Source of the DNA: a bacterium
GTDB taxonomy: Bacteria; JAJRZV01
Direction of reading: 5' to 3'
DNA length: 64,000 bases
NCBI GenBank assembly: GCA_024275095.1
Contig: JAJRZV010000025.1
Location: 1-64,000, forward strand
Part shown: positions 1 to 64,000 of the stretch, piece after piece
How positions within the stretch are numbered: position 1 is the stretch's first letter
Layout: the number at the start of each line of letters is the position of its first letter
Position numbers and translations under genes: made by a program
The notes under the pieces: generated by a model
Databases searched by the model: none
What the model saw: only the letters and a program-made list of their open reading frames with translations
What the model was told of the DNA's origin: nothing

Positions 1-909
1 TGTGGACAACATATTGCAGGGGTAGCTGCCGTCTTGAGAAAGACTTATGGCCTCGGGGCACAACAGCAAGCAGCCGTCAAGAACGCCATCGTTGATGCAT
101 TTACCTCTATGAATATTCCCACCTCGGGCTCAGCACGGTATGACGAGGCAATGCGCTTCCCCGATTTTTCCAACGTCGGTAGGACGCTGGAGGTTGATAA
201 CCCGGCTGCTTACAACCGTCTGGATCCATTATTCACACTTGGATTGTTTAGAGACGAGTTCCGTGACGTATCGTTCCATTCCCTCGTGGAGCGCTCGGTT
301 GTCTTGGATTTAAGCCAGATTCCCAGCGACGAGATAAAGAACGCGCTCGCACAGCTTGTCGTAATGTCAGCGCACGCATATTACAATTCGCAGCCTCACT
401 CTGGAAGCATTCGGCAAGTCCTTGTGTTCGACGAAGCTCACCGCGTTTTAAGCTCGGATTTCATGCCGAGGTTAGTGCGCGAATGTAGGGCATATGGTGT
501 TGGGACAATACTCTCGTCCCAGTACCCATCTGACTTTCCCCAAGAGATATCTGCCTCAATGGCTACCAAGATTATTCATGGCAATGGTAGAGACATCGAG
601 AAAGTAAAAGACATTGTTAGGATCCTGGGATGCGAGGGTCAGGAAGCAGAAGTGTCAAACCTTGATAGGTTTCAGGCCTTCGTAGACAACCGTCATTATC
701 CTCATACCCTGGTTCGAACAATGAACTACCCGTTGTTCCTTGTCTGGTCTCACCTGCGAGAACGTGGAATGGCAACAAGGGCCGAAATCTGCCAAATAGA
801 AGGCTTAGACACTTCCAAGCTGCCTGTTGGGAATCTGGTTGGGCAGCTGGAACGGCTTGGGCTAGCAGAAGAGCGAGAAGGGCAAGTACACGTGCTGGAT
901 AGGGAGTAA
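1..909 (+). CDS. HerA-like ATPase, C-terminal part (5' end outside window)
   Basis: The reading frame is open from the first base, so the gene starts upstream; about 302 residues are visible. The Walker A region would lie outside the window. The visible part has a Walker B-type motif VLVFDEAHR (about residue 145), then a segment typical of HerA/FtsK-like hexameric DNA-pumping ATPases (LSSQYPSDFP, a sensor-like loop, and a stretch on the state of the ATPase ring). The last 70 residues look like a winged-helix DNA-binding domain (HLRERGMATRAEICQIEG). HerA-type ATPases translocate on DNA and often partner with nucleases in antiphage systems. The stop is 15 bases before the next gene, an SRA-HNH nuclease, on the same strand, so an operon is likely. 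Family assignment is fairly safe; the exact role is inference. Confidence 0.75.
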   Translation, partial: CGQHIAGVAAVLRKTYGLGAQQQAAVKNAIVDAFTSMNIPTSGSARYDEAMRFPDFSNVGRTLEVDNPAAYNRLDPLFTLGLFRDEFRDVSFHSLVERSVVLDLSQIPSDEIKNALAQLVVMSAHAYYNSQPHSGSIRQVLVFDEAHRVLSSDFMPRLVRECRAYGVGTILSSQYPSDFPQEISASMATKIIHGNGRDIEKVKDIVRILGCEGQEAEVSNLDRFQAFVDNRHYPHTLVRTMNYPLFLVWSHLRERGMATRAEICQIEGLDTSKLPVGNLVGQLERLGLAEEREGQVHVLDRE

Positions 910-924
910 GGAGCATGTTGCCCA

Positions 925-1755
925 ATGCATCCATTTGAAATAGGAAGAAGTTACGACAGAGAACAAATACTTGCCTTCCTCGGCAGTAAGCAACGTCAAA
1001 GTGGCATAGTGTATGGAAAAGCGAATCGAGAGTATATTGCGGTTTTTACCGGGGGGCGTTCCGGTCGAAGGGCAGGATACGAAGACGGGTGGGGACCAGA
1101 TGGCACTTTCTTGTATTGCGGCCAAGGTTCAAAAGGAGACCAAAGGCTGGCCAGAGCAAACAAGGTTTTGGCCAACCACCGCGGTATCGTGTTGTTATTC
1201 GAAACATGGAAACCCAAGAACACGTGGAAAGGGAAACAGCGATTTCTCGGAGAGTTCACTGTCTTAGGATTCGACTGGTTCAGCGGAAGCGGAACGCGCG
1301 AGGGTGATAGGCTTCTCGTCTTTTCCCTACTACCGGCGGCCGGCTTGACGATGCCGCGACAAGCTCCTGATATACGCTATGAAGAATTGAACGATATCGC
1401 GGTCTTGCGGAGCAAGGCAATAGAAGCCAGCCGAGAGAGCACTCCAGCGCGAATGACGCTCGCCGAGTACCGCACGAGGTCGCTGGTCGTAGCGCGATAT
1501 GTCTTAGCACGGGCAAGGGGAACGTGCGAAGCTTGTGGCAAACCCGCACCATTCATACGTCCCAATGGAACCCCTTTCTTGGAAGTTCATCACACGCGTC
1601 GTCTGGCAGACGATGGACCGGACGACATCATGCACGTGGCAGCATTGTGTCCCAATTGTCATCGTGAGGCACATCTTGGGGCTAACGTGAATCGATTCCG
1701 GGAGAATCTCGAGGAGAAAATCAAGGTGAAGGAACGGGGCAATGAGGAAAGGTAA
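925..1755 (+). CDS. SRA/YDG-like plus HNH endonuclease (McrA-type, type IV restriction)
   Basis: A 276-residue protein predicted to cut DNA carrying modified bases. Residues about 15-135 resemble the SRA/YDG-like reader domain of ScoMcrA-type enzymes: AGYEDGW, DGTFLYCGQG, GDQRLARANK, and a later FLGEF strand. Residues about 190-265 are an HNH/ββα-metal nuclease: CEACGKPAPF, then FLEVHHTRRL, then ALCPNCHREAH, giving the zinc cysteines, the catalytic HH pair and the last His. AAGGAG lies upstream of the ATG. It follows a HerA-like ATPase and its 3' end overlaps the next gene, a Mig-like glycosylase, by 14 bases, which suggests coupled translation. The nuclease call is strong; that the N-terminal domain reads 5-methyl- or hydroxymethyl-cytosine is inferred from the family. 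Confidence 0.85.
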   Translation: MHPFEIGRSYDREQILAFLGSKQRQSGIVYGKANREYIAVFTGGRSGRRAGYEDGWGPDGTFLYCGQGSKGDQRLARANKVLANHRGIVLLFETWKPKNTWKGKQRFLGEFTVLGFDWFSGSGTREGDRLLVFSLLPAAGLTMPRQAPDIRYEELNDIAVLRSKAIEASRESTPARMTLAEYRTRSLVVARYVLARARGTCEACGKPAPFIRPNGTPFLEVHHTRRLADDGPDDIMHVAALCPNCHREAHLGANVNRFRENLEEKIKVKERGNEER

Positions 1756-2428
1756 AAGTCGGGAGGGGGTTTGCTTGCCTAACCATTCTCTGCTCCGTGG
1801 ATTTAGGCGAAGGTTGCTGGCATGGTATGTGAAAAATGGACGTCACTTCCCGTGGCGAAATAGATCCGCGACTAAGTATCAGCTGATTATTGCAGAGATC
1901 CTTCTCCAGCGAACGCGAGCCGAAACGATTGCTACTTTCTTTGGGGAGTTCCTTCGGGCTTTTCCCTCCTGGAAAAAGCTTTCGGATGCTAACGAAGAAG
2001 ACATCGCTCGTTTCTTGCGGCCAATAGGGCTGTGGCGCCGACGTGCTTCTTCTTTGAAGTTACTTGCTGTAGAAATGGCGAGAAGAAATGGAAGGTTCCC
2101 CCGAAACAGGGAAGAGATTGAGGCCCTGCCCGGGGTTGGCCAGTATATAGCAAATGCCGTTTTGTTGTTCTGTCATGATGAACCCCAGCCATTGCTTGAC
2201 GTCAACATGGCTCGCGTCCTGGAGCGAGTATTCGGACCTCGCCAACTCGCGGACATCCGCTACGATCCGTACCTGCAATCTCTGTCCTCGACGGTGGTTA
2301 ATTGCAGGAACCCGAGGGAGATAAACTGGGCGATACTAGACCTCGCCGCAACAACTTGTCGGGACAGCGCTCCTCGTTGCCACGAGTGCCCTCTTAGACG
2401 CATTTGCCTTTACCAAGGTGGACCATGA
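1742..2428 (+). CDS. Mig/MutY-like HhH-GPD DNA glycosylase with 4Fe-4S motif (likely T:G mismatch)
   Basis: A 228-residue HhH-GPD glycosylase. The helix-hairpin-helix is LPGVGQYIANAV (about residues 128-139), followed by the catalytic-Asp segment LLDVNMARV. The Lys of endonuclease III at the hairpin is replaced by Tyr, as in Mig.Mth, the thymine-DNA glycosylase linked to a cytosine-5 methylation system. The C-terminus has the iron-sulfur pattern C-x6-C-x2-C-x5-C (CRDSAPRC, HEC, PLRRIC). It therefore probably removes T (or U) from T:G mismatches formed by 5-methylcytosine deamination; a MutY-like adenine glycosylase is the main alternative. It overlaps the SRA-HNH gene before it (14 bases) and the DUF4236 gene after it (ATGA, 4 bases), so the three are likely co-translated. 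Confidence 0.85.
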   Translation: MRKGKSREGVCLPNHSLLRGFRRRLLAWYVKNGRHFPWRNRSATKYQLIIAEILLQRTRAETIATFFGEFLRAFPSWKKLSDANEEDIARFLRPIGLWRRRASSLKLLAVEMARRNGRFPRNREEIEALPGVGQYIANAVLLFCHDEPQPLLDVNMARVLERVFGPRQLADIRYDPYLQSLSSTVVNCRNPREINWAILDLAATTCRDSAPRCHECPLRRICLYQGGP

Positions 2429-3465
2429 GCTTCCGCTTTTGGAGACGAATCAGGATCGCACCGGGCGTGACCCTGAACCTGAGTAAGTCGGGCGGCTCTC
2501 TCTCGTTCGGGCCACGCGGAGCGAAGTTCACCATCGGTCCGAGGGGCAAGCGGGCCACGGTGGGCATTCCGGGAACAGGTCTTTTCTACACGACCACGCT
2601 TCCGAGCGGGCGGTCAGGTGGCAGGAGAAGCGTGTCCTACTCCGCTCCGGCCGTCCCAACGGTCCGCCCGGAAGACCGCCTGACCCTGGGCTTCTTCAAG
2701 CGGCTTATCACGCCGGACGACGAGGAGGCCCTGGTGGATGGGTGCCGGGAGTTGGTCCTTGGCAACGAAGAGAAGGCCCTCGAACACCTCGAGAAGGCCA
2801 TCCACCTGGCCGACGGCGCGTACCTTGCCGGTTTTCTGGCGCTCAAGCAGCAGCGGCTTGAAGAAGCCGCGACCTACCTTGCGACGGCCGCCGAGAAGCA
2901 CAGCCGTCTGGGCCGCTACTTCTCCAAGTACGGCATCTCCGCCACCATGAGCCTGCCCATCACAGACGAGGTATCCGCGCATGTGGGCCCGGATCTCCGC
3001 GGCGTGCTGCTGGGCCTGGTGGAGGTCTACCAGCGTCAGGAGCGCTGGGAGGATGCAATTGCCTGCCTGGAGCGCTTGCGGCGGCTCGAACCCGACGACG
3101 TGGTGGTGAAGCTGTCCCTCGCCGAGCTGCTGCTCACCGCCCGCCCGGGCGACAAGAACGTCTGCCGGAAGGTTGTGCGGTTGGCCGAAGGCATCGAGAA
3201 CGAGACGCCGGTCCACACCGCGCTGCTCTTGTACAAGGCCAGGGCCCTGCGCGGGCTCGGGCTCCTGGAGGCGGCGCGGGAGACCCTGACGGGCGCCCTG
3301 CGCCGGAAGAAGGGCCGCTCCGAGGAGCTGCTCCGGGCGCTCAGGTACGAACGGGCCCTGGTTTACGAGGACCTCGGCCAGCGCCGGCGGGCGCGCAGCG
3401 AGCTCGAGAAGCTCTACGCCGAGGCCCCGGATTACGAGGACGTGGCGGCCCGGTTGGGGCTGTAG
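2425..3465 (+). CDS. DUF4236 and TPR-repeat protein, GC-rich
   Basis: I start this gene at the ATG that overlaps the preceding stop codon (ATGA). The first 60 residues match DUF4236 (MSFRFWRRIRIAPGVTLNLS, SFGPRGAKFTIGPRG, VGIPGTGLFYT). Residues about 95-346 are TPR-like helical repeats (ALEHLEKAIHLADGAYLAG, YQRQERWEDAIACLERL and so on), expected to bind other proteins. No catalytic motif is seen. DUF4236 is a small domain of unknown function common in phage- and defence-rich regions. Base composition is much richer in G+C than anything else in the window, and codons end almost always in G or C, which points to acquisition from another genome. The tight overlap with the glycosylase could mean a functional link or just a shared mobile cargo. 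Confidence 0.8.
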   Translation: MSFRFWRRIRIAPGVTLNLSKSGGSLSFGPRGAKFTIGPRGKRATVGIPGTGLFYTTTLPSGRSGGRRSVSYSAPAVPTVRPEDRLTLGFFKRLITPDDEEALVDGCRELVLGNEEKALEHLEKAIHLADGAYLAGFLALKQQRLEEAATYLATAAEKHSRLGRYFSKYGISATMSLPITDEVSAHVGPDLRGVLLGLVEVYQRQERWEDAIACLERLRRLEPDDVVVKLSLAELLLTARPGDKNVCRKVVRLAEGIENETPVHTALLLYKARALRGLGLLEAARETLTGALRRKKGRSEELLRALRYERALVYEDLGQRRRARSELEKLYAEAPDYEDVAARLGL

Positions 3466-3533
3466 CGGAAATCCGAATCAGCGCCGTTTCTGCCCCTTCG
3501 GGGATGTGCCGCTCTTTGAAAAGATATTGTGTA

Positions 3534-4185
3534 TCAACGGGTTAGGTGATATCCTGGCGGTGGAGAGTAATTATGAAGAGGGTTGCGAGTGCGGAGGTGA
3601 ACCCACAGGTCCCCGGGTGGTGGTACAAAGTCAGGTTTTACTCTGGTGTTAATAATCTCCAGGTGCTCCTGTGTGACCGTACCGTTTCTTATGGCGTTGA
3701 GGATTTCTATGAATTTTTCGTGTTTATGGCTTTCGCCTGCTTCTGCCGTTGAGCCTCATAAACCTGTCAACGCGATCAAGAAGGTCTGCGCGGACCAGTG
3801 AGATCTCATCAATGATTATGGTGTCAATGGAGCGGTATAGCCTGCGTGTACTCTCGTTTTTCAACTTCTTCACATCCTGCAGGGTCACTCCCGGGTGAAA
3901 CCTGAAAAATGAATGGATGGTCTGTCCCATAACGTTAAGCGCGGCAACTCCCGTAGGTGCCAGCACAACCACGTTTTTGCTGGTCTTCTCACGAAAAAGC
4001 TGAAGAAGAGTGGACTTGCCTGTGCCTGCCCTTCCTGTTATGAAAACGTCTTTGCGGGTGTGCTCCAGAAGATAAGGGGCGAGTTCAAATTCCGGTGTAA
4101 TTTCTATGTTTAAGGAATCCAGCTCCTTGTGGTTGCCGGTGCTTTCCGGGATAATATTACAGGATAATATTACCAGACTCTTCCT
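3534..4185 (-). pseudogene. PIF1-like ATP-dependent helicase remnant
   Basis: Read on the minus strand from about 4185, the frame gives FITGRAGTGKSTLLQLF (Walker A), VVLAPTGVAALNVMGQTIHS, and TIIIDEISLVRADLLDRVDR (Walker B), all characteristic of PIF1/RecD2-like helicases. It stops at TAA 3724-3726 just after RLNGRSRRKP, where intact relatives continue into the motif III region. In a different frame from 3723 to 3534 there is another helicase-like stretch (KFIEILNAIRNGTVTQEHLE, INTRVKPDF) ending in TGA. About 80 residues of the expected protein between the two parts are missing and the frame changes at the join, so this is an internal deletion with frameshift. No start codon with a good ribosome site is seen at the 5' side. 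Confidence 0.8.
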
Positions 4186-4518
4186 GCTTCAGATAGCACC
4201 TTGTGGCGTCTCTACCTTACAACCGTAAGCGACTCCGCTGCCCGGCTCTACCCGAAGCGAAAGAATTTTTTATTTGTATTTGTAAATACGGGCATGTTCT
4301 GCCGCCAGCATCATGCTCGCCTGCATTCGTCTCCTCCGGAGCGTTCAAAGAAATCCTCCTGCTTTAATGCTATTCTTCTCTGCATGGAGAACTCACTGGC
4401 CCGGATTGTCAAGTACGGAGGGGTTCCCGATTTATATAATCACGAAGTTTACACGCCGTGTTGAATTGCTCTTTTTTGCCCCTTTTTGTTCAGGCCAATG
4501 CGTATCTCTCCAATCCCT
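4186..4518. other. Gene-poor stretch between helicase remnant and lipoprotein gene
   Basis: No ORF here resembles a known protein. On the minus strand a GGAGGAG sits just before an 18-codon ORF (ATG near 4325) but its product has no recognisable feature. I see no tRNA, no repeat array and no convincing terminator. Confidence 0.5.
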
Positions 4519-5937
4519 TCATTCTTCCCTTGTCAGCTTCACCTTCACGTGAAATGTGCCCACCTCAGCCCATGGATAAATTTCCGTTCCTGCATTTGCC
4601 ACACACCAGTCATGATCGTCCCCGTCGTTGAATCCTATTGTCCAGGTAAAATCTCCCTCGAGCTCTGTATCGGAAATTCTGTAGAGAATCATCTGGATCA
4701 CCTCTACACGATCGCACGTTTTGAAGACCCAGTTGCCTCCAGCATCATCAAATCCTATGTAATCTGTCCACTCATTTATCGTGGTGAAGGATCCAACATT
4801 ATCAGAATTGTAAATAAACTCCTCCAGTACGTAGAGTGTGGATGGTTTCCCCCTTTTCGTCTCAAACTGGTCAGGGAACTGATCTATCTCTTCGGGTGTA
4901 AGTGACCAGTCAAACTCTCTTTCTTCCACACACAGCTGGTCGTTTTCTTTTACTTCAGGTGAGTGATAGCAGTTGGCAAAGCAGTAAAGCTGTTCAGAAA
5001 CAGGGGTAAGGTCCTTGCAGTAATCGCCTGTGTCTCCGTCGTTATTGTAATCGTTTGCCCAGCCGGATGCCTCTGTGCAGGAGTTCCCCCAGGAACCGGG
5101 TTCGGGAGGGTCTGGTGTATATGTGAAATGCCCCAGGAGATTAGTGTCGTCTATAATCACCTGTGGAGATTCAGCATCGCTATCTATATCTTCCTGGGTT
5201 ACTCCGATCACCCCACCACATGACAGGAAAGCCTGCTCGCTCTTCCACACCATTATTCCGTACCGCTTTTTCCCCGTATTTTTATCTGTGGCGGAAAATC
5301 TCAAAAGGTAAATTGGCAATCCCCCCTCCACACATGGACCCTCATCAGGAGGAAGAGCTGCAGGGTCCGTGTAACCTGGTCCCCCTTTCACACACTCCAT
5401 TTTCCACGAGCCCGTAAAGTCAAAGGGTTGTGAAATCTCTGTTTTTCCAGCCACCTGGATTTCTCCCTCAACAGATACAACTGCAATTTTGGCATCAAGG
5501 TCCACAATAATGGTTCCCAGATCCGCATCATCAGCCGTCACCACAGCACCTGAACGAACAGTGCCTCCCTCCAGGTTTGTCTCGGGCTGTTCAAAAATAA
5601 GGTCTGCGATGTGGTTGCCGTTTTCATCAAGCACAAAACATCCGAAGGCCTTTCCTTTGGCATCAAAATTCACAATTTCAAAATACCCTGACTCGTCAGC
5701 CACTCCACTTCCGGCCTTGGGATAATCCTCAAAAGTAACGCAGTAAAGCACATAGTGAGCCAGGGGCACCCCTGCTCCATCCTGCAGGGATTGAAGAAGC
5801 GCATTTTGAACAGTTGCGCCTTCTCCAACAAGCCTCCCGGTTATGGTAATGGTATTTTTCTCGCCGCCACCGCATCCCCCTACAGCAATAATTATTCCCG
5901 CAAGCAAAAATAAAAAAATGCTTCGCCACTTCATCAT
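4519..5937 (-). CDS. Secreted lipoprotein of unknown function
   Basis: A 472-residue protein with a lipoprotein signal: MMKWRSIFLFLLAGIIIAVG followed by GC at the lipobox (VGGC), so it should be lipidated and exported. The mature part begins with a β-rich segment like those of carboxypeptidase-regulatory or 'metal-site' extracellular lipoproteins (TITGRLVGEGATVQNALL), then a long region with scattered cysteines and acidic loops (NDYNNDGDTGDYCKD) resembling calcium-binding loops. No enzyme motif is seen. GAGGTG precedes the tandem ATGs. It stands alone between two pseudogenes. Function unknown; export is well supported. Confidence 0.8.
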   Translation of the reverse strand: MMKWRSIFLFLLAGIIIAVGGCGGGEKNTITITGRLVGEGATVQNALLQSLQDGAGVPLAHYVLYCVTFEDYPKAGSGVADESGYFEIVNFDAKGKAFGCFVLDENGNHIADLIFEQPETNLEGGTVRSGAVVTADDADLGTIIVDLDAKIAVVSVEGEIQVAGKTEISQPFDFTGSWKMECVKGGPGYTDPAALPPDEGPCVEGGLPIYLLRFSATDKNTGKKRYGIMVWKSEQAFLSCGGVIGVTQEDIDSDAESPQVIIDDTNLLGHFTYTPDPPEPGSWGNSCTEASGWANDYNNDGDTGDYCKDLTPVSEQLYCFANCYHSPEVKENDQLCVEEREFDWSLTPEEIDQFPDQFETKRGKPSTLYVLEEFIYNSDNVGSFTTINEWTDYIGFDDAGGNWVFKTCDRVEVIQMILYRISDTELEGDFTWTIGFNDGDDHDWCVANAGTEIYPWAEVGTFHVKVKLTREE

Positions 5938-6225
5938 TCACCTCCGTGTTCTATCTCTGGTGCTCAGCATAATTTTTCTCTTTGTTGAAAGTATGTGATA
6001 CAGGTCACACACGTGGCCCCGGTCCGGAGAAGGGGTGTTTTTGTGGAAAAAAATTAAGAGAGTCGATTCTTACGGGGACATCTGCTTGTCCTGCTGCACC
6101 TGGGTCAAAGCTCAATTTTTAGCTTCTGAAAAGATTCGTTCAAACATGCCTCTGCCAGCGTTCTACGTTATTACACACAAGTCTTAATGCTATGGTAGTC
6201 CGACAGGTGACATGGTTGTTATCTA

Positions 6226-7029
6226 TTATCTGACACTAAGAATTGTATTCTTCCAAACATTCCCTACGATTTTGTACCCAAGTCGAAAAATATTAATCAG
6301 ATAACCACTCTGCATGGGGAGATTCTCTATTATTAGTATCGGCCTGTTTTTCTCAATGGTCGCCATGGCCCCAATCAGTGCAGTTTTTTTCAAACCCTTC
6401 AACATCCAGGTGGAGAATTGATACGTGCCGATTTGAGGAGACAATGTCGCCTGTCCTACCGTTTTAACCTTAATAAATTGAGAATTGTTCTCACTTTCAG
6501 CATCAACAAAATGACCGGCCCCTCCCAGGGCTCGGCCCTTTTCATCCAAGACTCTCAGGGGAAACAGACCGTTTTCTGAACCCAGTCCAGCATTTATAAG
6601 CTCAACATTTTTCAAATTGTTTATCAAAATTGTAATGGTGGCGCATCTATAGTTTTCTGGGTTAGGCTCAAATGCCCAGAGCTTGGCTCCTTCTGAACAC
6701 GCTCTCGCCAATGCCGGAATAAAATCGCCAAAATATGCACCAGCATGGATAATATCTCCCTTCCCAACATTTTTAACTATGTACTCAATGGTATCCTCTT
6801 CCTACACCTGGCCCGATAGAACTCTCTGTGCAGCCGGACGATGATAAGATGACAAAGGTATACAAAAGCCACCGTATTTATTATATGCAATGCAGCATCC
6901 TAAGACAGAAGGGTCACTATCTGGATATGTAGTAAAAAGCGGCCCTGTGCGGATTCTATTTATTTTGACAAATCTTCCTGTCACATGGACAGGCGAATTA
7001 GGGAGCAGTTTTTTTATTAATTGCTTCAC
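6226..7029 (-). pseudogene. FkbM-family methyltransferase, degenerate
   Basis: The frame reads MKQLIKKLLPNSPVHV through to a stop TAG at 6802-6804 and then, in the same frame, continues as a classic FkbM SAM-binding fold: DIIHAGAYFGDF (motif I) and LWAFEPNPENY. In-frame residues near 6410 (FSTWMLKGLKKTALIGAM) make no sense, but the +1 frame there gives VSILHLDVEGFEK, the conserved FkbM motif. The frame is restored after a run of seven A's on the coding strand, where six would be expected. So the gene has one nonsense codon and a pair of indels. FkbM enzymes O-methylate sugars or other small molecules. The decay fits the surrounding region, though sequencing errors cannot be excluded. Confidence 0.8.
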
Positions 7030-7276
7030 TGATTTCCTTTTTTAATTTAAATTGAATTTTTCAGATTTTTGTCTTGTCCAGATCCACCTGTACTCGCAAT
7101 ACTGTCTTATGTTCGATCCACAAATTCAGGTCCGATACTATAATAAGTGTCTTCTGATAATCAAAGCAAAATTTTATACACTACCAGTTTTTGCTAATTA
7201 ACACAAAAAAGAGTAGAATGAAAATAGTTCCTCTTAATGCTCTCCCCTTCCAGTCGGGTAAAAAAGGAGGTTTTTT

Positions 7277-8152
7277 ATGAAGCATGAAAAAAGAAATGAG
7301 AGATGGACTCGTCTGTTGCGGCCTTTTTACAGGGCCGGAAAGCCACTCGGTGCGCTTGGTGTGATTATGGCGCTGGGTGTCCTCTTTTCGTGTGGCGATA
7401 GGGGGGCGCTCATTTCTGAACCACAGTTCGACATTATCGGTGAAATGTTCGCAACCCTTGCTCTCTCACCAGGCTCCTCCGCAATAGGGAACAATGCCCA
7501 GTCTGTTCCACTTTTGGAAGCCCGGGGGATTAATCCCCTGGAAAACTGTTCTCCACAGAAACTTATACCGCCTTCCAACTGTGGTGAAAGCGGGAACATT
7601 TACACAACGATCAACCTCACGTGCTCAGGGCCGTCGGGGTGTTGTGGAGCTGACCCGCCGTGTGAGAAAGACACCATGAGCATAGAAGGCACCGGTAGCA
7701 CCGTGTTCAACACGTGCACGACCTCAACAGCAGAGGGCGACAGGGTGGTGATTGACGGCACCATATATACAACTCTCACAGTGGACACTGCCTTTACGTG
7801 TTCAGGCATTGTTTCTGCACAGTCGAAGGTTACCCTTACAGGCAGGCCCTCTTTCCGGGTCAACGGAAGAGAGGTCTGCAACGGTGACATTTTCATTACT
7901 GTTACAGCATTCGTGGGTAGCAGTGTATACGTGATTGTGTCTGGAAACATTTGCGACCAGTACTTTTACAGGAAGTACGATTACGGGTGCTCCGTGGATT
8001 GCGGCAGTTACTGCTGCCCTTCCGGTGCTGTTTGCGCCACGTGCACATCAGGAGAAGCCTGTTTCGCAGCGATTTACCCCGTTGACTGCTGTAATGGATA
8101 CGCCTGCCCGGCTGGCACCACCTGTACGAGTGATGGCAAGTGCCAGTATTAA
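7277..8152 (+). CDS. Cysteine-rich secreted lipoprotein
   Basis: A 291-residue protein. After a basic start (MKHEKRNERW) a hydrophobic segment (ALGVIMALGVLFSC, about residues 26-39) ends in the lipobox-like LFSC, so it is probably exported and lipidated. Residues about 95-225 form a β-rich domain with paired cysteines (NLTCSGPSGCCGADPPC). The last 60 residues are very Cys-rich (YGCSVDCGSYCCPSGAVC, CCNGYACPAGTTC), a disulfide-knotted tail seen in secreted proteins of Myxococcota-like bacteria. AAAAAGGAGG precedes the ATG. It stands alone on the plus strand and nothing in it shows an activity. Confidence 0.8.
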   Translation: MKHEKRNERWTRLLRPFYRAGKPLGALGVIMALGVLFSCGDRGALISEPQFDIIGEMFATLALSPGSSAIGNNAQSVPLLEARGINPLENCSPQKLIPPSNCGESGNIYTTINLTCSGPSGCCGADPPCEKDTMSIEGTGSTVFNTCTTSTAEGDRVVIDGTIYTTLTVDTAFTCSGIVSAQSKVTLTGRPSFRVNGREVCNGDIFITVTAFVGSSVYVIVSGNICDQYFYRKYDYGCSVDCGSYCCPSGAVCATCTSGEACFAAIYPVDCCNGYACPAGTTCTSDGKCQY

Positions 8153-8252
8153 ATTAAATGGTTACAACACGGTAATTTAATTGCAGGTACAATAGAGTAT
8201 TATCACTGTCACTTCAGGTTGCAAATCCGGCGCCTGGAATTTATAACAGTTC

Positions 8253-8310
8253 AGAGGGGATGGAGTCCCCCTGTAACCGCCCGTTATAAAGGGCTGATGA
8301 CTCCTATCCG
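8253..8310 (+). promoter_or_regulatory. Fluoride riboswitch (crcB motif)
   Basis: The sequence holds the conserved crcB-motif core: GGGGATGGAGTCCCCC, then TGTAACCGCC, a variable short stem, and GGGCTGATGACTCCTA. These match the aptamer that binds fluoride through magnesium. It lies about 55 bases upstream of crcB and is followed directly by an intrinsic terminator (8308-8329), so fluoride binding should favour read-through into the efflux gene. Confidence 0.95.
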
Positions 8311-8329
8311 CCTGTGCAGGCGGTTTTTT
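8308..8329 (+). terminator. Intrinsic terminator of the fluoride riboswitch
   Basis: A stem CCGCCT / AGGCGG with the loop GTGC is followed by six T's. Its left arm overlaps the end of the aptamer, which is the arrangement expected for transcriptional control by the riboswitch. Confidence 0.9.
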
Positions 8330-8363
8330 ACTACATTGCAGATGCTGTTCAGGAGGATGTTCT

Positions 8364-8741
8364 ATGGGTCTGAAATTGTTGCAACTGGCTCTGGCAGGAG
8401 CTCTGGGAACGCTGGCCCGTTACGGTCTGGCAGGTTTTGTGCACCGCATCAATGGTGCATATTTCCCCTGGGGGACCTTTGCGGTGAACGTAACCGGATG
8501 CTTTTTTGCAGGATTTTTATGGGCGATGTTCGAGAGCCGCTGGGTTGTTTCCGGCGAAACCCGTACCATTTTACTGGTGGGTTTCATGGGAGCGTTTACG
8601 ACATTTTCTGCTTTCATTCTGGAGACAGGTGAACTCATCAAGCCGGCGGAATGGGGCTATGCCGTGGCGAACCTTTTGTTGCGAAACGGTTTCGGCCTTG
8701 TGGCCCTTTTTTTAGGAGCGGCTCTCGGGCGCCTTGTGTAA
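8364..8741 (+). CDS. crcB: Fluoride efflux channel CrcB (Fluc)
   Basis: A 125-residue, four-helix membrane protein of the usual size for Fluc channels, which act as dual-topology dimers and export fluoride. Family signatures are visible: GTLARYGL (about residue 14), WGTFAVNVTGCFFAGF (the polar track with the conserved Asn), and GFMGAFTTFSAF with the phenylalanine-box segment. AGGAGG is well placed before the ATG. Control by fluoride through the upstream riboswitch is very likely. The next gene, a DUF190 protein, is a common partner of crcB. Confidence 0.95.
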   Translation: MGLKLLQLALAGALGTLARYGLAGFVHRINGAYFPWGTFAVNVTGCFFAGFLWAMFESRWVVSGETRTILLVGFMGAFTTFSAFILETGELIKPAEWGYAVANLLLRNGFGLVALFLGAALGRLV

Positions 8742-8769
8742 TAGAGCAGACAAAGGAGGTGGATAAGAC

Positions 8770-9114
8770 ATGAAACTTTCTTCACAAGCATTGCTATTGA
8801 GAATATTTATCGGCGAAAGTGACAAGGTGGGAGGAAAGCCTTTATATGAAGTTGTTGTCGAGGAGGCCAGGCGACGGGGTATGGCGGGAGCTACGGTGTT
8901 GAGAGGATTTCTTGGGTTTGGAGCTACCAGTCGGATACATACGGCAAAAGTTTTGAGGCTTTCTGAAGATTTGCCCATAGTTGTTGAGATCGTGGATACC
9001 AAGGAAAAGATTGAGGAGTTCCTGCCGGATCTTGACGGCATGATCGATCAGGGACTTGTGACTTTAGAGAAAGTCCAGGTTATAGCTTATCGCCACAACT
9101 CCACCCAAAAGTAA
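8770..9114 (+). CDS. DUF190 protein, CrcB-associated
   Basis: A 114-residue protein matching DUF190: LLRIFIGESDK near the N-terminus, YEVVVEEARRRGMAGATVLR, then RGFLGFGA and LRLSEDLPIVVEIVD. Fold and sequence resemble small PII-like proteins. The family is often encoded next to crcB, and a role in fluoride sensing or channel regulation has been suggested only by context. AAAGGAGGTGG precedes the ATG, 28 bases after crcB, so it should be expressed with crcB under the riboswitch. Confidence 0.9.
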   Translation: MKLSSQALLLRIFIGESDKVGGKPLYEVVVEEARRRGMAGATVLRGFLGFGATSRIHTAKVLRLSEDLPIVVEIVDTKEKIEEFLPDLDGMIDQGLVTLEKVQVIAYRHNSTQK

Positions 9115-9122
9115 GCACGTTT

Positions 9123-9762
9123 TTGTCTCCCTTATTTACTTTGGGACACATGCACAATAATGGTGCACGTCCCGTGGGAACATTTTCGTCTTCCTCATGT
9201 GTTACAGATACCGAGGGTACGTACAGGGTTGCCTACGGGGCTTGCCAGGTGAGCGGCAAGGAAGAGATAAAAGCGTGGCTTGTTTTTGATCCTTCGGTGT
9301 CTGACCGGAAAATACTCCTTGTTGGAGTTCAGGAACTTTACCCCATGCCCGCAGGGAGGTACCGGTTGAACCGGTCAGACCTCTATTCATCGTGACAATC
9401 ACTATGGCACCTATTACACGGTTGTAAACATGCGTCTCATAGCAGAGGATTTTTACGAGGAGTTTGAAGCGATGCTTGGCATAAATGACATGAGTCTGCC
9501 ACTTGGGGGGCTGTTTGATATTTACCATAACTGGCATCCACCTCACAATTCCCATAGAAAAGGAACAAGTGTTGATATAGACCGGTGTGCGTGGAAGGAT
9601 GGTGGGATAGAGGAAGGTGGCGTTGCTGCTGAGGATCCTTGTGGTCTTTCTCTTGGTTATCCAGGGGGATTTGTGAGGGTGGATAGGAAAGAAATAGAGA
9701 AATTATGCAACCAACGGGGTGGTAGGTTGCTTCCAGAACCCACCTGCCATTATGAATTTTAA
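9123..9762 (+). pseudogene. Remnant of secreted protein with peptidase M15-like C-terminus
   Basis: The first part (HNNGARPVGTFSSSSCVTD, VSGKEEIKAWLVF) resembles Ig-like domains of secreted proteins and ends at TGA 9393-9395. One base out of phase the protein continues as HRDNHYGTYYTVVNMRL and then HPPHNSHRKGTSVDID, which looks like the metal-binding core of M15-type or related peptidases, to the stop at 9762. One extra T in TATT near 9386 would account for the frameshift. The expected N-terminal domains and signal peptide are missing; the remnant begins directly after DUF190, as if the fluoride module or a deletion replaced its 5' end. Confidence 0.7.
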
Positions 9763-9774
9763 AGGAGGTTTATA

Positions 9775-10669
9775 ATGTTAAAGATTTTGACTTTGGCGTT
9801 ATGTTTACTTGGTGTATATGGAGGTCCGTCTCCATTGAGGAATGTAAAGCTCTCGGCATCAGTCAGAATTGAAACTGCAAACGGATTTTTCATTTACGAG
9901 TACACTGTTTTCAACCCTGTTACCAGTGATGGAGAAATTTGGTCTTTTGATATATATTTACCCTACAACCCTCAAAAAGAAATGCTTCTCTCTAAGCGAG
10001 GATTCACCTATTGTTTTCGTTATCACAAGGACTCATCCCAGGACATTGCCGCTCGCACAAACAATGGTTCCTGTTGGTTTTGATGCGCCAGGGGGGTGGT
10101 CATGTGGACTTGCTATTTACGGTGCAGCTGGTTGGGGTTCTGATGAAAAGCATATGATTAAACCCGGCTCCTCTCTTTCAGGATTTATTCTTCAATCGTG
10201 CGGGCTACCTGCCATAAGAGATGCAGTAATTGAACCTGATGTAAATCTTGAATCTTTTGCCTGAAGAATATACTGAAAATCTTGAGAAGACAAAAGCTTT
10301 ATATGAAAAAGTTAAACGGCCAGGCAAGACAGTTGGTCCCAAAGCACCACCGAAGGAGTTTGATCCTGTGGAGTTTCTTTCTTACATAATAGAACTCAAG
10401 CACGAGGCATATGAGCTTGGGTGGATAACCAATGAGGGTATATTGGAAAGTCTTGATAAGAAGCTTGAAAATGCGAGGGGGAAGACAACTCAGGAGAAGA
10501 TAAGCCCGGCGATAAACATATTGAGGGCGTTTTTGCATGAGGTGGAAGCGCAGTCGTGCAGGACGTATGAGGAGGGGTGTTTGCCATGGAAACACATAAT
10601 ACCTGGGGGTTATGCGTTGATGTATTTTAATGTAATGTGAGGTATCTTGTTGAGAACCTGGGGCAGTGA
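9775..10669 (+). pseudogene. Secreted protein remnant with several frameshifts
   Basis: AAAGGAGG precedes an ATG and a signal-peptide-like start (MLKILTLALCLLGVYGG). The homologous protein runs through three frames: first to about 10050, then a second frame with VPVGFDAPGGW and KPGSSLSGFILQSCGLPAIR to 10264, then a third frame from LPEEYTENLEKTK through FLSYIIELKHEAYELGW. One T too many in a TTTT run (about 10255) explains the second shift, and a 5-base duplication (AATGT AATGT, about 10628-10638) the last; after it the frame gives VRYLVENLGQ and TGA at 10667-10669. Both types of lesion look like genuine decay. Function of the intact protein is unknown. Confidence 0.75.
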
Positions 10670-10944
10670 AAAAAGTGCTGGTGTCGCCAGAGATGTAAAA
10701 AATGGAGGCGGGGCTGGAAATTATGTGTCTGTCCTCAGAGCTTACCTGTACGAATGATGGCAGGTTCCTGTATTCTACTTCGCCATTCTCATCACTGCGG
10801 TTTGGGGCGAATTGTATTCTCAGGCCTGTTGGGTAATAGTTTATACTCGCACGCACTGGGCAAGATACTTTTGATAAAGAAGAGGTTTGGAAAAGGCGTA
10901 TTGCGGCGCAGAAGCAGGCGGGCCCGAAATTTTTATGACGTTTT
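10670..10944. other. Gene-poor stretch at the end of the decayed region
   Basis: Nothing convincing is encoded. A short plus-strand frame ending at TGA near 10939 (DKEEVWKRRIAAQKQAG) reads like the tail of a lost gene but has no start. No RNA gene or repeat is seen. Confidence 0.45.
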
Positions 10945-11187
10945 TTACTTTACCACCTGCTGTGAAGTGATGACGATTTCAAATCCGTAAATTTCGATGT
11001 GATACAAATATTTCTCTGTTTCAACATCCAGGGAAACTCCCTGTTTGCTGAGCAGGTCTTCTGAATCGTAAGTATCGAGAATAACGTCGAGAATTTTTCT
11101 GACCTCCGAGAACTCTAGGTCCAGGTGGGTAATAATGTTGAAGAAATAATCTCTGTGTTTCAGAGGATAAACGTCTATTTCGCTCAT
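10945..11187 (-). CDS. Small conserved-looking protein, function unknown
   Basis: An 80-residue acidic, probably helical protein (MSEIDVYPLKHRDYFFNIIT, EVRKILDVILDTYDSEDLL) starting with ATG. I do not recognise the family. It follows a PilZ gene by 21 bases on the same strand and ends the set of PilZ-related genes, so it may be expressed with them. No signal peptide or membrane segment. Confidence 0.55.
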   Translation of the reverse strand: MSEIDVYPLKHRDYFFNIITHLDLEFSEVRKILDVILDTYDSEDLLSKQGVSLDVETEKYLYHIEIYGFEIVITSQQVVK

Positions 11188-11208
11188 GGTCGCTGCTCTG
11201 GCACCATG

Positions 11209-11514
11209 TCAACGAAACAGGTGCTTGAGTATGTCCTCGATGACATCCCTGATTTCTTCTTCACTGAGCTTGAACTCTATGCCTATGCCCTTGTCGTCTG
11301 CCCCTTTCTTTGTGCCGCTCCACCGGACGGTTCCCTGGAGTTCTCGAGAAAATCCCACTGTTGGCACCTGCACGAGTATCTTCACATCCGTTCCTTCAGG
11401 CCAGAGGCGCGGTGTTTTCACAAAGAGCCCTTTTTTGGAGAAATCCACGAGAAAGTGTTCCTCCAGTTTCTCGTGTCCTTCGGGGTCTTCTACACTCACA
11501 GCGATCTTGAGCAC
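11209..11514 (-). CDS. PilZ-domain protein (second half of a possible tandem PilZ)
   Basis: From the GTG at 11514 this gives a 101-residue PilZ domain with the second c-di-GMP motif DFSKKG (about residue 24) but no RxxxR. However, the same frame upstream of the GTG reads LSDRRAGPRAVLKIAV, which contains a good RxxxR (RAGPR). That stretch reaches back, without any ATG, GTG or TTG, to the TAA that ends the PilZ gene at 11554. So either the gene starts at a weak codon, or the two PilZ domains form one protein interrupted by TAA. As annotated it would lack half of its c-di-GMP site. PilZ proteins pass c-di-GMP signals to motility, secretion or envelope targets. Confidence 0.7.
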   Translation of the reverse strand: MLKIAVSVEDPEGHEKLEEHFLVDFSKKGLFVKTPRLWPEGTDVKILVQVPTVGFSRELQGTVRWSGTKKGADDKGIGIEFKLSEEEIRDVIEDILKHLFR

Positions 11515-11553
11515 TGCGCGAGGACCGGCCCGGCGGTCTGAAAGTTTTGCCCG

Positions 11554-11892
11554 TTATTTTTCAAGGGCTTCGAGGCACCTGGCAATTTTTTCGTCAAATT
11601 CAGGTTCAGGGTCCAGGAATTCCACGCCCATGCCTGAGGGAATGCCGCAGGATCGGGCGACTTCCTCATCCACGACGTGCACAACGCGGGCGTCCGCCTC
11701 CGCAACTTCACCTGTGAGGGGAAGTGTGATAGCGACGTGTACAATGGTGCCTGGATCTTTGAGTTTTTTCGTTTTGATGAACATCCCACCCTTGGAGATG
11801 TTTTTACCGTACTCTTCCAGAAATGCCTCCTCGTCCCGAAACCTCACTTTGAAAACCGTCTCGTAGCGTGGATGCGTTCGCCTTTCTACCAT
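11554..11892 (-). CDS. PilZ-domain protein
   Basis: I start at the ATG of MVERRTHPRYE, because it begins the PilZ domain and is preceded by GGGGGTG at the end of the upstream phosphoesterase gene. It has both c-di-GMP motifs: RTHPR (RxxxR) at the start and NISKGG (N/DxSxxG) about residue 32. The 112-residue protein ends in a helical tail (DEKIARCLEALEK). The stop TAA at 11554-11556 is followed in the same frame by a second PilZ-like sequence. The start is 1 base beyond the phosphoesterase stop, so the two genes are co-transcribed. Confidence 0.85.
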   Translation of the reverse strand: MVERRTHPRYETVFKVRFRDEEAFLEEYGKNISKGGMFIKTKKLKDPGTIVHVAITLPLTGEVAEADARVVHVVDEEVARSCGIPSGMGVEFLDPEPEFDEKIARCLEALEK

Positions 11893-11893
11893 A

Positions 11894-12637
11894 TCACACC
11901 CCCTTAAAAAGCCGTTGCCACAGAAAATCGGGCAACCCTGCATCTTTGATTTTTTTCGCTGCAAGGTCTATGTCGTAAAGTACACGCCGAACTTCGTAGG
12001 TTTTGTTGTCCGTGTCGTAGAGTGCATAGGCCGCTCGAGGATCACCGTCGCGGGGCTGTCCGACACTTCCAACGTTGATCACGTACAGTTGGTGTTCGTT
12101 TAACTGGAGATTTTCCGGGAAGGACCGGTCAGGATAGCCCGAGTCATCCTGTGGAGCGCTGAACACAAGCACCTGGTGCGCATGCCCGACGAATGAAGCC
12201 CTGCGCCCTTCCTGTTTGAGCCACGACATGATAAACGATGCACGAATGGGGTCTATAACGTAGTCGAAATTTTCAGGACCGAGGGGTGACCCGTGTGCAA
12301 AGACAACGTTGTTTTCCTCGTGGGTCCACTTCATGCCTCCTAACCAGTCCATGAATTCCTTTGACACGAGCTTTTGCTGGTATTCAATGGCGAAGCGGGC
12401 ATTTTCAGAAAACCATTCGAGGTCCGTAATGCCTATCAGTGCAGCATCGTGATTTCCCATGATGCAGACATCTGCAATTTCTCTTACCTTTTCACAGCAC
12501 TCGTTTGGATTGGCACCATAACCCACGACGTCACCGAGAAAAATGATTTTTTCCGGCTCCTGAGTGTTAAGATCCTCCAACACGGCATTAAGAGCCTCCA
12601 GGTTTGCATGAACATCTGAGATAATGGCAACCCTCAT
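11894..12637 (-). CDS. Calcineurin-like metallophosphoesterase
   Basis: A 247-residue cytoplasmic phosphoesterase with the complete two-metal signature: ISDVHAN (DxH), LGDVVGYGANP (GD), MGNHDA (GNHD), VVFAHGSP (H), and VGHAHQ (GHxH), followed by NVGSVGQPRDGDPRAAY, typical of the YfcE-like or bacterial protein-phosphatase-like branch. The substrate cannot be told from sequence: phosphoprotein, cyclic nucleotide or phosphodiester are all possible. It lies between a pentapeptide-repeat gene and PilZ genes on the same strand with very short gaps. Confidence 0.85.
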   Translation of the reverse strand: MRVAIISDVHANLEALNAVLEDLNTQEPEKIIFLGDVVGYGANPNECCEKVREIADVCIMGNHDAALIGITDLEWFSENARFAIEYQQKLVSKEFMDWLGGMKWTHEENNVVFAHGSPLGPENFDYVIDPIRASFIMSWLKQEGRRASFVGHAHQVLVFSAPQDDSGYPDRSFPENLQLNEHQLYVINVGSVGQPRDGDPRAAYALYDTDNKTYEVRRVLYDIDLAAKKIKDAGLPDFLWQRLFKGV

Positions 12638-12658
12638 GCTGGTCTGCTCCTCGCTTTG

Positions 12659-13375
12659 TTATGATTTTGAACCATCCATGCGCAAAAAGTACTCGACAAG
12701 CATTTGAACATCGGACGCCTCTTCCTTTTCTTCTTTTTCTTCAGCCTGGGCCTCTGTGGAGGGGATGCCCAGGAATCCCTCTTCGACACTGTAAACCGTT
12801 TCGCCACAGATGACAGATCCGGGCATGACTTCGCACCCTTCAGACTTGAGCTCATTTACAGGCTTTACCTTTCCCAGGTACCCCTTTTCATCGGAACCCT
12901 CCACAATTTCTAAAAACCGGAGTGCTTCTATCAATTTGTAACCTCTTCCCTCTTTTTTGAGAAAGAGTTCTTCCCCTCTAAATTCAGCTCGATCTTCCTC
13001 AATCAATTTCTCAAGCGTGCTCGCTCTGAAAAATACCTTGTTGGATACACCTTTAACAGAAAAAAGCTTGGCGTTTTTAAATACAGTACCTACCACCAGT
13101 GCACCGCGCATGTCCGCATAAGAAAGGTCTGAACCCGTCAGGTCCGCATTTCTCAGGTCAGCATGTCTGAGAACAGCATGGCGAAGATTGGCATTTTTTA
13201 TCGATGCTCCTTTCAAATTCGCCTTTTCGAGATTTGCATAGCGAAAATTGGAACCATCCAGTTTTGCTCCAGGCAATTGAACACCTCTCAGGTCACATCC
13301 GCGGAAATCAGATTCTGAGAGGTTCTCCCCCGCTTTCGCTTTTTCCTGCAGTTCTTTGAGGTTAACTTTCTTCAT
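12659..13375 (-). CDS. Pentapeptide-repeat protein
   Basis: A 238-residue protein. Residues about 19-105 carry about 14 tandem pentapeptide repeats of the A(D/N)LxX type (NFRYANLEKANLKGAS, LRHADLRNADLTGSD), which form a right-handed quadrilateral β-helix. The rest has no recognisable domain; an acidic linker near residue 210 (QAEEKEEKEEAS) precedes a short tail. Some relatives mimic DNA and inhibit gyrase, others are scaffolds; nothing decides which here. Its ATG overlaps the end of the upstream PilZ gene by 14 bases, so they are likely translated together. Confidence 0.85.
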   Translation of the reverse strand: MKKVNLKELQEKAKAGENLSESDFRGCDLRGVQLPGAKLDGSNFRYANLEKANLKGASIKNANLRHAVLRHADLRNADLTGSDLSYADMRGALVVGTVFKNAKLFSVKGVSNKVFFRASTLEKLIEEDRAEFRGEELFLKKEGRGYKLIEALRFLEIVEGSDEKGYLGKVKPVNELKSEGCEVMPGSVICGETVYSVEEGFLGIPSTEAQAEEKEEKEEASDVQMLVEYFLRMDGSKS

Positions 13376-13739
13376 AAGACTTCAACAGCTCATCGAGAGC
13401 TTTTCGTGCTTCCTCAGGAAGAGCCTGAAATTGAATGCCCAGTCCCTGTTTTTCCTTTCCGCTCTCCGTTTCCACCCATACAACCCTGGCGTCGACCTCA
13501 AACATGTCCACACTGGTGGGAAGGGTAAAACGCAGTTTTACAGTTTCTCCTTTTTCCAGTGGTTCAACTGAGAAAGGTATGAACATTCCTCCCGCGCTGA
13601 TATCGCCGGAGTGGGCTTCTCCGGATATTTCAAAGTAAGCGTCTTCTACCACGAGATCGAGGGTTCGTGACAATCCTTTTTTATGAATAGAAGTAACAGT
13701 GACCTGTACTGGAATGCGCTTGTATCTCCTGCGTTCCAT
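13362..13739 (-). CDS. PilZ-domain protein
   Basis: Started at the ATG of MERRRYKRIPVQV, giving 125 residues. Both c-di-GMP motifs are intact: RRYKR (RxxxR) and DISAGG (DxSxxG, about residue 44). It is the first gene of the minus-strand set that continues with the pentapeptide protein, the phosphoesterase and two more PilZ units. It probably reads the c-di-GMP level made by cyclases such as the one at 50357. Confidence 0.88.
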   Translation of the reverse strand: MERRRYKRIPVQVTVTSIHKKGLSRTLDLVVEDAYFEISGEAHSGDISAGGMFIPFSVEPLEKGETVKLRFTLPTSVDMFEVDARVVWVETESGKEKQGLGIQFQALPEEARKALDELLKSYEES

Positions 13740-13840
13740 AAATTGCCCCAATCTTTAATAAAAATCATTATAATACTTCCATCCAGCCTGTGCATCTTTT
13801 CTCCTGAAAATTCCATTTCAAGCGTCCTTTGAAGCTGAAA

Positions 13841-15313
13841 TCACAGTGGAAACAGGATGTAAGTAATAAAAATTCCTGATAAGACAGAAGTGCTCCATGA
13901 GGCTCGAAGAGATTTTAAAATAAGCAGGGCTGCTATTCCTGTGAACAGAGGATTTAAATGAACGGCAAATGACATGTCAGGTAGAATTTCGATTATATAT
14001 TTTATCACCACGGTCACTGTTCCGATTATCGCATCAGCAAACTGGAGCAAAATATGACCTGGAAGATTTGAGCCTCCCATTGCGTTACCTGCCATGGCAA
14101 CAGGAATTGCTGCTGTAAAGAAAGGGAGAGCCACAATGTTGGTGATCATGCCTGTGAAGTTAACTCGATTGAAGTGGTAGGCAGTAAAAGGGATGGTGAA
14201 AAGTATTGCGAAAGCGGAGACACCTGTAAGAGTGAAAATGCGTGAGAGTACCCCGGCCTTCTTGAGAATGTGCAGGCGTTTTTTCAGGTTGAAGAAACAG
14301 ATAATTCCTGCAAAAGCAGCAAAAGAGAGTTGAAAGGAAACCGAGTAGAGTTCCATTGGGTGAAACGCAAGTATCAAAAGCCCTGCTAAAGCCAGGACTT
14401 CCAGTGTGTTCACGGGTATGGCCACAAGCTCAGCGGTTATGAACACCAGGAGCAGGATAAATGCACGTGTGGCTGATACCGGATATCCAGTGCCGGCGAG
14501 ATAAGCAGCACACACGAAAAGCGATAGCAGTGAAGCTCCGTAGAGGAGGTTTCGATTGGTGATGCTTTTTTGACGCGAGAGTCGCATGAAGAGGATGCCT
14601 GTCAACGCGAACACATACCGACATGCCAGGTAAAGCACGTACATATGAAAGCCTGATATGGCAAGTATGTGCGCGATACCAGCACGCCGGTAAAGTTCTC
14701 CGGTGCTCTTGTCTATTGCCCATCGTTCGCCTCGTATAATAGCCCGAATAATACCCGGGTGACGAAGTGTGCCTGAAAAAAAAGACGAGGTAGAAGTCGG
14801 TCCCGACGTTTCAATAAGGTGTGAATTTTTACATCGGAACCTGTAGCCACTGGCAGCCAGATACGCCTGAAATCCTTTATCTTCAATTTTCAGTAATTTG
14901 AGGCTGCATTGAATAATTGAGAGGGAAGCAAGGGGTTTTCTGCTCTCTACCAGGAGATTTCCTTCGCCAGGAATTTTCAGCCCTTCTGATACAACCCACC
15001 AGTTCCCTTCACGAACCCGGTAATATTTGCGGCCAAGATGCCTGCCCTCCATGGCCAGCACTATGGTGCGTGATTGCTTGTGCAGAGGATGTTTTGACTG
15101 CATTTGCATGTTTACATACCCGTTGATGTATCCGAAACACCAGACAAGCATGAAAAACAGCAATTCGGAAACTTTCCTGTTTCCCAGATGTGTTGACAGA
15201 ACAACGCCTGTTATTGCGGTGACAGGAGACCCGCGTGAGGCGAGCAAACCCGTTATGTATGCCAGAAAGGAAAAGAAATACCGCCTGGAATGAAAGGCAT
15301 CGCTGTCGTGCAA
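13841..15313 (-). CDS. comEC: ComEC/Rec2-family membrane protein without nuclease domain
   Basis: A 490-residue polytopic membrane protein. An N-terminal soluble stretch with OB-like strands (about residues 75-165) is followed by the competence domain with its signature RRAGIAHILAISGFHMYVLY (about residue 220) and about eight membrane helices. ComEC moves single-stranded DNA into the cytoplasm during transformation. The usual C-terminal metallo-β-lactamase-like domain is absent: the protein ends after the last helix. Many ComEC proteins lack it, and the nuclease may come from elsewhere. It is last in a long minus-strand set, 9 bases after ctpA. Confidence 0.88.
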   Translation of the reverse strand: MHDSDAFHSRRYFFSFLAYITGLLASRGSPVTAITGVVLSTHLGNRKVSELLFFMLVWCFGYINGYVNMQMQSKHPLHKQSRTIVLAMEGRHLGRKYYRVREGNWWVVSEGLKIPGEGNLLVESRKPLASLSIIQCSLKLLKIEDKGFQAYLAASGYRFRCKNSHLIETSGPTSTSSFFSGTLRHPGIIRAIIRGERWAIDKSTGELYRRAGIAHILAISGFHMYVLYLACRYVFALTGILFMRLSRQKSITNRNLLYGASLLSLFVCAAYLAGTGYPVSATRAFILLLVFITAELVAIPVNTLEVLALAGLLILAFHPMELYSVSFQLSFAAFAGIICFFNLKKRLHILKKAGVLSRIFTLTGVSAFAILFTIPFTAYHFNRVNFTGMITNIVALPFFTAAIPVAMAGNAMGGSNLPGHILLQFADAIIGTVTVVIKYIIEILPDMSFAVHLNPLFTGIAALLILKSLRASWSTSVLSGIFITYILFPL

Positions 15314-15322
15314 TTTTGTGTA

Positions 15323-16600
15323 TTAATGAATTTGGGCAGATTTGCTCCCTGTCTGCAGGGTTTTTGCGAAAACACCCCAGGCTTTGATAAGTTCGTAGGC
15401 CTTTTCGACCACCCTGTCTTTCCTCACGCGTTCTTCGAAACTCATTTTCATGAAGTCCTCGATACTCATGCGACTGTTTTCATCAGGTCGTGCTTCAATA
15501 TCGGGCTTGATGCCTTTTCCGTGAATGAGTTCTCCTGAGGGTGTGTAGTAATAGGCTGTGGTAAGTCGTACCGCAGCACCGTCTTCAAGCGGAAATATTG
15601 TCTGGACAGATGCTTTGCCAAAGGTTTTTTCTCCCATAATAAGTGCCCTGTGATTATCGCGCAGTGCTCCAGCCACAATTTCGGAAGCGCTGGCGCTGCC
15701 TCGATTGACCAGAACAATCAAGGGAAAATCTCCTTCAAATCCGTCGTCTCGGGCTTCGAAAACGTTTTTCACACCCTCCCTGTCTTTGGTATAGACGATG
15801 GTACCCTCACGTAAAAAGTCGTCGGCCACACGAATCGCCTCTTCCAGCAACCCTCCTAGATTGTTGCGCAGGTCAAGAATAACGCCCGCTATCTTTCCGT
15901 TGTTTGTGCTGTTTAGTAATTTATGTTTTTTAAGAATATTGAGTATTTCACGAGCAGCGTTTTCCTGAAATTGTTTAAGGCGAATGTATAACACGTCATC
16001 GAGTTGAACGCTTTTTGTCGCCTTGATGTGGATGATGTCCCGGACAATTTCCACCTTAAACGGCTTGGACTTTCCCTCCCTCATAATTGTGAGAACGACC
16101 TTGGTACCCTTTGGACCCCGCATGAGTTTCACTGCTTCCGATAGCGTCATATCTTTGGTGGATTTACCGTCAATTTCCACAATCATATCTCCTGCTTGAA
16201 TACCCGCACGATAAGCGGGAGTGTCTTCTATGGGTGCCACGACGGTGAGAATTCCGTTGTGAATGGTGATTTCTATGCCCAGGCCGCCGTATTGACCCTT
16301 GGTTTCAATTTGCATTTCTTTGAACTCGTCTTTGCTCAAATAAGAGGAATAGGGGTCCAGACTCATGAGCATGCCCCGGATGGCCCCTTCTATGAGAGTA
16401 TCTTCGTTTTTTTCTTCTACGTAGTTTTCTCGTATAATTTTCATTACTCGGGTAAACTTTTTTAGCTCCGCATATACTTCACTGTGATCTTCTTCCACCC
16501 GCGCGAGAAGGGTAATATTAGCAATTATGAACCCTGTCAGCACTGCTGCAACAAGAGAATAAAAAATAATTTTTGCTTTCTTTTTTGTTTGTTCTTTCAT
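15323..16600 (-). CDS. ctpA: S41 C-terminal processing peptidase (CtpA/Prc-like)
   Basis: Started at MKEQTKKKAKIIF, because the membrane anchor follows at once (about residues 12-35) and AGGTG precedes the ATG; 425 residues. Order: anchor, helical region (RVMKIIRENYVEE), PDZ domain (about 95-165, GGLGIEI, AGDMIVEIDG), and the S41 catalytic core with the Ser in GSASASEIVAGAL and the Lys in GEKTFGKASVQ. It acts in the periplasm, cutting protein tails, often those of peptidoglycan hydrolases. The FtsEX/EnvC-like/CtpA order here is common in many bacteria and points to control of cell-wall cleavage at division. Confidence 0.95.
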   Translation of the reverse strand: MKEQTKKKAKIIFYSLVAAVLTGFIIANITLLARVEEDHSEVYAELKKFTRVMKIIRENYVEEKNEDTLIEGAIRGMLMSLDPYSSYLSKDEFKEMQIETKGQYGGLGIEITIHNGILTVVAPIEDTPAYRAGIQAGDMIVEIDGKSTKDMTLSEAVKLMRGPKGTKVVLTIMREGKSKPFKVEIVRDIIHIKATKSVQLDDVLYIRLKQFQENAAREILNILKKHKLLNSTNNGKIAGVILDLRNNLGGLLEEAIRVADDFLREGTIVYTKDREGVKNVFEARDDGFEGDFPLIVLVNRGSASASEIVAGALRDNHRALIMGEKTFGKASVQTIFPLEDGAAVRLTTAYYYTPSGELIHGKGIKPDIEARPDENSRMSIEDFMKMSFEERVRKDRVVEKAYELIKAWGVFAKTLQTGSKSAQIH

Positions 16601-16710
16601 TTTGTTATCACCTGTAAAAATATTTATTCTCAAAATCATTTTATCTCTCAGCAAGAACTTTTGCAATGAAAGGAAGGGCGTAAGTTGCCCTTTTAATCTC
16701 AATTTTTGCC

Positions 16711-17748
16711 TTAGCGCGTTTGATTCAGGTGCCTGAGTACTTCTTCTACGGGCAGGGGTGTTTCACCCCTTCGGACCTCGAAGTACAGGGCATCCTCTGC
16801 AATAATACCGGTTGCTCCAATACGGCCGATCACATCCCCTGGCTCCACTTTTGTGCCTGTGTCCACATTTACTTCATCGAGATGTGCGTATATATAGTTA
16901 TACCCGTCTTTTCCGAGCACGATCACCACATTTCCCAGACCTCTGAGCCAGCCTGTGAAGGCAACCTCACCAGGTGCCGAGGAAAGTGCACGGGCTCCGT
17001 TTTTTAAAGAATAAAAGATAAGTCCGCGCCCCTTTCGTTCTACTCGAGAGATTCCTCCTTCCACAGGAGAATGCCACACGGAACCCTTTGACTTTGAAAT
17101 CGGGCTCTTTTTCCTTATCAGGGGAATTTTTTGTGTGTGGACGTATGCATCGGTGTGTTTGGCCAGTTCATATGCGCGGATTCGCCGGGCCTCCGCCCTT
17201 TTTTCCTTTTTCAGCTCTTCGAGATTTTCAAGGAGTCTTAACAATTTTTCTTTGCGCTTGAGAGCCCGAGCCTGAAGGTTTTTTAACCTCCGGGAGGCCC
17301 GGGCGACCCTTTCGGCTTCCTGCTTGAGACGAGACAATTTTTCGGCGGCAAGGGCATGCAAAGAACTCAGAATTTTTACTTTTATCCGCGCTTCGTTGAT
17401 GTCCATAACGCCTGTGAAAGCCGCAGCTCGCAGAAAATTAAGGCGCTGAGACCCTGAGATTAAAAGGGGAATGTACACTTCCGCCGCGTTTTTAAGTTGT
17501 TTGTGGGCTTGTTTCACCTGCTCCAAACGTTCGCGTGCCCTTTTTTCTTGTTGTTTAAGTTCTTCGATGTGTTTTTCGACGAGACGTACTTCTTCCTTTA
17601 TCTGAACGATGCGTTTGTTGAGCTGATCTATACTTTTCAAAAGACGGTTTAACGTGTTTTTTGGAGAGGCAGGTGCTGATCCGGGAGGAGACAGGATTGT
17701 TATGAGCGTCCCGATTATCAGAAGCGTCGTGCCACCTCTTCCGTTCAC
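16711..17748 (-). CDS. EnvC-like coiled-coil protein with degenerate LytM domain
   Basis: A 345-residue exported protein: signal peptide about 1-27 (TTLLIIGTLITILSPPGSAPA), long coiled coil about 30-215, and a LytM/M23 fold at the end. The zinc ligands are mostly gone: where active enzymes have the first His, the sequence is VIVLGKDG, and HLHFE is replaced by DALYFE; only YAHL remains. That is the pattern of EnvC, which does not cut peptidoglycan itself but activates amidases under FtsEX control. It overlaps ftsX by 4 bases, which supports this role strongly. Confidence 0.9.
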   Translation of the reverse strand: MNGRGGTTLLIIGTLITILSPPGSAPASPKNTLNRLLKSIDQLNKRIVQIKEEVRLVEKHIEELKQQEKRARERLEQVKQAHKQLKNAAEVYIPLLISGSQRLNFLRAAAFTGVMDINEARIKVKILSSLHALAAEKLSRLKQEAERVARASRRLKNLQARALKRKEKLLRLLENLEELKKEKRAEARRIRAYELAKHTDAYVHTQKIPLIRKKSPISKSKGSVWHSPVEGGISRVERKGRGLIFYSLKNGARALSSAPGEVAFTGWLRGLGNVVIVLGKDGYNYIYAHLDEVNVDTGTKVEPGDVIGRIGATGIIAEDALYFEVRRGETPLPVEEVLRHLNQTR

Positions 17749-18602
17749 AGCATGCGCCTCAAGGTGTAGTATCCCGAGACAGCAGCAGCTCCTGTCCCTG
17801 CCAGAACAAGATATGTGTAAAATCGGAAAGGGATGCTTTTGACGCTGAGGAGCCCTCCGCCTCCGCTCGAGAATACCCCGGAACCAATGACCAGCACATC
17901 GAAAAGATATAACCCCAGGGTGATGAACAAAAAGGTGGTATATGTGTACTTGAGGGTATACGGGAATGCAATGTACCGTCCGGTTGCTCCCACGAGTTTA
18001 AGAACTTCTATTTCCTGCTGCTGCATGAGAATGTTGGACCGAACACCGCCGGCGACGATGATAATGATGCCCACCACGAAAAGAACTGTGGTGGTGAAGG
18101 AAAGCGCCTGAATGACTCGAAGAACAGTGCCAAGGGAACGACGAACTTCTATACCGTAATCCACGTAAACGGGCTGAAAAGTGTGGTTCACAATTTTTTT
18201 GAATTGTTCGGATACTTCTTTTTCGGGTTCGAGGGTAATAGATATTACCTGCGGGATGTTCACCCCTGCTTCTCGAAATACTCTCAGCGCTTCTTTCCCC
18301 ATTTCTTTCTGCAGGATTGTTTCACCGGGGATCACTTTTATGTCTTCGATCTCGGGGAGCTGAGAAAGAGTTTTTAACTGCTGGGAGGAAGGTTTTTCGT
18401 GAGTATAGACGAGAACGCTTATTCCCTTTTTTGAGGCTTGGAGAGATTCTTCAAAATTCACCAGAAAGAACATCACCATGGCCGCCGTTCCGGCAAGAAC
18501 CATCACAGTAATTGAATTGAGAAAATCAGAAAATATGGTTGCACGGTGAGCCTGGTACAGTGTTCGCCATACATAAGTGAGAAATGCGTAAAATCGTTTC
18601 AT
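17745..18602 (-). CDS. ftsX: Cell-division ABC transporter permease FtsX
   Basis: A 285-residue membrane protein with the FtsX layout: a cytoplasmic N-terminus, helix 1 (MVLAGTAAMVMFFLVNFE, about 33-50), a periplasmic loop (about 55-165) that would contact the EnvC-like coiled coil, then three helices. The last segment (QQEIEVLKLVGATGRYIAFPY) is the conserved FtsX coupling helix. It overlaps ftsE by 4 bases and the envC-like gene by 4 bases. FtsEX uses ATP to switch peptidoglycan hydrolase activation at the septum. Confidence 0.95.
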   Translation of the reverse strand: MKRFYAFLTYVWRTLYQAHRATIFSDFLNSITVMVLAGTAAMVMFFLVNFEESLQASKKGISVLVYTHEKPSSQQLKTLSQLPEIEDIKVIPGETILQKEMGKEALRVFREAGVNIPQVISITLEPEKEVSEQFKKIVNHTFQPVYVDYGIEVRRSLGTVLRVIQALSFTTTVLFVVGIIIIVAGGVRSNILMQQQEIEVLKLVGATGRYIAFPYTLKYTYTTFLFITLGLYLFDVLVIGSGVFSSGGGGLLSVKSIPFRFYTYLVLAGTGAAAVSGYYTLRRML

Positions 18603-19255
18603 TTTTCCACGACCATACCACGGTGAAGTTTTATGACCCGTCGGGGAAATTCCTTGATGAGTGATAGATCGTGTGTGGCGAAAACCACCGTTGTTCCCCG
18701 GGCATTCACTTCTTCGAATACGTGGAGTATTTCTTTGCTGAGATCAGGATCGAGGTTTCCCGTTGGTTCATCTGCAAGAAGAATAAGTGGATCTTTCACG
18801 ATAGCCCGTGCAATGGCCACACGCTGTTGCTCCCCGCCTGAGAGACGGACGACGGGGGTATTGCGTTTTACGTCAAGGTCGAGGAGCTTCAACACCCGTG
18901 ATACCCGTCTTCGAACCTCCCATTCGTCTATAAATGCAACCCGCAGGGCAATGGCCACGTTATCGTAAACAGACCACTGGTCCACAAGGCGAAAATCCTG
19001 AAACACAAATCCCATCTCCCGACGCAAATAGGGTATGGAGGATTGACGCAGGCGATTGATATTTCTTCCTGCAATAAGAATCTGGCCATTGGTGGGTCTT
19101 TCCTCCATAAAGATGAGCTTGAGTAGAGTGGTTTTGCCGGCACCGCTTGCCCCGGTGACAAAAACGAACTCGCCCTTTTCTATTTCAAAGGTAATGTCTC
19201 TGAGAGCAAAATCTTCGCCGGTATAGGATTTGAAAACGTGAAAGAATTGAATCAT
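18599..19255 (-). CDS. ftsE: Cell-division ATP-binding protein FtsE
   Basis: A 218-residue ABC ATPase with Walker [13 protein letters not shown]-loop FVFQDFRL, signature [14 protein letters not shown], Walker [13 protein letters not shown] and the switch His in FATHD. The opening [20 protein letters not shown] is typical of FtsE. It sits 3 bases into the end of the transketolase C-subunit gene and overlaps ftsX, so translation is coupled along the row. Confidence 0.97.
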
Positions 19256-20232
19256 GTTTGTTTGAGAAATGCTTCCACAGCAGAGGCGATGCCGTTTGCA
19301 TCCAGGCCAAAATAAGAGAGCAGTGCGTTGGCACTACCTGAGAGACCGAAGCGGTCTCTTATGCCTAATCTGAGTAGAGGAACAGGGTGGTTTTCTACGA
19401 GGATTTCTGCCACCGCACTTCCCAGTCCTCCAATGATTTGGTGCTCTTCCACGGTAACTGCCCGACCAGTGCGTTTAACAGGCCTGACCACATCTTCTAC
19501 ATTGAGGGGTTTGATTGTGGAGGCATTGATTATTTCGGCTTCGATGCCTTTTTCTCTCAAAATGTCACGAGCCATGAGACTCTGGTACACCATGTATCCA
19601 CATGCAAATATGCTCACATCTTTTCCCGGTGCAATGACCTGTGCCCGCGAGTACTGGTACCGATAGTGGCTCTCATCGAGAATGATGGGGAACTTATTGC
19701 GCGAGAGCCTTACGTAAACAGGATGGTTGTAGTCAACAATGAATTCAATTACCTGTAAAACTTCTACAGGGTCTGCAGGTACGATGACGCTCATGCCGGG
19801 GATGGCCCTCATAAGGGCAATGTCCTCTGTTGCCTGGTGCGTGGCACCATCTTCACCCACAGTAATTCCACCGTGGGTGGCCACAATACGTACGGGAAAG
19901 TCTCCGTAAGCGATGGACTGTCGTATCTGTTCCCATGCACGTCCTGTGGCAAAGATTGCAAAGGTGCTGACGAACACCCTTTTCCCGTAGGCGGCAAGCC
20001 CTGATGCGATCCCCATTAAATTCTGTTCTGCCACCCCGACGTTAAAGAAGCGTTCCGGAAACCGGGATGCGAAAACGCTGGTTTTGGTTGATGCGGACAA
20101 GTCTGCATCGAGTACAACGATGTCGTTGTAGCGTTCTCCCAGCTTGACGAGCATTTCTCCGTAGCGTTGTCTCATGTATTCAAACTTCAATTCTGAAGCG
20201 GGAGGTACCCGTTCAAATCTGGTCAGTCCCAT
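19252..20232 (-). CDS. Transketolase, C-terminal subunit
   Basis: Started at MGLTRFERVPPAS, whose ATG lies within the end of the N-terminal subunit gene (20-base overlap); 326 residues. It has the pyrimidine-binding domain with the conserved catalytic Glu (FNVGVAEQNLMGIASGLA) and a C-terminal transketolase domain (VTVEEHQIIGGLGSAVAE). With the preceding gene it makes one split transketolase, a thiamine diphosphate enzyme of the pentose phosphate pathway. Two-gene transketolases are common in deeply branching bacteria and archaea. DXP-synthase-like use is less likely. Confidence 0.95.
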   Translation of the reverse strand: MGLTRFERVPPASELKFEYMRQRYGEMLVKLGERYNDIVVLDADLSASTKTSVFASRFPERFFNVGVAEQNLMGIASGLAAYGKRVFVSTFAIFATGRAWEQIRQSIAYGDFPVRIVATHGGITVGEDGATHQATEDIALMRAIPGMSVIVPADPVEVLQVIEFIVDYNHPVYVRLSRNKFPIILDESHYRYQYSRAQVIAPGKDVSIFACGYMVYQSLMARDILREKGIEAEIINASTIKPLNVEDVVRPVKRTGRAVTVEEHQIIGGLGSAVAEILVENHPVPLLRLGIRDRFGLSGSANALLSYFGLDANGIASAVEAFLKQT

Positions 20233-21076
20233 CTCCCAGCAGCTCCTTTCTGGCAATTTCCAGCTCTTCCGCGGTAGGTGCAATGCCATGGTATTTGGCC
20301 TTGCCTTCAAAGATGCTCACCCCTTTCCCTTTTACAGTTTTTGCAATAATAACCGTGGGTTTGCCTGCGGGCTGGCGTGTGGCTTCAAGTGCGTCCAAAA
20401 TTTCGTTATAGTCATGTCCGTTGATTTCCAATACCCTCCAGCCGAAATCTTTCCATTTGGCAGCGAGGGGTTCAAGGGTAACGATGTCATTTATGTATCC
20501 ATCTATCTGCAGCCCGTTGTAGTCCACGATTGTTACCAGGTTGTCCAGGGATCTGTGACCCGCAAACATGGCTGCTTCCCAGATTTGACCTTCCTGTAAC
20601 TCCCCGTCACCTGTAAGTACAAACACACGAATGTTTTTGCTGTCGATGCGTGCTCCCAGTGCAATACCAATGCCGATAGAAAGCCCCTGCCCTAAACTAC
20701 CAGTAGAGACCTCCACTCCAACAGTGGATTTTCGATCGGGATGCCCCTGGAGATGTTTTTCTCCCAATTTTCTAAGGGTGGAAAGGTGATTTTCTCTGAA
20801 GTATCCTGACATGGCCAGCACAGTATAGAGAGCAGGAGCTGCGTGTCCCTTGGAGAGCACAAAGCGGTCTCTTTCCTTCCACCCGGGTTCTTGAGGCTTG
20901 TGCTTCATTTCATGGAAAAACAATGCCACCAAGAGGTCCATACACGAAAGCGAACCGCCGGTGTGCCCGGAGCCGGCCCGACAGAGGGCTTCCAGCATCT
21001 TATATCGTGCTTTTCTTGCTATGGTTTCGAGCTTCAGCGTCAGTTCTTTTCGATTTAAATGGCGACTATTTTTCAT
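20213..21076 (-). CDS. Transketolase, N-terminal subunit
   Basis: A 287-residue subunit that binds the diphosphate of thiamine diphosphate: SGHTGGSLSCMDLL near residue 36, SKGHAAPALY, STGSLGQGLSIGIG, and the GDG-x~26-N motif (LTGDGELQEGQ, VDYNGLQIDG). It is matched by the C-terminal subunit downstream, and both lie in the row that continues with ftsE. The stop of the previous gene (21066) overlaps its start by 11 bases. Confidence 0.95.
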   Translation of the reverse strand: MKNSRHLNRKELTLKLETIARKARYKMLEALCRAGSGHTGGSLSCMDLLVALFFHEMKHKPQEPGWKERDRFVLSKGHAAPALYTVLAMSGYFRENHLSTLRKLGEKHLQGHPDRKSTVGVEVSTGSLGQGLSIGIGIALGARIDSKNIRVFVLTGDGELQEGQIWEAAMFAGHRSLDNLVTIVDYNGLQIDGYINDIVTLEPLAAKWKDFGWRVLEINGHDYNEILDALEATRQPAGKPTVIIAKTVKGKGVSIFEGKAKYHGIAPTAEELEIARKELLGDGTDQI

Positions 21077-21473
21077 TTTCCAGAATCTCGTCGGCCAGAT
21101 AGTCTAAGATCACCTCGTCCAGACTTTTCTCTTTTGCCTCTTCCTGGACCGAGGAGGCGGCGGCAGATTTGCTTTCATCAACTGCAATTCCTTTTTTCTT
21201 TAATTCTTCTTTAACAAGGGGGTGAGTATCATACGCTCCGGAAAGAACTTTTTTGATGGTGGCCTTATGCTGCTCTTCCATGATTTCTTTCACAACCCTA
21301 TCGCAAAGCTCGTGTGCGACAATGTCTTTGTAATCTGTTTTCTCAGTGGCAATGATGTTTCCTCCAATGAACACGTGAGTAATTACCAGAGCCGCTTTTT
21401 TTCCCATATCTTCTGTTTGTACGTGAAAGACAAGTCCTCTATGTTTTACGTTATGATTGAATCCCGGCAGCAT
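21066..21473 (-). CDS. Conserved hypothetical protein of a Myxococcota/deltaproteobacterial type
   Basis: A 135-residue protein. The start, FNHNVKHRGLVFHVQTED, and THVFIGGNIIATEKTDY resemble a widespread family of small proteins I associate with Myxococcota and related Gram-negative lineages. The middle is helical (RVVKEIMEEQHKATIKKVL) and the tail is charged (KSLDEVILDYLADEILENE). No catalytic motif. It overlaps the transketolase N-subunit gene by 11 bases. Function unknown. Confidence 0.7.
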   Translation of the reverse strand: MLPGFNHNVKHRGLVFHVQTEDMGKKAALVITHVFIGGNIIATEKTDYKDIVAHELCDRVVKEIMEEQHKATIKKVLSGAYDTHPLVKEELKKKGIAVDESKSAAASSVQEEAKEKSLDEVILDYLADEILENEK

Positions 21474-21494
21474 TTCAGTAACCAGCCCTGATAT

Positions 21495-23621
21495 TCATAT
21501 TGTAGCTCCAATGGAGAAATGAATAACGCTTGACGGCTCCCCCTCTTTCCTCATTGTGTTAAATCCTATTTCCAGGCGCATGGGCCCAACTGGAGTTCTG
21601 TACCTCATTCCAAACCCCACGGTCAACCGTTTAATGCTTTCTTGAATTTCAACACCCCCCGTTGTAATTCCAGATGCAATGCCCCCATCATTAAACACGC
21701 TGATGCTCATATTTTCAAAAAGTTTCATTATAAACTCAACATTATATATAGCATATGCTGTGGCAGCTCCATTGGGCACAAAAGACTCCTCTTCCACCCC
21801 CCTCACTGTTGAGGAACCTCCGATATAATAGTATTCATCTACTGGAAGTGCCACTGTTCCCAGTTTCCAGATGCAGCCGCTTCCCGAAAACAATCTCATC
21901 ACAATGTTGTTTTGCATGGGTATGTAAAGTGAGCCATTCCAGGTAATCTTGACGAAATCATATTTGGACCCAAGATACCGGTCTGCCATCTCCAGCATGA
22001 GAGAGGCATACCCTCCCCTGGAGGGATTGGCCCTGTCATCTCTTAAATCCATCGCAAAACGTGTAAAGGCTTTTCCCAGCTTGCCGCTTTCGCTGATCTG
22101 TTCCCTCGTTGATTCAACTTTGAATCTCAACTCGAAATCGTAGCCCAGTTTCATGTCGAGCCACTGATGCGTAAGACCGAGGGTGACGCCCCCAAAAAGT
22201 GCATCTTTGAGGTACAGGTGTCGCAGCTTGTACTCTGCTCCAACCCAGGCGTAAAGATCAGCCAATGAAGGGATCAAATTTGTCTTTTCAAATGTAAGAC
22301 GACCGCGTCTTTCATAAAGTACAGATTCTTCTATGTTGTAAAAAAGCTCTCGTGGAAGATACGAGACGCCTCCTTCGAGTGTTATGCTTGCACTGGTGTG
22401 AAAAAGTTTACGCACGGTAAAGTTCAATTCTCCTTCGAGTCCCCTGAGGGTGTTGACACCTGCTCCAATGTTCAGTGATGCTCGTTTCATCTCTTTTACA
22501 CGCACAAGAAGATCGTTTCCCGAAAAGTTTTCACCGCTTGGAAGAAGGGCTACATCCACAACTGTAAACACGCCTGTGCGAGCCAGTTCCTGTTCAAGTT
22601 TTTTTGCCACAAGCGGACTGGCCGGCTTCCCCTTGTACCGTCTGGCAAGGTATGAAAGGTCTACATCGCGGGTTCCCACAACATAAACATGTTCTATGAT
22701 TTGCCGGACGTATTGCTTGACGGTGATGATATGCCTGTGAGGGTCTACAGTGAAAACGGATGCAGCAGGATTGACTCCGCAGAGTCTCATTCTTTTTATG
22801 AACACGAGTGATACGTCTTTTCCTTTTTCTACTTGAAGACCTTTCGCAAGGCAGTTTTCAGGAGGGATGTTTTCAAACTGAACCTCGTATGTTACAGGGG
22901 CGATCTTTTCTGCAGCCACCACGATCACAAGGGAGATTTCCGCCTCGTCCGCCGTTGTTCTTAGTTTTTTGTAATTCAGATGCAACCTTTTTACTCTCAG
23001 ATTCATGGAGTTAAAGAAATCCACTACCTGGGTTCGAATGGACTGAATGTTTTGCACACTCATCAAAGTGTTGTCTCGAAAGAGATTCCGCCACGGCGGA
23101 AATATTCTTGATTCCAGAAAAACTTTTAGTTCTTTTTCTATTTCCTGGGCCTGCTCTATTCCTGTAACCACTGCATCTATCTGGACAATTCTGTGCTTTT
23201 TGCCTTTTCGTACGTAAAGAATTTTATTCTTAATTTCTAAGGAGGGTTCCATATATCCCTGTTCCTTGAAAAGAGATTTTACAGAAGCAATGGCGAGCGC
23301 TGGGGGTTTGCCTTTGACCATTCCTTTGAGAACCTTCTCCAGTCGTGAGTCATCCGGTACCACTACATCCAGAATTTTATCCTGTGTTTGCCTTTGTGGA
23401 GGTTTGGGTACGGGAGGCGTTTTGACCGGCTGGGGTTCTCGCGTTTTGGGAGCAGGAGCTTTTTCAATGGTTTGACACTCCAGATTCCCCTTGCTGTCAA
23501 AACATACAGCAATGATCCCCTGTAATAATGATGACTTTAAATACGTGTGAGACCACGTGCGAAAGTGGGACGATACGGGAGCTGAAAGCGAAGAGACTAT
23601 CAAGAATATCAATGTATTCAC
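21495..23621 (-). CDS. tamA: Omp85-family outer-membrane protein (TamA-like)
   Basis: A 708-residue exported protein: signal peptide about 1-17, a Pro-rich linker (about 55-80, EPQPVKTPPVPKPPQRQ), about four POTRA-like domains (about 85-400), and a 16-strand β-barrel (about 410-708). The barrel carries the family loop GGSSTVRGVEEES (VRGx motif) and ends in a hydrophobic strand. Omp85 proteins insert or export outer-membrane proteins. The gene lies 8 bases after a TamB gene, so TamA or a TamA-like role is more likely than BamA. Confidence 0.9.
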   Translation of the reverse strand: MNTLIFLIVSSLSAPVSSHFRTWSHTYLKSSLLQGIIAVCFDSKGNLECQTIEKAPAPKTREPQPVKTPPVPKPPQRQTQDKILDVVVPDDSRLEKVLKGMVKGKPPALAIASVKSLFKEQGYMEPSLEIKNKILYVRKGKKHRIVQIDAVVTGIEQAQEIEKELKVFLESRIFPPWRNLFRDNTLMSVQNIQSIRTQVVDFFNSMNLRVKRLHLNYKKLRTTADEAEISLVIVVAAEKIAPVTYEVQFENIPPENCLAKGLQVEKGKDVSLVFIKRMRLCGVNPAASVFTVDPHRHIITVKQYVRQIIEHVYVVGTRDVDLSYLARRYKGKPASPLVAKKLEQELARTGVFTVVDVALLPSGENFSGNDLLVRVKEMKRASLNIGAGVNTLRGLEGELNFTVRKLFHTSASITLEGGVSYLPRELFYNIEESVLYERRGRLTFEKTNLIPSLADLYAWVGAEYKLRHLYLKDALFGGVTLGLTHQWLDMKLGYDFELRFKVESTREQISESGKLGKAFTRFAMDLRDDRANPSRGGYASLMLEMADRYLGSKYDFVKITWNGSLYIPMQNNIVMRLFSGSGCIWKLGTVALPVDEYYYIGGSSTVRGVEEESFVPNGAATAYAIYNVEFIMKLFENMSISVFNDGGIASGITTGGVEIQESIKRLTVGFGMRYRTPVGPMRLEIGFNTMRKEGEPSSVIHFSIGATI

Positions 23622-23629
23622 TTTTTCTC

Positions 23630-26600
23630 CTACCAGTCAAAATTCCATCGTGCATTTATCTTCAGGCTGAAATTGCCCACAGGACTGTTCACGTCTTCTA
23701 CCACATCAAATGCTTTATTATCCCACCCTCCCTGAAGAATCACACTATTTGTAAGACGATAGAGGAGAAAAACACTCTGATCTTTTTCAATGATGTCTCT
23801 TTGATACTCAATGGTAAGCCGGGGTGACACGTTGGAAGAGATGCTCAGACGGGAGGCCAGACGCCTGGTTATTTCCTCGTACCCACTGGATATGGCGAGA
23901 TCAGATATTCCGAATCGTCGTGCTACATCTTTCATTTCACTTCCAAATAAAAGCTCCATTCCCAGAGTTGCCTTTTCTATGTTGGATATTTGTTGCCCGC
24001 CGGTGACGTCTCCTGCTTCCGGGACACCAAATGTGATTAACGATAGTATTTCACTGTCTTTAAGAGGCGGAGATGAAGAAAATTTCATCTTGAGTCCGTC
24101 AACCCATCCTTCCACATCCACAGTAATCCTGTATCGCTTCTCGATTCCTTTAAGGGCCACGATTTCTGTTTCTGCACTGGCTTCTACATAGGGAACACCA
24201 GGGCGAGCGCTGCTGAGGAGAAATGTCCCGTTCCTCACCCTGAACCACACATTGCGGAACTTGTAACGTCCTGTAAATCTCAATCTTCCGTTGAGAGAAA
24301 ATTCTTTGCCCGCGTTTATTCGAAGCGAACCTGAAAGCGACATGTTTTGAGTTTCAGAGTAGAGCTGGAGTGAGTCAATGGTTATATTCGCATTGATGGA
24401 TACAGGAAGCGGTTTCCACTCCTTTTCTTCGCCGTCGCCGCTTACCATTTTGTGCCACGTCATGTCGTAATACACTCTTTTTGTCAGCACCCTGCATAAA
24501 AGGTCAATTTCTTTTAAATCACCGCCTGCGGTACACCGCAGTCGAATTTGTGGCGGTCCCTCATATTCCACTTCCAGGGCGGGAATGTTTAGACTTAATT
24601 GTTTTTTGGAGGGCTGGAGAATAATTGAAGCTCCCCCGGACGAAGAGACGTTCAGTAAATTTTCCCAGTTCCAGGTGAATTTCCACGGCTCATCCGGCAG
24701 ACTCACAGCAAACGGCCCCCATTCTGCTCGATAGGGTTTTAAAACTCCTCTGAATTTAAAGGGAGAAAGCTGAAGCGTCCCTGAAGCAGTCGCGTTTATC
24801 TGAATGCCACGGGTTAAACGCAGGTAGTCGAGAACACCAAAACCGTGAGCTGCTGTCTGAATTTTCAGTTTATTGCCTGATAGAATTTTTATGAATTCGC
24901 TGTTGTCTTCACTCGTGATAAGGTTTTTAACCGAACGAGTTTGTGAGAGCACATAAAGGGCCCGCCTCTTGGAATTATAGCCCAGGCCTGTGGCAGGGGA
25001 TATTGTGTAAGAGACCCCTGCGACAGTAAACGTAGCACCTGACGGGAAACTCACCTCATAGCGGTATGAATGCTCGGATAATATTTCCGCCCCACCCTGC
25101 ATAGACACATCAAACGGTCCGTCCCGGAAAATCGTCAGGGCACGCGAACTGGTAACAGAAGCTTTTAATATTCCTGTGTTCCAGAAGTATTGAACTTTTA
25201 TTTTTTGAGAACTTGTTTCAAGGTTGGTTATGCCGTTTTCAGTATTGATATAAAAACTTTCTGATAATCCAGGCAAAATCAGTGAAGTTTTTTTCACTGA
25301 TGCGTTCATGTTTCCACTGAGCCTCCACCCTTCTTCTTCTCTAAAAACAGCGTGTATGCTTCCGGTCAGAGATGCTGTAAACAACTCGCGAATTACCGGG
25401 AAATTCTTCAGACCCGCTCTCATTTCTATTTTCAGATCATTTTTTTCTTCGGATCCTGAAACTTTTAGGTGATATAGAATTCTTTCAGCTTTGTCCTTCA
25501 CGTCGAGTGAAAAGGATTCCTGCGCGTACAAACCGTGTATTGTCACATCAGGACGATATGAGGTGTGCTTGAGGTAAAGCTCTTTCGCTGTTGTTTCAAA
25601 ATACACCCTTACATCATTGAAAGGTCCTGTAACCTTCATGCGTAGATTTGCTGTTTTTGCACGCCGGTCCACCACAAATCCCATCAAATATCCGATATCG
25701 GCGTATTCATTGGAAAGTAGTGCAGGGACCACTTTATCCGCTTGCAGGTGCCCGTAGACTGCTCCTTCTTCTGGGCCGAAATCTATTTCCACCGAGCCCT
25801 TTACGAGTCCTCCACCTGTGGTGCCTGAGATGGGGCTGAATTTCAAAAGTTTTTGTGAATACTCCACACGGGAGGATAAAAATGTATAGTCAAAGCCAAA
25901 AATTCTGCCTTTCCAGCTTTTAAATTGACCGCTGATGTTCACGTCGTGATAGTCAGATTGAATGGTACATTCAAGGTCTGTTGTCCCGGATATTTTGACT
26001 GGTCCAACGTGGCCCAATACATCCAGAGGAAATCGGTCGCCTTTTACAGAAAGAAACATATGATCTTCGAATCCAAACTCTCCCTTTACCTCCATCGCTT
26101 TGTGTCCGTTGAAATAGACAAGAGCCCTGTCCAGTCGAAATGCGTGCGCCATAAAAGCACCTGAGACAAGAAGGTGTGCTCGTGGAGTTTCTACTACGAC
26201 CGCTTTGAGCGGATTTCTATAGTCATGTGTAAATGTAAAGAAATCTTTTACATTAACGGCTCCTTCAACATGGAATTCTTCGAAATCCCTTGTGGACCAA
26301 GTGAGACTTCGGGAAAAGAGTCGAGCTGTGACGCGGGAATGTTCCAGGCCCATGGAGGTCCCAATTCCTTCTATTGTAATTCCGTTCAGGGATGTCACGA
26401 TTTTCATGTGATGTTTCTGGAGGTCCAGAAAACCCGTCCCATTCACAGTACCGCCCATGAGATGGGCTGTGAACGAGGTTATGGAAACAGAGAAGTTTCT
26501 GACGTTTCCAGTTGCACGAATATTGCCGAACCTGAAATGTCCGAGTTCCAGCCCTTTTACATTGCATTCGTATGCAAAATCGAGGTTTTTACTGCTACGG

Positions 26601-27448
26601 GATGTTTTCAAGTTTTCTAAATTGCACAAAAGCGAGCCTTTCAATTTTTCGGTTATTGCAATTCCTCCGCAGCCTTCTCCTGTTTCTGCTGACACCTGTA
26701 GATGATTGATGTGGATCCTGTCCCAATCAGAGGCGTAAAAGTTGTGTATGTTTATCCGGCAGTTTTGGTTGTCGAGGAGTGATACTGTTTCCACGGCAAT
26801 TTCACGGTCATCAATGTTGAATTCACCCTGCTGGATAGAAAGAGCACGCCATTGAGACTCAGGAACGGTTCCACCGAGACGGAGGGTTTTCAAAGCCAGT
26901 GCTTTTACAGAAACCCTGAGGGGTCGAGACGTAAGAGAGAGTACGGCTTTTTCAATTCTACTTTTTACCCACTGATGGCCTGATGCCCCCGTGAATGTAA
27001 GGTTAAACTCCCCGTTTTTGAGAACCATGTTTTCGATTCGGAAATACACAAATGATGTTTGAAATGTACGGAGCAGACGCTGGACAAAGAGGGGTTCTTT
27101 TTTTTCGGCTTCAGTGTAAATGTTTGCGTCTATGTGGAATTTTTCTACAACAAGGGAACGGATAACAGCCTGGCCCAGAATACCCTGTACCGGGCTTAAA
27201 GCCACAACAATTCGAGATCCGGAAAAGGAGAAGGTTGGCGTGTAGATGTTAACGTCATGGAAAACCACGGTTGAGGGGAGGCGCACTTCCAGAGTTCCTA
27301 TGGATACTTCTCCGTGAATCTTTGCGGACGTCACGCGCTCAATGAAGGCCTTGCCGTGTCTGGGCATCCATACATAGGTAAAATAAAAAGCTCCTACCGT
27401 GAAGATCAGAATAAGAAAGATAAATAACGCTGATACCCAGCGTTTCAC
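23630..27448 (-). CDS. tamB: TamB-family translocation/lipid-transport protein
   Basis: A 1272-residue protein anchored by one N-terminal helix (LFIFLILIFTVGAFYFTYVW) and made mostly of β-strand, as expected for an AsmA/TamB-type groove spanning the periplasm. The C-terminal DUF490 domain is clear: SLITFGVPEAGDVTGGQQ, LRLSISSNVSPRLTIEYQRD, and a final KINARWNFDW. TamB works with TamA in outer-membrane biogenesis and, by analogy with its eukaryotic relatives, in phospholipid transport. It begins the long minus-strand row that runs down to comEC. Confidence 0.9.
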   Translation of the reverse strand: MKRWVSALFIFLILIFTVGAFYFTYVWMPRHGKAFIERVTSAKIHGEVSIGTLEVRLPSTVVFHDVNIYTPTFSFSGSRIVVALSPVQGILGQAVIRSLVVEKFHIDANIYTEAEKKEPLFVQRLLRTFQTSFVYFRIENMVLKNGEFNLTFTGASGHQWVKSRIEKAVLSLTSRPLRVSVKALALKTLRLGGTVPESQWRALSIQQGEFNIDDREIAVETVSLLDNQNCRINIHNFYASDWDRIHINHLQVSAETGEGCGGIAITEKLKGSLLCNLENLKTSRSSKNLDFAYECNVKGLELGHFRFGNIRATGNVRNFSVSITSFTAHLMGGTVNGTGFLDLQKHHMKIVTSLNGITIEGIGTSMGLEHSRVTARLFSRSLTWSTRDFEEFHVEGAVNVKDFFTFTHDYRNPLKAVVVETPRAHLLVSGAFMAHAFRLDRALVYFNGHKAMEVKGEFGFEDHMFLSVKGDRFPLDVLGHVGPVKISGTTDLECTIQSDYHDVNISGQFKSWKGRIFGFDYTFLSSRVEYSQKLLKFSPISGTTGGGLVKGSVEIDFGPEEGAVYGHLQADKVVPALLSNEYADIGYLMGFVVDRRAKTANLRMKVTGPFNDVRVYFETTAKELYLKHTSYRPDVTIHGLYAQESFSLDVKDKAERILYHLKVSGSEEKNDLKIEMRAGLKNFPVIRELFTASLTGSIHAVFREEEGWRLSGNMNASVKKTSLILPGLSESFYINTENGITNLETSSQKIKVQYFWNTGILKASVTSSRALTIFRDGPFDVSMQGGAEILSEHSYRYEVSFPSGATFTVAGVSYTISPATGLGYNSKRRALYVLSQTRSVKNLITSEDNSEFIKILSGNKLKIQTAAHGFGVLDYLRLTRGIQINATASGTLQLSPFKFRGVLKPYRAEWGPFAVSLPDEPWKFTWNWENLLNVSSSGGASIILQPSKKQLSLNIPALEVEYEGPPQIRLRCTAGGDLKEIDLLCRVLTKRVYYDMTWHKMVSGDGEEKEWKPLPVSINANITIDSLQLYSETQNMSLSGSLRINAGKEFSLNGRLRFTGRYKFRNVWFRVRNGTFLLSSARPGVPYVEASAETEIVALKGIEKRYRITVDVEGWVDGLKMKFSSSPPLKDSEILSLITFGVPEAGDVTGGQQISNIEKATLGMELLFGSEMKDVARRFGISDLAISSGYEEITRRLASRLSISSNVSPRLTIEYQRDIIEKDQSVFLLYRLTNSVILQGGWDNKAFDVVEDVNSPVGNFSLKINARWNFDW

Positions 27449-27549
27449 CTGTCCATTACCCCTGTAACTGAAACCTGCGAATCTTCAATTTAACCTGGTA
27501 CCTGTCACGAGGGGTGAGATCGTGCTTTCGCGCAATGATGAAAATAAAA

Positions 27550-27620
27550 GCGGGCGACGGGATTCGAACCCGCGACATCGAGCTTGGGAAGCTCGCACTC
27601 TACCACTGAGTTACGCCCGC
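27550..27620 (-). tRNA. tRNA-Gly (CCC)
   Basis: The minus strand folds as a cloverleaf: acceptor GCGGGCG / CGCCCGC, D arm with GTGGTAGA, anticodon stem CGAGC / GCTCG around the loop TTCCCAA (anticodon CCC), and a T arm GCGGG TTCGAAT CCCGT. CCA is not encoded. It lies between the tamB start and the ExeA-like gene. Confidence 0.93.
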
Positions 27621-27622
27621 CG

Positions 27623-27640
27623 CTCCTTTTCGAAAAGGAG
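27623..27640. repeat. Perfect 18-base palindrome beside tRNA-Gly
   Basis: CTCCTTTTCGAAAAGGAG reads the same on both strands. It sits between the 3' end of the ExeA-like gene and the 5' end of the tRNA on the minus strand. It could be a hairpin at the end of the upstream transcript, though no T-run follows on that strand, or a protein-binding site. Confidence 0.6.
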
Positions 27641-27646
27641 AATTTT

Positions 27647-28564
27647 TCATTCATCTATTTCCTCTATTCTTTCAACAATATCTTCCACTTCTGCAATATC
27701 AACTTCGTTTACGGCCAAGCGCTGTTGTGATGTTTTTTCTTCCTGTTTCCACTGAAGCCTCAAGTCACTCACCACCCCTTTTACAATATCATAATCCACT
27801 CTTTTTCTTTTTAAAAGATAGGCTTCGAACAAAGCGTTATCGCAGATGGTGTTAATGGTTCTGGGAATGCCTTTCGAGGCTGAATGTATAAGATCGTACA
27901 CACTGGTATCGAATATCTCCTGATTTTCTGCCCCGGCTAATTTGAGCCGATGCTGGATGTAATTAACAGTTGAGTTTTTGTCGAAAGGGCGCAGCTCGTA
28001 TCTCATCGCCACCCTCTGGGCAAGAGGGGGATCAAGCTGAAGCACGTCATCCAGTTCAGGAAGACCGAAAAGTACAAAGGTAATCAGCTTTCTTTCGGGT
28101 AGCTCTATGTTGAGAAGCCCGCGCAATTCCTCCATAATTTCTTTGTTCCGCAGCATTTGGGCCTCGTCCACAAGCACCACTGCCTTTTTGCCCAATTCAT
28201 ATATCTCCATAAGTCTTTGAGAGATGGAGGAGAGAAGCTGGATTTTATCTTCCGGGACATTTTCTATTCCAAACTGCATGGCAATTTTTTTGAGGAACCA
28301 ATCAGTGCTGATTTGAGAATGAACCACCACCAGAAGTGCAGATTCGTACTCGTTTTCATCAAGAGCATCCAGCAAGCGACGCGCAAGCATTGTTTTACCT
28401 GTACCCACATCTCCCACGATAACCGCAAGCCCGCGCATTCGTTCAATTGCATGTCTGAGCCTTAACATGGCCTGCGAATGTTCCTGGCTGTCAAAATAGA
28501 ACCGGGTATCAGGAGCTGTTGAAAAGGGTTCGTCTTTGAACCCGAAAAACTCCAGATAGCTCAT
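27647..28564 (-). CDS. ExeA/GspA-like AAA ATPase
   Basis: A 305-residue ATPase with the ExeA-type start MSYLEFFGFKDEPFSTAPD, Walker A GDVGTGKTML (about 50), Walker B VVLVDEAQML and arginine-finger segment RVAMRYELRPFD. Such proteins work in type II secretion, type IV pili or Tn7-like systems; the long version has a peptidoglycan-binding domain, which is missing here, where an acidic, helical tail (EVEDIVERIEEIDE) replaces it. The upstream neighbour is a very large TPR protein, so a role in envelope assembly is possible. Confidence 0.85.
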   Translation of the reverse strand: MSYLEFFGFKDEPFSTAPDTRFYFDSQEHSQAMLRLRHAIERMRGLAVIVGDVGTGKTMLARRLLDALDENEYESALLVVVHSQISTDWFLKKIAMQFGIENVPEDKIQLLSSISQRLMEIYELGKKAVVLVDEAQMLRNKEIMEELRGLLNIELPERKLITFVLFGLPELDDVLQLDPPLAQRVAMRYELRPFDKNSTVNYIQHRLKLAGAENQEIFDTSVYDLIHSASKGIPRTINTICDNALFEAYLLKRKRVDYDIVKGVVSDLRLQWKQEEKTSQQRLAVNEVDIAEVEDIVERIEEIDE

Positions 28565-28694
28565 CTATCCCCCCGAAAGGCTGAAGTGTTTGTATGAAAG
28601 AATAATAAAACCTCTATGGAAAATCCACATAATCATCCTGAAACAAACGTTCTCCCAGCTTCGGGTTCGATTGTGAATAATAATGCGTGCTGAT

Positions 28695-29231
28695 TCAGAC
28701 AAAGGTGATCTTTTTCTTGGAAGGTGCCTTTTTGGTAACGGGTTTGGGTTCTGCTTCGGGTTCGGGTTGGGGTTTTTCCTCTTTTTGCGGAGAGGGAGAA
28801 GGCGCGGGCTGGGGAGTTTTTTTCTCGAGAAGCTGGCTCTCTGTTTCATCGTATTCGTCGCCGAGAATGTCTTCGAGAGAAAGTCTTTCGTATTCCTGCT
28901 CCGCTTTAGCTTCTTTTTTAAGGGATCGTAGCATCTCTACTTTTTCTGCCACATCCTTGAAGGAAGCATCGCGGCTATAAACCATTTCGAACCATTTAAG
29001 GGCCTCTTCTGTTTCATTTTTCATCTCGTGGGCCACGCCAAGTTGATATTCAATGTCAATTTTCTGTTCGTCGTCGGCCTCCTGGTAAGCCTCGGAAAGA
29101 ATTTTTATGGCATTATCCGGTTCAGACTTGTTAATGTAGCAGATACCGATCATCACCATTGATACCACTTTCAGCTCCGGTGATTTCATGGATATGAGAA
29201 ATTCCTCGATGGCTTCTTCGTAAAGTCCCAT
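28695..29231 (-). CDS. TPR protein, C-terminal part behind in-frame TAA
   Basis: A 178-residue ORF that continues the same frame as the TPR gene before it (29232-31463) after its TAA; the stop is directly followed by this ATG. It opens with MGLYEEAIEEFLISM, which completes the last repeat begun upstream (AHYDLGLAYV), so together they make one 922-residue TPR protein. The tail is Pro/Glu/Lys-rich (KPQPEPEAEPKPVTKK). It could be made by termination-reinitiation at TAAATG, by read-through, or the TAA may be a mutation or error. Confidence 0.65.
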   Translation of the reverse strand: MGLYEEAIEEFLISMKSPELKVVSMVMIGICYINKSEPDNAIKILSEAYQEADDEQKIDIEYQLGVAHEMKNETEEALKWFEMVYSRDASFKDVAEKVEMLRSLKKEAKAEQEYERLSLEDILGDEYDETESQLLEKKTPQPAPSPSPQKEEKPQPEPEAEPKPVTKKAPSKKKITFV

Positions 29232-31463
29232 TTACACATAAGCCAGGCCCAGGTCGTAATGAGCCTGGCCTTCTTCTTCGCCCAGTATTTTTTTCACTCC
29301 TTTTTTGAATTCCTGTAGCACTTCTTCTGCACTGACCTGGTGAGTTGGTTCTGCGGGTGCAGCTTGAGCAGGTTGCTCTTCACCCTCGAGCTGTTCATCC
29401 AGCACCTCTTTCAGGTCCCAGTCTCCTTCGAGAATTGACTCTTCAAACTCCGGTGCATTCGATTCCCCGGCGATGACAATATCTTCTTCTTTTACCTCGG
29501 CCTGGGCCTCTGTTGCTTTTTCCATTTCTTCTATTCTTTGCATGAGAATTCGGGCTTTTTCGCTGTTGGGCCTGCGCTCCAGTACCCGGGTGAGAACCTC
29601 TTTCGCTTCGTCGTAAAGCCCCTGATTCATATAAAACTCTGCTTCACTGATATCATCTTCTAAGGTAATGGAATCGTCCGCTCGAATTTCTTCTTCCTCC
29701 GGGGGTTCAGAAGAGGCAGGTTGCTCTTCAATATCGTGATCTCCAAGTTCTTCTTCAATATCGACGTCGTCGCTCTGGAATGCCTCCATGATATCTTCTT
29801 CTGTCACCATTTCCTCTTCATAAGATCCCCTGTCAGTATCTAATTCCGCCTCTTCTTCAAAGGCTTCGCTTCCGTCGGAGAAAGACACGGCCGCTTCAAC
29901 TTCTTCCTCTTCGACTTCGATATCCTCGGTCGCTGGCTCTTCTGACCCCAGATCCACCTCAATTTCCTCTTCCTCTCCCGCCTCTTCTTCCATCTCTATG
30001 CTTTCTTCGGAGATATCCGGAGCGGTTTCTTTTATTTCCACCTGGGTCTCCGACCCCATATCAACTGAGATTTCTTCTTCGCCCAGGTCTACAGTGATCT
30101 CTTCCTCCTCTTCCTCTTCTTCTACAGGTGCTTTTTCCGGGGCACTTTCTTCGAGTGTTTCTGCCGAGGTGGTGAGCACGACTTCCTCCTCCTCTTCCTC
30201 CAGAGGGATTTCTTCTTCGACCTCAGCCTGGCCTGCCAGTGGGGAGTTGGGAAGAAGACTTTTCACTTCTTCAATAATCGCTTCTTTTACACGTGAGTTA
30301 TCACCGGCAAGTTCTATTGCCTTTGCAAAGAGTTTCTCCGCTCCTTCCTGGAATCGGAATTTGGCACACATCCGCGCGTAATTTCTCAACGCATCCACAT
30401 CGTCCAGCAACGTGAGTATCTCTTCAAGCACAGAGCGTGCTGTGCTGGTCAGACCGTATTTTACGGACACGAGGAACTTGTTAATGAGCTTTTTAACGCG
30501 TTCTTCCTGCTCTACAACTTCGGCACGGGTTTCTTCCCGAGTTTCTTTTTCCTGGATTTCACGCACCTGCGTTTCGCCGAGTAGGGTCCGGGCGTCATGG
30601 TCATCAGGAGCAATTTTGGTAATCCAGCGTGCTACACGCTCGATCCTTTCCTTGTCACCCCTGGACCTGTATAGTTTGAGCAATTGCTTGAGTACATGAA
30701 GGGCCTTATCAGGTTTGTTGACGCCTTCGAGTGACTCTGCCATAAGCCACATGACTCTTTCATTGACCCGATTCTTTTCTACAAAAGTCTGAAGCACCTT
30801 CAGTGCTTTAAGATAATCTTTGATGCGCACATAACACTCAGCAAGTTTCTCTCTCGTTGAGAAGTCATCCAGTCCAATTTTTATTTTCTTTTCCAGCAGG
30901 ATGGCCATTTCTTTGTATTTGCCGGCCTTTTCCAGGGTGGCAATGAGTGATTGAAATTCTTTGTCTGCTGCTTCTTTGTCTCCTTGCTGAAGGTAGAGTT
31001 CGGCCAGCTTGAAACGGGCGGCTACGTTGTCCGGATCGATTTCAATAAGTTTTTTCAGAAATTCCATTTCTTCATCTATGCGCCCTTCTTCATCAAGTAC
31101 CACAACAGCATCTTTAATGGTGTTGACGAGTTCACCCTTGTAATTGAGGTTTTGATAAACTTCAATAAGCTGTTTGTACGTGTCTATATTTTTTCTGTCG
31201 ACACTGAGGGCATTTTTCAGAATCCCCAGTGCTTTTGGATAAAAACCGGCATTCATGTGCCTGCGGGAAAGCTCGATTGAAACATCCACGACTTTTTTCT
31301 TGTCTCCCTTTTTGCTATACAGGCGGATGAGGTCATGCATGGCTTTCACTTCATTGGGGTCAGTTTCCACGAGTTGAGATAAAATGGAAATGGCTTTATC
31401 TATCTGGCCCTTTTTCTCGGCTTTCAGGGCTTCCTGGTAAAATTGACGTTTGTTTACAGCCAT
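29232..31463 (-). CDS. Large TPR-repeat protein with acidic region
   Basis: A 743-residue cytoplasmic protein. Residues about 1-310 hold TPR-like repeats (ALKAEKKGQIDKAISILSQL, AARFKLAELYLQQGDKEAA). Residues about 400-610 are extremely acidic and low in complexity, with runs of Glu. The last 130 residues return to TPR (ISEAEFYMNQGLYDEAKEVL). It stops at TAA 29232-29234 in the middle of a repeat that is completed in the next ORF. TPRs bind partner proteins; the acidic part may be a flexible scaffold. A good promoter lies just upstream (31491-31519). Confidence 0.85.
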   Translation of the reverse strand: MAVNKRQFYQEALKAEKKGQIDKAISILSQLVETDPNEVKAMHDLIRLYSKKGDKKKVVDVSIELSRRHMNAGFYPKALGILKNALSVDRKNIDTYKQLIEVYQNLNYKGELVNTIKDAVVVLDEEGRIDEEMEFLKKLIEIDPDNVAARFKLAELYLQQGDKEAADKEFQSLIATLEKAGKYKEMAILLEKKIKIGLDDFSTREKLAECYVRIKDYLKALKVLQTFVEKNRVNERVMWLMAESLEGVNKPDKALHVLKQLLKLYRSRGDKERIERVARWITKIAPDDHDARTLLGETQVREIQEKETREETRAEVVEQEERVKKLINKFLVSVKYGLTSTARSVLEEILTLLDDVDALRNYARMCAKFRFQEGAEKLFAKAIELAGDNSRVKEAIIEEVKSLLPNSPLAGQAEVEEEIPLEEEEEEVVLTTSAETLEESAPEKAPVEEEEEEEEITVDLGEEEISVDMGSETQVEIKETAPDISEESIEMEEEAGEEEEIEVDLGSEEPATEDIEVEEEEVEAAVSFSDGSEAFEEEAELDTDRGSYEEEMVTEEDIMEAFQSDDVDIEEELGDHDIEEQPASSEPPEEEEIRADDSITLEDDISEAEFYMNQGLYDEAKEVLTRVLERRPNSEKARILMQRIEEMEKATEAQAEVKEEDIVIAGESNAPEFEESILEGDWDLKEVLDEQLEGEEQPAQAAPAEPTHQVSAEEVLQEFKKGVKKILGEEEGQAHYDLGLAYV

Positions 31464-31490
31464 GGTTCCCCTTTTTTATGTAACTATTTC

Positions 31491-31519
31491 AGATTATCAC
31501 CAATAAATCCTCTATTCAA
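31491..31519 (-). promoter_or_regulatory. σ70-type promoter of the large TPR gene
   Basis: On the minus strand TTGAAT, 17 bases, TAATCT, close to the consensus, about 30 bases before the ATG at 31463. Confidence 0.55.
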
Positions 31520-31645
31520 GTGCGATACCGAATAAAGGAGATGTGAAAGATGCAGGTCACATTTCAAAAAATTTTATAAAAAATGAAAATCGCAGGTCCT
31601 GCAAAGAGCCTTTGGGTGGAGGAAACTTATGCCCTTTAAAGCAGG

Positions 31646-33307
31646 TCAGTCCTCTTCACTCATTTTTTCAAGAAACTCGCGATTGTTCTTTGTACCCTGC
31701 ATTTTTTCCAGGAGAAACTCCATGGCGCTGACCACGTCCATAGGCTGAAGGATTTTGCGGAGCAACCATATTCGGTTGAGAGCAAATTCGTCCAGTAGAA
31801 GCTCTTCACGGCGGGTTCCTGAACGATGAATATCTATTGCAGGAAACACTCTTTTCTCAGCGAGGCGCCTGTCGAGATAAATTTCCATGTTACCTGTACC
31901 TTTAAATTCCTCAAAGATCACCTCATCCATTCTGCTTCCTGTATCAATGAGGGCCGTGCCGATAATGGTAAGGCTGCCTCCGCCTTCGATGTTTCTGGCT
32001 GCTCCGAAGAAGCGTTTGGGTTTGTGAAGGGCATTGGAATCGATACCTCCTGAAAGGACCTTTCCGCTGGCAGGTGTGATGGCATTATATGCCCGTGCCA
32101 GGCGAGTAATGCTGTCCAGGAGAATAACCACGTCATAGCCGTGTTCAACGAGTCGTTTGGCTTTCTCTATAACCATCTCCGCCACCTGCGTGTGCCGTTG
32201 AGCAGGCTCGTCAAAAGTGGAACTGATTACCTCTCCATTTACGGTACGCTGCATTTCGGTCACTTCTTCCGGTCGTTCATCGATGAGAAGAACGATGAGA
32301 TACACGTCCGGATGATTTTTCATGAGTGCGTTGGCGATACGCTGAAGAAGCACTGTTTTTCCTGTGCGTGGAGGTGCGACGATGAGTCCCCTCTGTCCTT
32401 TCCCTATGGGTGCCATTAAATCGACCACTCGTGTGGTGAAGTCCGTGGGGTTGTATTCCAGGCTGAATTTTTCAGTTGGAAAGTAGGGTGTCAGGTTGTC
32501 AAAAAGAATTCTCTCCTTTGCCTTTTCCGGATCCTGGAAATTAATTTTTTCAATTTTTAAAAGGGCAAAATATTTTTCCTGCTCCTTGGGTGGACGTATT
32601 ATGCCATATATGGTGTCTCCTGTTTTGAGGTTGAATTTTTTTATCTGGGTGGGTGCAATATAAATGTCGTCTGGACCGTACAGGTAGCTGTTTTCCGGAG
32701 ACCTCAAAAATCCATAACCTTCGTTCTGATTGACGTCCAGAACACCTTCTGCGTATACGTATATTTCCCCTTCTTTTTCCATCTGGAGTTGTAGTATTCG
32801 GTAAATCAGTTCCTGTTTTTTCATGGAGGTAGAGTCACTGATCCCCAACTCCCGGGCGAGTTTTGCCAGTTCTCCGATGCGCATGTTTTTCAAATCTTTC
32901 AGGTTGATGCGTTTGGCTATCCGGGCCTCTTTCTTTTCCTCTTCGGGTTCCGGAGATTTTCGCTGCGGTGTCTCAACCATTTCCTGCTGTTCTTGCACCG
33001 GTGTCTCGGAACCGTTCTCTGCTTTTTCGTTTTTTTCTTCAATGGAAGATGCTTTCTCTTCCGGCGTTTCCTCAGGGACTTCTTCTACCTGCTTCGCCGG
33101 TTCGTTTTCCCTGGTTGTATCCTCTGAACCTTCACTCTTTTTCTCAGTTGTAGAGGTCTTGCTTCGCCGGCGTCTTCTCACCACCACCTGTTTTTCCTCG
33201 TGAGAAGGTACAGTTCCCTCCGAAACCTGGGCGTCCGAGTTTTCCTGAACGGGTGATTCCTCTGGTGATGGTGATGGTAGAGTTCCTTCTTGCTCTTCCC
33301 TTGACAT
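31646..33307 (-). CDS. rho: Transcription termination factor Rho with long N-terminal extension
   Basis: A 553-residue Rho; the usual length is about 420. Residues about 1-130 are a Glu/Ser/Lys-rich, low-complexity extension. Then Rho_N ([18 protein letters not shown]), the cold-shock-like RNA-binding domain ([15 protein letters not shown]), the P-loop ([12 protein letters not shown]) and the RecA-like core ([15 protein letters not shown]). It winds along RNA and releases polymerase. Disordered extensions in Rho occur in several lineages and can affect activity or condensation. Its own promoter and an about 90-base leader lie upstream (33405-33433), where autoregulation could act. Confidence 0.95.
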
Positions 33308-33404
33308 GGAATCGCCTCCTTATTCCGATATTTTCGACAATGAAATCAATTTCACAAAATTTTACTGTCCCGGGCTGTTTTCATGGATTAGAAGAGATGT
33401 TATC

Positions 33405-33433
33405 ATCTTAAATCCTTTTGATATGCCTGTCAA
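33405..33433 (-). promoter_or_regulatory. σ70-type promoter of rho
   Basis: On the minus strand TTGACA, 17 bases, TAAGAT: a perfect -35 and a good -10. It gives a leader of about 90 bases before the rho ATG. Confidence 0.7.
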
Positions 33434-33473
33434 GTTAAAGGAGAAGTGAAAAGTACTATGGATTATAGATCAT

Positions 33474-33503
33474 TTTACACACACCTCTGTTATGAGCTAA
33501 AAT
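33474..33503 (+). promoter_or_regulatory. σ70-type promoter of the cyclic-nucleotide-binding gene
   Basis: TTTACA, 18 bases, TAAAAT on the plus strand, about 25 bases before the GTG at 33531, with GGGGAGAGG as the ribosome site between. It is back to back with the rho promoter. Confidence 0.5.
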
Positions 33504-33530
33504 GATTTTTCAGTCAGAGGGGAGAGGGTT

Positions 33531-34061
33531 GTGGCTGAGACCTTGTGGGAAAATATCTTGAAAAGGCGCGAAAGGGAGCATTCTGTAGCGTCCATTCTCA
33601 AGAATACTCCCATATTTTCAGACCTTTCCAGGAGAGAACTTAATATTATCGAAAACATTATCCATCGACGGCGTTATAGAGATGGAGAGATTATTTTTCG
33701 TCAGGGTGATCCCGGTGTGGGTATGTATGTAATAGCAAAAGGCCAGGTTCGAATTTTTATGACCAATTCAGCAGGTGTGAGTGTTGAACTGGTCATGCTT
33801 CAGCCGGGAGATTTTTTTGGAGAAACAGCCGTGATTGACCGGGGTGAGCGTTCTGCATCTGCACAGGCTGTCGGAGATACCGAGCTTCTCGGATTTTTCC
33901 GTCCCGATCTGTTCGATATTATTGATCGCTTCCCACGGATGGGGGCCAAGATTCTTCTCAAAATCGCTCTTGTGTACTCCGAGCGTTTGAGACATACTAA
34001 TGCTGAACTCATGAAGGCCCGTACCCAGCTCGCGGAACTTCGTAAAAAGACCGGTGAGTAA
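33531..34061 (+). CDS. Cyclic-nucleotide-binding (CRP-like) domain protein
   Basis: A 176-residue protein starting at GTG behind GGGGAGAGG. Residues about 22-140 are one CRP-type β-roll: FSDLSRRELNIIENII, GEIIFRQGDPGVGMYVIAKG, and the phosphate-binding cassette PGDFFGETAVIDRGERSASA with the Arg that contacts cyclic nucleotide. There is no DNA-binding helix-turn-helix; a helical tail follows. It may sense cAMP, cGMP or similar and act on the adjacent permease, whose GTG start overlaps its end by 8 bases. Confidence 0.9.
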   Translation: MAETLWENILKRREREHSVASILKNTPIFSDLSRRELNIIENIIHRRRYRDGEIIFRQGDPGVGMYVIAKGQVRIFMTNSAGVSVELVMLQPGDFFGETAVIDRGERSASAQAVGDTELLGFFRPDLFDIIDRFPRMGAKILLKIALVYSERLRHTNAELMKARTQLAELRKKTGE

Positions 34062-35160
34062 TGTAGGCAATTCATCATTGAGTTTCTCTTCCAAGTCGAT
34101 ACTTGCTCTCGCACTTGCAATATTTGTCGGGCTCCTACTTTATCAGTTTGCCCTTCAGATTTTTACGGGATTTACCGCTCTTATCGGTGATCTGCTTTTA
34201 ACTCTACTTTTGAGTTTGATTACATATTACATTTTCGATCCGGTAATTGCCCGACTTGAAGCCGTTGGACTTTCGCGGGGGATTGCCACCTTGCTGGTAT
34301 TTTTATGCATTTCGTGCGTGATTGTAACAGGTATTGTTGTTGTACTCCCTTCGTTTGTCGAGGAGCTCAAAAATCTCAAGCAGATTGATGTGAGCCGATA
34401 CATGCACGAAACTGTGTACCTCAGTGAGAGGTTGCAGTCGAGCCTGGACAGGTTTTTGCCACCGGGCATGCAGATCAATATCAGTGAAAAAATATCCAGG
34501 CTCACTTCCGGTCTCATGAAGAGTTTAATGAATGCTACCACTGCTGCTGTACCCCAGACTCTCACACTCGCACTCACTGTGCCGTTTTTTTCGTTTTTCT
34601 TTCTGCGCGATGCAGGGGAGTTTAAGAGATGGTTTATGGACTTTGTCCCGAACAGGTATTTTGAAACAGTTATGGATGCTATTTATAACATCAATCGTCA
34701 AACCGGCATGTTCATTCGAGGAAAGTTTTTAGAATCCCTCATCATCGCCGCTGCAACCTTTGTGGTGCTTTTCCCTTCAGGGATTAAGTACAATATTTTG
34801 TTAAGTTTATTTGCCGGGCTTTGCAATCTTATTCCCTATGTGGGGCCTGTTATCGGAGCGGTCCCTATCGCTATTATTGGATTTGCTGATTTAGACCCGA
34901 CCACTGTGCTTTACGTTGTTGGAGCATATTTTATTTTTGTTCAGGTGATTGTGGATAACATGCTGGTGATTCCTTTTGTTATCGCCAAGGCGTCAGACCT
35001 GCACGCATTTGTGGTACTGGTAGCGATTATTGCAGGAGGAAAATTTCTCGGGATTATCGGAATGTTCATAGGGGTGCCGGTAGCCAGTGTTTTAAAAATT
35101 ATCTTTGAAGAAGTGCGGGGATACCTTTTATTCAGGAATACTTCCCCGACATCTGAATAG
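34054..35160 (+). CDS. AI-2E-family (PerM/YdiK-like) membrane transporter
   Basis: A 368-residue membrane protein with about eight helices. Typical family segments are DPVIARLEAVGLSRGIATLL near residue 65, FFLRDAGEFKRWF about 186, NLIPYVGPVIGAVPIAI about 263, and the final GGKFLGIIGMFIGVPVAS. Members export autoinducer-2, act as Na+/H+ antiporters, or have no known substrate. It starts with GTG inside the cyclic-nucleotide-binding gene, so the two are likely translated together. Confidence 0.9.
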   Translation: MSNVGNSSLSFSSKSILALALAIFVGLLLYQFALQIFTGFTALIGDLLLTLLLSLITYYIFDPVIARLEAVGLSRGIATLLVFLCISCVIVTGIVVVLPSFVEELKNLKQIDVSRYMHETVYLSERLQSSLDRFLPPGMQINISEKISRLTSGLMKSLMNATTAAVPQTLTLALTVPFFSFFFLRDAGEFKRWFMDFVPNRYFETVMDAIYNINRQTGMFIRGKFLESLIIAAATFVVLFPSGIKYNILLSLFAGLCNLIPYVGPVIGAVPIAIIGFADLDPTTVLYVVGAYFIFVQVIVDNMLVIPFVIAKASDLHAFVVLVAIIAGGKFLGIIGMFIGVPVASVLKIIFEEVRGYLLFRNTSPTSE

Positions 35161-35165
35161 GTTGC

Positions 35166-35621
35166 GTGGTAAAGCTGAAGACCTACATAGAGGCGCGTTT
35201 GAAACCAGAACAATATTTTTTTTCTTTCTGGGCGAAGATTTTTCCTTTGAGCGTGCGGATTCAAACGGGATTGGGAATGGGTGTGTATTTTCTGGGCTTT
35301 CGGATTCCCGGGGCCGTGATAAATTTTTTTACTCGAAAGCGAACTTTGAAAGGGGTGAGGAAATTCTCTCCTCCGAAAAAGCTTCCACCACTGAGCGATG
35401 TTCCAGGCTGGATACGGTCGCTTCAGGTAGAAGGAGAGTTTACTTCGGGTCTACCGGACGTGGATGCATTAATAGCAGCCTTTACAGGGGCTTTTCCCGA
35501 AGTGAGGGTTCAACCAGTTGTTGCTTCGGATCCCGAACTCCACCTGCACGTCAGGATGGGGCTGCGACTGTTGAGGATCATTCGCAGCCTTTTTTTCAGG
35601 TCCCCATTTCCCAGGAGTTAA
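35166..35621 (+). CDS. Hypothetical protein
   Basis: A 151-residue ORF starting with GTG 5 bases after the permease stop, without a strong ribosome site. It is basic, has a hydrophobic stretch ([20 protein letters not shown]) and a central part ([18 protein letters not shown]). I do not recognise it. Its last 26 bases overlap the 3' end of ahcY on the other strand, so the two transcripts could pair. Coding is likely from position and length but not certain. Confidence 0.6.
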
Positions 35622-36852
35622 GGTACTTCTTTTGTGCCGCGGTGAGCGAATCTATGCGAATGCCCATGCTTTCGAGCTTGATGCGCGCGACTTCTCTGTC
35701 GATTTCTTCGGGCACCTGGTAAACGGTTCTCTCCAGGTTTTTCCCCATTTTCCACAGGTATTCAGCGCATAGCGCCTGGTTCGCAAAGGACATATCCATC
35801 ACGCTGGATGGATGCCCTTCTGCAGCAGAGAGATTGACAAGGCGTCCCTCAGCAAGCAGAAAAATGCGCCGACCGTCTTTCAGCTTATATTCTTCAACGT
35901 TTTCACGCACAACTCGCTGTGAGACACTGAGCTCCTGGAGTCCGGGAATGTCGATCTCCACATTGAAGTGTCCGGAATTGGCCACGATGGCACCGTCCTT
36001 CATGCGCTGGAAGTGCTCTTTACGAATTACGGTGGTGTTGCCGGTCACTGTCACAAAAAAATCTCCGATGGTTGCGGCCTCTTTCATTGGCATTACTTCA
36101 TATCCGTCCATTACTGCTTCGAGAGCTCTGACTGGGTCCACTTCTGTCACAATAACTCTTGCTCCCATGCCATGCGCTCTCATGGCCACCCCTCGTCCGC
36201 ACCATCCGTATCCGCAAACTACAAATCGACTCCCAGCGATAAGCCTGGAAGTTGCCCTGAGGATGCCGTCAATGGTGGATTGCCCTGTGCCGTACCTGTT
36301 GTCAAAGAGATACTTTGTTTTGGCATCGTTCACGGCAATGATGGGATACCTGAGCACGCCGTTTTTTGCCATGGCCCGAAGCCGAATAACCCCGGTCGTT
36401 GTTTCTTCTGTACCCCCGATTACCTCATCCACACCACCTCCAGATGCCCTGTGAAGCGTGGAAACGAGATCTGCACCATCATCCATGGTGATATGAGGTT
36501 TAATGGAAAGGACCTTTTTAATATGTTCGTAATATTTTTTTCTGCTTTCTCCTCTGATGGCAAATACGGGTATTTTGTAGAATTTTACCAGTGCAGCTGC
36601 CACGTCGTCCTGAGTGCTGAGAGGATTTGATGCGCACAGAGCTACTACAGCACCTCCCTCTTTGAGAGTGATGACAAGGTTCGCTGTTTCTGTGGTTACA
36701 TGCAGGCATGCAGCTATGCGCACTCCTTTAAGCGGTTTTTCATTTTTAAATCTCTCGCGAATGCGCGTGAGTACAGGCATACTGAAGTCTGCCCATTCAA
36801 TACGGTCTTTTCCTCTTTTGGCCAGCTTGAGGTCTTTTACATCGTGTTCCAT
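35596..36852 (-). CDS. ahcY: Adenosylhomocysteinase (S-adenosylhomocysteine hydrolase)
   Basis: Started at the ATG of [11 protein letters not shown], 418 residues, the shorter form common in archaea and thermophilic bacteria. It cleaves S-adenosylhomocysteine to homocysteine and adenosine with bound NAD. Visible signatures: [15 protein letters not shown] (substrate/NAD site), [18 protein letters not shown] (NAD Rossmann glycines), [10 protein letters not shown], and [20 protein letters not shown]. It lies 27 bases after metK, pairing making and recycling of the methyl donor. Confidence 0.97.
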
Positions 36853-36879
36853 TCTCACCCCCTGTAAGTGATGAAACTT

Positions 36880-38031
36880 TCAGATTTTGGATTTAAGCGT
36901 TTCTATCATGTCCGTTCGTTCCCATGTAAATCCTTCTTCACTGCGTCCAAAGTGGCCATAGGCTGCTGTGGCTCTGTAAACAGGGCGTAACAGATTAAGA
37001 TGCCGAATGATATCCCGTGGTTTGAGCGGGAAAACATCGGTAACAATTTTTGCCAGTTGCTCGTCGGGCAGCTTGCCCGTCCCAAAGGTTTCAACCATTA
37101 CTGATACCGGTTCCGCAACTCCGATGGCATAAGCAATTTGTACTTCACACTTGTCAGCAAGGTCTGCTGCAACAATATTTTTTGCTATGTACCGCGCCAT
37201 ATAAGAAGCTGAACGGTCTACTTTTGAAGGGTCTTCGCCTGAAAAGGCTCCTCCTCCATGTCTGCCCATTCCCCCGTACGTATCCACGATGATTTTTCTC
37301 CCTGTAAGACCACAGTCACCGTAAGGGCCGCCGATAACGAACCGTCCCGTAGGATTAATATAATACTTCACATCACCTGGAAGCATCTCTTCTGGCACGA
37401 CTTTTTTGATGACTTCCTCGATTACAAATTCTCGAAGTTCCTCGTCTTTAACACTTTCGGTGTGTTGGGTGGACACGACCACGCTGGTAATGCGGTGGGG
37501 TTTGCCGTCCCGATAGAGCACGGACACCTGAGACTTCCCATCGGGACAGAGAAAGTCCACCTTACCGTATTTTCTTACTTCCGCAAGTTTTCTTGTAATG
37601 CGGTGAGCGTACATTATGGGAGCAGGCATGAGTTCTTCTGTTTCCTTGCACGCGTACCCGAACATCATTCCCTGGTCTCCTGCTCCCTGCTCACCCTTTT
37701 CTCCATCAACACCCATGGCAATATCCGGAGACTGCTTTTCCACTACACACGAAACTGCACACGTTCTGTAGTCGATTCCCTTGGCACTGTCATCATATCC
37801 GATGTCTTTCAGGACACTTTTGGCTATCTGGGTGTAGTCCACAACAGCCCTGGTTGTGATTTCTCCTGCAATCATTACAAGGCTGTTTTTAACCAGCGTT
37901 TCACACGCCACACGTGCAGAAGGGTCCTGTCGGATAATTTCATCGAGCACAGCATCGGATATCTGGTCCGCAATTTTGTCCGGATGACCTTCGGTGACGG
38001 ACTCAGATGTGAAAATAAACTCCTTGTTCAT
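36880..38031 (-). CDS. metK: S-adenosylmethionine synthetase
   Basis: A 383-residue enzyme of standard length that makes S-adenosylmethionine from methionine and ATP. Signatures: [16 protein letters not shown] near residue 15, [12 protein letters not shown] about 117, and [17 protein letters not shown] about 257. GGAGGC precedes the ATG. It stands 54 bases after ptsI and 27 bases before ahcY. I see no SAM riboswitch in the short gap. Confidence 0.98.
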
Positions 38032-38085
38032 TGAGTGCCTCCTTTACTGTTCCAGTTGCAAAAAGATAAAAAATTCATTTGACCT

Positions 38086-39840
38086 TTAACGTATCAATTG
38101 CTCGGGCAGCATTTTTAACACAGTTTTGTTTAAAAAGTCATCTATCTCTTCAGCACAGTTCAACTTTTTAACCTCCTGATATGCTCGATGGCACTCGTTT
38201 GCACGAAGGAATGTAAGCGCTTTTTTTATTCGCGGAATAAAAGGCGGAGACATGCTCAAATGCCGGAAGCCCATTCCTATAAGCAAAGGAAGATACTTTA
38301 CTTCCCCTGCTACTTCTCCGCACACTTCCACCTCCCTCTTTTCTTTTTTTGCTGCCTCCAGGACCATCTCCATCAGTTTTAAAACGGAAGGGCTTGTGGG
38401 TTTAAACAGATACGATACCTTTTCATTGGTTCGGTCCGCAGCAAGGGTATACTGAACGAGATCGTTTGTACCAATGCTTAGAAAATCCACCTCTTTCACG
38501 ATTGCGTGTCTAAGAAGACATGCAGAAGGTGTTTCCATCATTACGCCTATCGGAATGTGGGGATTGAATGGTATGCCTGCCTGCGACAGGCGGGCCATTT
38601 GTTTGGTGAGTAGCTCTTTTACCTCGCGTATTTCTGCCACGTCGGTGATTAAGGGTAAAAGAATGCGTACATTACCGTGGGCGCTGGCTCGCAGGATTCC
38701 CCGGAGTTGTTTCACAAAGATATGGGGCCGAGCCAATGAAAATCGTATGGCCCGGAGTCCAAGAGCGGGATTTGGTTCATCTTCGCCGTTTTTAGCGTCC
38801 AGAAGCTTCTCGGCTCCCAGGTCGAATGTGCGAATGGTAAAGGGTAGTGAACCGATGGTATTGATGATTTTCAGATAGTTGCGGTAGTGTTCCATTTCTG
38901 TGGGAAGGCGCTTGCGGCCCAGGTAGAGGTACTCTGTTCTGTAAAGGCCGATGCCGTCTGTTCGATAGTCAACCACGAAACGGGCCTCTTCGGGCAATTC
39001 GATATTGACCATAAGATGAATTCTTACACCGTCTGCAGTTTGGGAACTGAGCAGGGCAGAGGAAGTGAGCGAACGGGCGTATTCCTCATATGCATTTCTT
39101 CGCGTGATGATTTCTCTTAATGTCCCGGAACCCGGGTTCAGAGTCACCGTGCCTTCGGTTCCGTCAACAGCTACTGTATCTCCATCGCGCACAAAATCCA
39201 GAAGGCCGTTAATTCCCACAACTGCAGGAATTTGAAAAGCCCGGGCAATGATAGACGTGTGAGATATGAGGCTTCCTGCTTCTGTCGCAATGGCCTTGAT
39301 GCTTTTGCGTGAAAGCCGGGCAATTTCTCCAGGTGAGATGTCGTGGGCAACCACCACGATATCTCCCTGTGGCAATTCAGTCACAACCGTTTCTTTCCCA
39401 GAGAGGTTATTGAAGATTCTTTCAGCTACGTAATCAAAGTCTGTCCTTCGTTCTCGAATGTACTCGTCGTCAATCTCATCAAGCACACGCCTGAGTTTTT
39501 CGTGCGCTGTTCGCAGAGCGAATTCTGCTGAATAGCGTTTGTTTTTTATCAGGTCTTCAACCTGGTCCAGAAGCATTCTGTCGTTGAGAATCATCAAGTG
39601 GGTTTCGAGGATATATATGGCATCCTTTCCGGATATAGGATCGAGTTCTTCCATTATTTCTTTAATCTGGGTTTCAGCCTTTCGGACAGCCCTCTGAAAA
39701 CGTTGCAACTCCTGGGTTACCTGGGATGTATGGATGCGTTTAAAAGGCGCGTTGTTGAGGCTTCGCCGGGGTCCTGTTAAAATAGCTGCTTCTCCCACGC
39801 CGATACCTGGAGATGCAGCAATACCCTTTAATTTTTTCAT
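38086..39840 (-). CDS. ptsI: PTS enzyme I
   Basis: A 584-residue phosphoenolpyruvate-protein phosphotransferase. The start (LKGIAASPGIGVGEA), the active-site His in GSLISHTSIIARA (about residue 192), and the PEP-binding barrel (SLARPHIFVKQLRGILRAS, FLSIGTNDLVQYTLAADR) are all typical. It passes phosphate from PEP to HPr, whose gene ends directly before this ATG (TAAATG). With no sugar-specific EIIB/EIIC nearby, its role is probably regulatory. Confidence 0.97.
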   Translation of the reverse strand: MKKLKGIAASPGIGVGEAAILTGPRRSLNNAPFKRIHTSQVTQELQRFQRAVRKAETQIKEIMEELDPISGKDAIYILETHLMILNDRMLLDQVEDLIKNKRYSAEFALRTAHEKLRRVLDEIDDEYIRERRTDFDYVAERIFNNLSGKETVVTELPQGDIVVVAHDISPGEIARLSRKSIKAIATEAGSLISHTSIIARAFQIPAVVGINGLLDFVRDGDTVAVDGTEGTVTLNPGSGTLREIITRRNAYEEYARSLTSSALLSSQTADGVRIHLMVNIELPEEARFVVDYRTDGIGLYRTEYLYLGRKRLPTEMEHYRNYLKIINTIGSLPFTIRTFDLGAEKLLDAKNGEDEPNPALGLRAIRFSLARPHIFVKQLRGILRASAHGNVRILLPLITDVAEIREVKELLTKQMARLSQAGIPFNPHIPIGVMMETPSACLLRHAIVKEVDFLSIGTNDLVQYTLAADRTNEKVSYLFKPTSPSVLKLMEMVLEAAKKEKREVEVCGEVAGEVKYLPLLIGMGFRHLSMSPPFIPRIKKALTFLRANECHRAYQEVKKLNCAEEIDDFLNKTVLKMLPEQLIR

Positions 39841-40122
39841 TTATTCCTCTTCACCGAATCGGTCATTTACCAGCTTTACAAGAGTTTCCACCGCCTGGTG
39901 GCTGTCTTCACCCCTTGCTTTGATGATCACCTTGGAGCCCTTTGTAAGTGCGAGCGTCAGAATACCCATAATGCTTTTGCCGTTGACGGTTCTATTTCCT
40001 TTTTTCAATTCGATACGCGAGCGGAATTGTGTCGCTGTTTTGACAAATTGCGCTGCTGCACGCGCGTGAAGGCCAAGCTTATTTTTTATAACCACCGTTT
40101 TTTTTGCCTCTTTGGCCGCCAT
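39841..40122 (-). CDS. ptsH: Phosphocarrier protein HPr
   Basis: Started at MAAKEAKKTVVIKNK, which overlaps the mannose-type EIIA gene by 44 bases; 93 residues. The phosphorylated His (His19, GLHARAAAQF) and the regulatory Ser (Ser50, NGKSIMGI), target of HprK, are both present. So HPr can be charged by EI at His and modified by HprK at Ser, linking the relay to metabolic state. Confidence 0.97.
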   Translation of the reverse strand: MAAKEAKKTVVIKNKLGLHARAAAQFVKTATQFRSRIELKKGNRTVNGKSIMGILTLALTKGSKVIIKARGEDSHQAVETLVKLVNDRFGEEE

Positions 40123-40528
40123 TGAGAACCTCGCTTGCCAGCTGAATGTTTTTTTGTCCATAAGATTTTATAAACTTCGCAAATTCTGAAAGGTCCATTT
40201 CATCTGTATGAGTGCACACCTTCAGAAGCATTGGGAGGTTGACGCCTGTGATCACTTCCGCCTTTCCTTTTTTCATAAAAGAAAGAGCAACATTGGATGG
40301 CGTGCCGCCGAACATGTCAGTAAAAAGAACCACTCCATGACCCCTGTCGACCTTTTTTATGGCATCTTCGATTTTCTTTTTTATCCGCGTGAGGTCCATG
40401 TTCTTCTCAACGTTGACGTATGTGAGCAGTGCATTTTCCCCGGCGATGTACTCTGCTGTTTTCACCAGGTCTTCAGCCAATCGTCCATGAGCTACCACTA
40501 CTATTCCAAATCTGCATTTTTTCTCCAT
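40079..40528 (-). CDS. PTS EIIA, mannose/fructose-type
   Basis: A 149-residue EIIA-Man-type domain: GIVVVAHGRLAEDL with the phosphorylated His, LFTDMFGGTPSNVAL, EVITGVNLPMLLKV. No EIIB, EIIC or EIID gene is nearby, so it probably acts as a signalling end of the phosphorelay. The same arrangement (rapZ, EIIA-Man, ptsH, ptsI) is known in several deltaproteobacteria. Confidence 0.93.
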   Translation of the reverse strand: MEKKCRFGIVVVAHGRLAEDLVKTAEYIAGENALLTYVNVEKNMDLTRIKKKIEDAIKKVDRGHGVVLFTDMFGGTPSNVALSFMKKGKAEVITGVNLPMLLKVCTHTDEMDLSEFAKFIKSYGQKNIQLASEVLNGGQRGKKNGGYKK

Positions 40529-40551
40529 GACTCTTTGCCCCGTGTATTGAG

Positions 40552-41409
40552 TTATTTTTCTATGTCTCTGTGGAATGTACTGACAACAGCAGTCCGCTCA
40601 CGCAGGTATCTATCAAAGTAATTGGCCATTACAACAGACCGGTGCTTTCCTCCTGTGCACCCGAATGCGAGGTTGAGAATGCTTTTACCCTCTTTTTCGT
40701 AAAGATCCACGGCATAATCCAGGAATGCGGTTAATCGTTGTAAAAATTCTTCTGTCATCTTATTTTTTAACACATACTCTTTTACCCTTTCGTCGTTGCC
40801 GTTGAAGTTTCTCAGGTCTTCTTTGAAAAAGGGGTTGGGCAGGCATCTTACATCTATAACCAGATCCGCATCACTGGGCACACCGTATTTATAACCGAAG
40901 GATATAATGTTTATTTGCATTGTACGCGAGGGCGTGATTCCTTCGATTTTTCTCAAGCGGTCTCTCAACTGGTGAATGTTAATGTCAGAGGTGTCGATTT
41001 GAACATGGCTGAGAGCTCGAATGGGAGCGAGCACTTCCCTTTCCTTCTCGAGCACTTCGTCCATGTTGAAACCTTCCAGCAGAGGATGCCTTCTGCGTGT
41101 TTCTTTAAATCTTGCTTTAATGCGTTCGTTCGTGGCATCGAGATATACCACAATGGGTTCAAAACCTTTTTCTCTGAGTTGTTCATACACTGAAGTGAAG
41201 TCCTTGAGAAATCGCCTTTCTCTTACGTCAACCACAAGGGCCACCTTTGAAATATCCTCAGAAGCGCTTTCGCATAATTCGAGAAAGTTGGGTATAAGGC
41301 CGACGGGGAGATTATCAACACAGTAATACCCAAAATCTTCAAGAGCCTTCATGGCCGTGGTTTTACCAGAGCCAGAAACTCCTGTAATAATGACAACCTG
41401 GGGTTTCAC
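40552..41409 (-). CDS. rapZ: RNase adapter / nucleotide-binding protein RapZ
   Basis: A 285-residue P-loop protein with GVSGSGKTTAMKALEDFGYYCVDNLP at the start and the C-terminal RNA-binding signature (FGYKYGVPSDADLVIDVRCLPNP, IGCTGGKHRSV-like FGCTGGKHRSVV). In E. coli RapZ senses glucosamine-6-phosphate and guides RNase E to a small RNA; elsewhere its job is less clear. It overlaps hprK by 4 bases, consistent with a role in the PTS network. Confidence 0.95.
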   Translation of the reverse strand: MKPQVVIITGVSGSGKTTAMKALEDFGYYCVDNLPVGLIPNFLELCESASEDISKVALVVDVRERRFLKDFTSVYEQLREKGFEPIVVYLDATNERIKARFKETRRRHPLLEGFNMDEVLEKEREVLAPIRALSHVQIDTSDINIHQLRDRLRKIEGITPSRTMQINIISFGYKYGVPSDADLVIDVRCLPNPFFKEDLRNFNGNDERVKEYVLKNKMTEEFLQRLTAFLDYAVDLYEKEGKSILNLAFGCTGGKHRSVVMANYFDRYLRERTAVVSTFHRDIEK

Positions 41410-42371
41410 TGGTCTTTTCTCCTTATGTGGAGTTCTTTTGTTTTTTCTTCAAGGCGTTTTTCAAAATCTTCACCAGAATATATACCTGCTCTTTTGAGAA
41501 GATAATTTCTTGCTGCTATTTCGACAAGTGTGGCAAGACTTCGGCCGGGTCCAACGGGTACCACCACATGCGGAAGTTTTACCCCCATAATTTCTGTTGT
41601 CATTTCGCGGGCTGCGATCGGGTCCTCGTTGGTGTATTCTTCCCATCGTACAAATTCTATGACAAGTTCTATTTTTTTTCTCGGTCTTACTGCAGAAACT
41701 CCGAACAATTCCCGGATGTTGATAATACCGAGCCCCCGTATCTCCATGTGGTATCTGGTGATGGGGGGTGACATCCCGTAAACAGAGGTTTCGTCTCTTT
41801 TGACCACGTCTATTGCATCGTCGGATACAAGTCTTGCTCCCCTCATGATGAGTTCAAGGGCCACTTCACTTTTTCCTATGCCACTTGGTCCTTTGATAAG
41901 CACCCCTACACCAAGAATGTCCAGCAGCACGCCGTGGAGAGTGAGCGTGCGTGATTGGAGGTCCTTGATCTTTTCTGTAAATATCTGCACAAAATCATTA
42001 AACGAAAGTCTGGTCTCCACAAAGGCAAGGTTTTGTGACTCGAGAATTTCGGAAAACGCCTGTACGTGCTTGCCGTGTGGCCTGCAGATGATCACTACTG
42101 CTACTCCGCGTCGTTTAAGTCTGTGAAGAAGGCCTTCTATTTCCCGGGGGTATGCTTTAACCAGTTCTTCAATGACATCACCACCCGCCACTGCCAGGTT
42201 GGAGGTTCCACCTTTCAGGCGAAAACGCGGGGTTTTTTGACTCCGTATAATTCCAACAGGCGCTGACAAAATGAGTTCGCACTTGGGAAAAGATTCGGGA
42301 AGTTCCAAGCATAGCTCTTCAGCGTGGTCTTTGAGAAACTCCTTCAATGAAAGACTTTCAAGCTTTTTCAA
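41406..42371 (-). CDS. hprK: HPr kinase/phosphorylase
   Basis: A 321-residue bifunctional enzyme that phosphorylates and dephosphorylates HPr at Ser. N-terminal domain about 1-125, then the kinase core with the P-loop GPSGIGKSEVALEL (about 159), LVSDDAIDVV, GLGIINIRELFG signature and the C-terminal loop. It lies between ptsN and rapZ with overlaps on both sides. Confidence 0.97.
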   Translation of the reverse strand: MKKLESLSLKEFLKDHAEELCLELPESFPKCELILSAPVGIIRSQKTPRFRLKGGTSNLAVAGGDVIEELVKAYPREIEGLLHRLKRRGVAVVIICRPHGKHVQAFSEILESQNLAFVETRLSFNDFVQIFTEKIKDLQSRTLTLHGVLLDILGVGVLIKGPSGIGKSEVALELIMRGARLVSDDAIDVVKRDETSVYGMSPPITRYHMEIRGLGIINIRELFGVSAVRPRKKIELVIEFVRWEEYTNEDPIAAREMTTEIMGVKLPHVVVPVGPGRSLATLVEIAARNYLLKRAGIYSGEDFEKRLEEKTKELHIRRKDQ

Positions 42372-42831
42372 GCCTTTCGTCTTCCTCGATGAGATAATTG
42401 TAAATTTTATCTCTATCTTTTAAATCCATCAGCATTGAAAGAATTTTTTTTCTCCTGAGGAGTCTGGAAGCGGCAGCCAAGGCTCTTAAAAGCTCTCCTG
42501 GTCTGTCTTCAGGACCGATGAGAAAGAGAAAAATATGTACCGGTTTTCCTTCTTCGGTGTTGAAGTTTACGCCGCGACGGCTGAGGGCTAAAAGACCGTA
42601 TACTTTCTCGACACCGGGAACACGAGCATGTGGAAATGCCACGCCTTCCGTTAATCCGGTAGAGCCCAGCCGCTCCCGCTGGAAGAGATAATCCTTAATG
42701 CTTTCTGCACTTATATCCAGATGGTAAACATCCCTGAGGCGCTTCGCTCCTTCTTCTAAGGTATCCAGCACACCTGTCGTGTTCAGCTCAGTGATAACGG
42801 CTTCTTTTATAAGAAAAGATGATATGCTCAT
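42358..42831 (-). CDS. ptsN: PTS IIA-like nitrogen-regulatory protein
   Basis: A 157-residue EIIA-Fru/Ntr-type domain with the phosphorylated His68 in TEGVAFPHARVPGV. It is the second EIIA in this row. PtsN proteins are phosphorylated through HPr-like carriers and modulate potassium, nitrogen or envelope stress pathways. The end overlaps hprK by 14 bases. Confidence 0.95.
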   Translation of the reverse strand: MSISSFLIKEAVITELNTTGVLDTLEEGAKRLRDVYHLDISAESIKDYLFQRERLGSTGLTEGVAFPHARVPGVEKVYGLLALSRRGVNFNTEEGKPVHIFLFLIGPEDRPGELLRALAAASRLLRRKKILSMLMDLKDRDKIYNYLIEEDERLEKA

Positions 42832-42843
42832 TGAACTTGGATC

Positions 42844-43368
42844 TCAGTAATCTATCTCGATGAGTTCGAGTCGACCTTTTGCTGTGCGGTGAAGCACGTT
42901 GATCTTTCCGGTATCTTGGTTAATAAAGACAATAGCTCCTCCTTTTTCATCTAGCAGTAGGCGGGCATCTTCTACGGTGTAAACTTCCGGTTTTACACTT
43001 TTGAAATCAAAGTGTTCTTCCACTTCGTCATCTTCGTATGAAGTAAAATCCCGCGCTGTCAGTCGGGAGTCAACACGTCTTTTCTGGTCCCTTACCCGAC
43101 CGAGTTTTTTGTGCAGTTGCCTGTCGATTTCATCAACCACCTCGTCCACTGCTGCCATTACATTGGCAGCTCTTTCGGAGGCAAATGCGCGGAATATTCC
43201 TTCTTTCACTTCTGCATCAACAACGTAATCATTGTTGTCTTTTTTAAGAACAAGTCTTATCGCCGGTGGGCGGTCGAAGTGTTTTTCTATTTTTCGAAAG
43301 CGTTTTTCAACGTATTCTTTTACCTGCTCATGTGATGGAACATCCTTGAATGTTATGTGGATCTTCAA
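42844..43368 (-). CDS. hpf: Ribosome hibernation promoting factor, long form
   Basis: I choose TTG at 43368 because GGAGGTG stands just upstream and the domain starts there (KIHITFKDVPSHEQVKEYV); 174 residues. N-terminal HPF domain about 1-100, a linker, then the C-terminal dimerisation domain (SVKPEVYTVEDARLLLDEKG, NVLHRTAKGRLELIEID). Long HPF joins two ribosomes into an inactive 100S dimer in slow growth. The hpf-ptsN order is widely conserved. Confidence 0.95.
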   Translation of the reverse strand: MKIHITFKDVPSHEQVKEYVEKRFRKIEKHFDRPPAIRLVLKKDNNDYVVDAEVKEGIFRAFASERAANVMAAVDEVVDEIDRQLHKKLGRVRDQKRRVDSRLTARDFTSYEDDEVEEHFDFKSVKPEVYTVEDARLLLDEKGGAIVFINQDTGKINVLHRTAKGRLELIEIDY

Positions 43369-43418
43369 GTTTGACACCTCCGGCAATGTGTTTTTGAAAC
43401 CGCCCTCTATTGAAGCGC

Positions 43419-44360
43419 TCAATCGAGAATATAGTCGCGGGGATCCACAGGAACCCCATTTTTTCTCACCTCATAGTGGAGGTGAGGCCCCGTACTTCGG
43501 CCGGTATTGCCCACCGCTCCTACTACCTGCCCCCGCTCTACACGCTGTCCAGGTTGTACGTAGACTTCCGCAAGGTGGGCATACAATGTGGAAAAGCCGT
43601 ATCCATGTTCAATAATTACCGTATTGCCGAAACTGCGCTCGTATTTAGCATAAACTACAATTCCATCGGCTGTTGCAAGAACAGGGGTGCCAAAGCGTGC
43701 AGCTATATCCAGACCTTCGTGAAGCTCCTGGCGTCCAGTAAATGGGTCAACGCGGTATCCAAATTCTGACGTGACCCATCCCTTGACAGGCCATATGGAA
43801 GGTGTGGAGTCAAGAAGAGACCGCTTGTCATTAAGTATGGTAAATATGCTATCGAGTATCGTCTCTTCCTGCTCAATCCTTTTTTCCAGGTTCCCGATGC
43901 GGGCTGCCAGCAGGTCTGTTCTTTCACCTGTTTCCACCTGGGGTACAGAAACATCAAGACCAACTCCTCCTACTCCCATGAGCATTGATTCCCCTTCCTC
44001 TTCTGTACCAATGGCAATGTCTCTGATTTTTCTTCCAAGATGCTCAATGTCCGCAACTTTCATCTCTAATGCTCGCAGCTTTCTGCCCATTTCAAGAATT
44101 CGCTGTTTCTGAGTTTGAACCTTTGTTGAAAGGGCCTTGTTGAGAGAGTGCATCTGAAAAGTGACACTGAAAAGCAAGGGCGCGGAAACGGCCAGAAGGA
44201 CAACAATGGATGCACATGCAAGTGCTACGTGAACCGATTTTCTGGATACCACGTATTTTCGAACCTTGCCTTCATGGGGTATCCAGATAAACGTGTAAAA
44301 AGATTCTTTTACCTTTCTCTTCACTCCCTTCATCCAGCCTTTATTTTTATTTACATACAA
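43419..44360 (-). CDS. M23 (LytM) peptidoglycan endopeptidase
   Basis: A 313-residue membrane-anchored enzyme: one helix (VALACASIVVLLAVSAPLLF, about 49-68), a coiled coil about 70-190, and a complete M23 domain with GYRVDPFTGRQELHEGLD (H and D ligands), YAHLAEVYV, and GPHLHYEVRKNG. So unlike the EnvC-like protein at 16711 it should cut peptide cross-links itself. The start could also be the ATG at 44333. It overlaps the kinase gene by 10 bases. Confidence 0.92.
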   Translation of the reverse strand: MYVNKNKGWMKGVKRKVKESFYTFIWIPHEGKVRKYVVSRKSVHVALACASIVVLLAVSAPLLFSVTFQMHSLNKALSTKVQTQKQRILEMGRKLRALEMKVADIEHLGRKIRDIAIGTEEEGESMLMGVGGVGLDVSVPQVETGERTDLLAARIGNLEKRIEQEETILDSIFTILNDKRSLLDSTPSIWPVKGWVTSEFGYRVDPFTGRQELHEGLDIAARFGTPVLATADGIVVYAKYERSFGNTVIIEHGYGFSTLYAHLAEVYVQPGQRVERGQVVGAVGNTGRSTGPHLHYEVRKNGVPVDPRDYILD

Positions 44361-45601
44361 CTTCCCCTGTCAATAAAAACGTCCATTTTTTCTTTCCCGC
44401 GCGTATCACAGAAAATGTCTATCCTCTCCCCTCCTCGCATGAAGCTTAATTTATACACTCCACTGGTTAAATATACAACATTAGACACAACTTTATCAAA
44501 AACTTGTCCATTAATTTTGAGACGTGAAAACTCTCCGTGAATTGTCACCGGAATTCTGCGGTAATGCGCTCCCCACATAAAAAGGCTGAACAGGAGAACC
44601 GAACATATCCATCGGGTTGCTGGCCACACATGGTGTGATATCCGCGAGCGAGCACGTGGAAATACAGGTGTCATCACTGCCGCGGGGCCATGCATTCTGC
44701 TTAAACAGGAAAGAATCACGTCTTCTTCCGGGAGATACCCGTACAGTTGCTGGATAATGCAATAAATATCTGCCAGCACCTCGTTAAAAGTTTCGGGTCT
44801 GCGCGCGATGTGATGTGAAAGGCAGCGATGCACGAGGTGTTCTACAGCTGAAGGGACTCGAACGTAATGGCTCAGAGGCGTCAGCTGGCCTCTGAGTATT
44901 TTTTCTGAAGCTGTGGATGTTTCATCAGTTTCAAAGGGTCTACCCCCTGCGATCATTTCATACAACACAACGCCGAAGGCAAATACATCAGAGCGTTCGC
45001 TCACGCGTTCTCCTCTCAGTTGTTCCGGTGACATGTAGGAAGGCGTTCCCAGGGCCACTCCAGGTGCTGTCAGAAGTTCTGTGGCCTCGTCCAGATGAGC
45101 TACTCCAAAGTCCAGGATTTTTACCCCCCCATCTTCTGTAATGATAATATTTGAAGGTTTTAAATCTCTGTGAATAATGCCTCTTGCGTGTGCATACCTC
45201 AGCCCTCGTGCGATTTGAACACCGATAATAAGAGCTTCTTTCAATTCCAGATGTTTCAAATGATGAATGAGCTTGGAAAGAGGTATTCCCTCTACATACT
45301 CCATTACAATGTAAAGGTCTCCCCGCTCCTGGAAAAACTCGTAAATTCTCGCGATGTTTCGATGTCGGAGTGAGGCGAGGATTTCAGCTTCGCGGGCAAA
45401 GCGTTTGACGAGTTCTTCGTCTTCCGTCAGCTCCCGCTTGAGATGCTTGACAGCAACGTATCGCCCGAGGGGCTGTTGCTGTGCCAGATATACTACCGAC
45501 ATCCCGCCCCGGGCAATTTCATCGATAATTTTAAAACGGTCGCGGAATTTCAAACTCTCCGCTCCATTATTTCTTGCTTGAAGAGGAGAGGAAGAGAACA
45601 T
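44351..45601 (-). CDS. Hanks-type serine/threonine protein kinase
   Basis: Started at MFSSSPLQARNNG, 416 residues, inside the end of the acetyltransferase gene. The kinase domain spans about 20-285: glycine loop IARGGMSVVYLA, VAVKHLKR (Lys), HRDLKPSN catalytic loop, DFGVAHL, and GTPSYMSPEQL activation segment. One membrane helix follows (ICSVLLFSLFMWGAHY, about 340) and a short outside domain (PEGA-like: PVTIHGEFSRLKINGQVF) ends the protein. Such kinases are many in Myxococcota. Targets unknown; the M23 gene next to it may be one. Confidence 0.93.
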   Translation of the reverse strand: MFSSSPLQARNNGAESLKFRDRFKIIDEIARGGMSVVYLAQQQPLGRYVAVKHLKRELTEDEELVKRFAREAEILASLRHRNIARIYEFFQERGDLYIVMEYVEGIPLSKLIHHLKHLELKEALIIGVQIARGLRYAHARGIIHRDLKPSNIIITEDGGVKILDFGVAHLDEATELLTAPGVALGTPSYMSPEQLRGERVSERSDVFAFGVVLYEMIAGGRPFETDETSTASEKILRGQLTPLSHYVRVPSAVEHLVHRCLSHHIARRPETFNEVLADIYCIIQQLYGYLPEEDVILSCLSRMHGPAAVMTPVFPRARSRISHHVWPATRWICSVLLFSLFMWGAHYRRIPVTIHGEFSRLKINGQVFDKVVSNVVYLTSGVYKLSFMRGGERIDIFCDTRGKEKMDVFIDRGSCM

Positions 45602-46040
45602 ACGCCTCTTCGTCGCATTGTGGGAACTTGGGACAGTTAACGCAGTCTTTCCATATCTTGTTTGGAAGTTTTTCTTTCGGAACCAGCTTGAACCCCTTTT
45701 GCAGGTAGAGGTGAGGGGCTTGGGCGAGCACAAATATTTTCTTAAACCCGAACTGTTTTGCTTCTTTGATGACCCGCGAGAGAAGCCGCTTGCCCACCCC
45801 AAGGCCTCTCCATTTTTCTGCTACAACCAGGCTTCTTACTTCACACATTTCAGGAGTGGCAAAATGAAGGGCCACAACCCCTACTATTTCATCTTCTGCT
45901 TCTGCCACAATAAAGTCCCGAAGATGCTCCAGAATTTCCTGCTGGCTGCGTTCGAGTACTGCACCTGTGCGTGCAGCATGCCTGATAATGTTGTATATAT
46001 CAAGCAGGTCTTCGAGTTTTGCTTTTCGTATCCTCACCAT
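45567..46040 (-). CDS. GNAT N-acetyltransferase (ArgA-like)
   Basis: Started at MVRIRKAKLED, overlapping recN by 41 bases and preceded by GGAAAGGA; 157 residues. GNAT core: VRSLVVAEKWRGLGVGKRLL holds the acetyl-CoA pyrophosphate loop. The ending LPNKIWKDCVNCPKFPQCDE, with three Cys, is typical of the short N-acetylglutamate synthase-like family. So it may start arginine synthesis, but other substrates are possible. Confidence 0.85.
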   Translation of the reverse strand: MVRIRKAKLEDLLDIYNIIRHAARTGAVLERSQQEILEHLRDFIVAEAEDEIVGVVALHFATPEMCEVRSLVVAEKWRGLGVGKRLLSRVIKEAKQFGFKKIFVLAQAPHLYLQKGFKLVPKEKLPNKIWKDCVNCPKFPQCDEEAYVLFLSSSSKK

Positions 46041-47706
46041 GAGTCCTTTCCAGGAGTTCTTCTGCATGTTTTAGTGATATGGCTGAGACGTCCCCGCTGA
46101 GCAGTTTTGCGATTTCTTTTATTCTTTTTTCCGGGCTGGTGAGTTCCATCACTTCTACACTGCTGCGGCCGCTTTTTATTCTTTTTTCTACGTGGAAGTG
46201 GGCATCTGCGCGTGCAGCTATTTGCGCCCGGTGCGTTACGAGGAATACCTGATGATGTCTGGCCAGTTCAGCCAGTTTCAGAGCCACAGCATCCACGGTT
46301 TTACCACCTATGCCCGCATCTACTTCATCGAACACCAGTATTCCGCTCCTTCCAGCCAGTGTCTTTTTTAGTGCAAGCAGTACTCTTGCCAGCTCTCCGC
46401 CTGATGCAACTTTGCTCAAAGGCTGAGGTGGCAAATCAGGATTGGCTGAAAACATAAATTCTATTTTGTCAGCCCCTGTTGATGTGAGTGAATCCGCCCC
46501 TGAATCGAGAGAGGTTTCGATTTTTATTTGGAACATCCCCTTGGTTATTCCTAAGTCCTTAAATTCTTTGCATACTGCATCACATAGGACTTTTGCACTC
46601 TTGGTACGCTTGTGATGCAGTGTTCGGGCCATATCCTCCATGGCATTGCGAAGTTTTTCTTTCTCCTTTTGAAGTTCTCTGAGATCGAGTTCCAAACACT
46701 CCAGCTGTGAAAATTCATCCTGTGCACGTTTCAAGTAAGAATGTATTTCTTCAACCGTTGCTCCATACTTTTTCTTCAACCGGTGAAGAAGAGCAAGCCT
46801 TTCCTGGACGTGTTCTAATTCTTCCGGATCCTCATACACTCCCTCCAATATATCTGCTGCCTGAAGTGCAGCATCTTTTAATGCTTCCACTGCACTTTCT
46901 AATGTTTCACAGAGCTCTTCCAGTTCACTGCTGAGTTTTTTTACCCTGGTTATTTCGGTTAGGGCGGAAGAGGCCAGTCCATAAGCACTGACCTCGTCGG
47001 AATAAAGGAATTCGTAAGTTTTATTCAGGGCTTCCCGGAGTTGTTCTACATTTTTCAGATAAGCACTTTTACTTCGCAACTCTTCCTCTTCACCTGGTTG
47101 AATGTTAGCATTAAGAATTTCATCTATTTCGTAACGCAGAACGTCCATGCGTCGCTCTTTCTCCCTGTTTTTCGCTTCCAGTTCTTCCAGCTGGGCTTTT
47201 ATACGATGGTATTTCTCGTAGAGTTCCCGGAACCGGGTTCTTAGTTCCATAACCTGGGCGAACTCATCAAGGATTTCCAGTTGATGAGCGGGATCCTTTA
47301 TTCGAATGGCTGCATGCTGTGACGTGATTTCAAGAAACTCCGCGGTTATTTGATTGAGGAATGCAAGGGATACGGCCTTTTCGTTGAGGAATGTCTGAGA
47401 GCCTTTCGGAGTAATGAGACGTCGGATGATAAGCTGATCTGATACTTCAAATCCGGCGTTTTGCAGGAGCTCTGCTGCACGTGGTGGCAAATCCCCGGAG
47501 AGGACGAGCTCGATTTCACACCGATCTTTACCGGGACGGATCATCTCTGGCCGTGTCCGCCGGCCTGTAGCAACTCCCATGGCACCGAGTATTAAAGATT
47601 TGCCCGCTCCTGTCTCACCTGTAAAGACGTTGAGTCCTTCGGCGGGCTCGATGGTTACATCTTCAATGATGATAAAATTTTTCACTCGCAGGCGTTCAAC
47701 CTTCAA
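46000..47706 (-). CDS. recN: DNA repair protein RecN
   Basis: A 568-residue SMC-like ATPase: Walker A VFTGETGAGKSLILGA at residue 27, a long coiled coil about 150-370, then signature KVASGGELARVLLALK and Walker B ILVFDEVDAGIGGK. RecN holds broken DNA ends together for recombination. It overlaps nadK by 4 bases, a pairing common across bacteria. Confidence 0.97.
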   Translation of the reverse strand: MKVERLRVKNFIIIEDVTIEPAEGLNVFTGETGAGKSLILGAMGVATGRRTRPEMIRPGKDRCEIELVLSGDLPPRAAELLQNAGFEVSDQLIIRRLITPKGSQTFLNEKAVSLAFLNQITAEFLEITSQHAAIRIKDPAHQLEILDEFAQVMELRTRFRELYEKYHRIKAQLEELEAKNREKERRMDVLRYEIDEILNANIQPGEEEELRSKSAYLKNVEQLREALNKTYEFLYSDEVSAYGLASSALTEITRVKKLSSELEELCETLESAVEALKDAALQAADILEGVYEDPEELEHVQERLALLHRLKKKYGATVEEIHSYLKRAQDEFSQLECLELDLRELQKEKEKLRNAMEDMARTLHHKRTKSAKVLCDAVCKEFKDLGITKGMFQIKIETSLDSGADSLTSTGADKIEFMFSANPDLPPQPLSKVASGGELARVLLALKKTLAGRSGILVFDEVDAGIGGKTVDAVALKLAELARHHQVFLVTHRAQIAARADAHFHVEKRIKSGRSSVEVMELTSPEKRIKEIAKLLSGDVSAISLKHAEELLERTHGEDTKSKTRRPA

Positions 47707-48572
47707 GGTCCGCTCCAGGAGAGTTTTTTCCTGAGAACTTCGAAGTAATTACGATTTTTTCGGCGCACAAGTTTGAGACATTTTTCAGATCGGCGGGCGA
47801 GTAGCACGTCTCCCACACGCATTGCAGCACCTGTTTGTCCATCGAGTGTGAGAAATGCACCTTCTTCTTCGCGCGAGGCTTTACGGATTTCTATTCTTAT
47901 TTCGTATTTGTCCGGGATGACCATGGGTCTTACGGTAAGGCTGTGAGGGCATATAGCAGTGATGATATGTGCTCGCACTTCTGGCTCCACCACGGGCCCT
48001 CCGGAGGCGAGGGAATAAGCGGTTGAACCAGTGGGAGTGGACACAATGACCCCGTCCGCTCGGAAGCGTGCCGCAAAATATCCGCCCACGTAGAGATCTA
48101 TCTCCATCAGCCGGGCAATGGCGGATTTTGTAACAACGGCATCGTTAAGTACAATTTTCTGCATTATTTCGTGGTTGTCTCGAAGAAGGAAAGCATCAAG
48201 AAGTGCTCTTTCTTCCACTTCGCATTTGCCCTGGAGAAATTCGTCTATTGCGACTTCCATTTCTTCAGGAGAGATTTCAGTCAGAAAACCAAGACCTCCC
48301 GCATTCACTCCGAGCACAGGAAGGCCTCTTGAAACAGCTACGTCTACAGTGCTGAGGAATGTGCCATCTCCTCCTATGACGAAGATACAATCAGCGTTCG
48401 AGGAAACCTCTTCTTTTGAGTGAACGGGGAAACCCTCAGCATGGTCCTCGCCTTTGTCCACAATCAATGGCTCGATGCCCCTGCTCTCCAGCATGTTTAC
48501 CATCTTCACCAACAGTGAATGAGCGCGTTCGCTTTTGCGCTTGTACACAATCCCAGCTTTTTTTACTTTCAT
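47703..48572 (-). CDS. nadK: NAD kinase
   Basis: A 289-residue enzyme that makes NADP from NAD. Signatures: VIGGDGTFLSTV (about 67), NAGGLGFLTEIS (about 94), VSTPTGSTAYSLASGGPVVEP (about 180). It is the first gene of the long minus-strand row ending in ahcY; the 113-base gap to rarA on the other strand should hold divergent promoters. Confidence 0.96.
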   Translation of the reverse strand: MKVKKAGIVYKRKSERAHSLLVKMVNMLESRGIEPLIVDKGEDHAEGFPVHSKEEVSSNADCIFVIGGDGTFLSTVDVAVSRGLPVLGVNAGGLGFLTEISPEEMEVAIDEFLQGKCEVEERALLDAFLLRDNHEIMQKIVLNDAVVTKSAIARLMEIDLYVGGYFAARFRADGVIVSTPTGSTAYSLASGGPVVEPEVRAHIITAICPHSLTVRPMVIPDKYEIRIEIRKASREEEGAFLTLDGQTGAAMRVGDVLLARRSEKCLKLVRRKNRNYFEVLRKKLSWSGP

Positions 48573-48685
48573 CGTTGCCCCTTTATAATTTTAGGTCACC
48601 GTATTTTTGCAGGAGCACTTTCATTCGTTTGCTGAATTCTCCGAAAGCGCCCCGAAACCCATAATGGTATGATAACATAAAAATA

Positions 48686-49969
48686 ATGCTGTTCGATGAT
48701 GCAAAACAGGGGCGCAAACCTTTATCTGAAAGAGTAAGGCCGCGGGTGCTTGAAGATCTCATTGGTTATCCCGGCCTTACGGCAAAGGGTGGTATCCTCA
48801 GGCAGATTATAGAGAAAGACCTGCGTATTCCTCTTATTTTGTGGGGCCCACCGGGTGTGGGCAAGACATCGGTAGGACACATAATCGCTGCTGAAAAAAA
48901 GGTTCCATTTCTCGAATTCTCCACGGCCACAACACCGCCCAAACAAATTATTGACAATATCACGGCCCTGAGCGCGGCAGGTAAGGTCCCTGTTGTTGTT
49001 ATAAACGAATTTCACAGATACAACAAACTTCAACAGGAGCTTTTCCTGCCGCTTATGGAATCGGGCAATTATTTTTTTGTACTTACCACCACAGAGAACC
49101 CTTCTTTTACCTTCAAGGGTTCGATCCTTTCACGCTCCCGAATTATTCCCATGGAGCCACTTTCTGAAGAGGCAATCCTGGAAATACTCAAAAAAAGTTT
49201 TGAGAAAGATCCGGTCTTGAAGAGTTACTCGGAAAGGGTGAGTGATGAGGCTCTTGTTGCTATTGCAGAAATGGCTCGGGGTGACGCACGTTTCGCGCTT
49301 AACGCCCTGGAAGCCGTGGTAGAGGAATCAGAGGACCTTGTTACTCCGCCTGTGGTTCACCAGGTCCTTTCCCGCAAGCCATTTCATTATGACAGAAGCG
49401 GTGATGAAAGGTACATTCTTATTTCCGCTTTTATCAAGAGCATCAGGGGTTCTGACCCTGACGCTGCCCTTTATTACCTGGCACGAATGCTGGAGGAAGG
49501 CGAGGATCCCCTCTATATTGCACGCCGAATGATTATCGCTGCAGCTGAGGATATTGGACTTGCAGACCCTAATGCCCTTTCTGTAGCAGTGGCCGCGTAC
49601 TCTGCCTTTGAAAAGGTCGGCTTACCTGAAGGTTGGATTCCTCTCGCAGAGGCAACAGTGTATCTTTCTACCGCACCCAAGTCCAATGCTGCATACAAGG
49701 CATATTTAAAAGCGCGTGAAGATGTGCACAAACATCCACATTTGACAGTACCCCTCAAACTGCGCAATCCTTCCACCCCTCTTCTCGAGAGGCTCGGGTA
49801 TGGTAGAGACTACGTTTATCCTCACAATCTTCCTGATGGATATTCTCCAGAGCATTATTTGCCTGAAGAGCTTAAAGGAAGGATTTATTACCGTCCCACT
49901 GGCAGGGGTTATGAAAAATATATCGAAAAGGTGCTTTCTCGTTTAAGAAAACTTCGAAATATGGATTAA
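48686..49969 (+). CDS. rarA: Replication-associated recombination ATPase RarA (MgsA), Walker B variant
   Basis: A 427-residue clamp-loader-like AAA+ ATPase that works at stalled forks. Order: AAA core with Walker A WGPPGVGKTSV (about 53), TTTENPSF sensor 1, SRSRIIPMEPLS arginine finger region; then AAA lid and tetramerisation domain (GEDPLYIARRMIIAAAEDIG, ALSVAVAAYSAFEKVGLPE). Where RarA has the Walker B DE pair, this protein has VVVINEFHRYN: Asp is replaced by Asn (codon AAC). The catalytic Glu is kept. The ATPase may be weak, or the base may be an error. Confidence 0.92.
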   Translation: MLFDDAKQGRKPLSERVRPRVLEDLIGYPGLTAKGGILRQIIEKDLRIPLILWGPPGVGKTSVGHIIAAEKKVPFLEFSTATTPPKQIIDNITALSAAGKVPVVVINEFHRYNKLQQELFLPLMESGNYFFVLTTTENPSFTFKGSILSRSRIIPMEPLSEEAILEILKKSFEKDPVLKSYSERVSDEALVAIAEMARGDARFALNALEAVVEESEDLVTPPVVHQVLSRKPFHYDRSGDERYILISAFIKSIRGSDPDAALYYLARMLEEGEDPLYIARRMIIAAAEDIGLADPNALSVAVAAYSAFEKVGLPEGWIPLAEATVYLSTAPKSNAAYKAYLKAREDVHKHPHLTVPLKLRNPSTPLLERLGYGRDYVYPHNLPDGYSPEHYLPEELKGRIYYRPTGRGYEKYIEKVLSRLRKLRNMD

Positions 49970-50061
49970 CAATCAATTCGATGGATCATTGCGGACAAAA
50001 AATGCAAACAAACTTTACGCCTGTGTTTGTAAAAAATTTATTCAATAGTGATACTTTTTGT

Positions 50062-50095
50062 CCATTGTTGTGTCAGATAGTTGACACAACAATGG
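50062..50095. repeat. Perfect inverted repeat between rarA and a cyclase gene
   Basis: Arms CCATTGTTGTGTCA and TGACACAACAATGG (14 bases each, no mismatch) are separated by GATAGT. No T-run follows on either strand, so a standard terminator is unlikely. It could bind a dimeric regulator, or fold in the rarA mRNA end. It lies in a 387-base gap (49970-50356) in which I find no coding sequence. Confidence 0.75.
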
Positions 50096-50296
50096 CTGTT
50101 CAGGATTGGTATTTGCCATATATGGTTTTCCAAAATGGCTGGGGGATGCTCGGCACATAAGACAGATTTCGATTCTCTGGTGATGTTTTTCTGTATTTTC
50201 GTAAAATCGCAAAATACTCATGTTTTTTCTTGACAGAATTCTGAAAATGTGATTTGGTGTGGGATGGAGGGGTGTTTATTTTCTCATGTGAGGTTC

Positions 50297-50310
50297 TGGC
50301 ATGATAATTG
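50297..50310 (+). promoter_or_regulatory. Possible σ54-type promoter before the diguanylate cyclase
   Basis: TGGCATGATAATTG agrees with the -24/-12 pattern TGGCACGN4TTGC except at the base after TGGCA and the last base. It lies 47 bases before the ATG, a normal distance. A single match of this kind is weak evidence. Confidence 0.35.
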
Positions 50311-50356
50311 ATTTATCCATTTCTCCTGTGAGGATAACGAGGAAGAGGAAAGGGAA

Positions 50357-51283
50357 ATGAACAGCATTAGAGGAAAAAGGGTGATTGTGATAGATGATTC
50401 TCAGTCCATGAGAAAGGAAATTATAAACATGTTGAAGAAGCGGGATTTGTTTGAAGAATACGACGAGGCAGAGGACGGACTCAATGGATTTAAGAAGATT
50501 ATGGAACGGCCCTATGACATCATCCTTCTGGATGTGATGATGCCCAACCTGGGGGGATATGAATTTCTCACCTGGAAAGCCCGGCGAAAAGAACTGGCAA
50601 ACGTTCCTGTGATCCTTATCACATCAGTGGATGATGTGGAGTCGAAAGTAAAGGGGCTTCAGTTAGGCGCTCATGATTATGTGGTTAAACCCTTTCAGGA
50701 GGAAGAACTTGTCGCACGGGTGGGTGTGCACCTGAAGGTAAAAAAGCTTCAGGATGAGCTTCTCTCCACGTTGAAAAAATTAGAGCATCTTTCTGTGACG
50801 GATCACCTGACAGGACTGTACAACAGGCGGCACCTCATGGAACTTCTGCAAAGAGAATTTGACCGAAGCGTTCGCTACTCCAGCAAGCTCAGCATCATCA
50901 TGGTGGACATTGATCACTTCAAGCATTTCAATGACCGCTATGGGCATCTCACCGGTGATATGGTGCTGGTCAAGGTGGCGGAAGAGCTGCGCAATAATCT
51001 GCGCAAGCACGATATTATAGGACGATACGGTGGCGAAGAATTTGTCATTATTTTGCCTGAAACAGACGTGAGGGGTGCGATGACTGTGGCTGAGAGGTAT
51101 CGCAAACGCATCAGTGAAAAGAACTTTGGTTCAGATAAGACACCTTTGAGGGTCACCATCAGCCTGGGAGTAGCTGGATATCCAGAGCACCCCATAAAAG
51201 ATATTGATGATCTTTTGCGGCTTGCCGATACCGCCCTTTATAAGGCAAAGAGGGAAGGACGTAACAGGGTTGCTGCCGCATGA
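50357..51283 (+). CDS. Response regulator diguanylate cyclase (REC-GGDEF)
   Basis: A 308-residue PleD-like protein. REC domain about 7-125 with acidic pocket IDDSQS and phosphorylated Asp59 (ILLDVMMP); GGDEF domain about 140-308 with active site RYGGEEFVIILPE, and an RxxD inhibitory site (RKHD) five residues before it, so c-di-GMP should inhibit its own synthesis. Phosphorylation probably triggers dimerisation. No histidine kinase is nearby. Its product would feed the PilZ proteins at 11209-13739. Confidence 0.95.
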   Translation: MNSIRGKRVIVIDDSQSMRKEIINMLKKRDLFEEYDEAEDGLNGFKKIMERPYDIILLDVMMPNLGGYEFLTWKARRKELANVPVILITSVDDVESKVKGLQLGAHDYVVKPFQEEELVARVGVHLKVKKLQDELLSTLKKLEHLSVTDHLTGLYNRRHLMELLQREFDRSVRYSSKLSIIMVDIDHFKHFNDRYGHLTGDMVLVKVAEELRNNLRKHDIIGRYGGEEFVIILPETDVRGAMTVAERYRKRISEKNFGSDKTPLRVTISLGVAGYPEHPIKDIDDLLRLADTALYKAKREGRNRVAAA

Positions 51284-51295
51284 CAGCGGGTTTGT

Positions 51296-51598
51296 TTAGA
51301 AGTATCCGAGTTTTTCCTTGGCTTCTTCTGACATCATTTCCGGTCGCCAGGGTGGGTCCCACACGAGTTCAACTTTTGCTTCTTCGACTCCTTCGAGAGC
51401 TTTTATTGCCTCTTCCGCGCTTTTCATGAGCGTGGCATAAAGAGGACAACCCGGAGTGGTCATGGTCATTTTTATGTGAACACGGCCACCTTCTATTTTT
51501 ACGTCGTATACAAGTCCAAGATTAACGATGTCTATGCCGATTTCAGGGTCCACGACTCTTTTGAGAGCTTCGAGAACCTTTTCCCGGGTTAATTCCAT
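51296..51598 (-). CDS. DUF59/MIP18-family iron-sulfur assembly protein
   Basis: A 100-residue DUF59 protein: LKRVVDPEIGIDIVNLGLVY at the start and MTMTTPGCPLYATL with the conserved Cys. SufT/PaaD-type proteins help put Fe-S clusters into target proteins. The tail (LVWDPPWRPEMMSEEAKEKL) is the family ending. It is convergent with the cyclase gene; the two stops are 12 bases apart. Confidence 0.92.
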   Translation of the reverse strand: MELTREKVLEALKRVVDPEIGIDIVNLGLVYDVKIEGGRVHIKMTMTTPGCPLYATLMKSAEEAIKALEGVEEAKVELVWDPPWRPEMMSEEAKEKLGYF

Positions 51599-51683
51599 GA
51601 GCTCCTCCCTTTTTTCTATAAGGTTTTAAGTGATCTCGTATACCGCGAGGTGAAATTCCAATCTATAATACCTGGACTTTTCC

Positions 51684-51756
51684 GGGGCCGACGGGACTTG
51701 AACCCGCGCCCTCCGGCTTGACAGACCGGCGTTCTAACCGTCTGAACTACGGCCCC
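51684..51756 (-). tRNA. tRNA-Asp (GTC)
   Basis: Minus-strand cloverleaf: acceptor GGGGCCG / CGGCCCC, D arm TTCAGACGGTTAGAA, anticodon stem-loop with CTGTCAA (anticodon GTC), T arm GCGGG TTCAAGT CCCGT. CCA is not encoded. Confidence 0.95.
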
Positions 51757-52064
51757 GTAGTTTGGTGTAATCTTATAAGCGACAGGGCTATCTCGTCAAT
51801 GCTGTTGAGTCGAGACCCGGAATTCAACCCGGTATTCCATATCATACAAAAGTGTGACGAATATGAAATGATGATGGTACGGTGCGCTGTATTGTTTTGA
51901 ATCATGCCGAAACGAAAAGCTGGAACACCTTTTTTTATGTGGGGCGGGTTGTTCGGTGAGCGAGTCTCACGGACATGTAGAGCATCAAATGGTTGCTTTC
52001 AGCAGCCGTGTTTTGAGGAAGGTCTCTACCATAAACAAGGTCGCTGGTTTTATAATTGTTTTAC
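51757..52064. other. Region between tRNA-Asp and the small membrane protein
   Basis: A plus-strand ORF (51904-52134) would encode a 76-residue Cys-rich peptide (GCFQQPCFEEGLYHKQGRWF, NCFTC) with no ribosome site and overlapping the next gene by 70 bases. I do not call it a gene, but the spacing of cysteines resembles a small zinc ribbon. Confidence 0.35.
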
Positions 52065-52262
52065 ATGCGACGTAGAGTGTTTTTCTGGACGCAATTTTTA
52101 TTTCTCTTGTTATTTATGGTATGGGGGTATCTGAACGCGACGTCCTTGGTGTATCCCATCAGGTATGGAAGGAAGGCCGATAAGGCTTTAATCCATCAGC
52201 AGGTGCAGGAAGGCAACCTGTCACTGCGAGAAGCACGCTTTTACACAACGCTGAAAAAATGA
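52065..52262 (+). CDS. Small basic membrane protein before the radical SAM gene
   Basis: A 65-residue protein from ATG at 52065: basic start (MRRRVFFW), one membrane helix (FFWTQFLFLLLFMVWGYL) and a soluble tail ending SLREARFYTTLKK. Its last bases overlap the radical SAM gene start (ATGA). The tail resembles the end of the small protein at 53242 (FREAQFYRRV). Family unknown. Confidence 0.65.
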   Translation: MRRRVFFWTQFLFLLLFMVWGYLNATSLVYPIRYGRKADKALIHQQVQEGNLSLREARFYTTLKK

Positions 52263-53245
52263 TGGGCAAACCTTCCATACGGTGTGAACTGTGCCCCAAA
52301 CGGTGTGAGCTGGCCGAAGGAATGAAAGGGGATTGTCGTGTAAGGTACGTTGAAAACGGGAAACTTTATACGCTGGTGTACGCAAAAGCATGTGCTGTCC
52401 ACGTGGATCCCATGGAGAAAAAACCCATGTTTCACTTCCTTCCAGGAACCCCTATTTTTTCCATTGCCACGGCAGGTTGCAATTTGCATTGCAAGTTCTG
52501 CCAGAACTGGGAAATATCTCAAACAGACCCGGAGGACCTCAACAATGTTCATCTGCCTCCTGAACGTGTGGTGTCACTGGCACGCTCTTACAGGTGCAAG
52601 AGCATTGCATACACGTATTCAGAACCCATTGTGTTTTACGAATACACCTATGACACGGCACGCCTGGCCACAGAGCAGGGTCTGAAAAACGTCCTGGTGA
52701 CCGCTGGCTTCATCAATGAAAAACCACTGAGAGAGCTGTGCGGTGTATCGCAGGGAGCCAATGTGGACCTCAAGGCTTTTACCGAAGAATATTATGTTCA
52801 GATCTGTGACGGGCGCTTGAAAACGATTTTGCAGACACTGGAAATTATGAAGGAGGAAGGAGTGTGGGTGGAAATTACCAACCTCGTTGTGCCCACACTC
52901 AATGACAACATGAATGAAATTCGATCCATGTGCCGCTGGATACGTGACCATCTGGGGCCGGAGGTGCCTCTTCACTTCAGTCGCTTTTTCCCCAGGTATA
53001 AGCTGCGACATCTTTACCCCACACCGCTTAAAACGCTCACGAGGGCTGCTGAAATTGCAAAAGAAGAGGGCCTTCACTACGTTTATGTCGGTAATGTGCC
53101 GGGTAACGACTGGGAAGACACGTTCTGCCCCTCGTGCAGTAAGAAAATCGTTGACCGTTACGGGTATCGGATTCTGGATTACCGTATCACTCCAGAGGGA
53201 AAATGTGAGTACTGCGGTACAAGGATTGCGGGGGTGTGGTCATGA
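52259..53245 (+). CDS. amrS: AmmeMemoRadiSam system radical SAM enzyme
   Basis: A 328-residue radical SAM enzyme of the AmmeMemoRadiSam family (partner of Memo and AMMECR1 proteins; reaction not established). N-terminal Cys pairs CELCPKRCEL, the cluster motif CNLHCKFCQNW (CxxxCxxC, about residue 80), the middle segment YTYSEPIVFYEYTYD, VDLKAFTEEYY, and a C-terminal zinc-ribbon-like CPSCSKKI with CEYCGTRI. Memo and AMMECR1 genes are not in the window. The start and stop each overlap a small ORF by 4 bases. Confidence 0.93.
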   Translation: MMGKPSIRCELCPKRCELAEGMKGDCRVRYVENGKLYTLVYAKACAVHVDPMEKKPMFHFLPGTPIFSIATAGCNLHCKFCQNWEISQTDPEDLNNVHLPPERVVSLARSYRCKSIAYTYSEPIVFYEYTYDTARLATEQGLKNVLVTAGFINEKPLRELCGVSQGANVDLKAFTEEYYVQICDGRLKTILQTLEIMKEEGVWVEITNLVVPTLNDNMNEIRSMCRWIRDHLGPEVPLHFSRFFPRYKLRHLYPTPLKTLTRAAEIAKEEGLHYVYVGNVPGNDWEDTFCPSCSKKIVDRYGYRILDYRITPEGKCEYCGTRIAGVWS

Positions 53246-53403
53246 AACCGGGGAGGTCCAGGAATCTGAAACCCGGCCGGAGGAGAGTGCTTAAGGGTTT
53301 GCTCGCCTTTCCGGTGGTGTCTTGTTTTGCAATAAAAAAGCGTCGCCATCGAAAGGTGACGTTCAGGGAAGCACAGTTTTATCGCAGGGTCAACAGGGCT
53401 TAG
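53242..53403 (+). CDS. Small basic protein after the radical SAM gene
   Basis: A 53-residue, strongly basic ORF starting with ATG inside the radical SAM stop (ATGA). It has a short hydrophobic stretch (GLLAFPVVSCFAI) and the tail VTFREAQFYRRVNRA, which shares REAxFY with the small protein at 52065. Its stop overlaps the stop of the serine protease gene on the other strand. Coding is supported mainly by overlap and tail likeness; no family recognised. Confidence 0.55.
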   Translation: MKPGRSRNLKPGRRRVLKGLLAFPVVSCFAIKKRRHRKVTFREAQFYRRVNRA

Positions 53404-54227
53404 CTTTCTTTACCTTCTTTCCCGCGGGGAAGAGGAATGTACTCCACCGATGGGATACGTCGTACGGGCTGGGGATAGAGAGCCATGAGTGAATAGATCT
53501 CTTCCGGCATTTCGTGGGATACGTTCAATCCAAGAGCCTTTGCCTCTTCAAAAGAAATGGGATGGTCGTGCGTCCACACTCCCTGTGATAGCAGGTCGGC
53601 CACTTTGTCCCTCACGTCTTCAGGATATGTACCTTCCATAAGTTCGCGGACACTTTCTCGAACCTGCTCGATTGCTTTTTCGGCCACATCTGCCAGTATA
53701 AGAGTGCGGTCTTCCAGTGAATCAACATTCTTTTCTTTTCGAGCTTTGACAATGGATGCTGCCGGCATCCCGTTAAGCTGAGGATCTACAGGACCCAGGA
53801 CAGCGTGAGGCCCCATAACGATTTCATCTGCGGCAAGTGCGATCAGTGTGCCACCTGACATGGCGTAGAAAGGCACAAATACCGTAACTTTGCCCCTGTG
53901 TTTCTTGATGGCCCTTGCAATCTGAAGTGACGCCAGCACCAGCCCACCAGGTGTATGAAGAATCAGGTCAACAGGAACGTCCTCCTCTGTCATGTGAATA
54001 ACCCGTATGACTTCTTCAGAATCGTGAATATCAATGTAACGGAAAACGGGGAAACCCAGAAGTGACATTGTCTCCTGTCGGTGAATGAGAAGAATTACGC
54101 GGGAGTTTCGCATTTTTTCTATTTTTGCAATCAGGCGCTTGCGCATGTTTTCTAACATCATCTGTTTCAGGTAAGGTTGCATCGCTGCGACAATGAAAAA
54201 CAGCCAGAACAGGTCTCCTATGCCCAT
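53400..54227 (-). CDS. SDH_sah-family membrane-bound serine protease (SppA/ClpP fold)
   Basis: Started at MGIGDLFWLFFIVA (GGAGG upstream), 275 residues: N-terminal membrane helix, then a crotonase/ClpP-like protease domain with VDLILHTPGGLVLAS, the nucleophile Ser in FYAMSGGTLIALAADEIVMG, and GPVDPQLNG. The family (PF01972, SDH_sah) includes membrane proteases near NfeD/stomatin pathways. Role unknown; probably degrades membrane or envelope proteins. Confidence 0.9.
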   Translation of the reverse strand: MGIGDLFWLFFIVAAMQPYLKQMMLENMRKRLIAKIEKMRNSRVILLIHRQETMSLLGFPVFRYIDIHDSEEVIRVIHMTEEDVPVDLILHTPGGLVLASLQIARAIKKHRGKVTVFVPFYAMSGGTLIALAADEIVMGPHAVLGPVDPQLNGMPAASIVKARKEKNVDSLEDRTLILADVAEKAIEQVRESVRELMEGTYPEDVRDKVADLLSQGVWTHDHPISFEEAKALGLNVSHEMPEEIYSLMALYPQPVRRIPSVEYIPLPRGKEGKES

Positions 54228-54311
54228 TTGAACCTCCTGCAATTTTGTATAAATTAATTTTATACAATTGGGGTCTTGTGGGCCATCTGGAGAACGAAAT
54301 ACAATATTTTT

Positions 54312-55112
54312 ATGAACAGGAGGAGGGGGGATCGAGTTTTCGGTGTATTTTTGTGCCTTTCTCTTCTCATTCACCTGCTTGTGCTTTACCTCCCTGTGAG
54401 TCAGCGCTTTCTTGAAGAAATGGCCAGGAGAAAAGAGCGCACACGCGAACCAGTACAGATTACACTCGTACCTCTTCCTGAAACACGCGAAAAACCCAAT
54501 GAGAAAGCGCGGCTGGGTCCCGCTACTCACAAAGCTGAAAAAGAACGGCGCAGAAAGGCTGTTCCGCGGGAAAGTTCTGGTGGTCGCAGAGCGCTTGCCC
54601 AAAGCACCTCAAAAGCGGAAAAGGAGCTCGAAAAGAAGCAGCGTACGGAGAATAAGACAGGGGAGTTGGAAGAGAAGCAGAAAAAAAAGCAACTGGCGCT
54701 TCTTCCCACGCGAGACCCTGGCAAATGGAAGGACGAGAGAACAGAAAGGCACATTCTGGATGAGGCTCTCAAAGAAGAAGAAACTGTAGACCTCAACACC
54801 ACCGAGTTCAAATATATCTCCTACTTTTCAAAACTCAAAAACATGATAGAGATGGTGTGGGTGTATCCGTATTCTGCGATCATGCGCGGTGAGGAGGGGA
54901 CAGTCACCCTACGCTTTACCATTGAACGCACAGGACGTTTGTCTGGTGTTGAGGTGGTGAGATCTTCGGGAGTTCCCGAACTGGATACGGCGGCTGTTAA
55001 TGCTGTAAAAGAAGCCTCGCCCTTTCCACCGCTTCCCCATTCCTGGAAAATTAAACGACTTAACGTGGTGGGGGAGTTCCATTATATTCTCGGATATCGT
55101 TTTGTACGCTAA
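54312..55112 (+). CDS. TonB C-terminal domain protein
   Basis: Started at MNRRRGDRVFGVF because a membrane helix follows at once (about 10-30); a GTG at 54276 is possible. 266 residues: anchor, a long Lys/Glu/Arg-rich periplasmic spacer (about 45-160), and a C-terminal TonB domain (VTLRFTIERTGRLSGVEVV, VPELDTAAVNAVKEASPFPP). It could energise outer-membrane transport or act as a TolA/TonB-like link; no ExbBD genes are nearby. It is divergent from the serine protease gene. Confidence 0.88.
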   Translation: MNRRRGDRVFGVFLCLSLLIHLLVLYLPVSQRFLEEMARRKERTREPVQITLVPLPETREKPNEKARLGPATHKAEKERRRKAVPRESSGGRRALAQSTSKAEKELEKKQRTENKTGELEEKQKKKQLALLPTRDPGKWKDERTERHILDEALKEEETVDLNTTEFKYISYFSKLKNMIEMVWVYPYSAIMRGEEGTVTLRFTIERTGRLSGVEVVRSSGVPELDTAAVNAVKEASPFPPLPHSWKIKRLNVVGEFHYILGYRFVR

Positions 55113-55187
55113 GGATTGAGATACACTCAAAGGCAGTATATGATGTAACATTCTATTGAATGTAATTTCTCTATTGGAGGAAAAGGC

Positions 55188-55757
55188 ATGGGCGTTATCA
55201 GTGCCAATGATATGAGAAAAGGTGTGCGGGTGTAAATTGACGGAGACGTGTATGAAGTGGTGGATTTTCAGCACATAAAGAAGGCAAGGCGTTCCGCTAC
55301 CGTTCGGGTAAAACTGAAGAATCTTATTGACGGCAGAGTTATAGAGAAGTCCTTTCTTTCCACAGATACTGTTGAAACGCCTGATCTCGAAGAGAAACGT
55401 GCTCAGTACCTTTATCAGGATGGAGACAATTACGTGTTCATGGATCTCGAGACGTATGAACAATACACCGTAGACGGGAATGTACTCGGGGATGCGATCA
55501 ACTACTTACAGGAGAACATGGAGGTGGGGATTCTCTTTCACAGGGGGGCTCCGGCTGCAATCTCCTTACCCAATACGGTGGAACTGGAGGTGGTGGATAC
55601 ACCTCCGGGTGTGAGAGGGGATACGGAAAGTGGTGGTTCGAAGCCGGCAACGCTTTCGACCGGGGCGGTGGTGCAGGTGCCGCTGTTCATCAATATCGGT
55701 GATATTATCAAGGTTGACACGCGCACGGGGAAATACGTGGAGCGTGTGAGCAAATAA
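55188..55757 (+). CDS. efp: Elongation factor P with in-frame TAA at codon 16 and Arg-type tip loop
   Basis: TTGGAGGAAAAGGC precedes ATG 55188. The protein (189 codons plus stop, standard length) reads as EF-P throughout: SANDMRKGVRV, then TAA at 55233-55235 where relatives have Glu, then IDGDVYEVVDFQH, the tip loop, YLYQDGDNYVFMDLETYEQY, and C-terminal LPNTVELEVVDTPPGVRG. The tip has KKARRSAT in place of PGKG, so Arg stands where EF-P usually has its modified Lys. EF-P helps ribosomes through polyproline. A GTG start at 55248 would remove the first strand. It is followed 7 bases later by pfkA. Whether the TAA is real, read through, or an error is open. Confidence 0.85.
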
Positions 55758-55764
55758 CAGGGCC

Positions 55765-56748
55765 ATGACGCGTAAAAAAGTAAAACGCATAGGGATTCTT
55801 ACTTCCGGAGGGGACGCACCTGGAATGAATCCGTGCATTCGTGCGGTTGTGCGCACGGCTCTCAAAGAAGGCCTGTCTGTTGTGGGTATAAAACACGGTT
55901 ACGAGGGGCTTGTCAGCGGCGAAATGGAAGAAATGCACTGGCGTTCGGTTTCCAATATTATCAAGGACGGAGGTACTGTTCTCGGTACGGGGCGCTCACG
56001 CGATTTTCTCACCGAAAGGGGACAGCGGAGGGCCTGGGAGAACCTGAAAAAGGCAAATGTGGATGCGCTTGTCGTGATGGGTGGTGATGGTACTTTCAGG
56101 GGTGCGTATGAGTTCGGCGAACGGTTCGGTGTAAAGATTGTGGGCATTCCCGCCACCATCGACAACGATGTGGCGGGCACGGACTATACCATTGGCTTTG
56201 ATACAGCTGTTAACACCGCCCTTGAGGCGATTGACCGCATACGGGACACGGCAACTTCGTTTGAAAGGATTTTTTACGTGGAGGTCATGGGCCGTCTTTC
56301 CGGATATATTGCGCTGTACTCGGCACTTGCAGGCGGAGCAGAGGAGGTACTTATCCCGGAGACACGCACGGATATAAAGAAACTCACTGAACTTATACTG
56401 AACTCCCTCAAGGCTGGCAAGCGAAGCATTCTCATTATTGTTGCTGAGGGAGATGACATTGGTGGAGCCTTTGAGATTGCGCGGAAAGTGCGATTGAAGG
56501 TGGACGCAGACTATAGGGTGTGCGTGCTGGGACATATTCAACGTGGTGGATCCCCTACCGCGGCGGACAGGATCCTTGCTACCAAACTCGGGTATTACGC
56601 TGTGCAGGCCGTTAAAGAGGGACGTTTCGGTGTTGCCGTGGGAGAGGTAAAGGGGAAGATCGTTTACACCCCCTTTGCCAAACTGCTCAAACAAACCAAA
56701 GCACTGGATCCTTTCCTCCAGCACCTTGTGGAGACTCTCGGCGCATGA
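55765..56748 (+). CDS. pfkA: 6-phosphofructokinase
   Basis: A 327-residue enzyme that phosphorylates fructose 6-phosphate. GILTSGGDAPGMNPCIRAVV at the start, MGGDGTFRGA (the Gly after GGD favours ATP over pyrophosphate), PATIDNDVAGTDYTIGFDTA active-site loop with the catalytic Asp, EVMGRLSGYIAL, and LGHIQRGGSPTAADR. Its stop overlaps the aldolase start (ATGA), giving two consecutive steps of glycolysis. Confidence 0.96.
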   Translation: MTRKKVKRIGILTSGGDAPGMNPCIRAVVRTALKEGLSVVGIKHGYEGLVSGEMEEMHWRSVSNIIKDGGTVLGTGRSRDFLTERGQRRAWENLKKANVDALVVMGGDGTFRGAYEFGERFGVKIVGIPATIDNDVAGTDYTIGFDTAVNTALEAIDRIRDTATSFERIFYVEVMGRLSGYIALYSALAGGAEEVLIPETRTDIKKLTELILNSLKAGKRSILIIVAEGDDIGGAFEIARKVRLKVDADYRVCVLGHIQRGGSPTAADRILATKLGYYAVQAVKEGRFGVAVGEVKGKIVYTPFAKLLKQTKALDPFLQHLVETLGA

Positions 56749-58109
56749 ACTACAGAAAATTTGCATCATTTGATGACCTTCTCCAGGAAATGGACGGCAC
56801 TGTAGCAGTGCAGGGGAACGAGGTGGTGATTCAGGACCTCGACGCTTTTGTCGAAAAGCACCTGGATACGGTGGTGTTTAATGCTTACTTTTCTACTCCT
56901 GATGTGCGGATGGAGTGTGTAGAGCTCATAAAGAAGGCATCTCAAGAAGGTGGGGTGCGTTCTGAGTCACTCCTGCCTGTATATGTGAAAAGAGGAAAAG
57001 GAGAACTCGGCGGTTTCACTGTGCCTGCGCTCAATGTACGCCTCATGCCTTATGATTTCATGCGCTGTGTATTGCGGATGGCTCGGGAAACTGATACGGG
57101 GCTTTTTGTTTTCGAAATTGCGCGGTCTGAAATTTCCTACACGGACCAGCCTCCGTCACTTTATGCTGCTGCTGCCATGGCAGCAGCATTACGTGAGGGT
57201 TACAGGTATCCAATCTTTCTTCAGGGAGATCACTTTCAGGTCAATCCCTCAAAATTTGCAGAGGATCCGGGAGCTGAAAAAGAAGCAATATGCAACCTCA
57301 TTCGGGAAGCAGTAAACGGAGGCATGAAAAACATTGACATAGATTGCTCCACTGTGGTTCACGAAAACGCCAGCAGCCCGGAAGAAGAACAGGCGCTCAA
57401 TGCAGAGCTTACCGCCTACTTCACACAATTTATCCGTTCCCTCGATAAAGGAGACGGGGTCAATGTCGGTGGTGAAATCGGAGAAATTGGGAAACGCAAT
57501 TCTACACCAGAAGATTTTCACGCGTTTATGAAAAGATTTGCTGAACACCTTGGAGCTTCTGAGCCTTACCGTGGTATCTCGAAAATCAGCGTTCAAACCG
57601 GTACCCGTCACGGAGGTTTTATTCTTCCTGATGGAAGCGTTGCCAGGGTTAGCGTGGATTTCAATACATTACGCGATATATCGCGAATTGCACGCGAAGA
57701 GTACGGGATGGCCGGTGCTGTTCAACACGGAGCGAGCACATTACCCGTGGATTTGTTTGATAAATTCCCCGAGGTAGAGACAGCAGAAATTCACCTGGCC
57801 ACACAGTTCATGAATATGATTTTTGACAGCCAGCACTTTCCGGAGGAACTTCGTGAAGACCTGCGCAAGGTCACTTTTGAAATTCGTGGTCACGTGCGTG
57901 AGCGTTACGAAACAGATGAACAGTTCCTCATGTCCAACAGAAAGTTTGCCATCAAGTATCTGGCTGAAGATGTGTGGCGTCTTTCAGACGATGTAAAAAA
58001 TGCCATTCTTGAAGAGCTGTGTGCTTACCTGCACCAGGTGTTCACCCGGCTTCGGGTGATTAATACCCGCAAGATTGTGGAGGCTACTTACAATCAGCGT
58101 GAGGAGTGA
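56745..58109 (+). CDS. Class II fructose-bisphosphate aldolase-like protein
   Basis: A 454-residue class II aldolase-fold protein, longer than E. coli FbaA (about 360) with an extra N-terminal region. Metal and substrate motifs: FLQGDHFQVN (His, catalytic Asp), NVGGEIGEIG (Glu ligand), QTGTRHGGF (His), and AVQHGASTLP (His loop). The overlap with pfkA supports fructose 1,6-bisphosphate as substrate. The 3' end overlaps the ClpX-like gene on the other strand by 16 bases. Confidence 0.88.
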   Translation: MNYRKFASFDDLLQEMDGTVAVQGNEVVIQDLDAFVEKHLDTVVFNAYFSTPDVRMECVELIKKASQEGGVRSESLLPVYVKRGKGELGGFTVPALNVRLMPYDFMRCVLRMARETDTGLFVFEIARSEISYTDQPPSLYAAAAMAAALREGYRYPIFLQGDHFQVNPSKFAEDPGAEKEAICNLIREAVNGGMKNIDIDCSTVVHENASSPEEEQALNAELTAYFTQFIRSLDKGDGVNVGGEIGEIGKRNSTPEDFHAFMKRFAEHLGASEPYRGISKISVQTGTRHGGFILPDGSVARVSVDFNTLRDISRIAREEYGMAGAVQHGASTLPVDLFDKFPEVETAEIHLATQFMNMIFDSQHFPEELREDLRKVTFEIRGHVRERYETDEQFLMSNRKFAIKYLAEDVWRLSDDVKNAILEELCAYLHQVFTRLRVINTRKIVEATYNQREE

Positions 58110-59233
58110 AATCGCATTTCTGGCCTGCCGTTTTTCATATAAAGAACCACACGACCTTTCTTACCTTTTCCAAAATAGGTAAAAGCAGCTTTTTCGATGT
58201 GCTTTGTAATGATGCTTTCCAAGCCCCTGGCACCGGTTTGACGTTTAAGGCTTTCTTCGACGATGAAGTCGAGCACGTCTTCTTTTACTTCGAGTTCAAG
58301 CCGTTCAGCTTGGAATTCGTTTTTGAAGCGGTCCACTACATTATCCACAAGAATGCTTTTCAGCGTCTCCTTATCCAGGGCCTTCATGGGTACAATCCGG
58401 GTGAATCGGCCGATGAGCTCTGGTAGAAAGCCATACGTACTGAATGTTTCGATGTCCTCGACAAGGTCTTCGTCGTAGTCGACAGCGATGCTCTCCTTTT
58501 CCACCTTCCGGATTTCACCGGTAAACCCCAAGGAATTGCCTGCTCGACGCGTGTACAGACTTTTGAACCCGGAGAAGGCTCCACAGCCGATAAAGACAAT
58601 GTCTTCCGTGCTGATGTTGACGCGCTGGCTGTAAACCGTATTGTTGTAGTCCAGAGGCACCGGCACCACACTGCCCTCAAGAATTTTCAAAAGTTCTTTT
58701 TGAACGCCCAGTCCACTGACGTCTTTGGTTGTTCCCGCACCATCAAAGCGTGCTGTGTTCTGGGTAGAAGCGAGTTTGTCGAATTCGTCGAGGCATACCA
58801 CCCCGAAAGAAGCCAGCACAGGATTCATACCCGATGCGTAGAGCAGGCGCGTGAGGATTGTTTTCACATCATCACCAACGTAGCCTGTTTCAGAGAATGT
58901 GGTCATGTCCACGATCACCGTGGGAAGGTGCAGAATGTCACGAAAGAGCAGCTCCACCAGAAATGTTTTCCCGCAGCCGGTGGGTCCCATGATAAGGTAG
59001 TTGCTGCGCGGGGGGAGCTCTTCGCGCGGAATACTGTGAACATAAATGTTTTTCAGCCTGCGGATGTGCCTGTATGCCATGAGACACACGGTGCGGCGTG
59101 CCTCTTCCTGGCCCCGGTAACCCTTTTCTTCCAGCATGTGAAACATTTCTTCAGGGGTAAGAAGCGGAAGCGCAGCAATGAACTTGACGGCATTTTCCTG
59201 ATACTTGGATGATTCTGTTCTCACAAGAGCCAT
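58094..59233 (-). CDS. ClpX-like AAA+ ATPase without zinc-binding domain
   Basis: A 379-residue ClpX-type unfoldase. Walker A GPTGCGKTFLVEL (about 84), Walker B VVCLDEFDKLA, GYVGDDVKTILTRLL pore region, LPELIGRFTRIVPM sensor 2 area, and TGARGLESIITKHIEK. The LGF of NSLGFTGEI sits where ClpX has its ClpP-docking IGF loop, so ClpP binding is possible. The zinc-binding N-domain is missing and replaced by a helical N-terminus (LTPEEMFHMLEEKGYRGQEE). Not clearly the housekeeping ClpX; no clpP in the window. Confidence 0.88.
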   Translation of the reverse strand: MALVRTESSKYQENAVKFIAALPLLTPEEMFHMLEEKGYRGQEEARRTVCLMAYRHIRRLKNIYVHSIPREELPPRSNYLIMGPTGCGKTFLVELLFRDILHLPTVIVDMTTFSETGYVGDDVKTILTRLLYASGMNPVLASFGVVCLDEFDKLASTQNTARFDGAGTTKDVSGLGVQKELLKILEGSVVPVPLDYNNTVYSQRVNISTEDIVFIGCGAFSGFKSLYTRRAGNSLGFTGEIRKVEKESIAVDYDEDLVEDIETFSTYGFLPELIGRFTRIVPMKALDKETLKSILVDNVVDRFKNEFQAERLELEVKEDVLDFIVEESLKRQTGARGLESIITKHIEKAAFTYFGKGKKGRVVLYMKNGRPEMRFHSSR

Positions 59234-59279
59234 ATGTAATATGATAATACAAATTTCAACCTGTCAAAAGGAGCAGTAG

Positions 59280-60077
59280 ATGTTCAAACTTAAATTTCTG
59301 GGTACAGGCGGCGCCCGCTTCGTTGTGATGAGACAGCTCCGCCACAGCGGAGGTCTTTACCTGATCACGGATAAGTTGAGAATACACATAGACCCCGGCC
59401 CTGGTGCACTGGTGAGGATGCTGTCTTCACGCCCCAAGCTCGATCCCACAAAAACGGACGCTGTCATCCTTACACACAAACATCTTGACCACTCCAATGA
59501 CGTGAACATTATTCTTGAAGCCCTTACGCAGGGAGGATTTTACAAACGTGGTACCCTCATGGCTCCCAGGGATGCCTTGGAGGGTGACCCGCCTGTTCTT
59601 CAATTTGTACGCCAGTACATTGCTGAAGTTCTTACGCTTGAGAAGGGGTTGTGCTGGGAAAGAGAAGGGATTGAAGTGATGTGCCCTCTTGAACTGCGAC
59701 ACGGAGTGGAGAACTACGCAGTCCGGGTAAAGTATAACGGTCTGGAGATGACGCTTGTTTCTGACACCGTGTTTTTTGAAGACCTGGTGGACATCTCCAG
59801 GACTGATTGCCTTGTTGTCAACGTGCTGCTCACCGAGCCCCGTCAGGGCATTATGCACCTGTGCGTGGATGACCTGCGTCGTCTCTTAACGGGCGCCCGT
59901 CAACGCGTGGCCATCATGACGCACTTCGGCATGCGCATGATCCAGGCAAAACCCTGGGTCATTGCAGAAAAACTTTCGGATGAAACAGGCGTGCGCGTGG
60001 TGGCTGCACGGGATGGGATGGAGTTTGACATTGTCGCTGAACTGAGTGGGTCAGGTCGCGAGAAAGTGGAAGCGTGA
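59280..60077 (+). CDS. MBL-fold metallo-hydrolase
   Basis: A 265-residue metallo-β-lactamase-fold protein: KFLGTGGARF at the start, DPGPGALV, the metal motif THKHLDHSND (HxHxDH), LRHGVENYAV (His), LVSDTVFFED (Asp), and THFGMRM (His). It resembles the RNase Z/PhnP-type branch without a clear substrate. It is divergent from the ClpX-like gene by 46 bases. Confidence 0.88.
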   Translation: MFKLKFLGTGGARFVVMRQLRHSGGLYLITDKLRIHIDPGPGALVRMLSSRPKLDPTKTDAVILTHKHLDHSNDVNIILEALTQGGFYKRGTLMAPRDALEGDPPVLQFVRQYIAEVLTLEKGLCWEREGIEVMCPLELRHGVENYAVRVKYNGLEMTLVSDTVFFEDLVDISRTDCLVVNVLLTEPRQGIMHLCVDDLRRLLTGARQRVAIMTHFGMRMIQAKPWVIAEKLSDETGVRVVAARDGMEFDIVAELSGSGREKVEA

Positions 60078-60157
60078 AAATTTTGTGTTCAGATGAGAAG
60101 ACTTTCCCTTTTGCTTCAGAGTAATATATTCGGCATTAACCTTTCAGACAGGGGGAA

Positions 60158-61792
60158 ATGTTGATGGTGGAGAAGAAATGGTGTGATGAATTTTCGCAGT
60201 GGGCTGCATCTTTTTCCTTGGAAGATGTGCCCCAACCAGTTCGTACAAAAGCGAAGATCCAGGTGGCAAATACCATAGCTGCTGCCTTTGGTGGGTGGTC
60301 TGCTGATGGTAGAGTTATGTTGGCTCCCATGAAAGAACGTGGCGGAAAAGGAGAGGCTACAGCGCTGGGACTGGGTGAAGTGGACCTTTTTACCGCGTAT
60401 TACATCAATGCTTCGCTGAGCATGTGGCATGACTATGACGATTACGTGTTCATGGGTCACACAGGTCACAGCGCCGTGTTTGCGGCCCTTGCTGCCGCTG
60501 AGGTTGCAGGAGCTTCAGGTACCGATTTTCTCCGGGGCGTGATTGCAGCTACGGAGCTGGGTGGACGGCTGGGTGCGTCCGTGCTCGTGGGACCGCATAA
60601 CGGGCAGATGTGGGCTCATATCCACGCGGCGGAGGCGGCTGCAGCAGCGTGTACCGTGTGGGGTGTGCCCTCTCAACAAACTGCAGAGGCCTTGAAGCTG
60701 GCGCTTTACGCGCCACCTTTTGTCTTGGAACCGGGTTTTATGGGTGGGGACGGCAAAAAGACAACAGCAGCAGCCTCGGGCGAAGCGGGATTGCGCGCTG
60801 CACTTTTTGCTACAGGCGGAGCGTCGGTTAAAACGGATGTCTTCAGCGGGCCCAAGGGCTTTTTTCAGAGGTTTTCATTTCTTCCCCTTACAGCGTTTCT
60901 TTCTGCGTTTGGCGAGACATGGGTGCTGGAGACGCTGTCTGTGAAACCCTATCCAGGGTGCGCATACATTCAGGCGCCTGTAGAGTGCCTTGAGGCTGTT
61001 GTAGAAGAGGTAAGCGGTAGTGGTAAAGAATTCAGTGCTTCTGAGATCAAGCGTATCCGTGTAAATGCGTCTTTGCTTACAGTGGGAATGGAAAAGATGT
61101 CCGAGCCGTATCGCAATCCGGGTGCGCTGGCACCTGTGAACGTGAACTTCTCTGTTCCTCTGAGTTTGGGTCTTTATATTCTCTGGGATGGGTTGAAGAC
61201 GCGGCAGCTCACTCATGCAAATCTTGTTGCAGATGCAGAAAAACTTTTTGAAATCGCTGACAGAGTCACCCTGGACCACGACTGGAGGTTTACTTTTGAA
61301 CTTGCCAGAGGATTGCGCGGCGGCATTAATCTTTTTCCCCTTCTTCGTTCGAAAGGATTGTTTCGCCTCGCACGTGCATTTCGTCGCTTCAGAAAGGAAC
61401 AGTCGCGCATCTCCACACCACGAGAACTCTGGCGTTTGTTGTCCAGCGGTCACCTCTCACGCCTGCGTGAATTTGGTGGTTCTTTTTCCAGAAAAAAGCA
61501 CTTCCAATTCTCTCAAACACATCTCAAAGCCCTCGCTTTTAACTTTGGTGCGCGCGTGGAGGTGGAACTGAAGTCCGGCTCCAGGTGGGGAGCGGAACGC
61601 GTCAGGCACAAGGGTGCGGCAGGTTGTTCTATTGATGAACTTATGGATGTTCTCGAAACAAAGTTTTTACGTGAAGCAGAGCACTTTACAGGCTCTGCGG
61701 GAAAAGCCGGGGAGTTGTACACGCTTTTAATGGATATCGAACAGACGGATATAAAAGCAATAAAGCCTTATCTGCTGCCGCCGGTTTCGTGA
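60158..61792 (+). CDS. MmgE/PrpD-family protein
   Basis: A 544-residue member of the MmgE/PrpD family (2-methylcitrate dehydratase, immune-responsive gene 1, others). The N-terminal helical domain reads VPQPVRTKAKIQVANTIAAAFGG; the next segment has HDYDDYVFMGHTGHSAVFAALAAAEVAG, and the C-terminal lobe begins about ETLSVKPYPGCAYIQAPVE, the family active-site region. About 50 residues longer than typical at the C-terminus. No propionate pathway genes are near, so the substrate is open. Confidence 0.88.
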   Translation: MLMVEKKWCDEFSQWAASFSLEDVPQPVRTKAKIQVANTIAAAFGGWSADGRVMLAPMKERGGKGEATALGLGEVDLFTAYYINASLSMWHDYDDYVFMGHTGHSAVFAALAAAEVAGASGTDFLRGVIAATELGGRLGASVLVGPHNGQMWAHIHAAEAAAAACTVWGVPSQQTAEALKLALYAPPFVLEPGFMGGDGKKTTAAASGEAGLRAALFATGGASVKTDVFSGPKGFFQRFSFLPLTAFLSAFGETWVLETLSVKPYPGCAYIQAPVECLEAVVEEVSGSGKEFSASEIKRIRVNASLLTVGMEKMSEPYRNPGALAPVNVNFSVPLSLGLYILWDGLKTRQLTHANLVADAEKLFEIADRVTLDHDWRFTFELARGLRGGINLFPLLRSKGLFRLARAFRRFRKEQSRISTPRELWRLLSSGHLSRLREFGGSFSRKKHFQFSQTHLKALAFNFGARVEVELKSGSRWGAERVRHKGAAGCSIDELMDVLETKFLREAEHFTGSAGKAGELYTLLMDIEQTDIKAIKPYLLPPVS

Positions 61793-61803
61793 ACGAGTAT
61801 GGT

Positions 61804-64000
61804 TCAGCGAGTTCCCGTTTCAATGACATCCATTCCCCTGAGTCCCATGGGTACAAGCAGTTTGTTCTCCGCTATTGCCACCCGCGTTGGGGGGGACGTT
61901 GTGGTAAAGAAGATGTGATTGTCAGGCGAGAGGTTTTTTGCATTGAGTACCACCCCCTTGAAAAGGAACCCCTGGCTCTCAATGTAACCTTCAAGATAGT
62001 ACCTGTTGTTTCTTACAGCTACAGGGTCAATAAAAGTAGTCAGTCCATCCATAACAACGTAGTCTCCTGTCACGGTGACGGTGATAAAGGAGGAGTACCA
62101 GTATCCAGGATAAAGTGACAACCCGAGAGGTATTACAGTATGTGTGAATGCTTCCGGAGAAGTGGAGGTCAATGCATGAGAATAAACGGTTAATGTTTGT
62201 TTCCCGGTATCGAGATAGGTTCGAACCCAGTGCGTTGATGTTCTTATCACACAATCTAACATGCTTGTCTCGCTATCAGATGCAGGCAAGGAATACAGAA
62301 GGGAAGGAGGAGTCGTGGTGGTGTCGTAAACACTGAGCGTGTTGTTGTTTATCACCAGTATCCGTCCATCACCGAGGTATTCCACCAGCGTGCCTTCGAT
62401 ATTTGTCCATTCAAACACGGGTGCTGTGATGTTGTCCATTTTCAAGGTGGCGAAGTAGGGTTTGATCACAGCGGTGTAGGTGTCTGCATAGTATGTTTGT
62501 TCGTAAATCCCCATATAGAACAACTGTTCGGACGCATCCCACCTCATGAGAGGCCGGGAGTAGGTGACGATGTAAGGGTAACTGTTCCAGATGGATTTAA
62601 GAACAAGATACCCCTTCACGAGATCAGGAGTGGTAACGTTGAAGACCAGAATGCCTTCCTGCGTGGTCATTTCATCATAAGTAAACCTGTCCTGCCGCAC
62701 GGGTACCATGAGATAATTGTTTGCATATCCAACGCTGTTCGGGAGAGGATTGACATTTTCCACTGACTGGCACCCTGTTACCAGTGCTCCTCCTGATGCG
62801 TGAATTTCAATCCTGAACAGGCTGAGCGTGTCGTATGTCCCGGTGAGCACACTCAGCACGTTGGGTGATATTTCTTTTGCCCATACAACGGGCCATCGCG
62901 ACATGATGCGCAGTACCGGCTGAAAATGCTCTTCGCCCGTGCGTACTACTTCGTACTGGTAATAAGCGAGCCCTGAAGGGGGATACCACCAGCCCCACCA
63001 GGGATTGCCACCTTCGTCCACCTGCATGATAATGTAATTGCCTGTTGCTATTACGTCCCGCACTGCCCGTATGAGCCGAAGTTCCGCCATGGACACGGGG
63101 TTGTCACGATTTGATAAATCTATTGCCTGGACTGAACGCCGGGATACGCTCAGAAACACGTTGTCCTGATAAGGTAGTATCCTCTGCACAATTCCGTGTT
63201 GCGCAACTTTTCCCCTTTCGACCAGGCGGTCTTCGTACAGGTCCACAAACTGAACATAACTGGTCAGCGGAAGCCACCATCTTCTTTCCGTATAAGGAAA
63301 AGCAATAAGGTTTTCCTCAGGCACCACAGTAAATGCTCTGTAGTCGTTGTATGCTTCACTGGCAGAATAATCACCGAACAGGAGCCTTGAGAGGAGTTTT
63401 GGATTTGATAAGTCCGAGACGTCGTACAGGGAAAGAGCTGTCCGGGCATTTTGGGGACCCAGCCCCAGAAGCAGGTCCCCCATCGGATAAAGCTGTTCAG
63501 ACCATCCGAGAACTTCTAACTCTCCCAGCACCTGCAGGTTTTCCGGGTCCGAAAAGTCAACGACAATCAGGGGGTCCATTCGTATGAACGTAATGGCGTA
63601 TCCTGTACGGCCCTGGAAGGCGCTGGCATAGAGCCTTTCGTTTTTGAGCGTTACGGACTGGAGCAATTTCCCGTTCTTCAGCGAAATGGTGTGCGCGTAA
63701 GCTTTATTCCATGTGGAAGAAAAGATCATGACCACATCCCCGTCAATCGCCATGCGGTGCTCGTCGTCCAGGTATCCAGGAATGGTCTCTACCCCGATTT
63801 CACGCAATGTCCCGTCCGGCTTAATGAGATAGGTGTAAATGGTGGAAATAGAGCTGTAGTTGTCATCCATGCCGGGTACAGCAAGGGCCGCGTATTCTCC
63901 GTTTACGACCATGCGGGTGAATACCAGGTTGGGCTCCAGGTATTCTCTGGCGCTGACTTCTACTGTGGAGCGGGCCTCGAGAGTGCCGTCAGGGCGAAGG
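61804..64000 (-). CDS. Secreted β-propeller domain protein (N-terminus outside window)
   Basis: The frame is open to the right edge, so the start lies outside; 732 residues are visible. It resembles the secreted 'β-propeller domain' family: repeated strand segments YLIKPDGTLREIGVETIPG, GELEVLGWSEQLYPMGDLL, NPVSMAELRLI and the C-terminal NKLLVPMGLRGMDVIETG. A Cys is seen in GALVTGCQSVENV. Members act at the cell surface; activity unknown. The gene is convergent with the MmgE/PrpD gene, the stops 11 bases apart. Confidence 0.8.
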   Translation of the reverse strand, partial: LRPDGTLEARSTVEVSAREYLEPNLVFTRMVVNGEYAALAVPGMDDNYSSISTIYTYLIKPDGTLREIGVETIPGYLDDEHRMAIDGDVVMIFSSTWNKAYAHTISLKNGKLLQSVTLKNERLYASAFQGRTGYAITFIRMDPLIVVDFSDPENLQVLGELEVLGWSEQLYPMGDLLLGLGPQNARTALSLYDVSDLSNPKLLSRLLFGDYSASEAYNDYRAFTVVPEENLIAFPYTERRWWLPLTSYVQFVDLYEDRLVERGKVAQHGIVQRILPYQDNVFLSVSRRSVQAIDLSNRDNPVSMAELRLIRAVRDVIATGNYIIMQVDEGGNPWWGWWYPPSGLAYYQYEVVRTGEEHFQPVLRIMSRWPVVWAKEISPNVLSVLTGTYDTLSLFRIEIHASGGALVTGCQSVENVNPLPNSVGYANNYLMVPVRQDRFTYDEMTTQEGILVFNVTTPDLVKGYLVLKSIWNSYPYIVTYSRPLMRWDASEQLFYMGIYEQTYYADTYTAVIKPYFATLKMDNITAPVFEWTNIEGTLVEYLGDGRILVINNNTLSVYDTTTTPPSLLYSLPASDSETSMLDCVIRTSTHWVRTYLDTGKQTLTVYSHALTSTSPEAFTHTVIPLGLSLYPGYWYSSFITVTVTGDYVVMDGLTTFIDPVAVRNNRYYLEGYIESQGFLFKGVVLNAKNLSPDNHIFFTTTSPPTRVAIAENKLLVPMGLRGMDVIETGTR

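Follow-up and report, generated by a model that had tools for sequence, protein, structure and literature searches.

DndFGH has been described as a stand-alone system with no inbuilt modification module, which often occurs without phosphorothioation genes, and cytosine methylases have been tied only to CxC-DndE systems (Rakesh, Aravind and Krishnan, PMC10853773). The words Vsr, mismatch and glycosylase are all absent from the text of that paper, and a search of the open-licence literature, judged by title and abstract, met no DndFGH system with a cytosine methyltransferase. Mig.MthI, which accompanies M.MthTI/R.MthTI on pFV1, and other Type II systems with Mig or Vsr do combine a cytosine-5 methyltransferase with a T:G repair gene, and their glycosylase belongs to the same family as the one reported here; they rely, however, on a single small endonuclease, whereas the locus we describe encodes a multi-subunit translocase complex. 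SRA-HNH Type IV enzymes (TagI, ScoMcrA) share with this locus a YDG/SRA-like reader joined to an HNH nuclease, but here the gene shares its operon or locus with a 5-methylcytosine (5mC) methyltransferase and its product lacks a sulfur-binding domain. Finally, HerA/FtsK domains have been recruited into other defence operons, where their partners are Orc/Cdc6, D5 helicase or KAP proteins (PMC10853773) rather than a methyltransferase and a T:G repair enzyme.

The truncated locus and its intact counterpart

The window (the whole 64,000-nucleotide stretch of DNA that was analysed) starts at base 1 of contig C121, in a genome of 2.45 Mb that is 97% complete. This genome is the sole member of its phylum in our search set, and the host lineage is sparsely sampled. 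The following genes open the window:

1..909, + strand: predicted HerA/FtsK ATPase of the DndH type, last 302 residues; the reading frame is open at the left edge, cut by the contig end
925..1755, + strand: SRA(YDG)-HNH endonuclease, 276 aa, predicted to be modification-dependent from Pfam HNH, structure matches and a homolog at locus L049
1742..2428, + strand: predicted Mig-like T:G mismatch glycosylase (HhH-GPD, 4Fe-4S), 228 aa, from its HhH-GPD domain, Mig/MutY kin and a tree
2425..3465, + strand: DUF4236-TPR protein, translationally coupled, its start overlapping the glycosylase stop (ATGA)

A first-pass annotation of the sequence had reported the first three as same-strand genes separated by a 15-base gap and a 14-base overlap. 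Both spacings were verified by the ORF coordinates, and the list of three genes holds as far as it goes; the fourth, coupled gene at 2425 had been overlooked. No DUF4236-TPR gene occurs at the related loci. Further right, positions 3500-7000 hold apparent gene fragments, among them a PIF1/AAA-helicase-like piece (3724-3972, - strand) and an FkbM-like methyltransferase piece (6226-6711, - strand), both named by eye, which suggests the edge of a decayed island.

The ATPase matches the PADLOC DndH profile (E=6e-19, profile positions 1421-1622 of 1678) ahead of several weaker HerA models, and has DptH (7es4) as a solved structural relative. A scan of 84,980 species genomes returned eight relatives of this ATPase end, the best of which (98% identical) lies in the Deltaproteobacteria Meg19 Bin_503 MAG, at locus L031/L047. 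There the aligned region, ~98% identical to the window ATPase, is the C-terminal end of an H protein of 1,859 aa. From this alignment, the window ATPase is read as the last 302 residues of a DndH-like protein of ~1,859 residues. The MAG operon runs C5-methyltransferase (471 aa), F (679 aa), G (521 aa), H (1,859 aa) and Mig (228 aa), with every neighbouring pair overlapping or 14 bases apart, and has no HNH gene. A stand-alone HerA-nuclease system is thus out, since the ATPase ends a ~1,859-aa protein that F and G precede in L031; the initial assignment to the HerA family stands, and the proposed stand-alone pairing with a nuclease gives way to membership of a DndFGH-like complex.

The MAG locus also bears on what the contig end has removed. 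The window locus probably once had a methyltransferase, F and G on its left, as its 98% identical relative does, in line with the methyltransferase suspected there at first reading; the original call of a defence operon stands as well. The window genome, where this locus is cut short, yielded no cytosine-5 methyltransferase of its own, and its left flank is therefore read from the relative. Across the 20 kb to the right of the window genes, the MAG genome yields just two short matches of ~70%; the window host and the MAG are therefore distant organisms that came to share the locus by horizontal transfer. Nucleotide identity between the two loci is ~95% over H, falls to ~65% over the first half of Mig and returns to ~92% over the rest, and the window has an HNH gene that is missing from L031. 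We therefore consider that HNH and the beginning of Mig were probably acquired through recombination with a different variant of this locus.

A family of methyltransferase-F-G-H loci

The same set of methyltransferase, F, G and H was found in Janthinobacterium sp. GW456P (L048) and in an Oxalobacteraceae bacterium (L049), with identities to the MAG proteins of 46-47% for the methyltransferase, 36% for F, 39-40% for G and 36-37% for H. The methyltransferases of both have intact catalytic motifs. Four loci are thus known in all, F-G-H being adjacent and the methyltransferase-F-G-H set complete in three (L031/L047, L048 and L049), with only the H end held by the window. No further member of the family was found among 794 sampled genomes (399 Burkholderiales and 395 of the phylum of the MAG), where the other matches belong to different HerA-containing operons. 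Viral contigs gave no useful close relatives of H, F, HNH or Mig; on plasmids, F was unmatched and only the HerA end of H found a match, in a Priestia dptFGH locus.

In the Janthinobacterium genome, TnsA-like and Mu-transposase-C-like (TnsB-type) genes lie just past the methyltransferase (L048:13809-16819), and a Tn7-like element may be carrying the module. HerA proteins at other loci show other arrangements. An apparent DndE-HerA fusion follows a DndD-like ABC ATPase at L003:526-2187, a fusion already described for clade-3 HerA proteins (PMC10853773). Proteins at L061 and L063 combine HerA with what may be an REase-like region, and in L063 a KAP/Orc-like ATPase lies upstream; this looks like another type of HerA capture.

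The resemblance to DndFGH/DptFGH lies in the F-G-H order, similar protein sizes, a P-loop F, a homologous end of G and a very large H that ends in a HerA/FtsK domain. In DndFGH itself, F has a P-loop kinase-like domain, G is a triple wHTH protein, and H contains SWI2/SNF2, TRD, inactive DAM and REase domains. We compared the F, G and H sets of the three complete loci with the Dpt profiles. F matched DptF at E=1.5e-4 and SspF at E=1e-5, and carries the Walker A motif GSPGNGKS; G matched DptG at E=7.6e-4 over its C-terminal 66 columns only; H matched DptH with 99.9% probability across the HerA end. All mismatched pairings of the new F, G or H with Dpt profiles gave 0.096 or worse. The new H proteins are 1,850-1,859 aa long, against ~1,700 residues for H of DndFGH, with Walker A GSSGTGKTQ. 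Outside the HerA domain (N-terminal ~1,430 residues) the match to DptH, though collinear, is not significant (E=0.24); unlike the HerA end, the N-terminal three quarters of the new H cannot be aligned to known H. A D-x(n)-ESK (D...ExK-like) motif occurs in H, its fit to a PD-(D/E)XK nuclease being judged by eye only, and an AlphaFold model of residues 600-1440 built on a three-sequence alignment (pLDDT 32) is of too low quality to reveal an REase. The model of G (pLDDT 44) is confident only at the C-terminal end, too little to reveal a triple wHTH. Gene order, sizes and partial homology together support the label "DndFGH-like".

Where DndFGH and this family part is in their companions, here a cytosine-5 methyltransferase and a T:G repair gene; neither the window genome nor any of the three that hold the whole set has a dndC above the cut-off. 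A Dnd phosphorothioation system was rejected on this ground. A C5-methyltransferase was found in the genomes of L031, L032 and L033. HerA homologs of 29-36% identity (L034-L038) have no methyltransferase at their loci, and none was found anywhere in genomes G149, G150 and G152; the hosts of the F-G-H-like operons L035, L036 and L038 have neither a C5-methyltransferase nor Vsr.

The putative T:G repair slot and the SRA-HNH nuclease

The glycosylase matches Pfam HhH-GPD (E=1e-13), and its nearest kin in the PDB are MutY and Mig (1kea, E=3e-30). It had been called Mig-like from a Tyr at the Mig position and a C-x6-C-x2-C-x5-C cluster, and both features are present. Tyr alone does not discriminate Mig from MutY, since the Bacillus stearothermophilus enzyme, a MutY, also has it. 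Aligned to Mig.MthI, whose pocket residues E42, A50, Y126, D144 and L187 have been assigned roles (PMC2714593), the glycosylase matches at the E42, A50, Y126 and D144 positions, two of which, A50 and Y126, are Val and Ser in E. coli MutY; at the L187 position it differs from Mig.MthI in having Trp, neither Leu nor the Gln of MutY. At 228 aa it lacks the MutY C-terminal domain, annotated MutY proteins being 350-400 aa long, and it falls outside the five MutY rows of our tree, which form their own group with 100/99 support. A MutY identity was ruled out by pocket residues, length and tree. Its gene context, its small size, its place in the tree and the Ala found where Mig has A50 all favour Mig over MutY, in agreement with the earlier call, and we conclude that the protein is a predicted Mig-like T:G mismatch glycosylase. 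The Mig encoded directly after H in the MAG is 77% identical to it. Relatives on plasmids (L015, L019-L021, L030) adjoin C5-methyltransferases, several also with a restriction enzyme; a relative in Gloeothece has no adjoining C5-methyltransferase. The closest plasmid relative (L015:8001-8618, 44% identity) is preceded by a C5-methyltransferase and an MvaI/BcnI endonuclease, and its gene has an in-frame stop near the 5' end, with the annotated start further in.

5-methylcytosine deaminates to T, leaving a T:G mismatch. Vsr and Mig are unrelated proteins that share the job of repairing such mismatches. At both L048 and L049 a Vsr mismatch endonuclease (Pfam E=2e-30 and 7e-29) adjoins H, and it is the only Vsr in each genome; with an estimated ~5,700 and ~3,700 genes, the chance of the single Vsr adjoining H in both is on the order of 2e-7. 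No Vsr was found in the two genomes with Mig, those of the window and the MAG. That one position is taken by Mig in some loci and by Vsr in others is our strongest clue to the function of the glycosylase. Because Vsr fills the Mig slot in two related loci, we consider that the glycosylase probably repairs the deaminated 5mC of its host; as independent genetic evidence, the exchange also points to 5-methylcytosine as the mark.

The nuclease had been proposed to act on modified bases, a call that holds as a prediction. Its HNH half has a Pfam match (E=1.5e-8), matches structure 6ghc and retains both the catalytic and the zinc residues. Its N-terminal YDG/SRA-like part bears a YDG...GDQ signature and weakly matches ScoMcrA (5zmm/5zmn, E=0.0026-0.007). 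Over its full length the protein is 40% identical to an SRA-HNH protein at L049, which matches SAD_SRA (PF02182) at E=0.007, under that model's cut-off, and whose gene converges with that of the methyltransferase, 7 bases lying between them. The best reading of SRA-HNH is an optional modified-DNA nuclease within the module. A 5mC-dependent enzyme could harm a host cell that makes 5mC. SRA-HNH must spare the marks of its partner methyltransferase; Type IV enzymes often live alongside compatible methyltransferases (PMC3874153).

Competing explanations and a proposed mechanism

Of the readings we weighed, the one we hold to be probable is a restriction complex of DndFGH-like type that works with 5-methylcytosine where DndFGH has phosphorothioate, Mig or Vsr being the T:G repair arm of the host. 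Against it weigh the small number of loci (four), the long N-terminal part of H that finds no significant DptH match, the window genome's want of a cytosine-5 methyltransferase, and the harm that a 5mC-dependent SRA-HNH could do to a 5mC-making cell. The genes could instead have come together by chance, with an ordinary restriction-modification remnant (the SRA-HNH nuclease, with Mig as its V gene) following the last part of a DndFGH-like operon and no joint function. Mig and SRA-HNH genes do each turn up by themselves or next to a wide range of other genes, a block recombined relative to L031 takes in HNH and the 5' half of Mig, and the exact trio of ATPase, nuclease and glycosylase is unrepeated: the recurrence in another genome by which the first-pass annotation would have checked it was not found, as L031 has the ATPase and Mig without HNH, and L049 has SRA-HNH beside the methyltransferase, with Vsr. 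However, Mig directly follows H in L031 with an 8-base overlap, the sole Vsr of two more genomes takes the place beside H, and SRA-HNH adjoins the same methyltransferase in L049, and we judge a chance grouping unlikely.

It is very unlikely that the locus is part of a canonical dnd/dpt system for phosphorothioation, extended by accessory genes and separated from its modification genes. The DndH profile matches would fit, and SRA-HNH proteins with an N-terminal wHTH often adjoin dnd modification genes (PMC10853773), but the absence of dndC described above extends to all four genomes, each of the three complete loci has a cytosine-5 methyltransferase instead, and the 276-aa HNH protein of the window has no room for a sulfur-binding domain. 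Least probable is the offensive base-excision module first suggested for these genes, in which the glycosylase would make abasic sites in modified phage DNA for the nuclease and ATPase to finish. Restriction glycosylases do exist (R.PabI family, PMC10273834) and the three genes are tightly packed; against this, the glycosylase has a T:G-type pocket (E42, A50, Y126 and D144 positions), its Mig-like relatives accompany restriction-modification systems that already hold an ordinary restriction endonuclease, and the sister loci carry Vsr, a strand-nicking T:G repair enzyme, in its stead. With the slot taken by Vsr in two related loci, the notion of the glycosylase as an attacker of phage DNA is left unsupported, and maintenance is more likely its role than that of a weapon.

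Under the 5mC-paired restriction complex that we prefer, the cytosine-5 methyltransferase would mark self DNA with 5mC at host sites. The FGH complex, in which F would be a P-loop NTPase, G a DNA-binding protein and H a large protein ending in a HerA/FtsK translocase, would translocate on unmarked DNA and cut it, in a manner similar to DndFGH and its phosphorothioate mark; 5mC would accordingly have to block restriction and H to contain an active nuclease. The Mig-like glycosylase, or Vsr in the sister loci, would repair T:G mismatches in host DNA and so guard the methylated sites from mutation. SRA-HNH, where present, may serve as an additional defence against foreign DNA with modified cytosine, such as 5hmC or 5mC in a different sequence context.

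We see roughly even chances that these loci represent an undescribed type of restriction-modification, in which a DndFGH-class complex licensed by 5mC always comes with a T:G repair enzyme, be it Mig or Vsr, and in some cases adds an SRA-HNH that catches phages with modified cytosine, so that unmodified and foreign-modified DNA would both be attacked. If this is true, the restriction half of a DndFGH-like complex can couple to a base mark. DndFGH poses a puzzle in having no modification module of its own, and a relative with its own methyltransferase offers a simple genetic test of how self is recognized from non-self.
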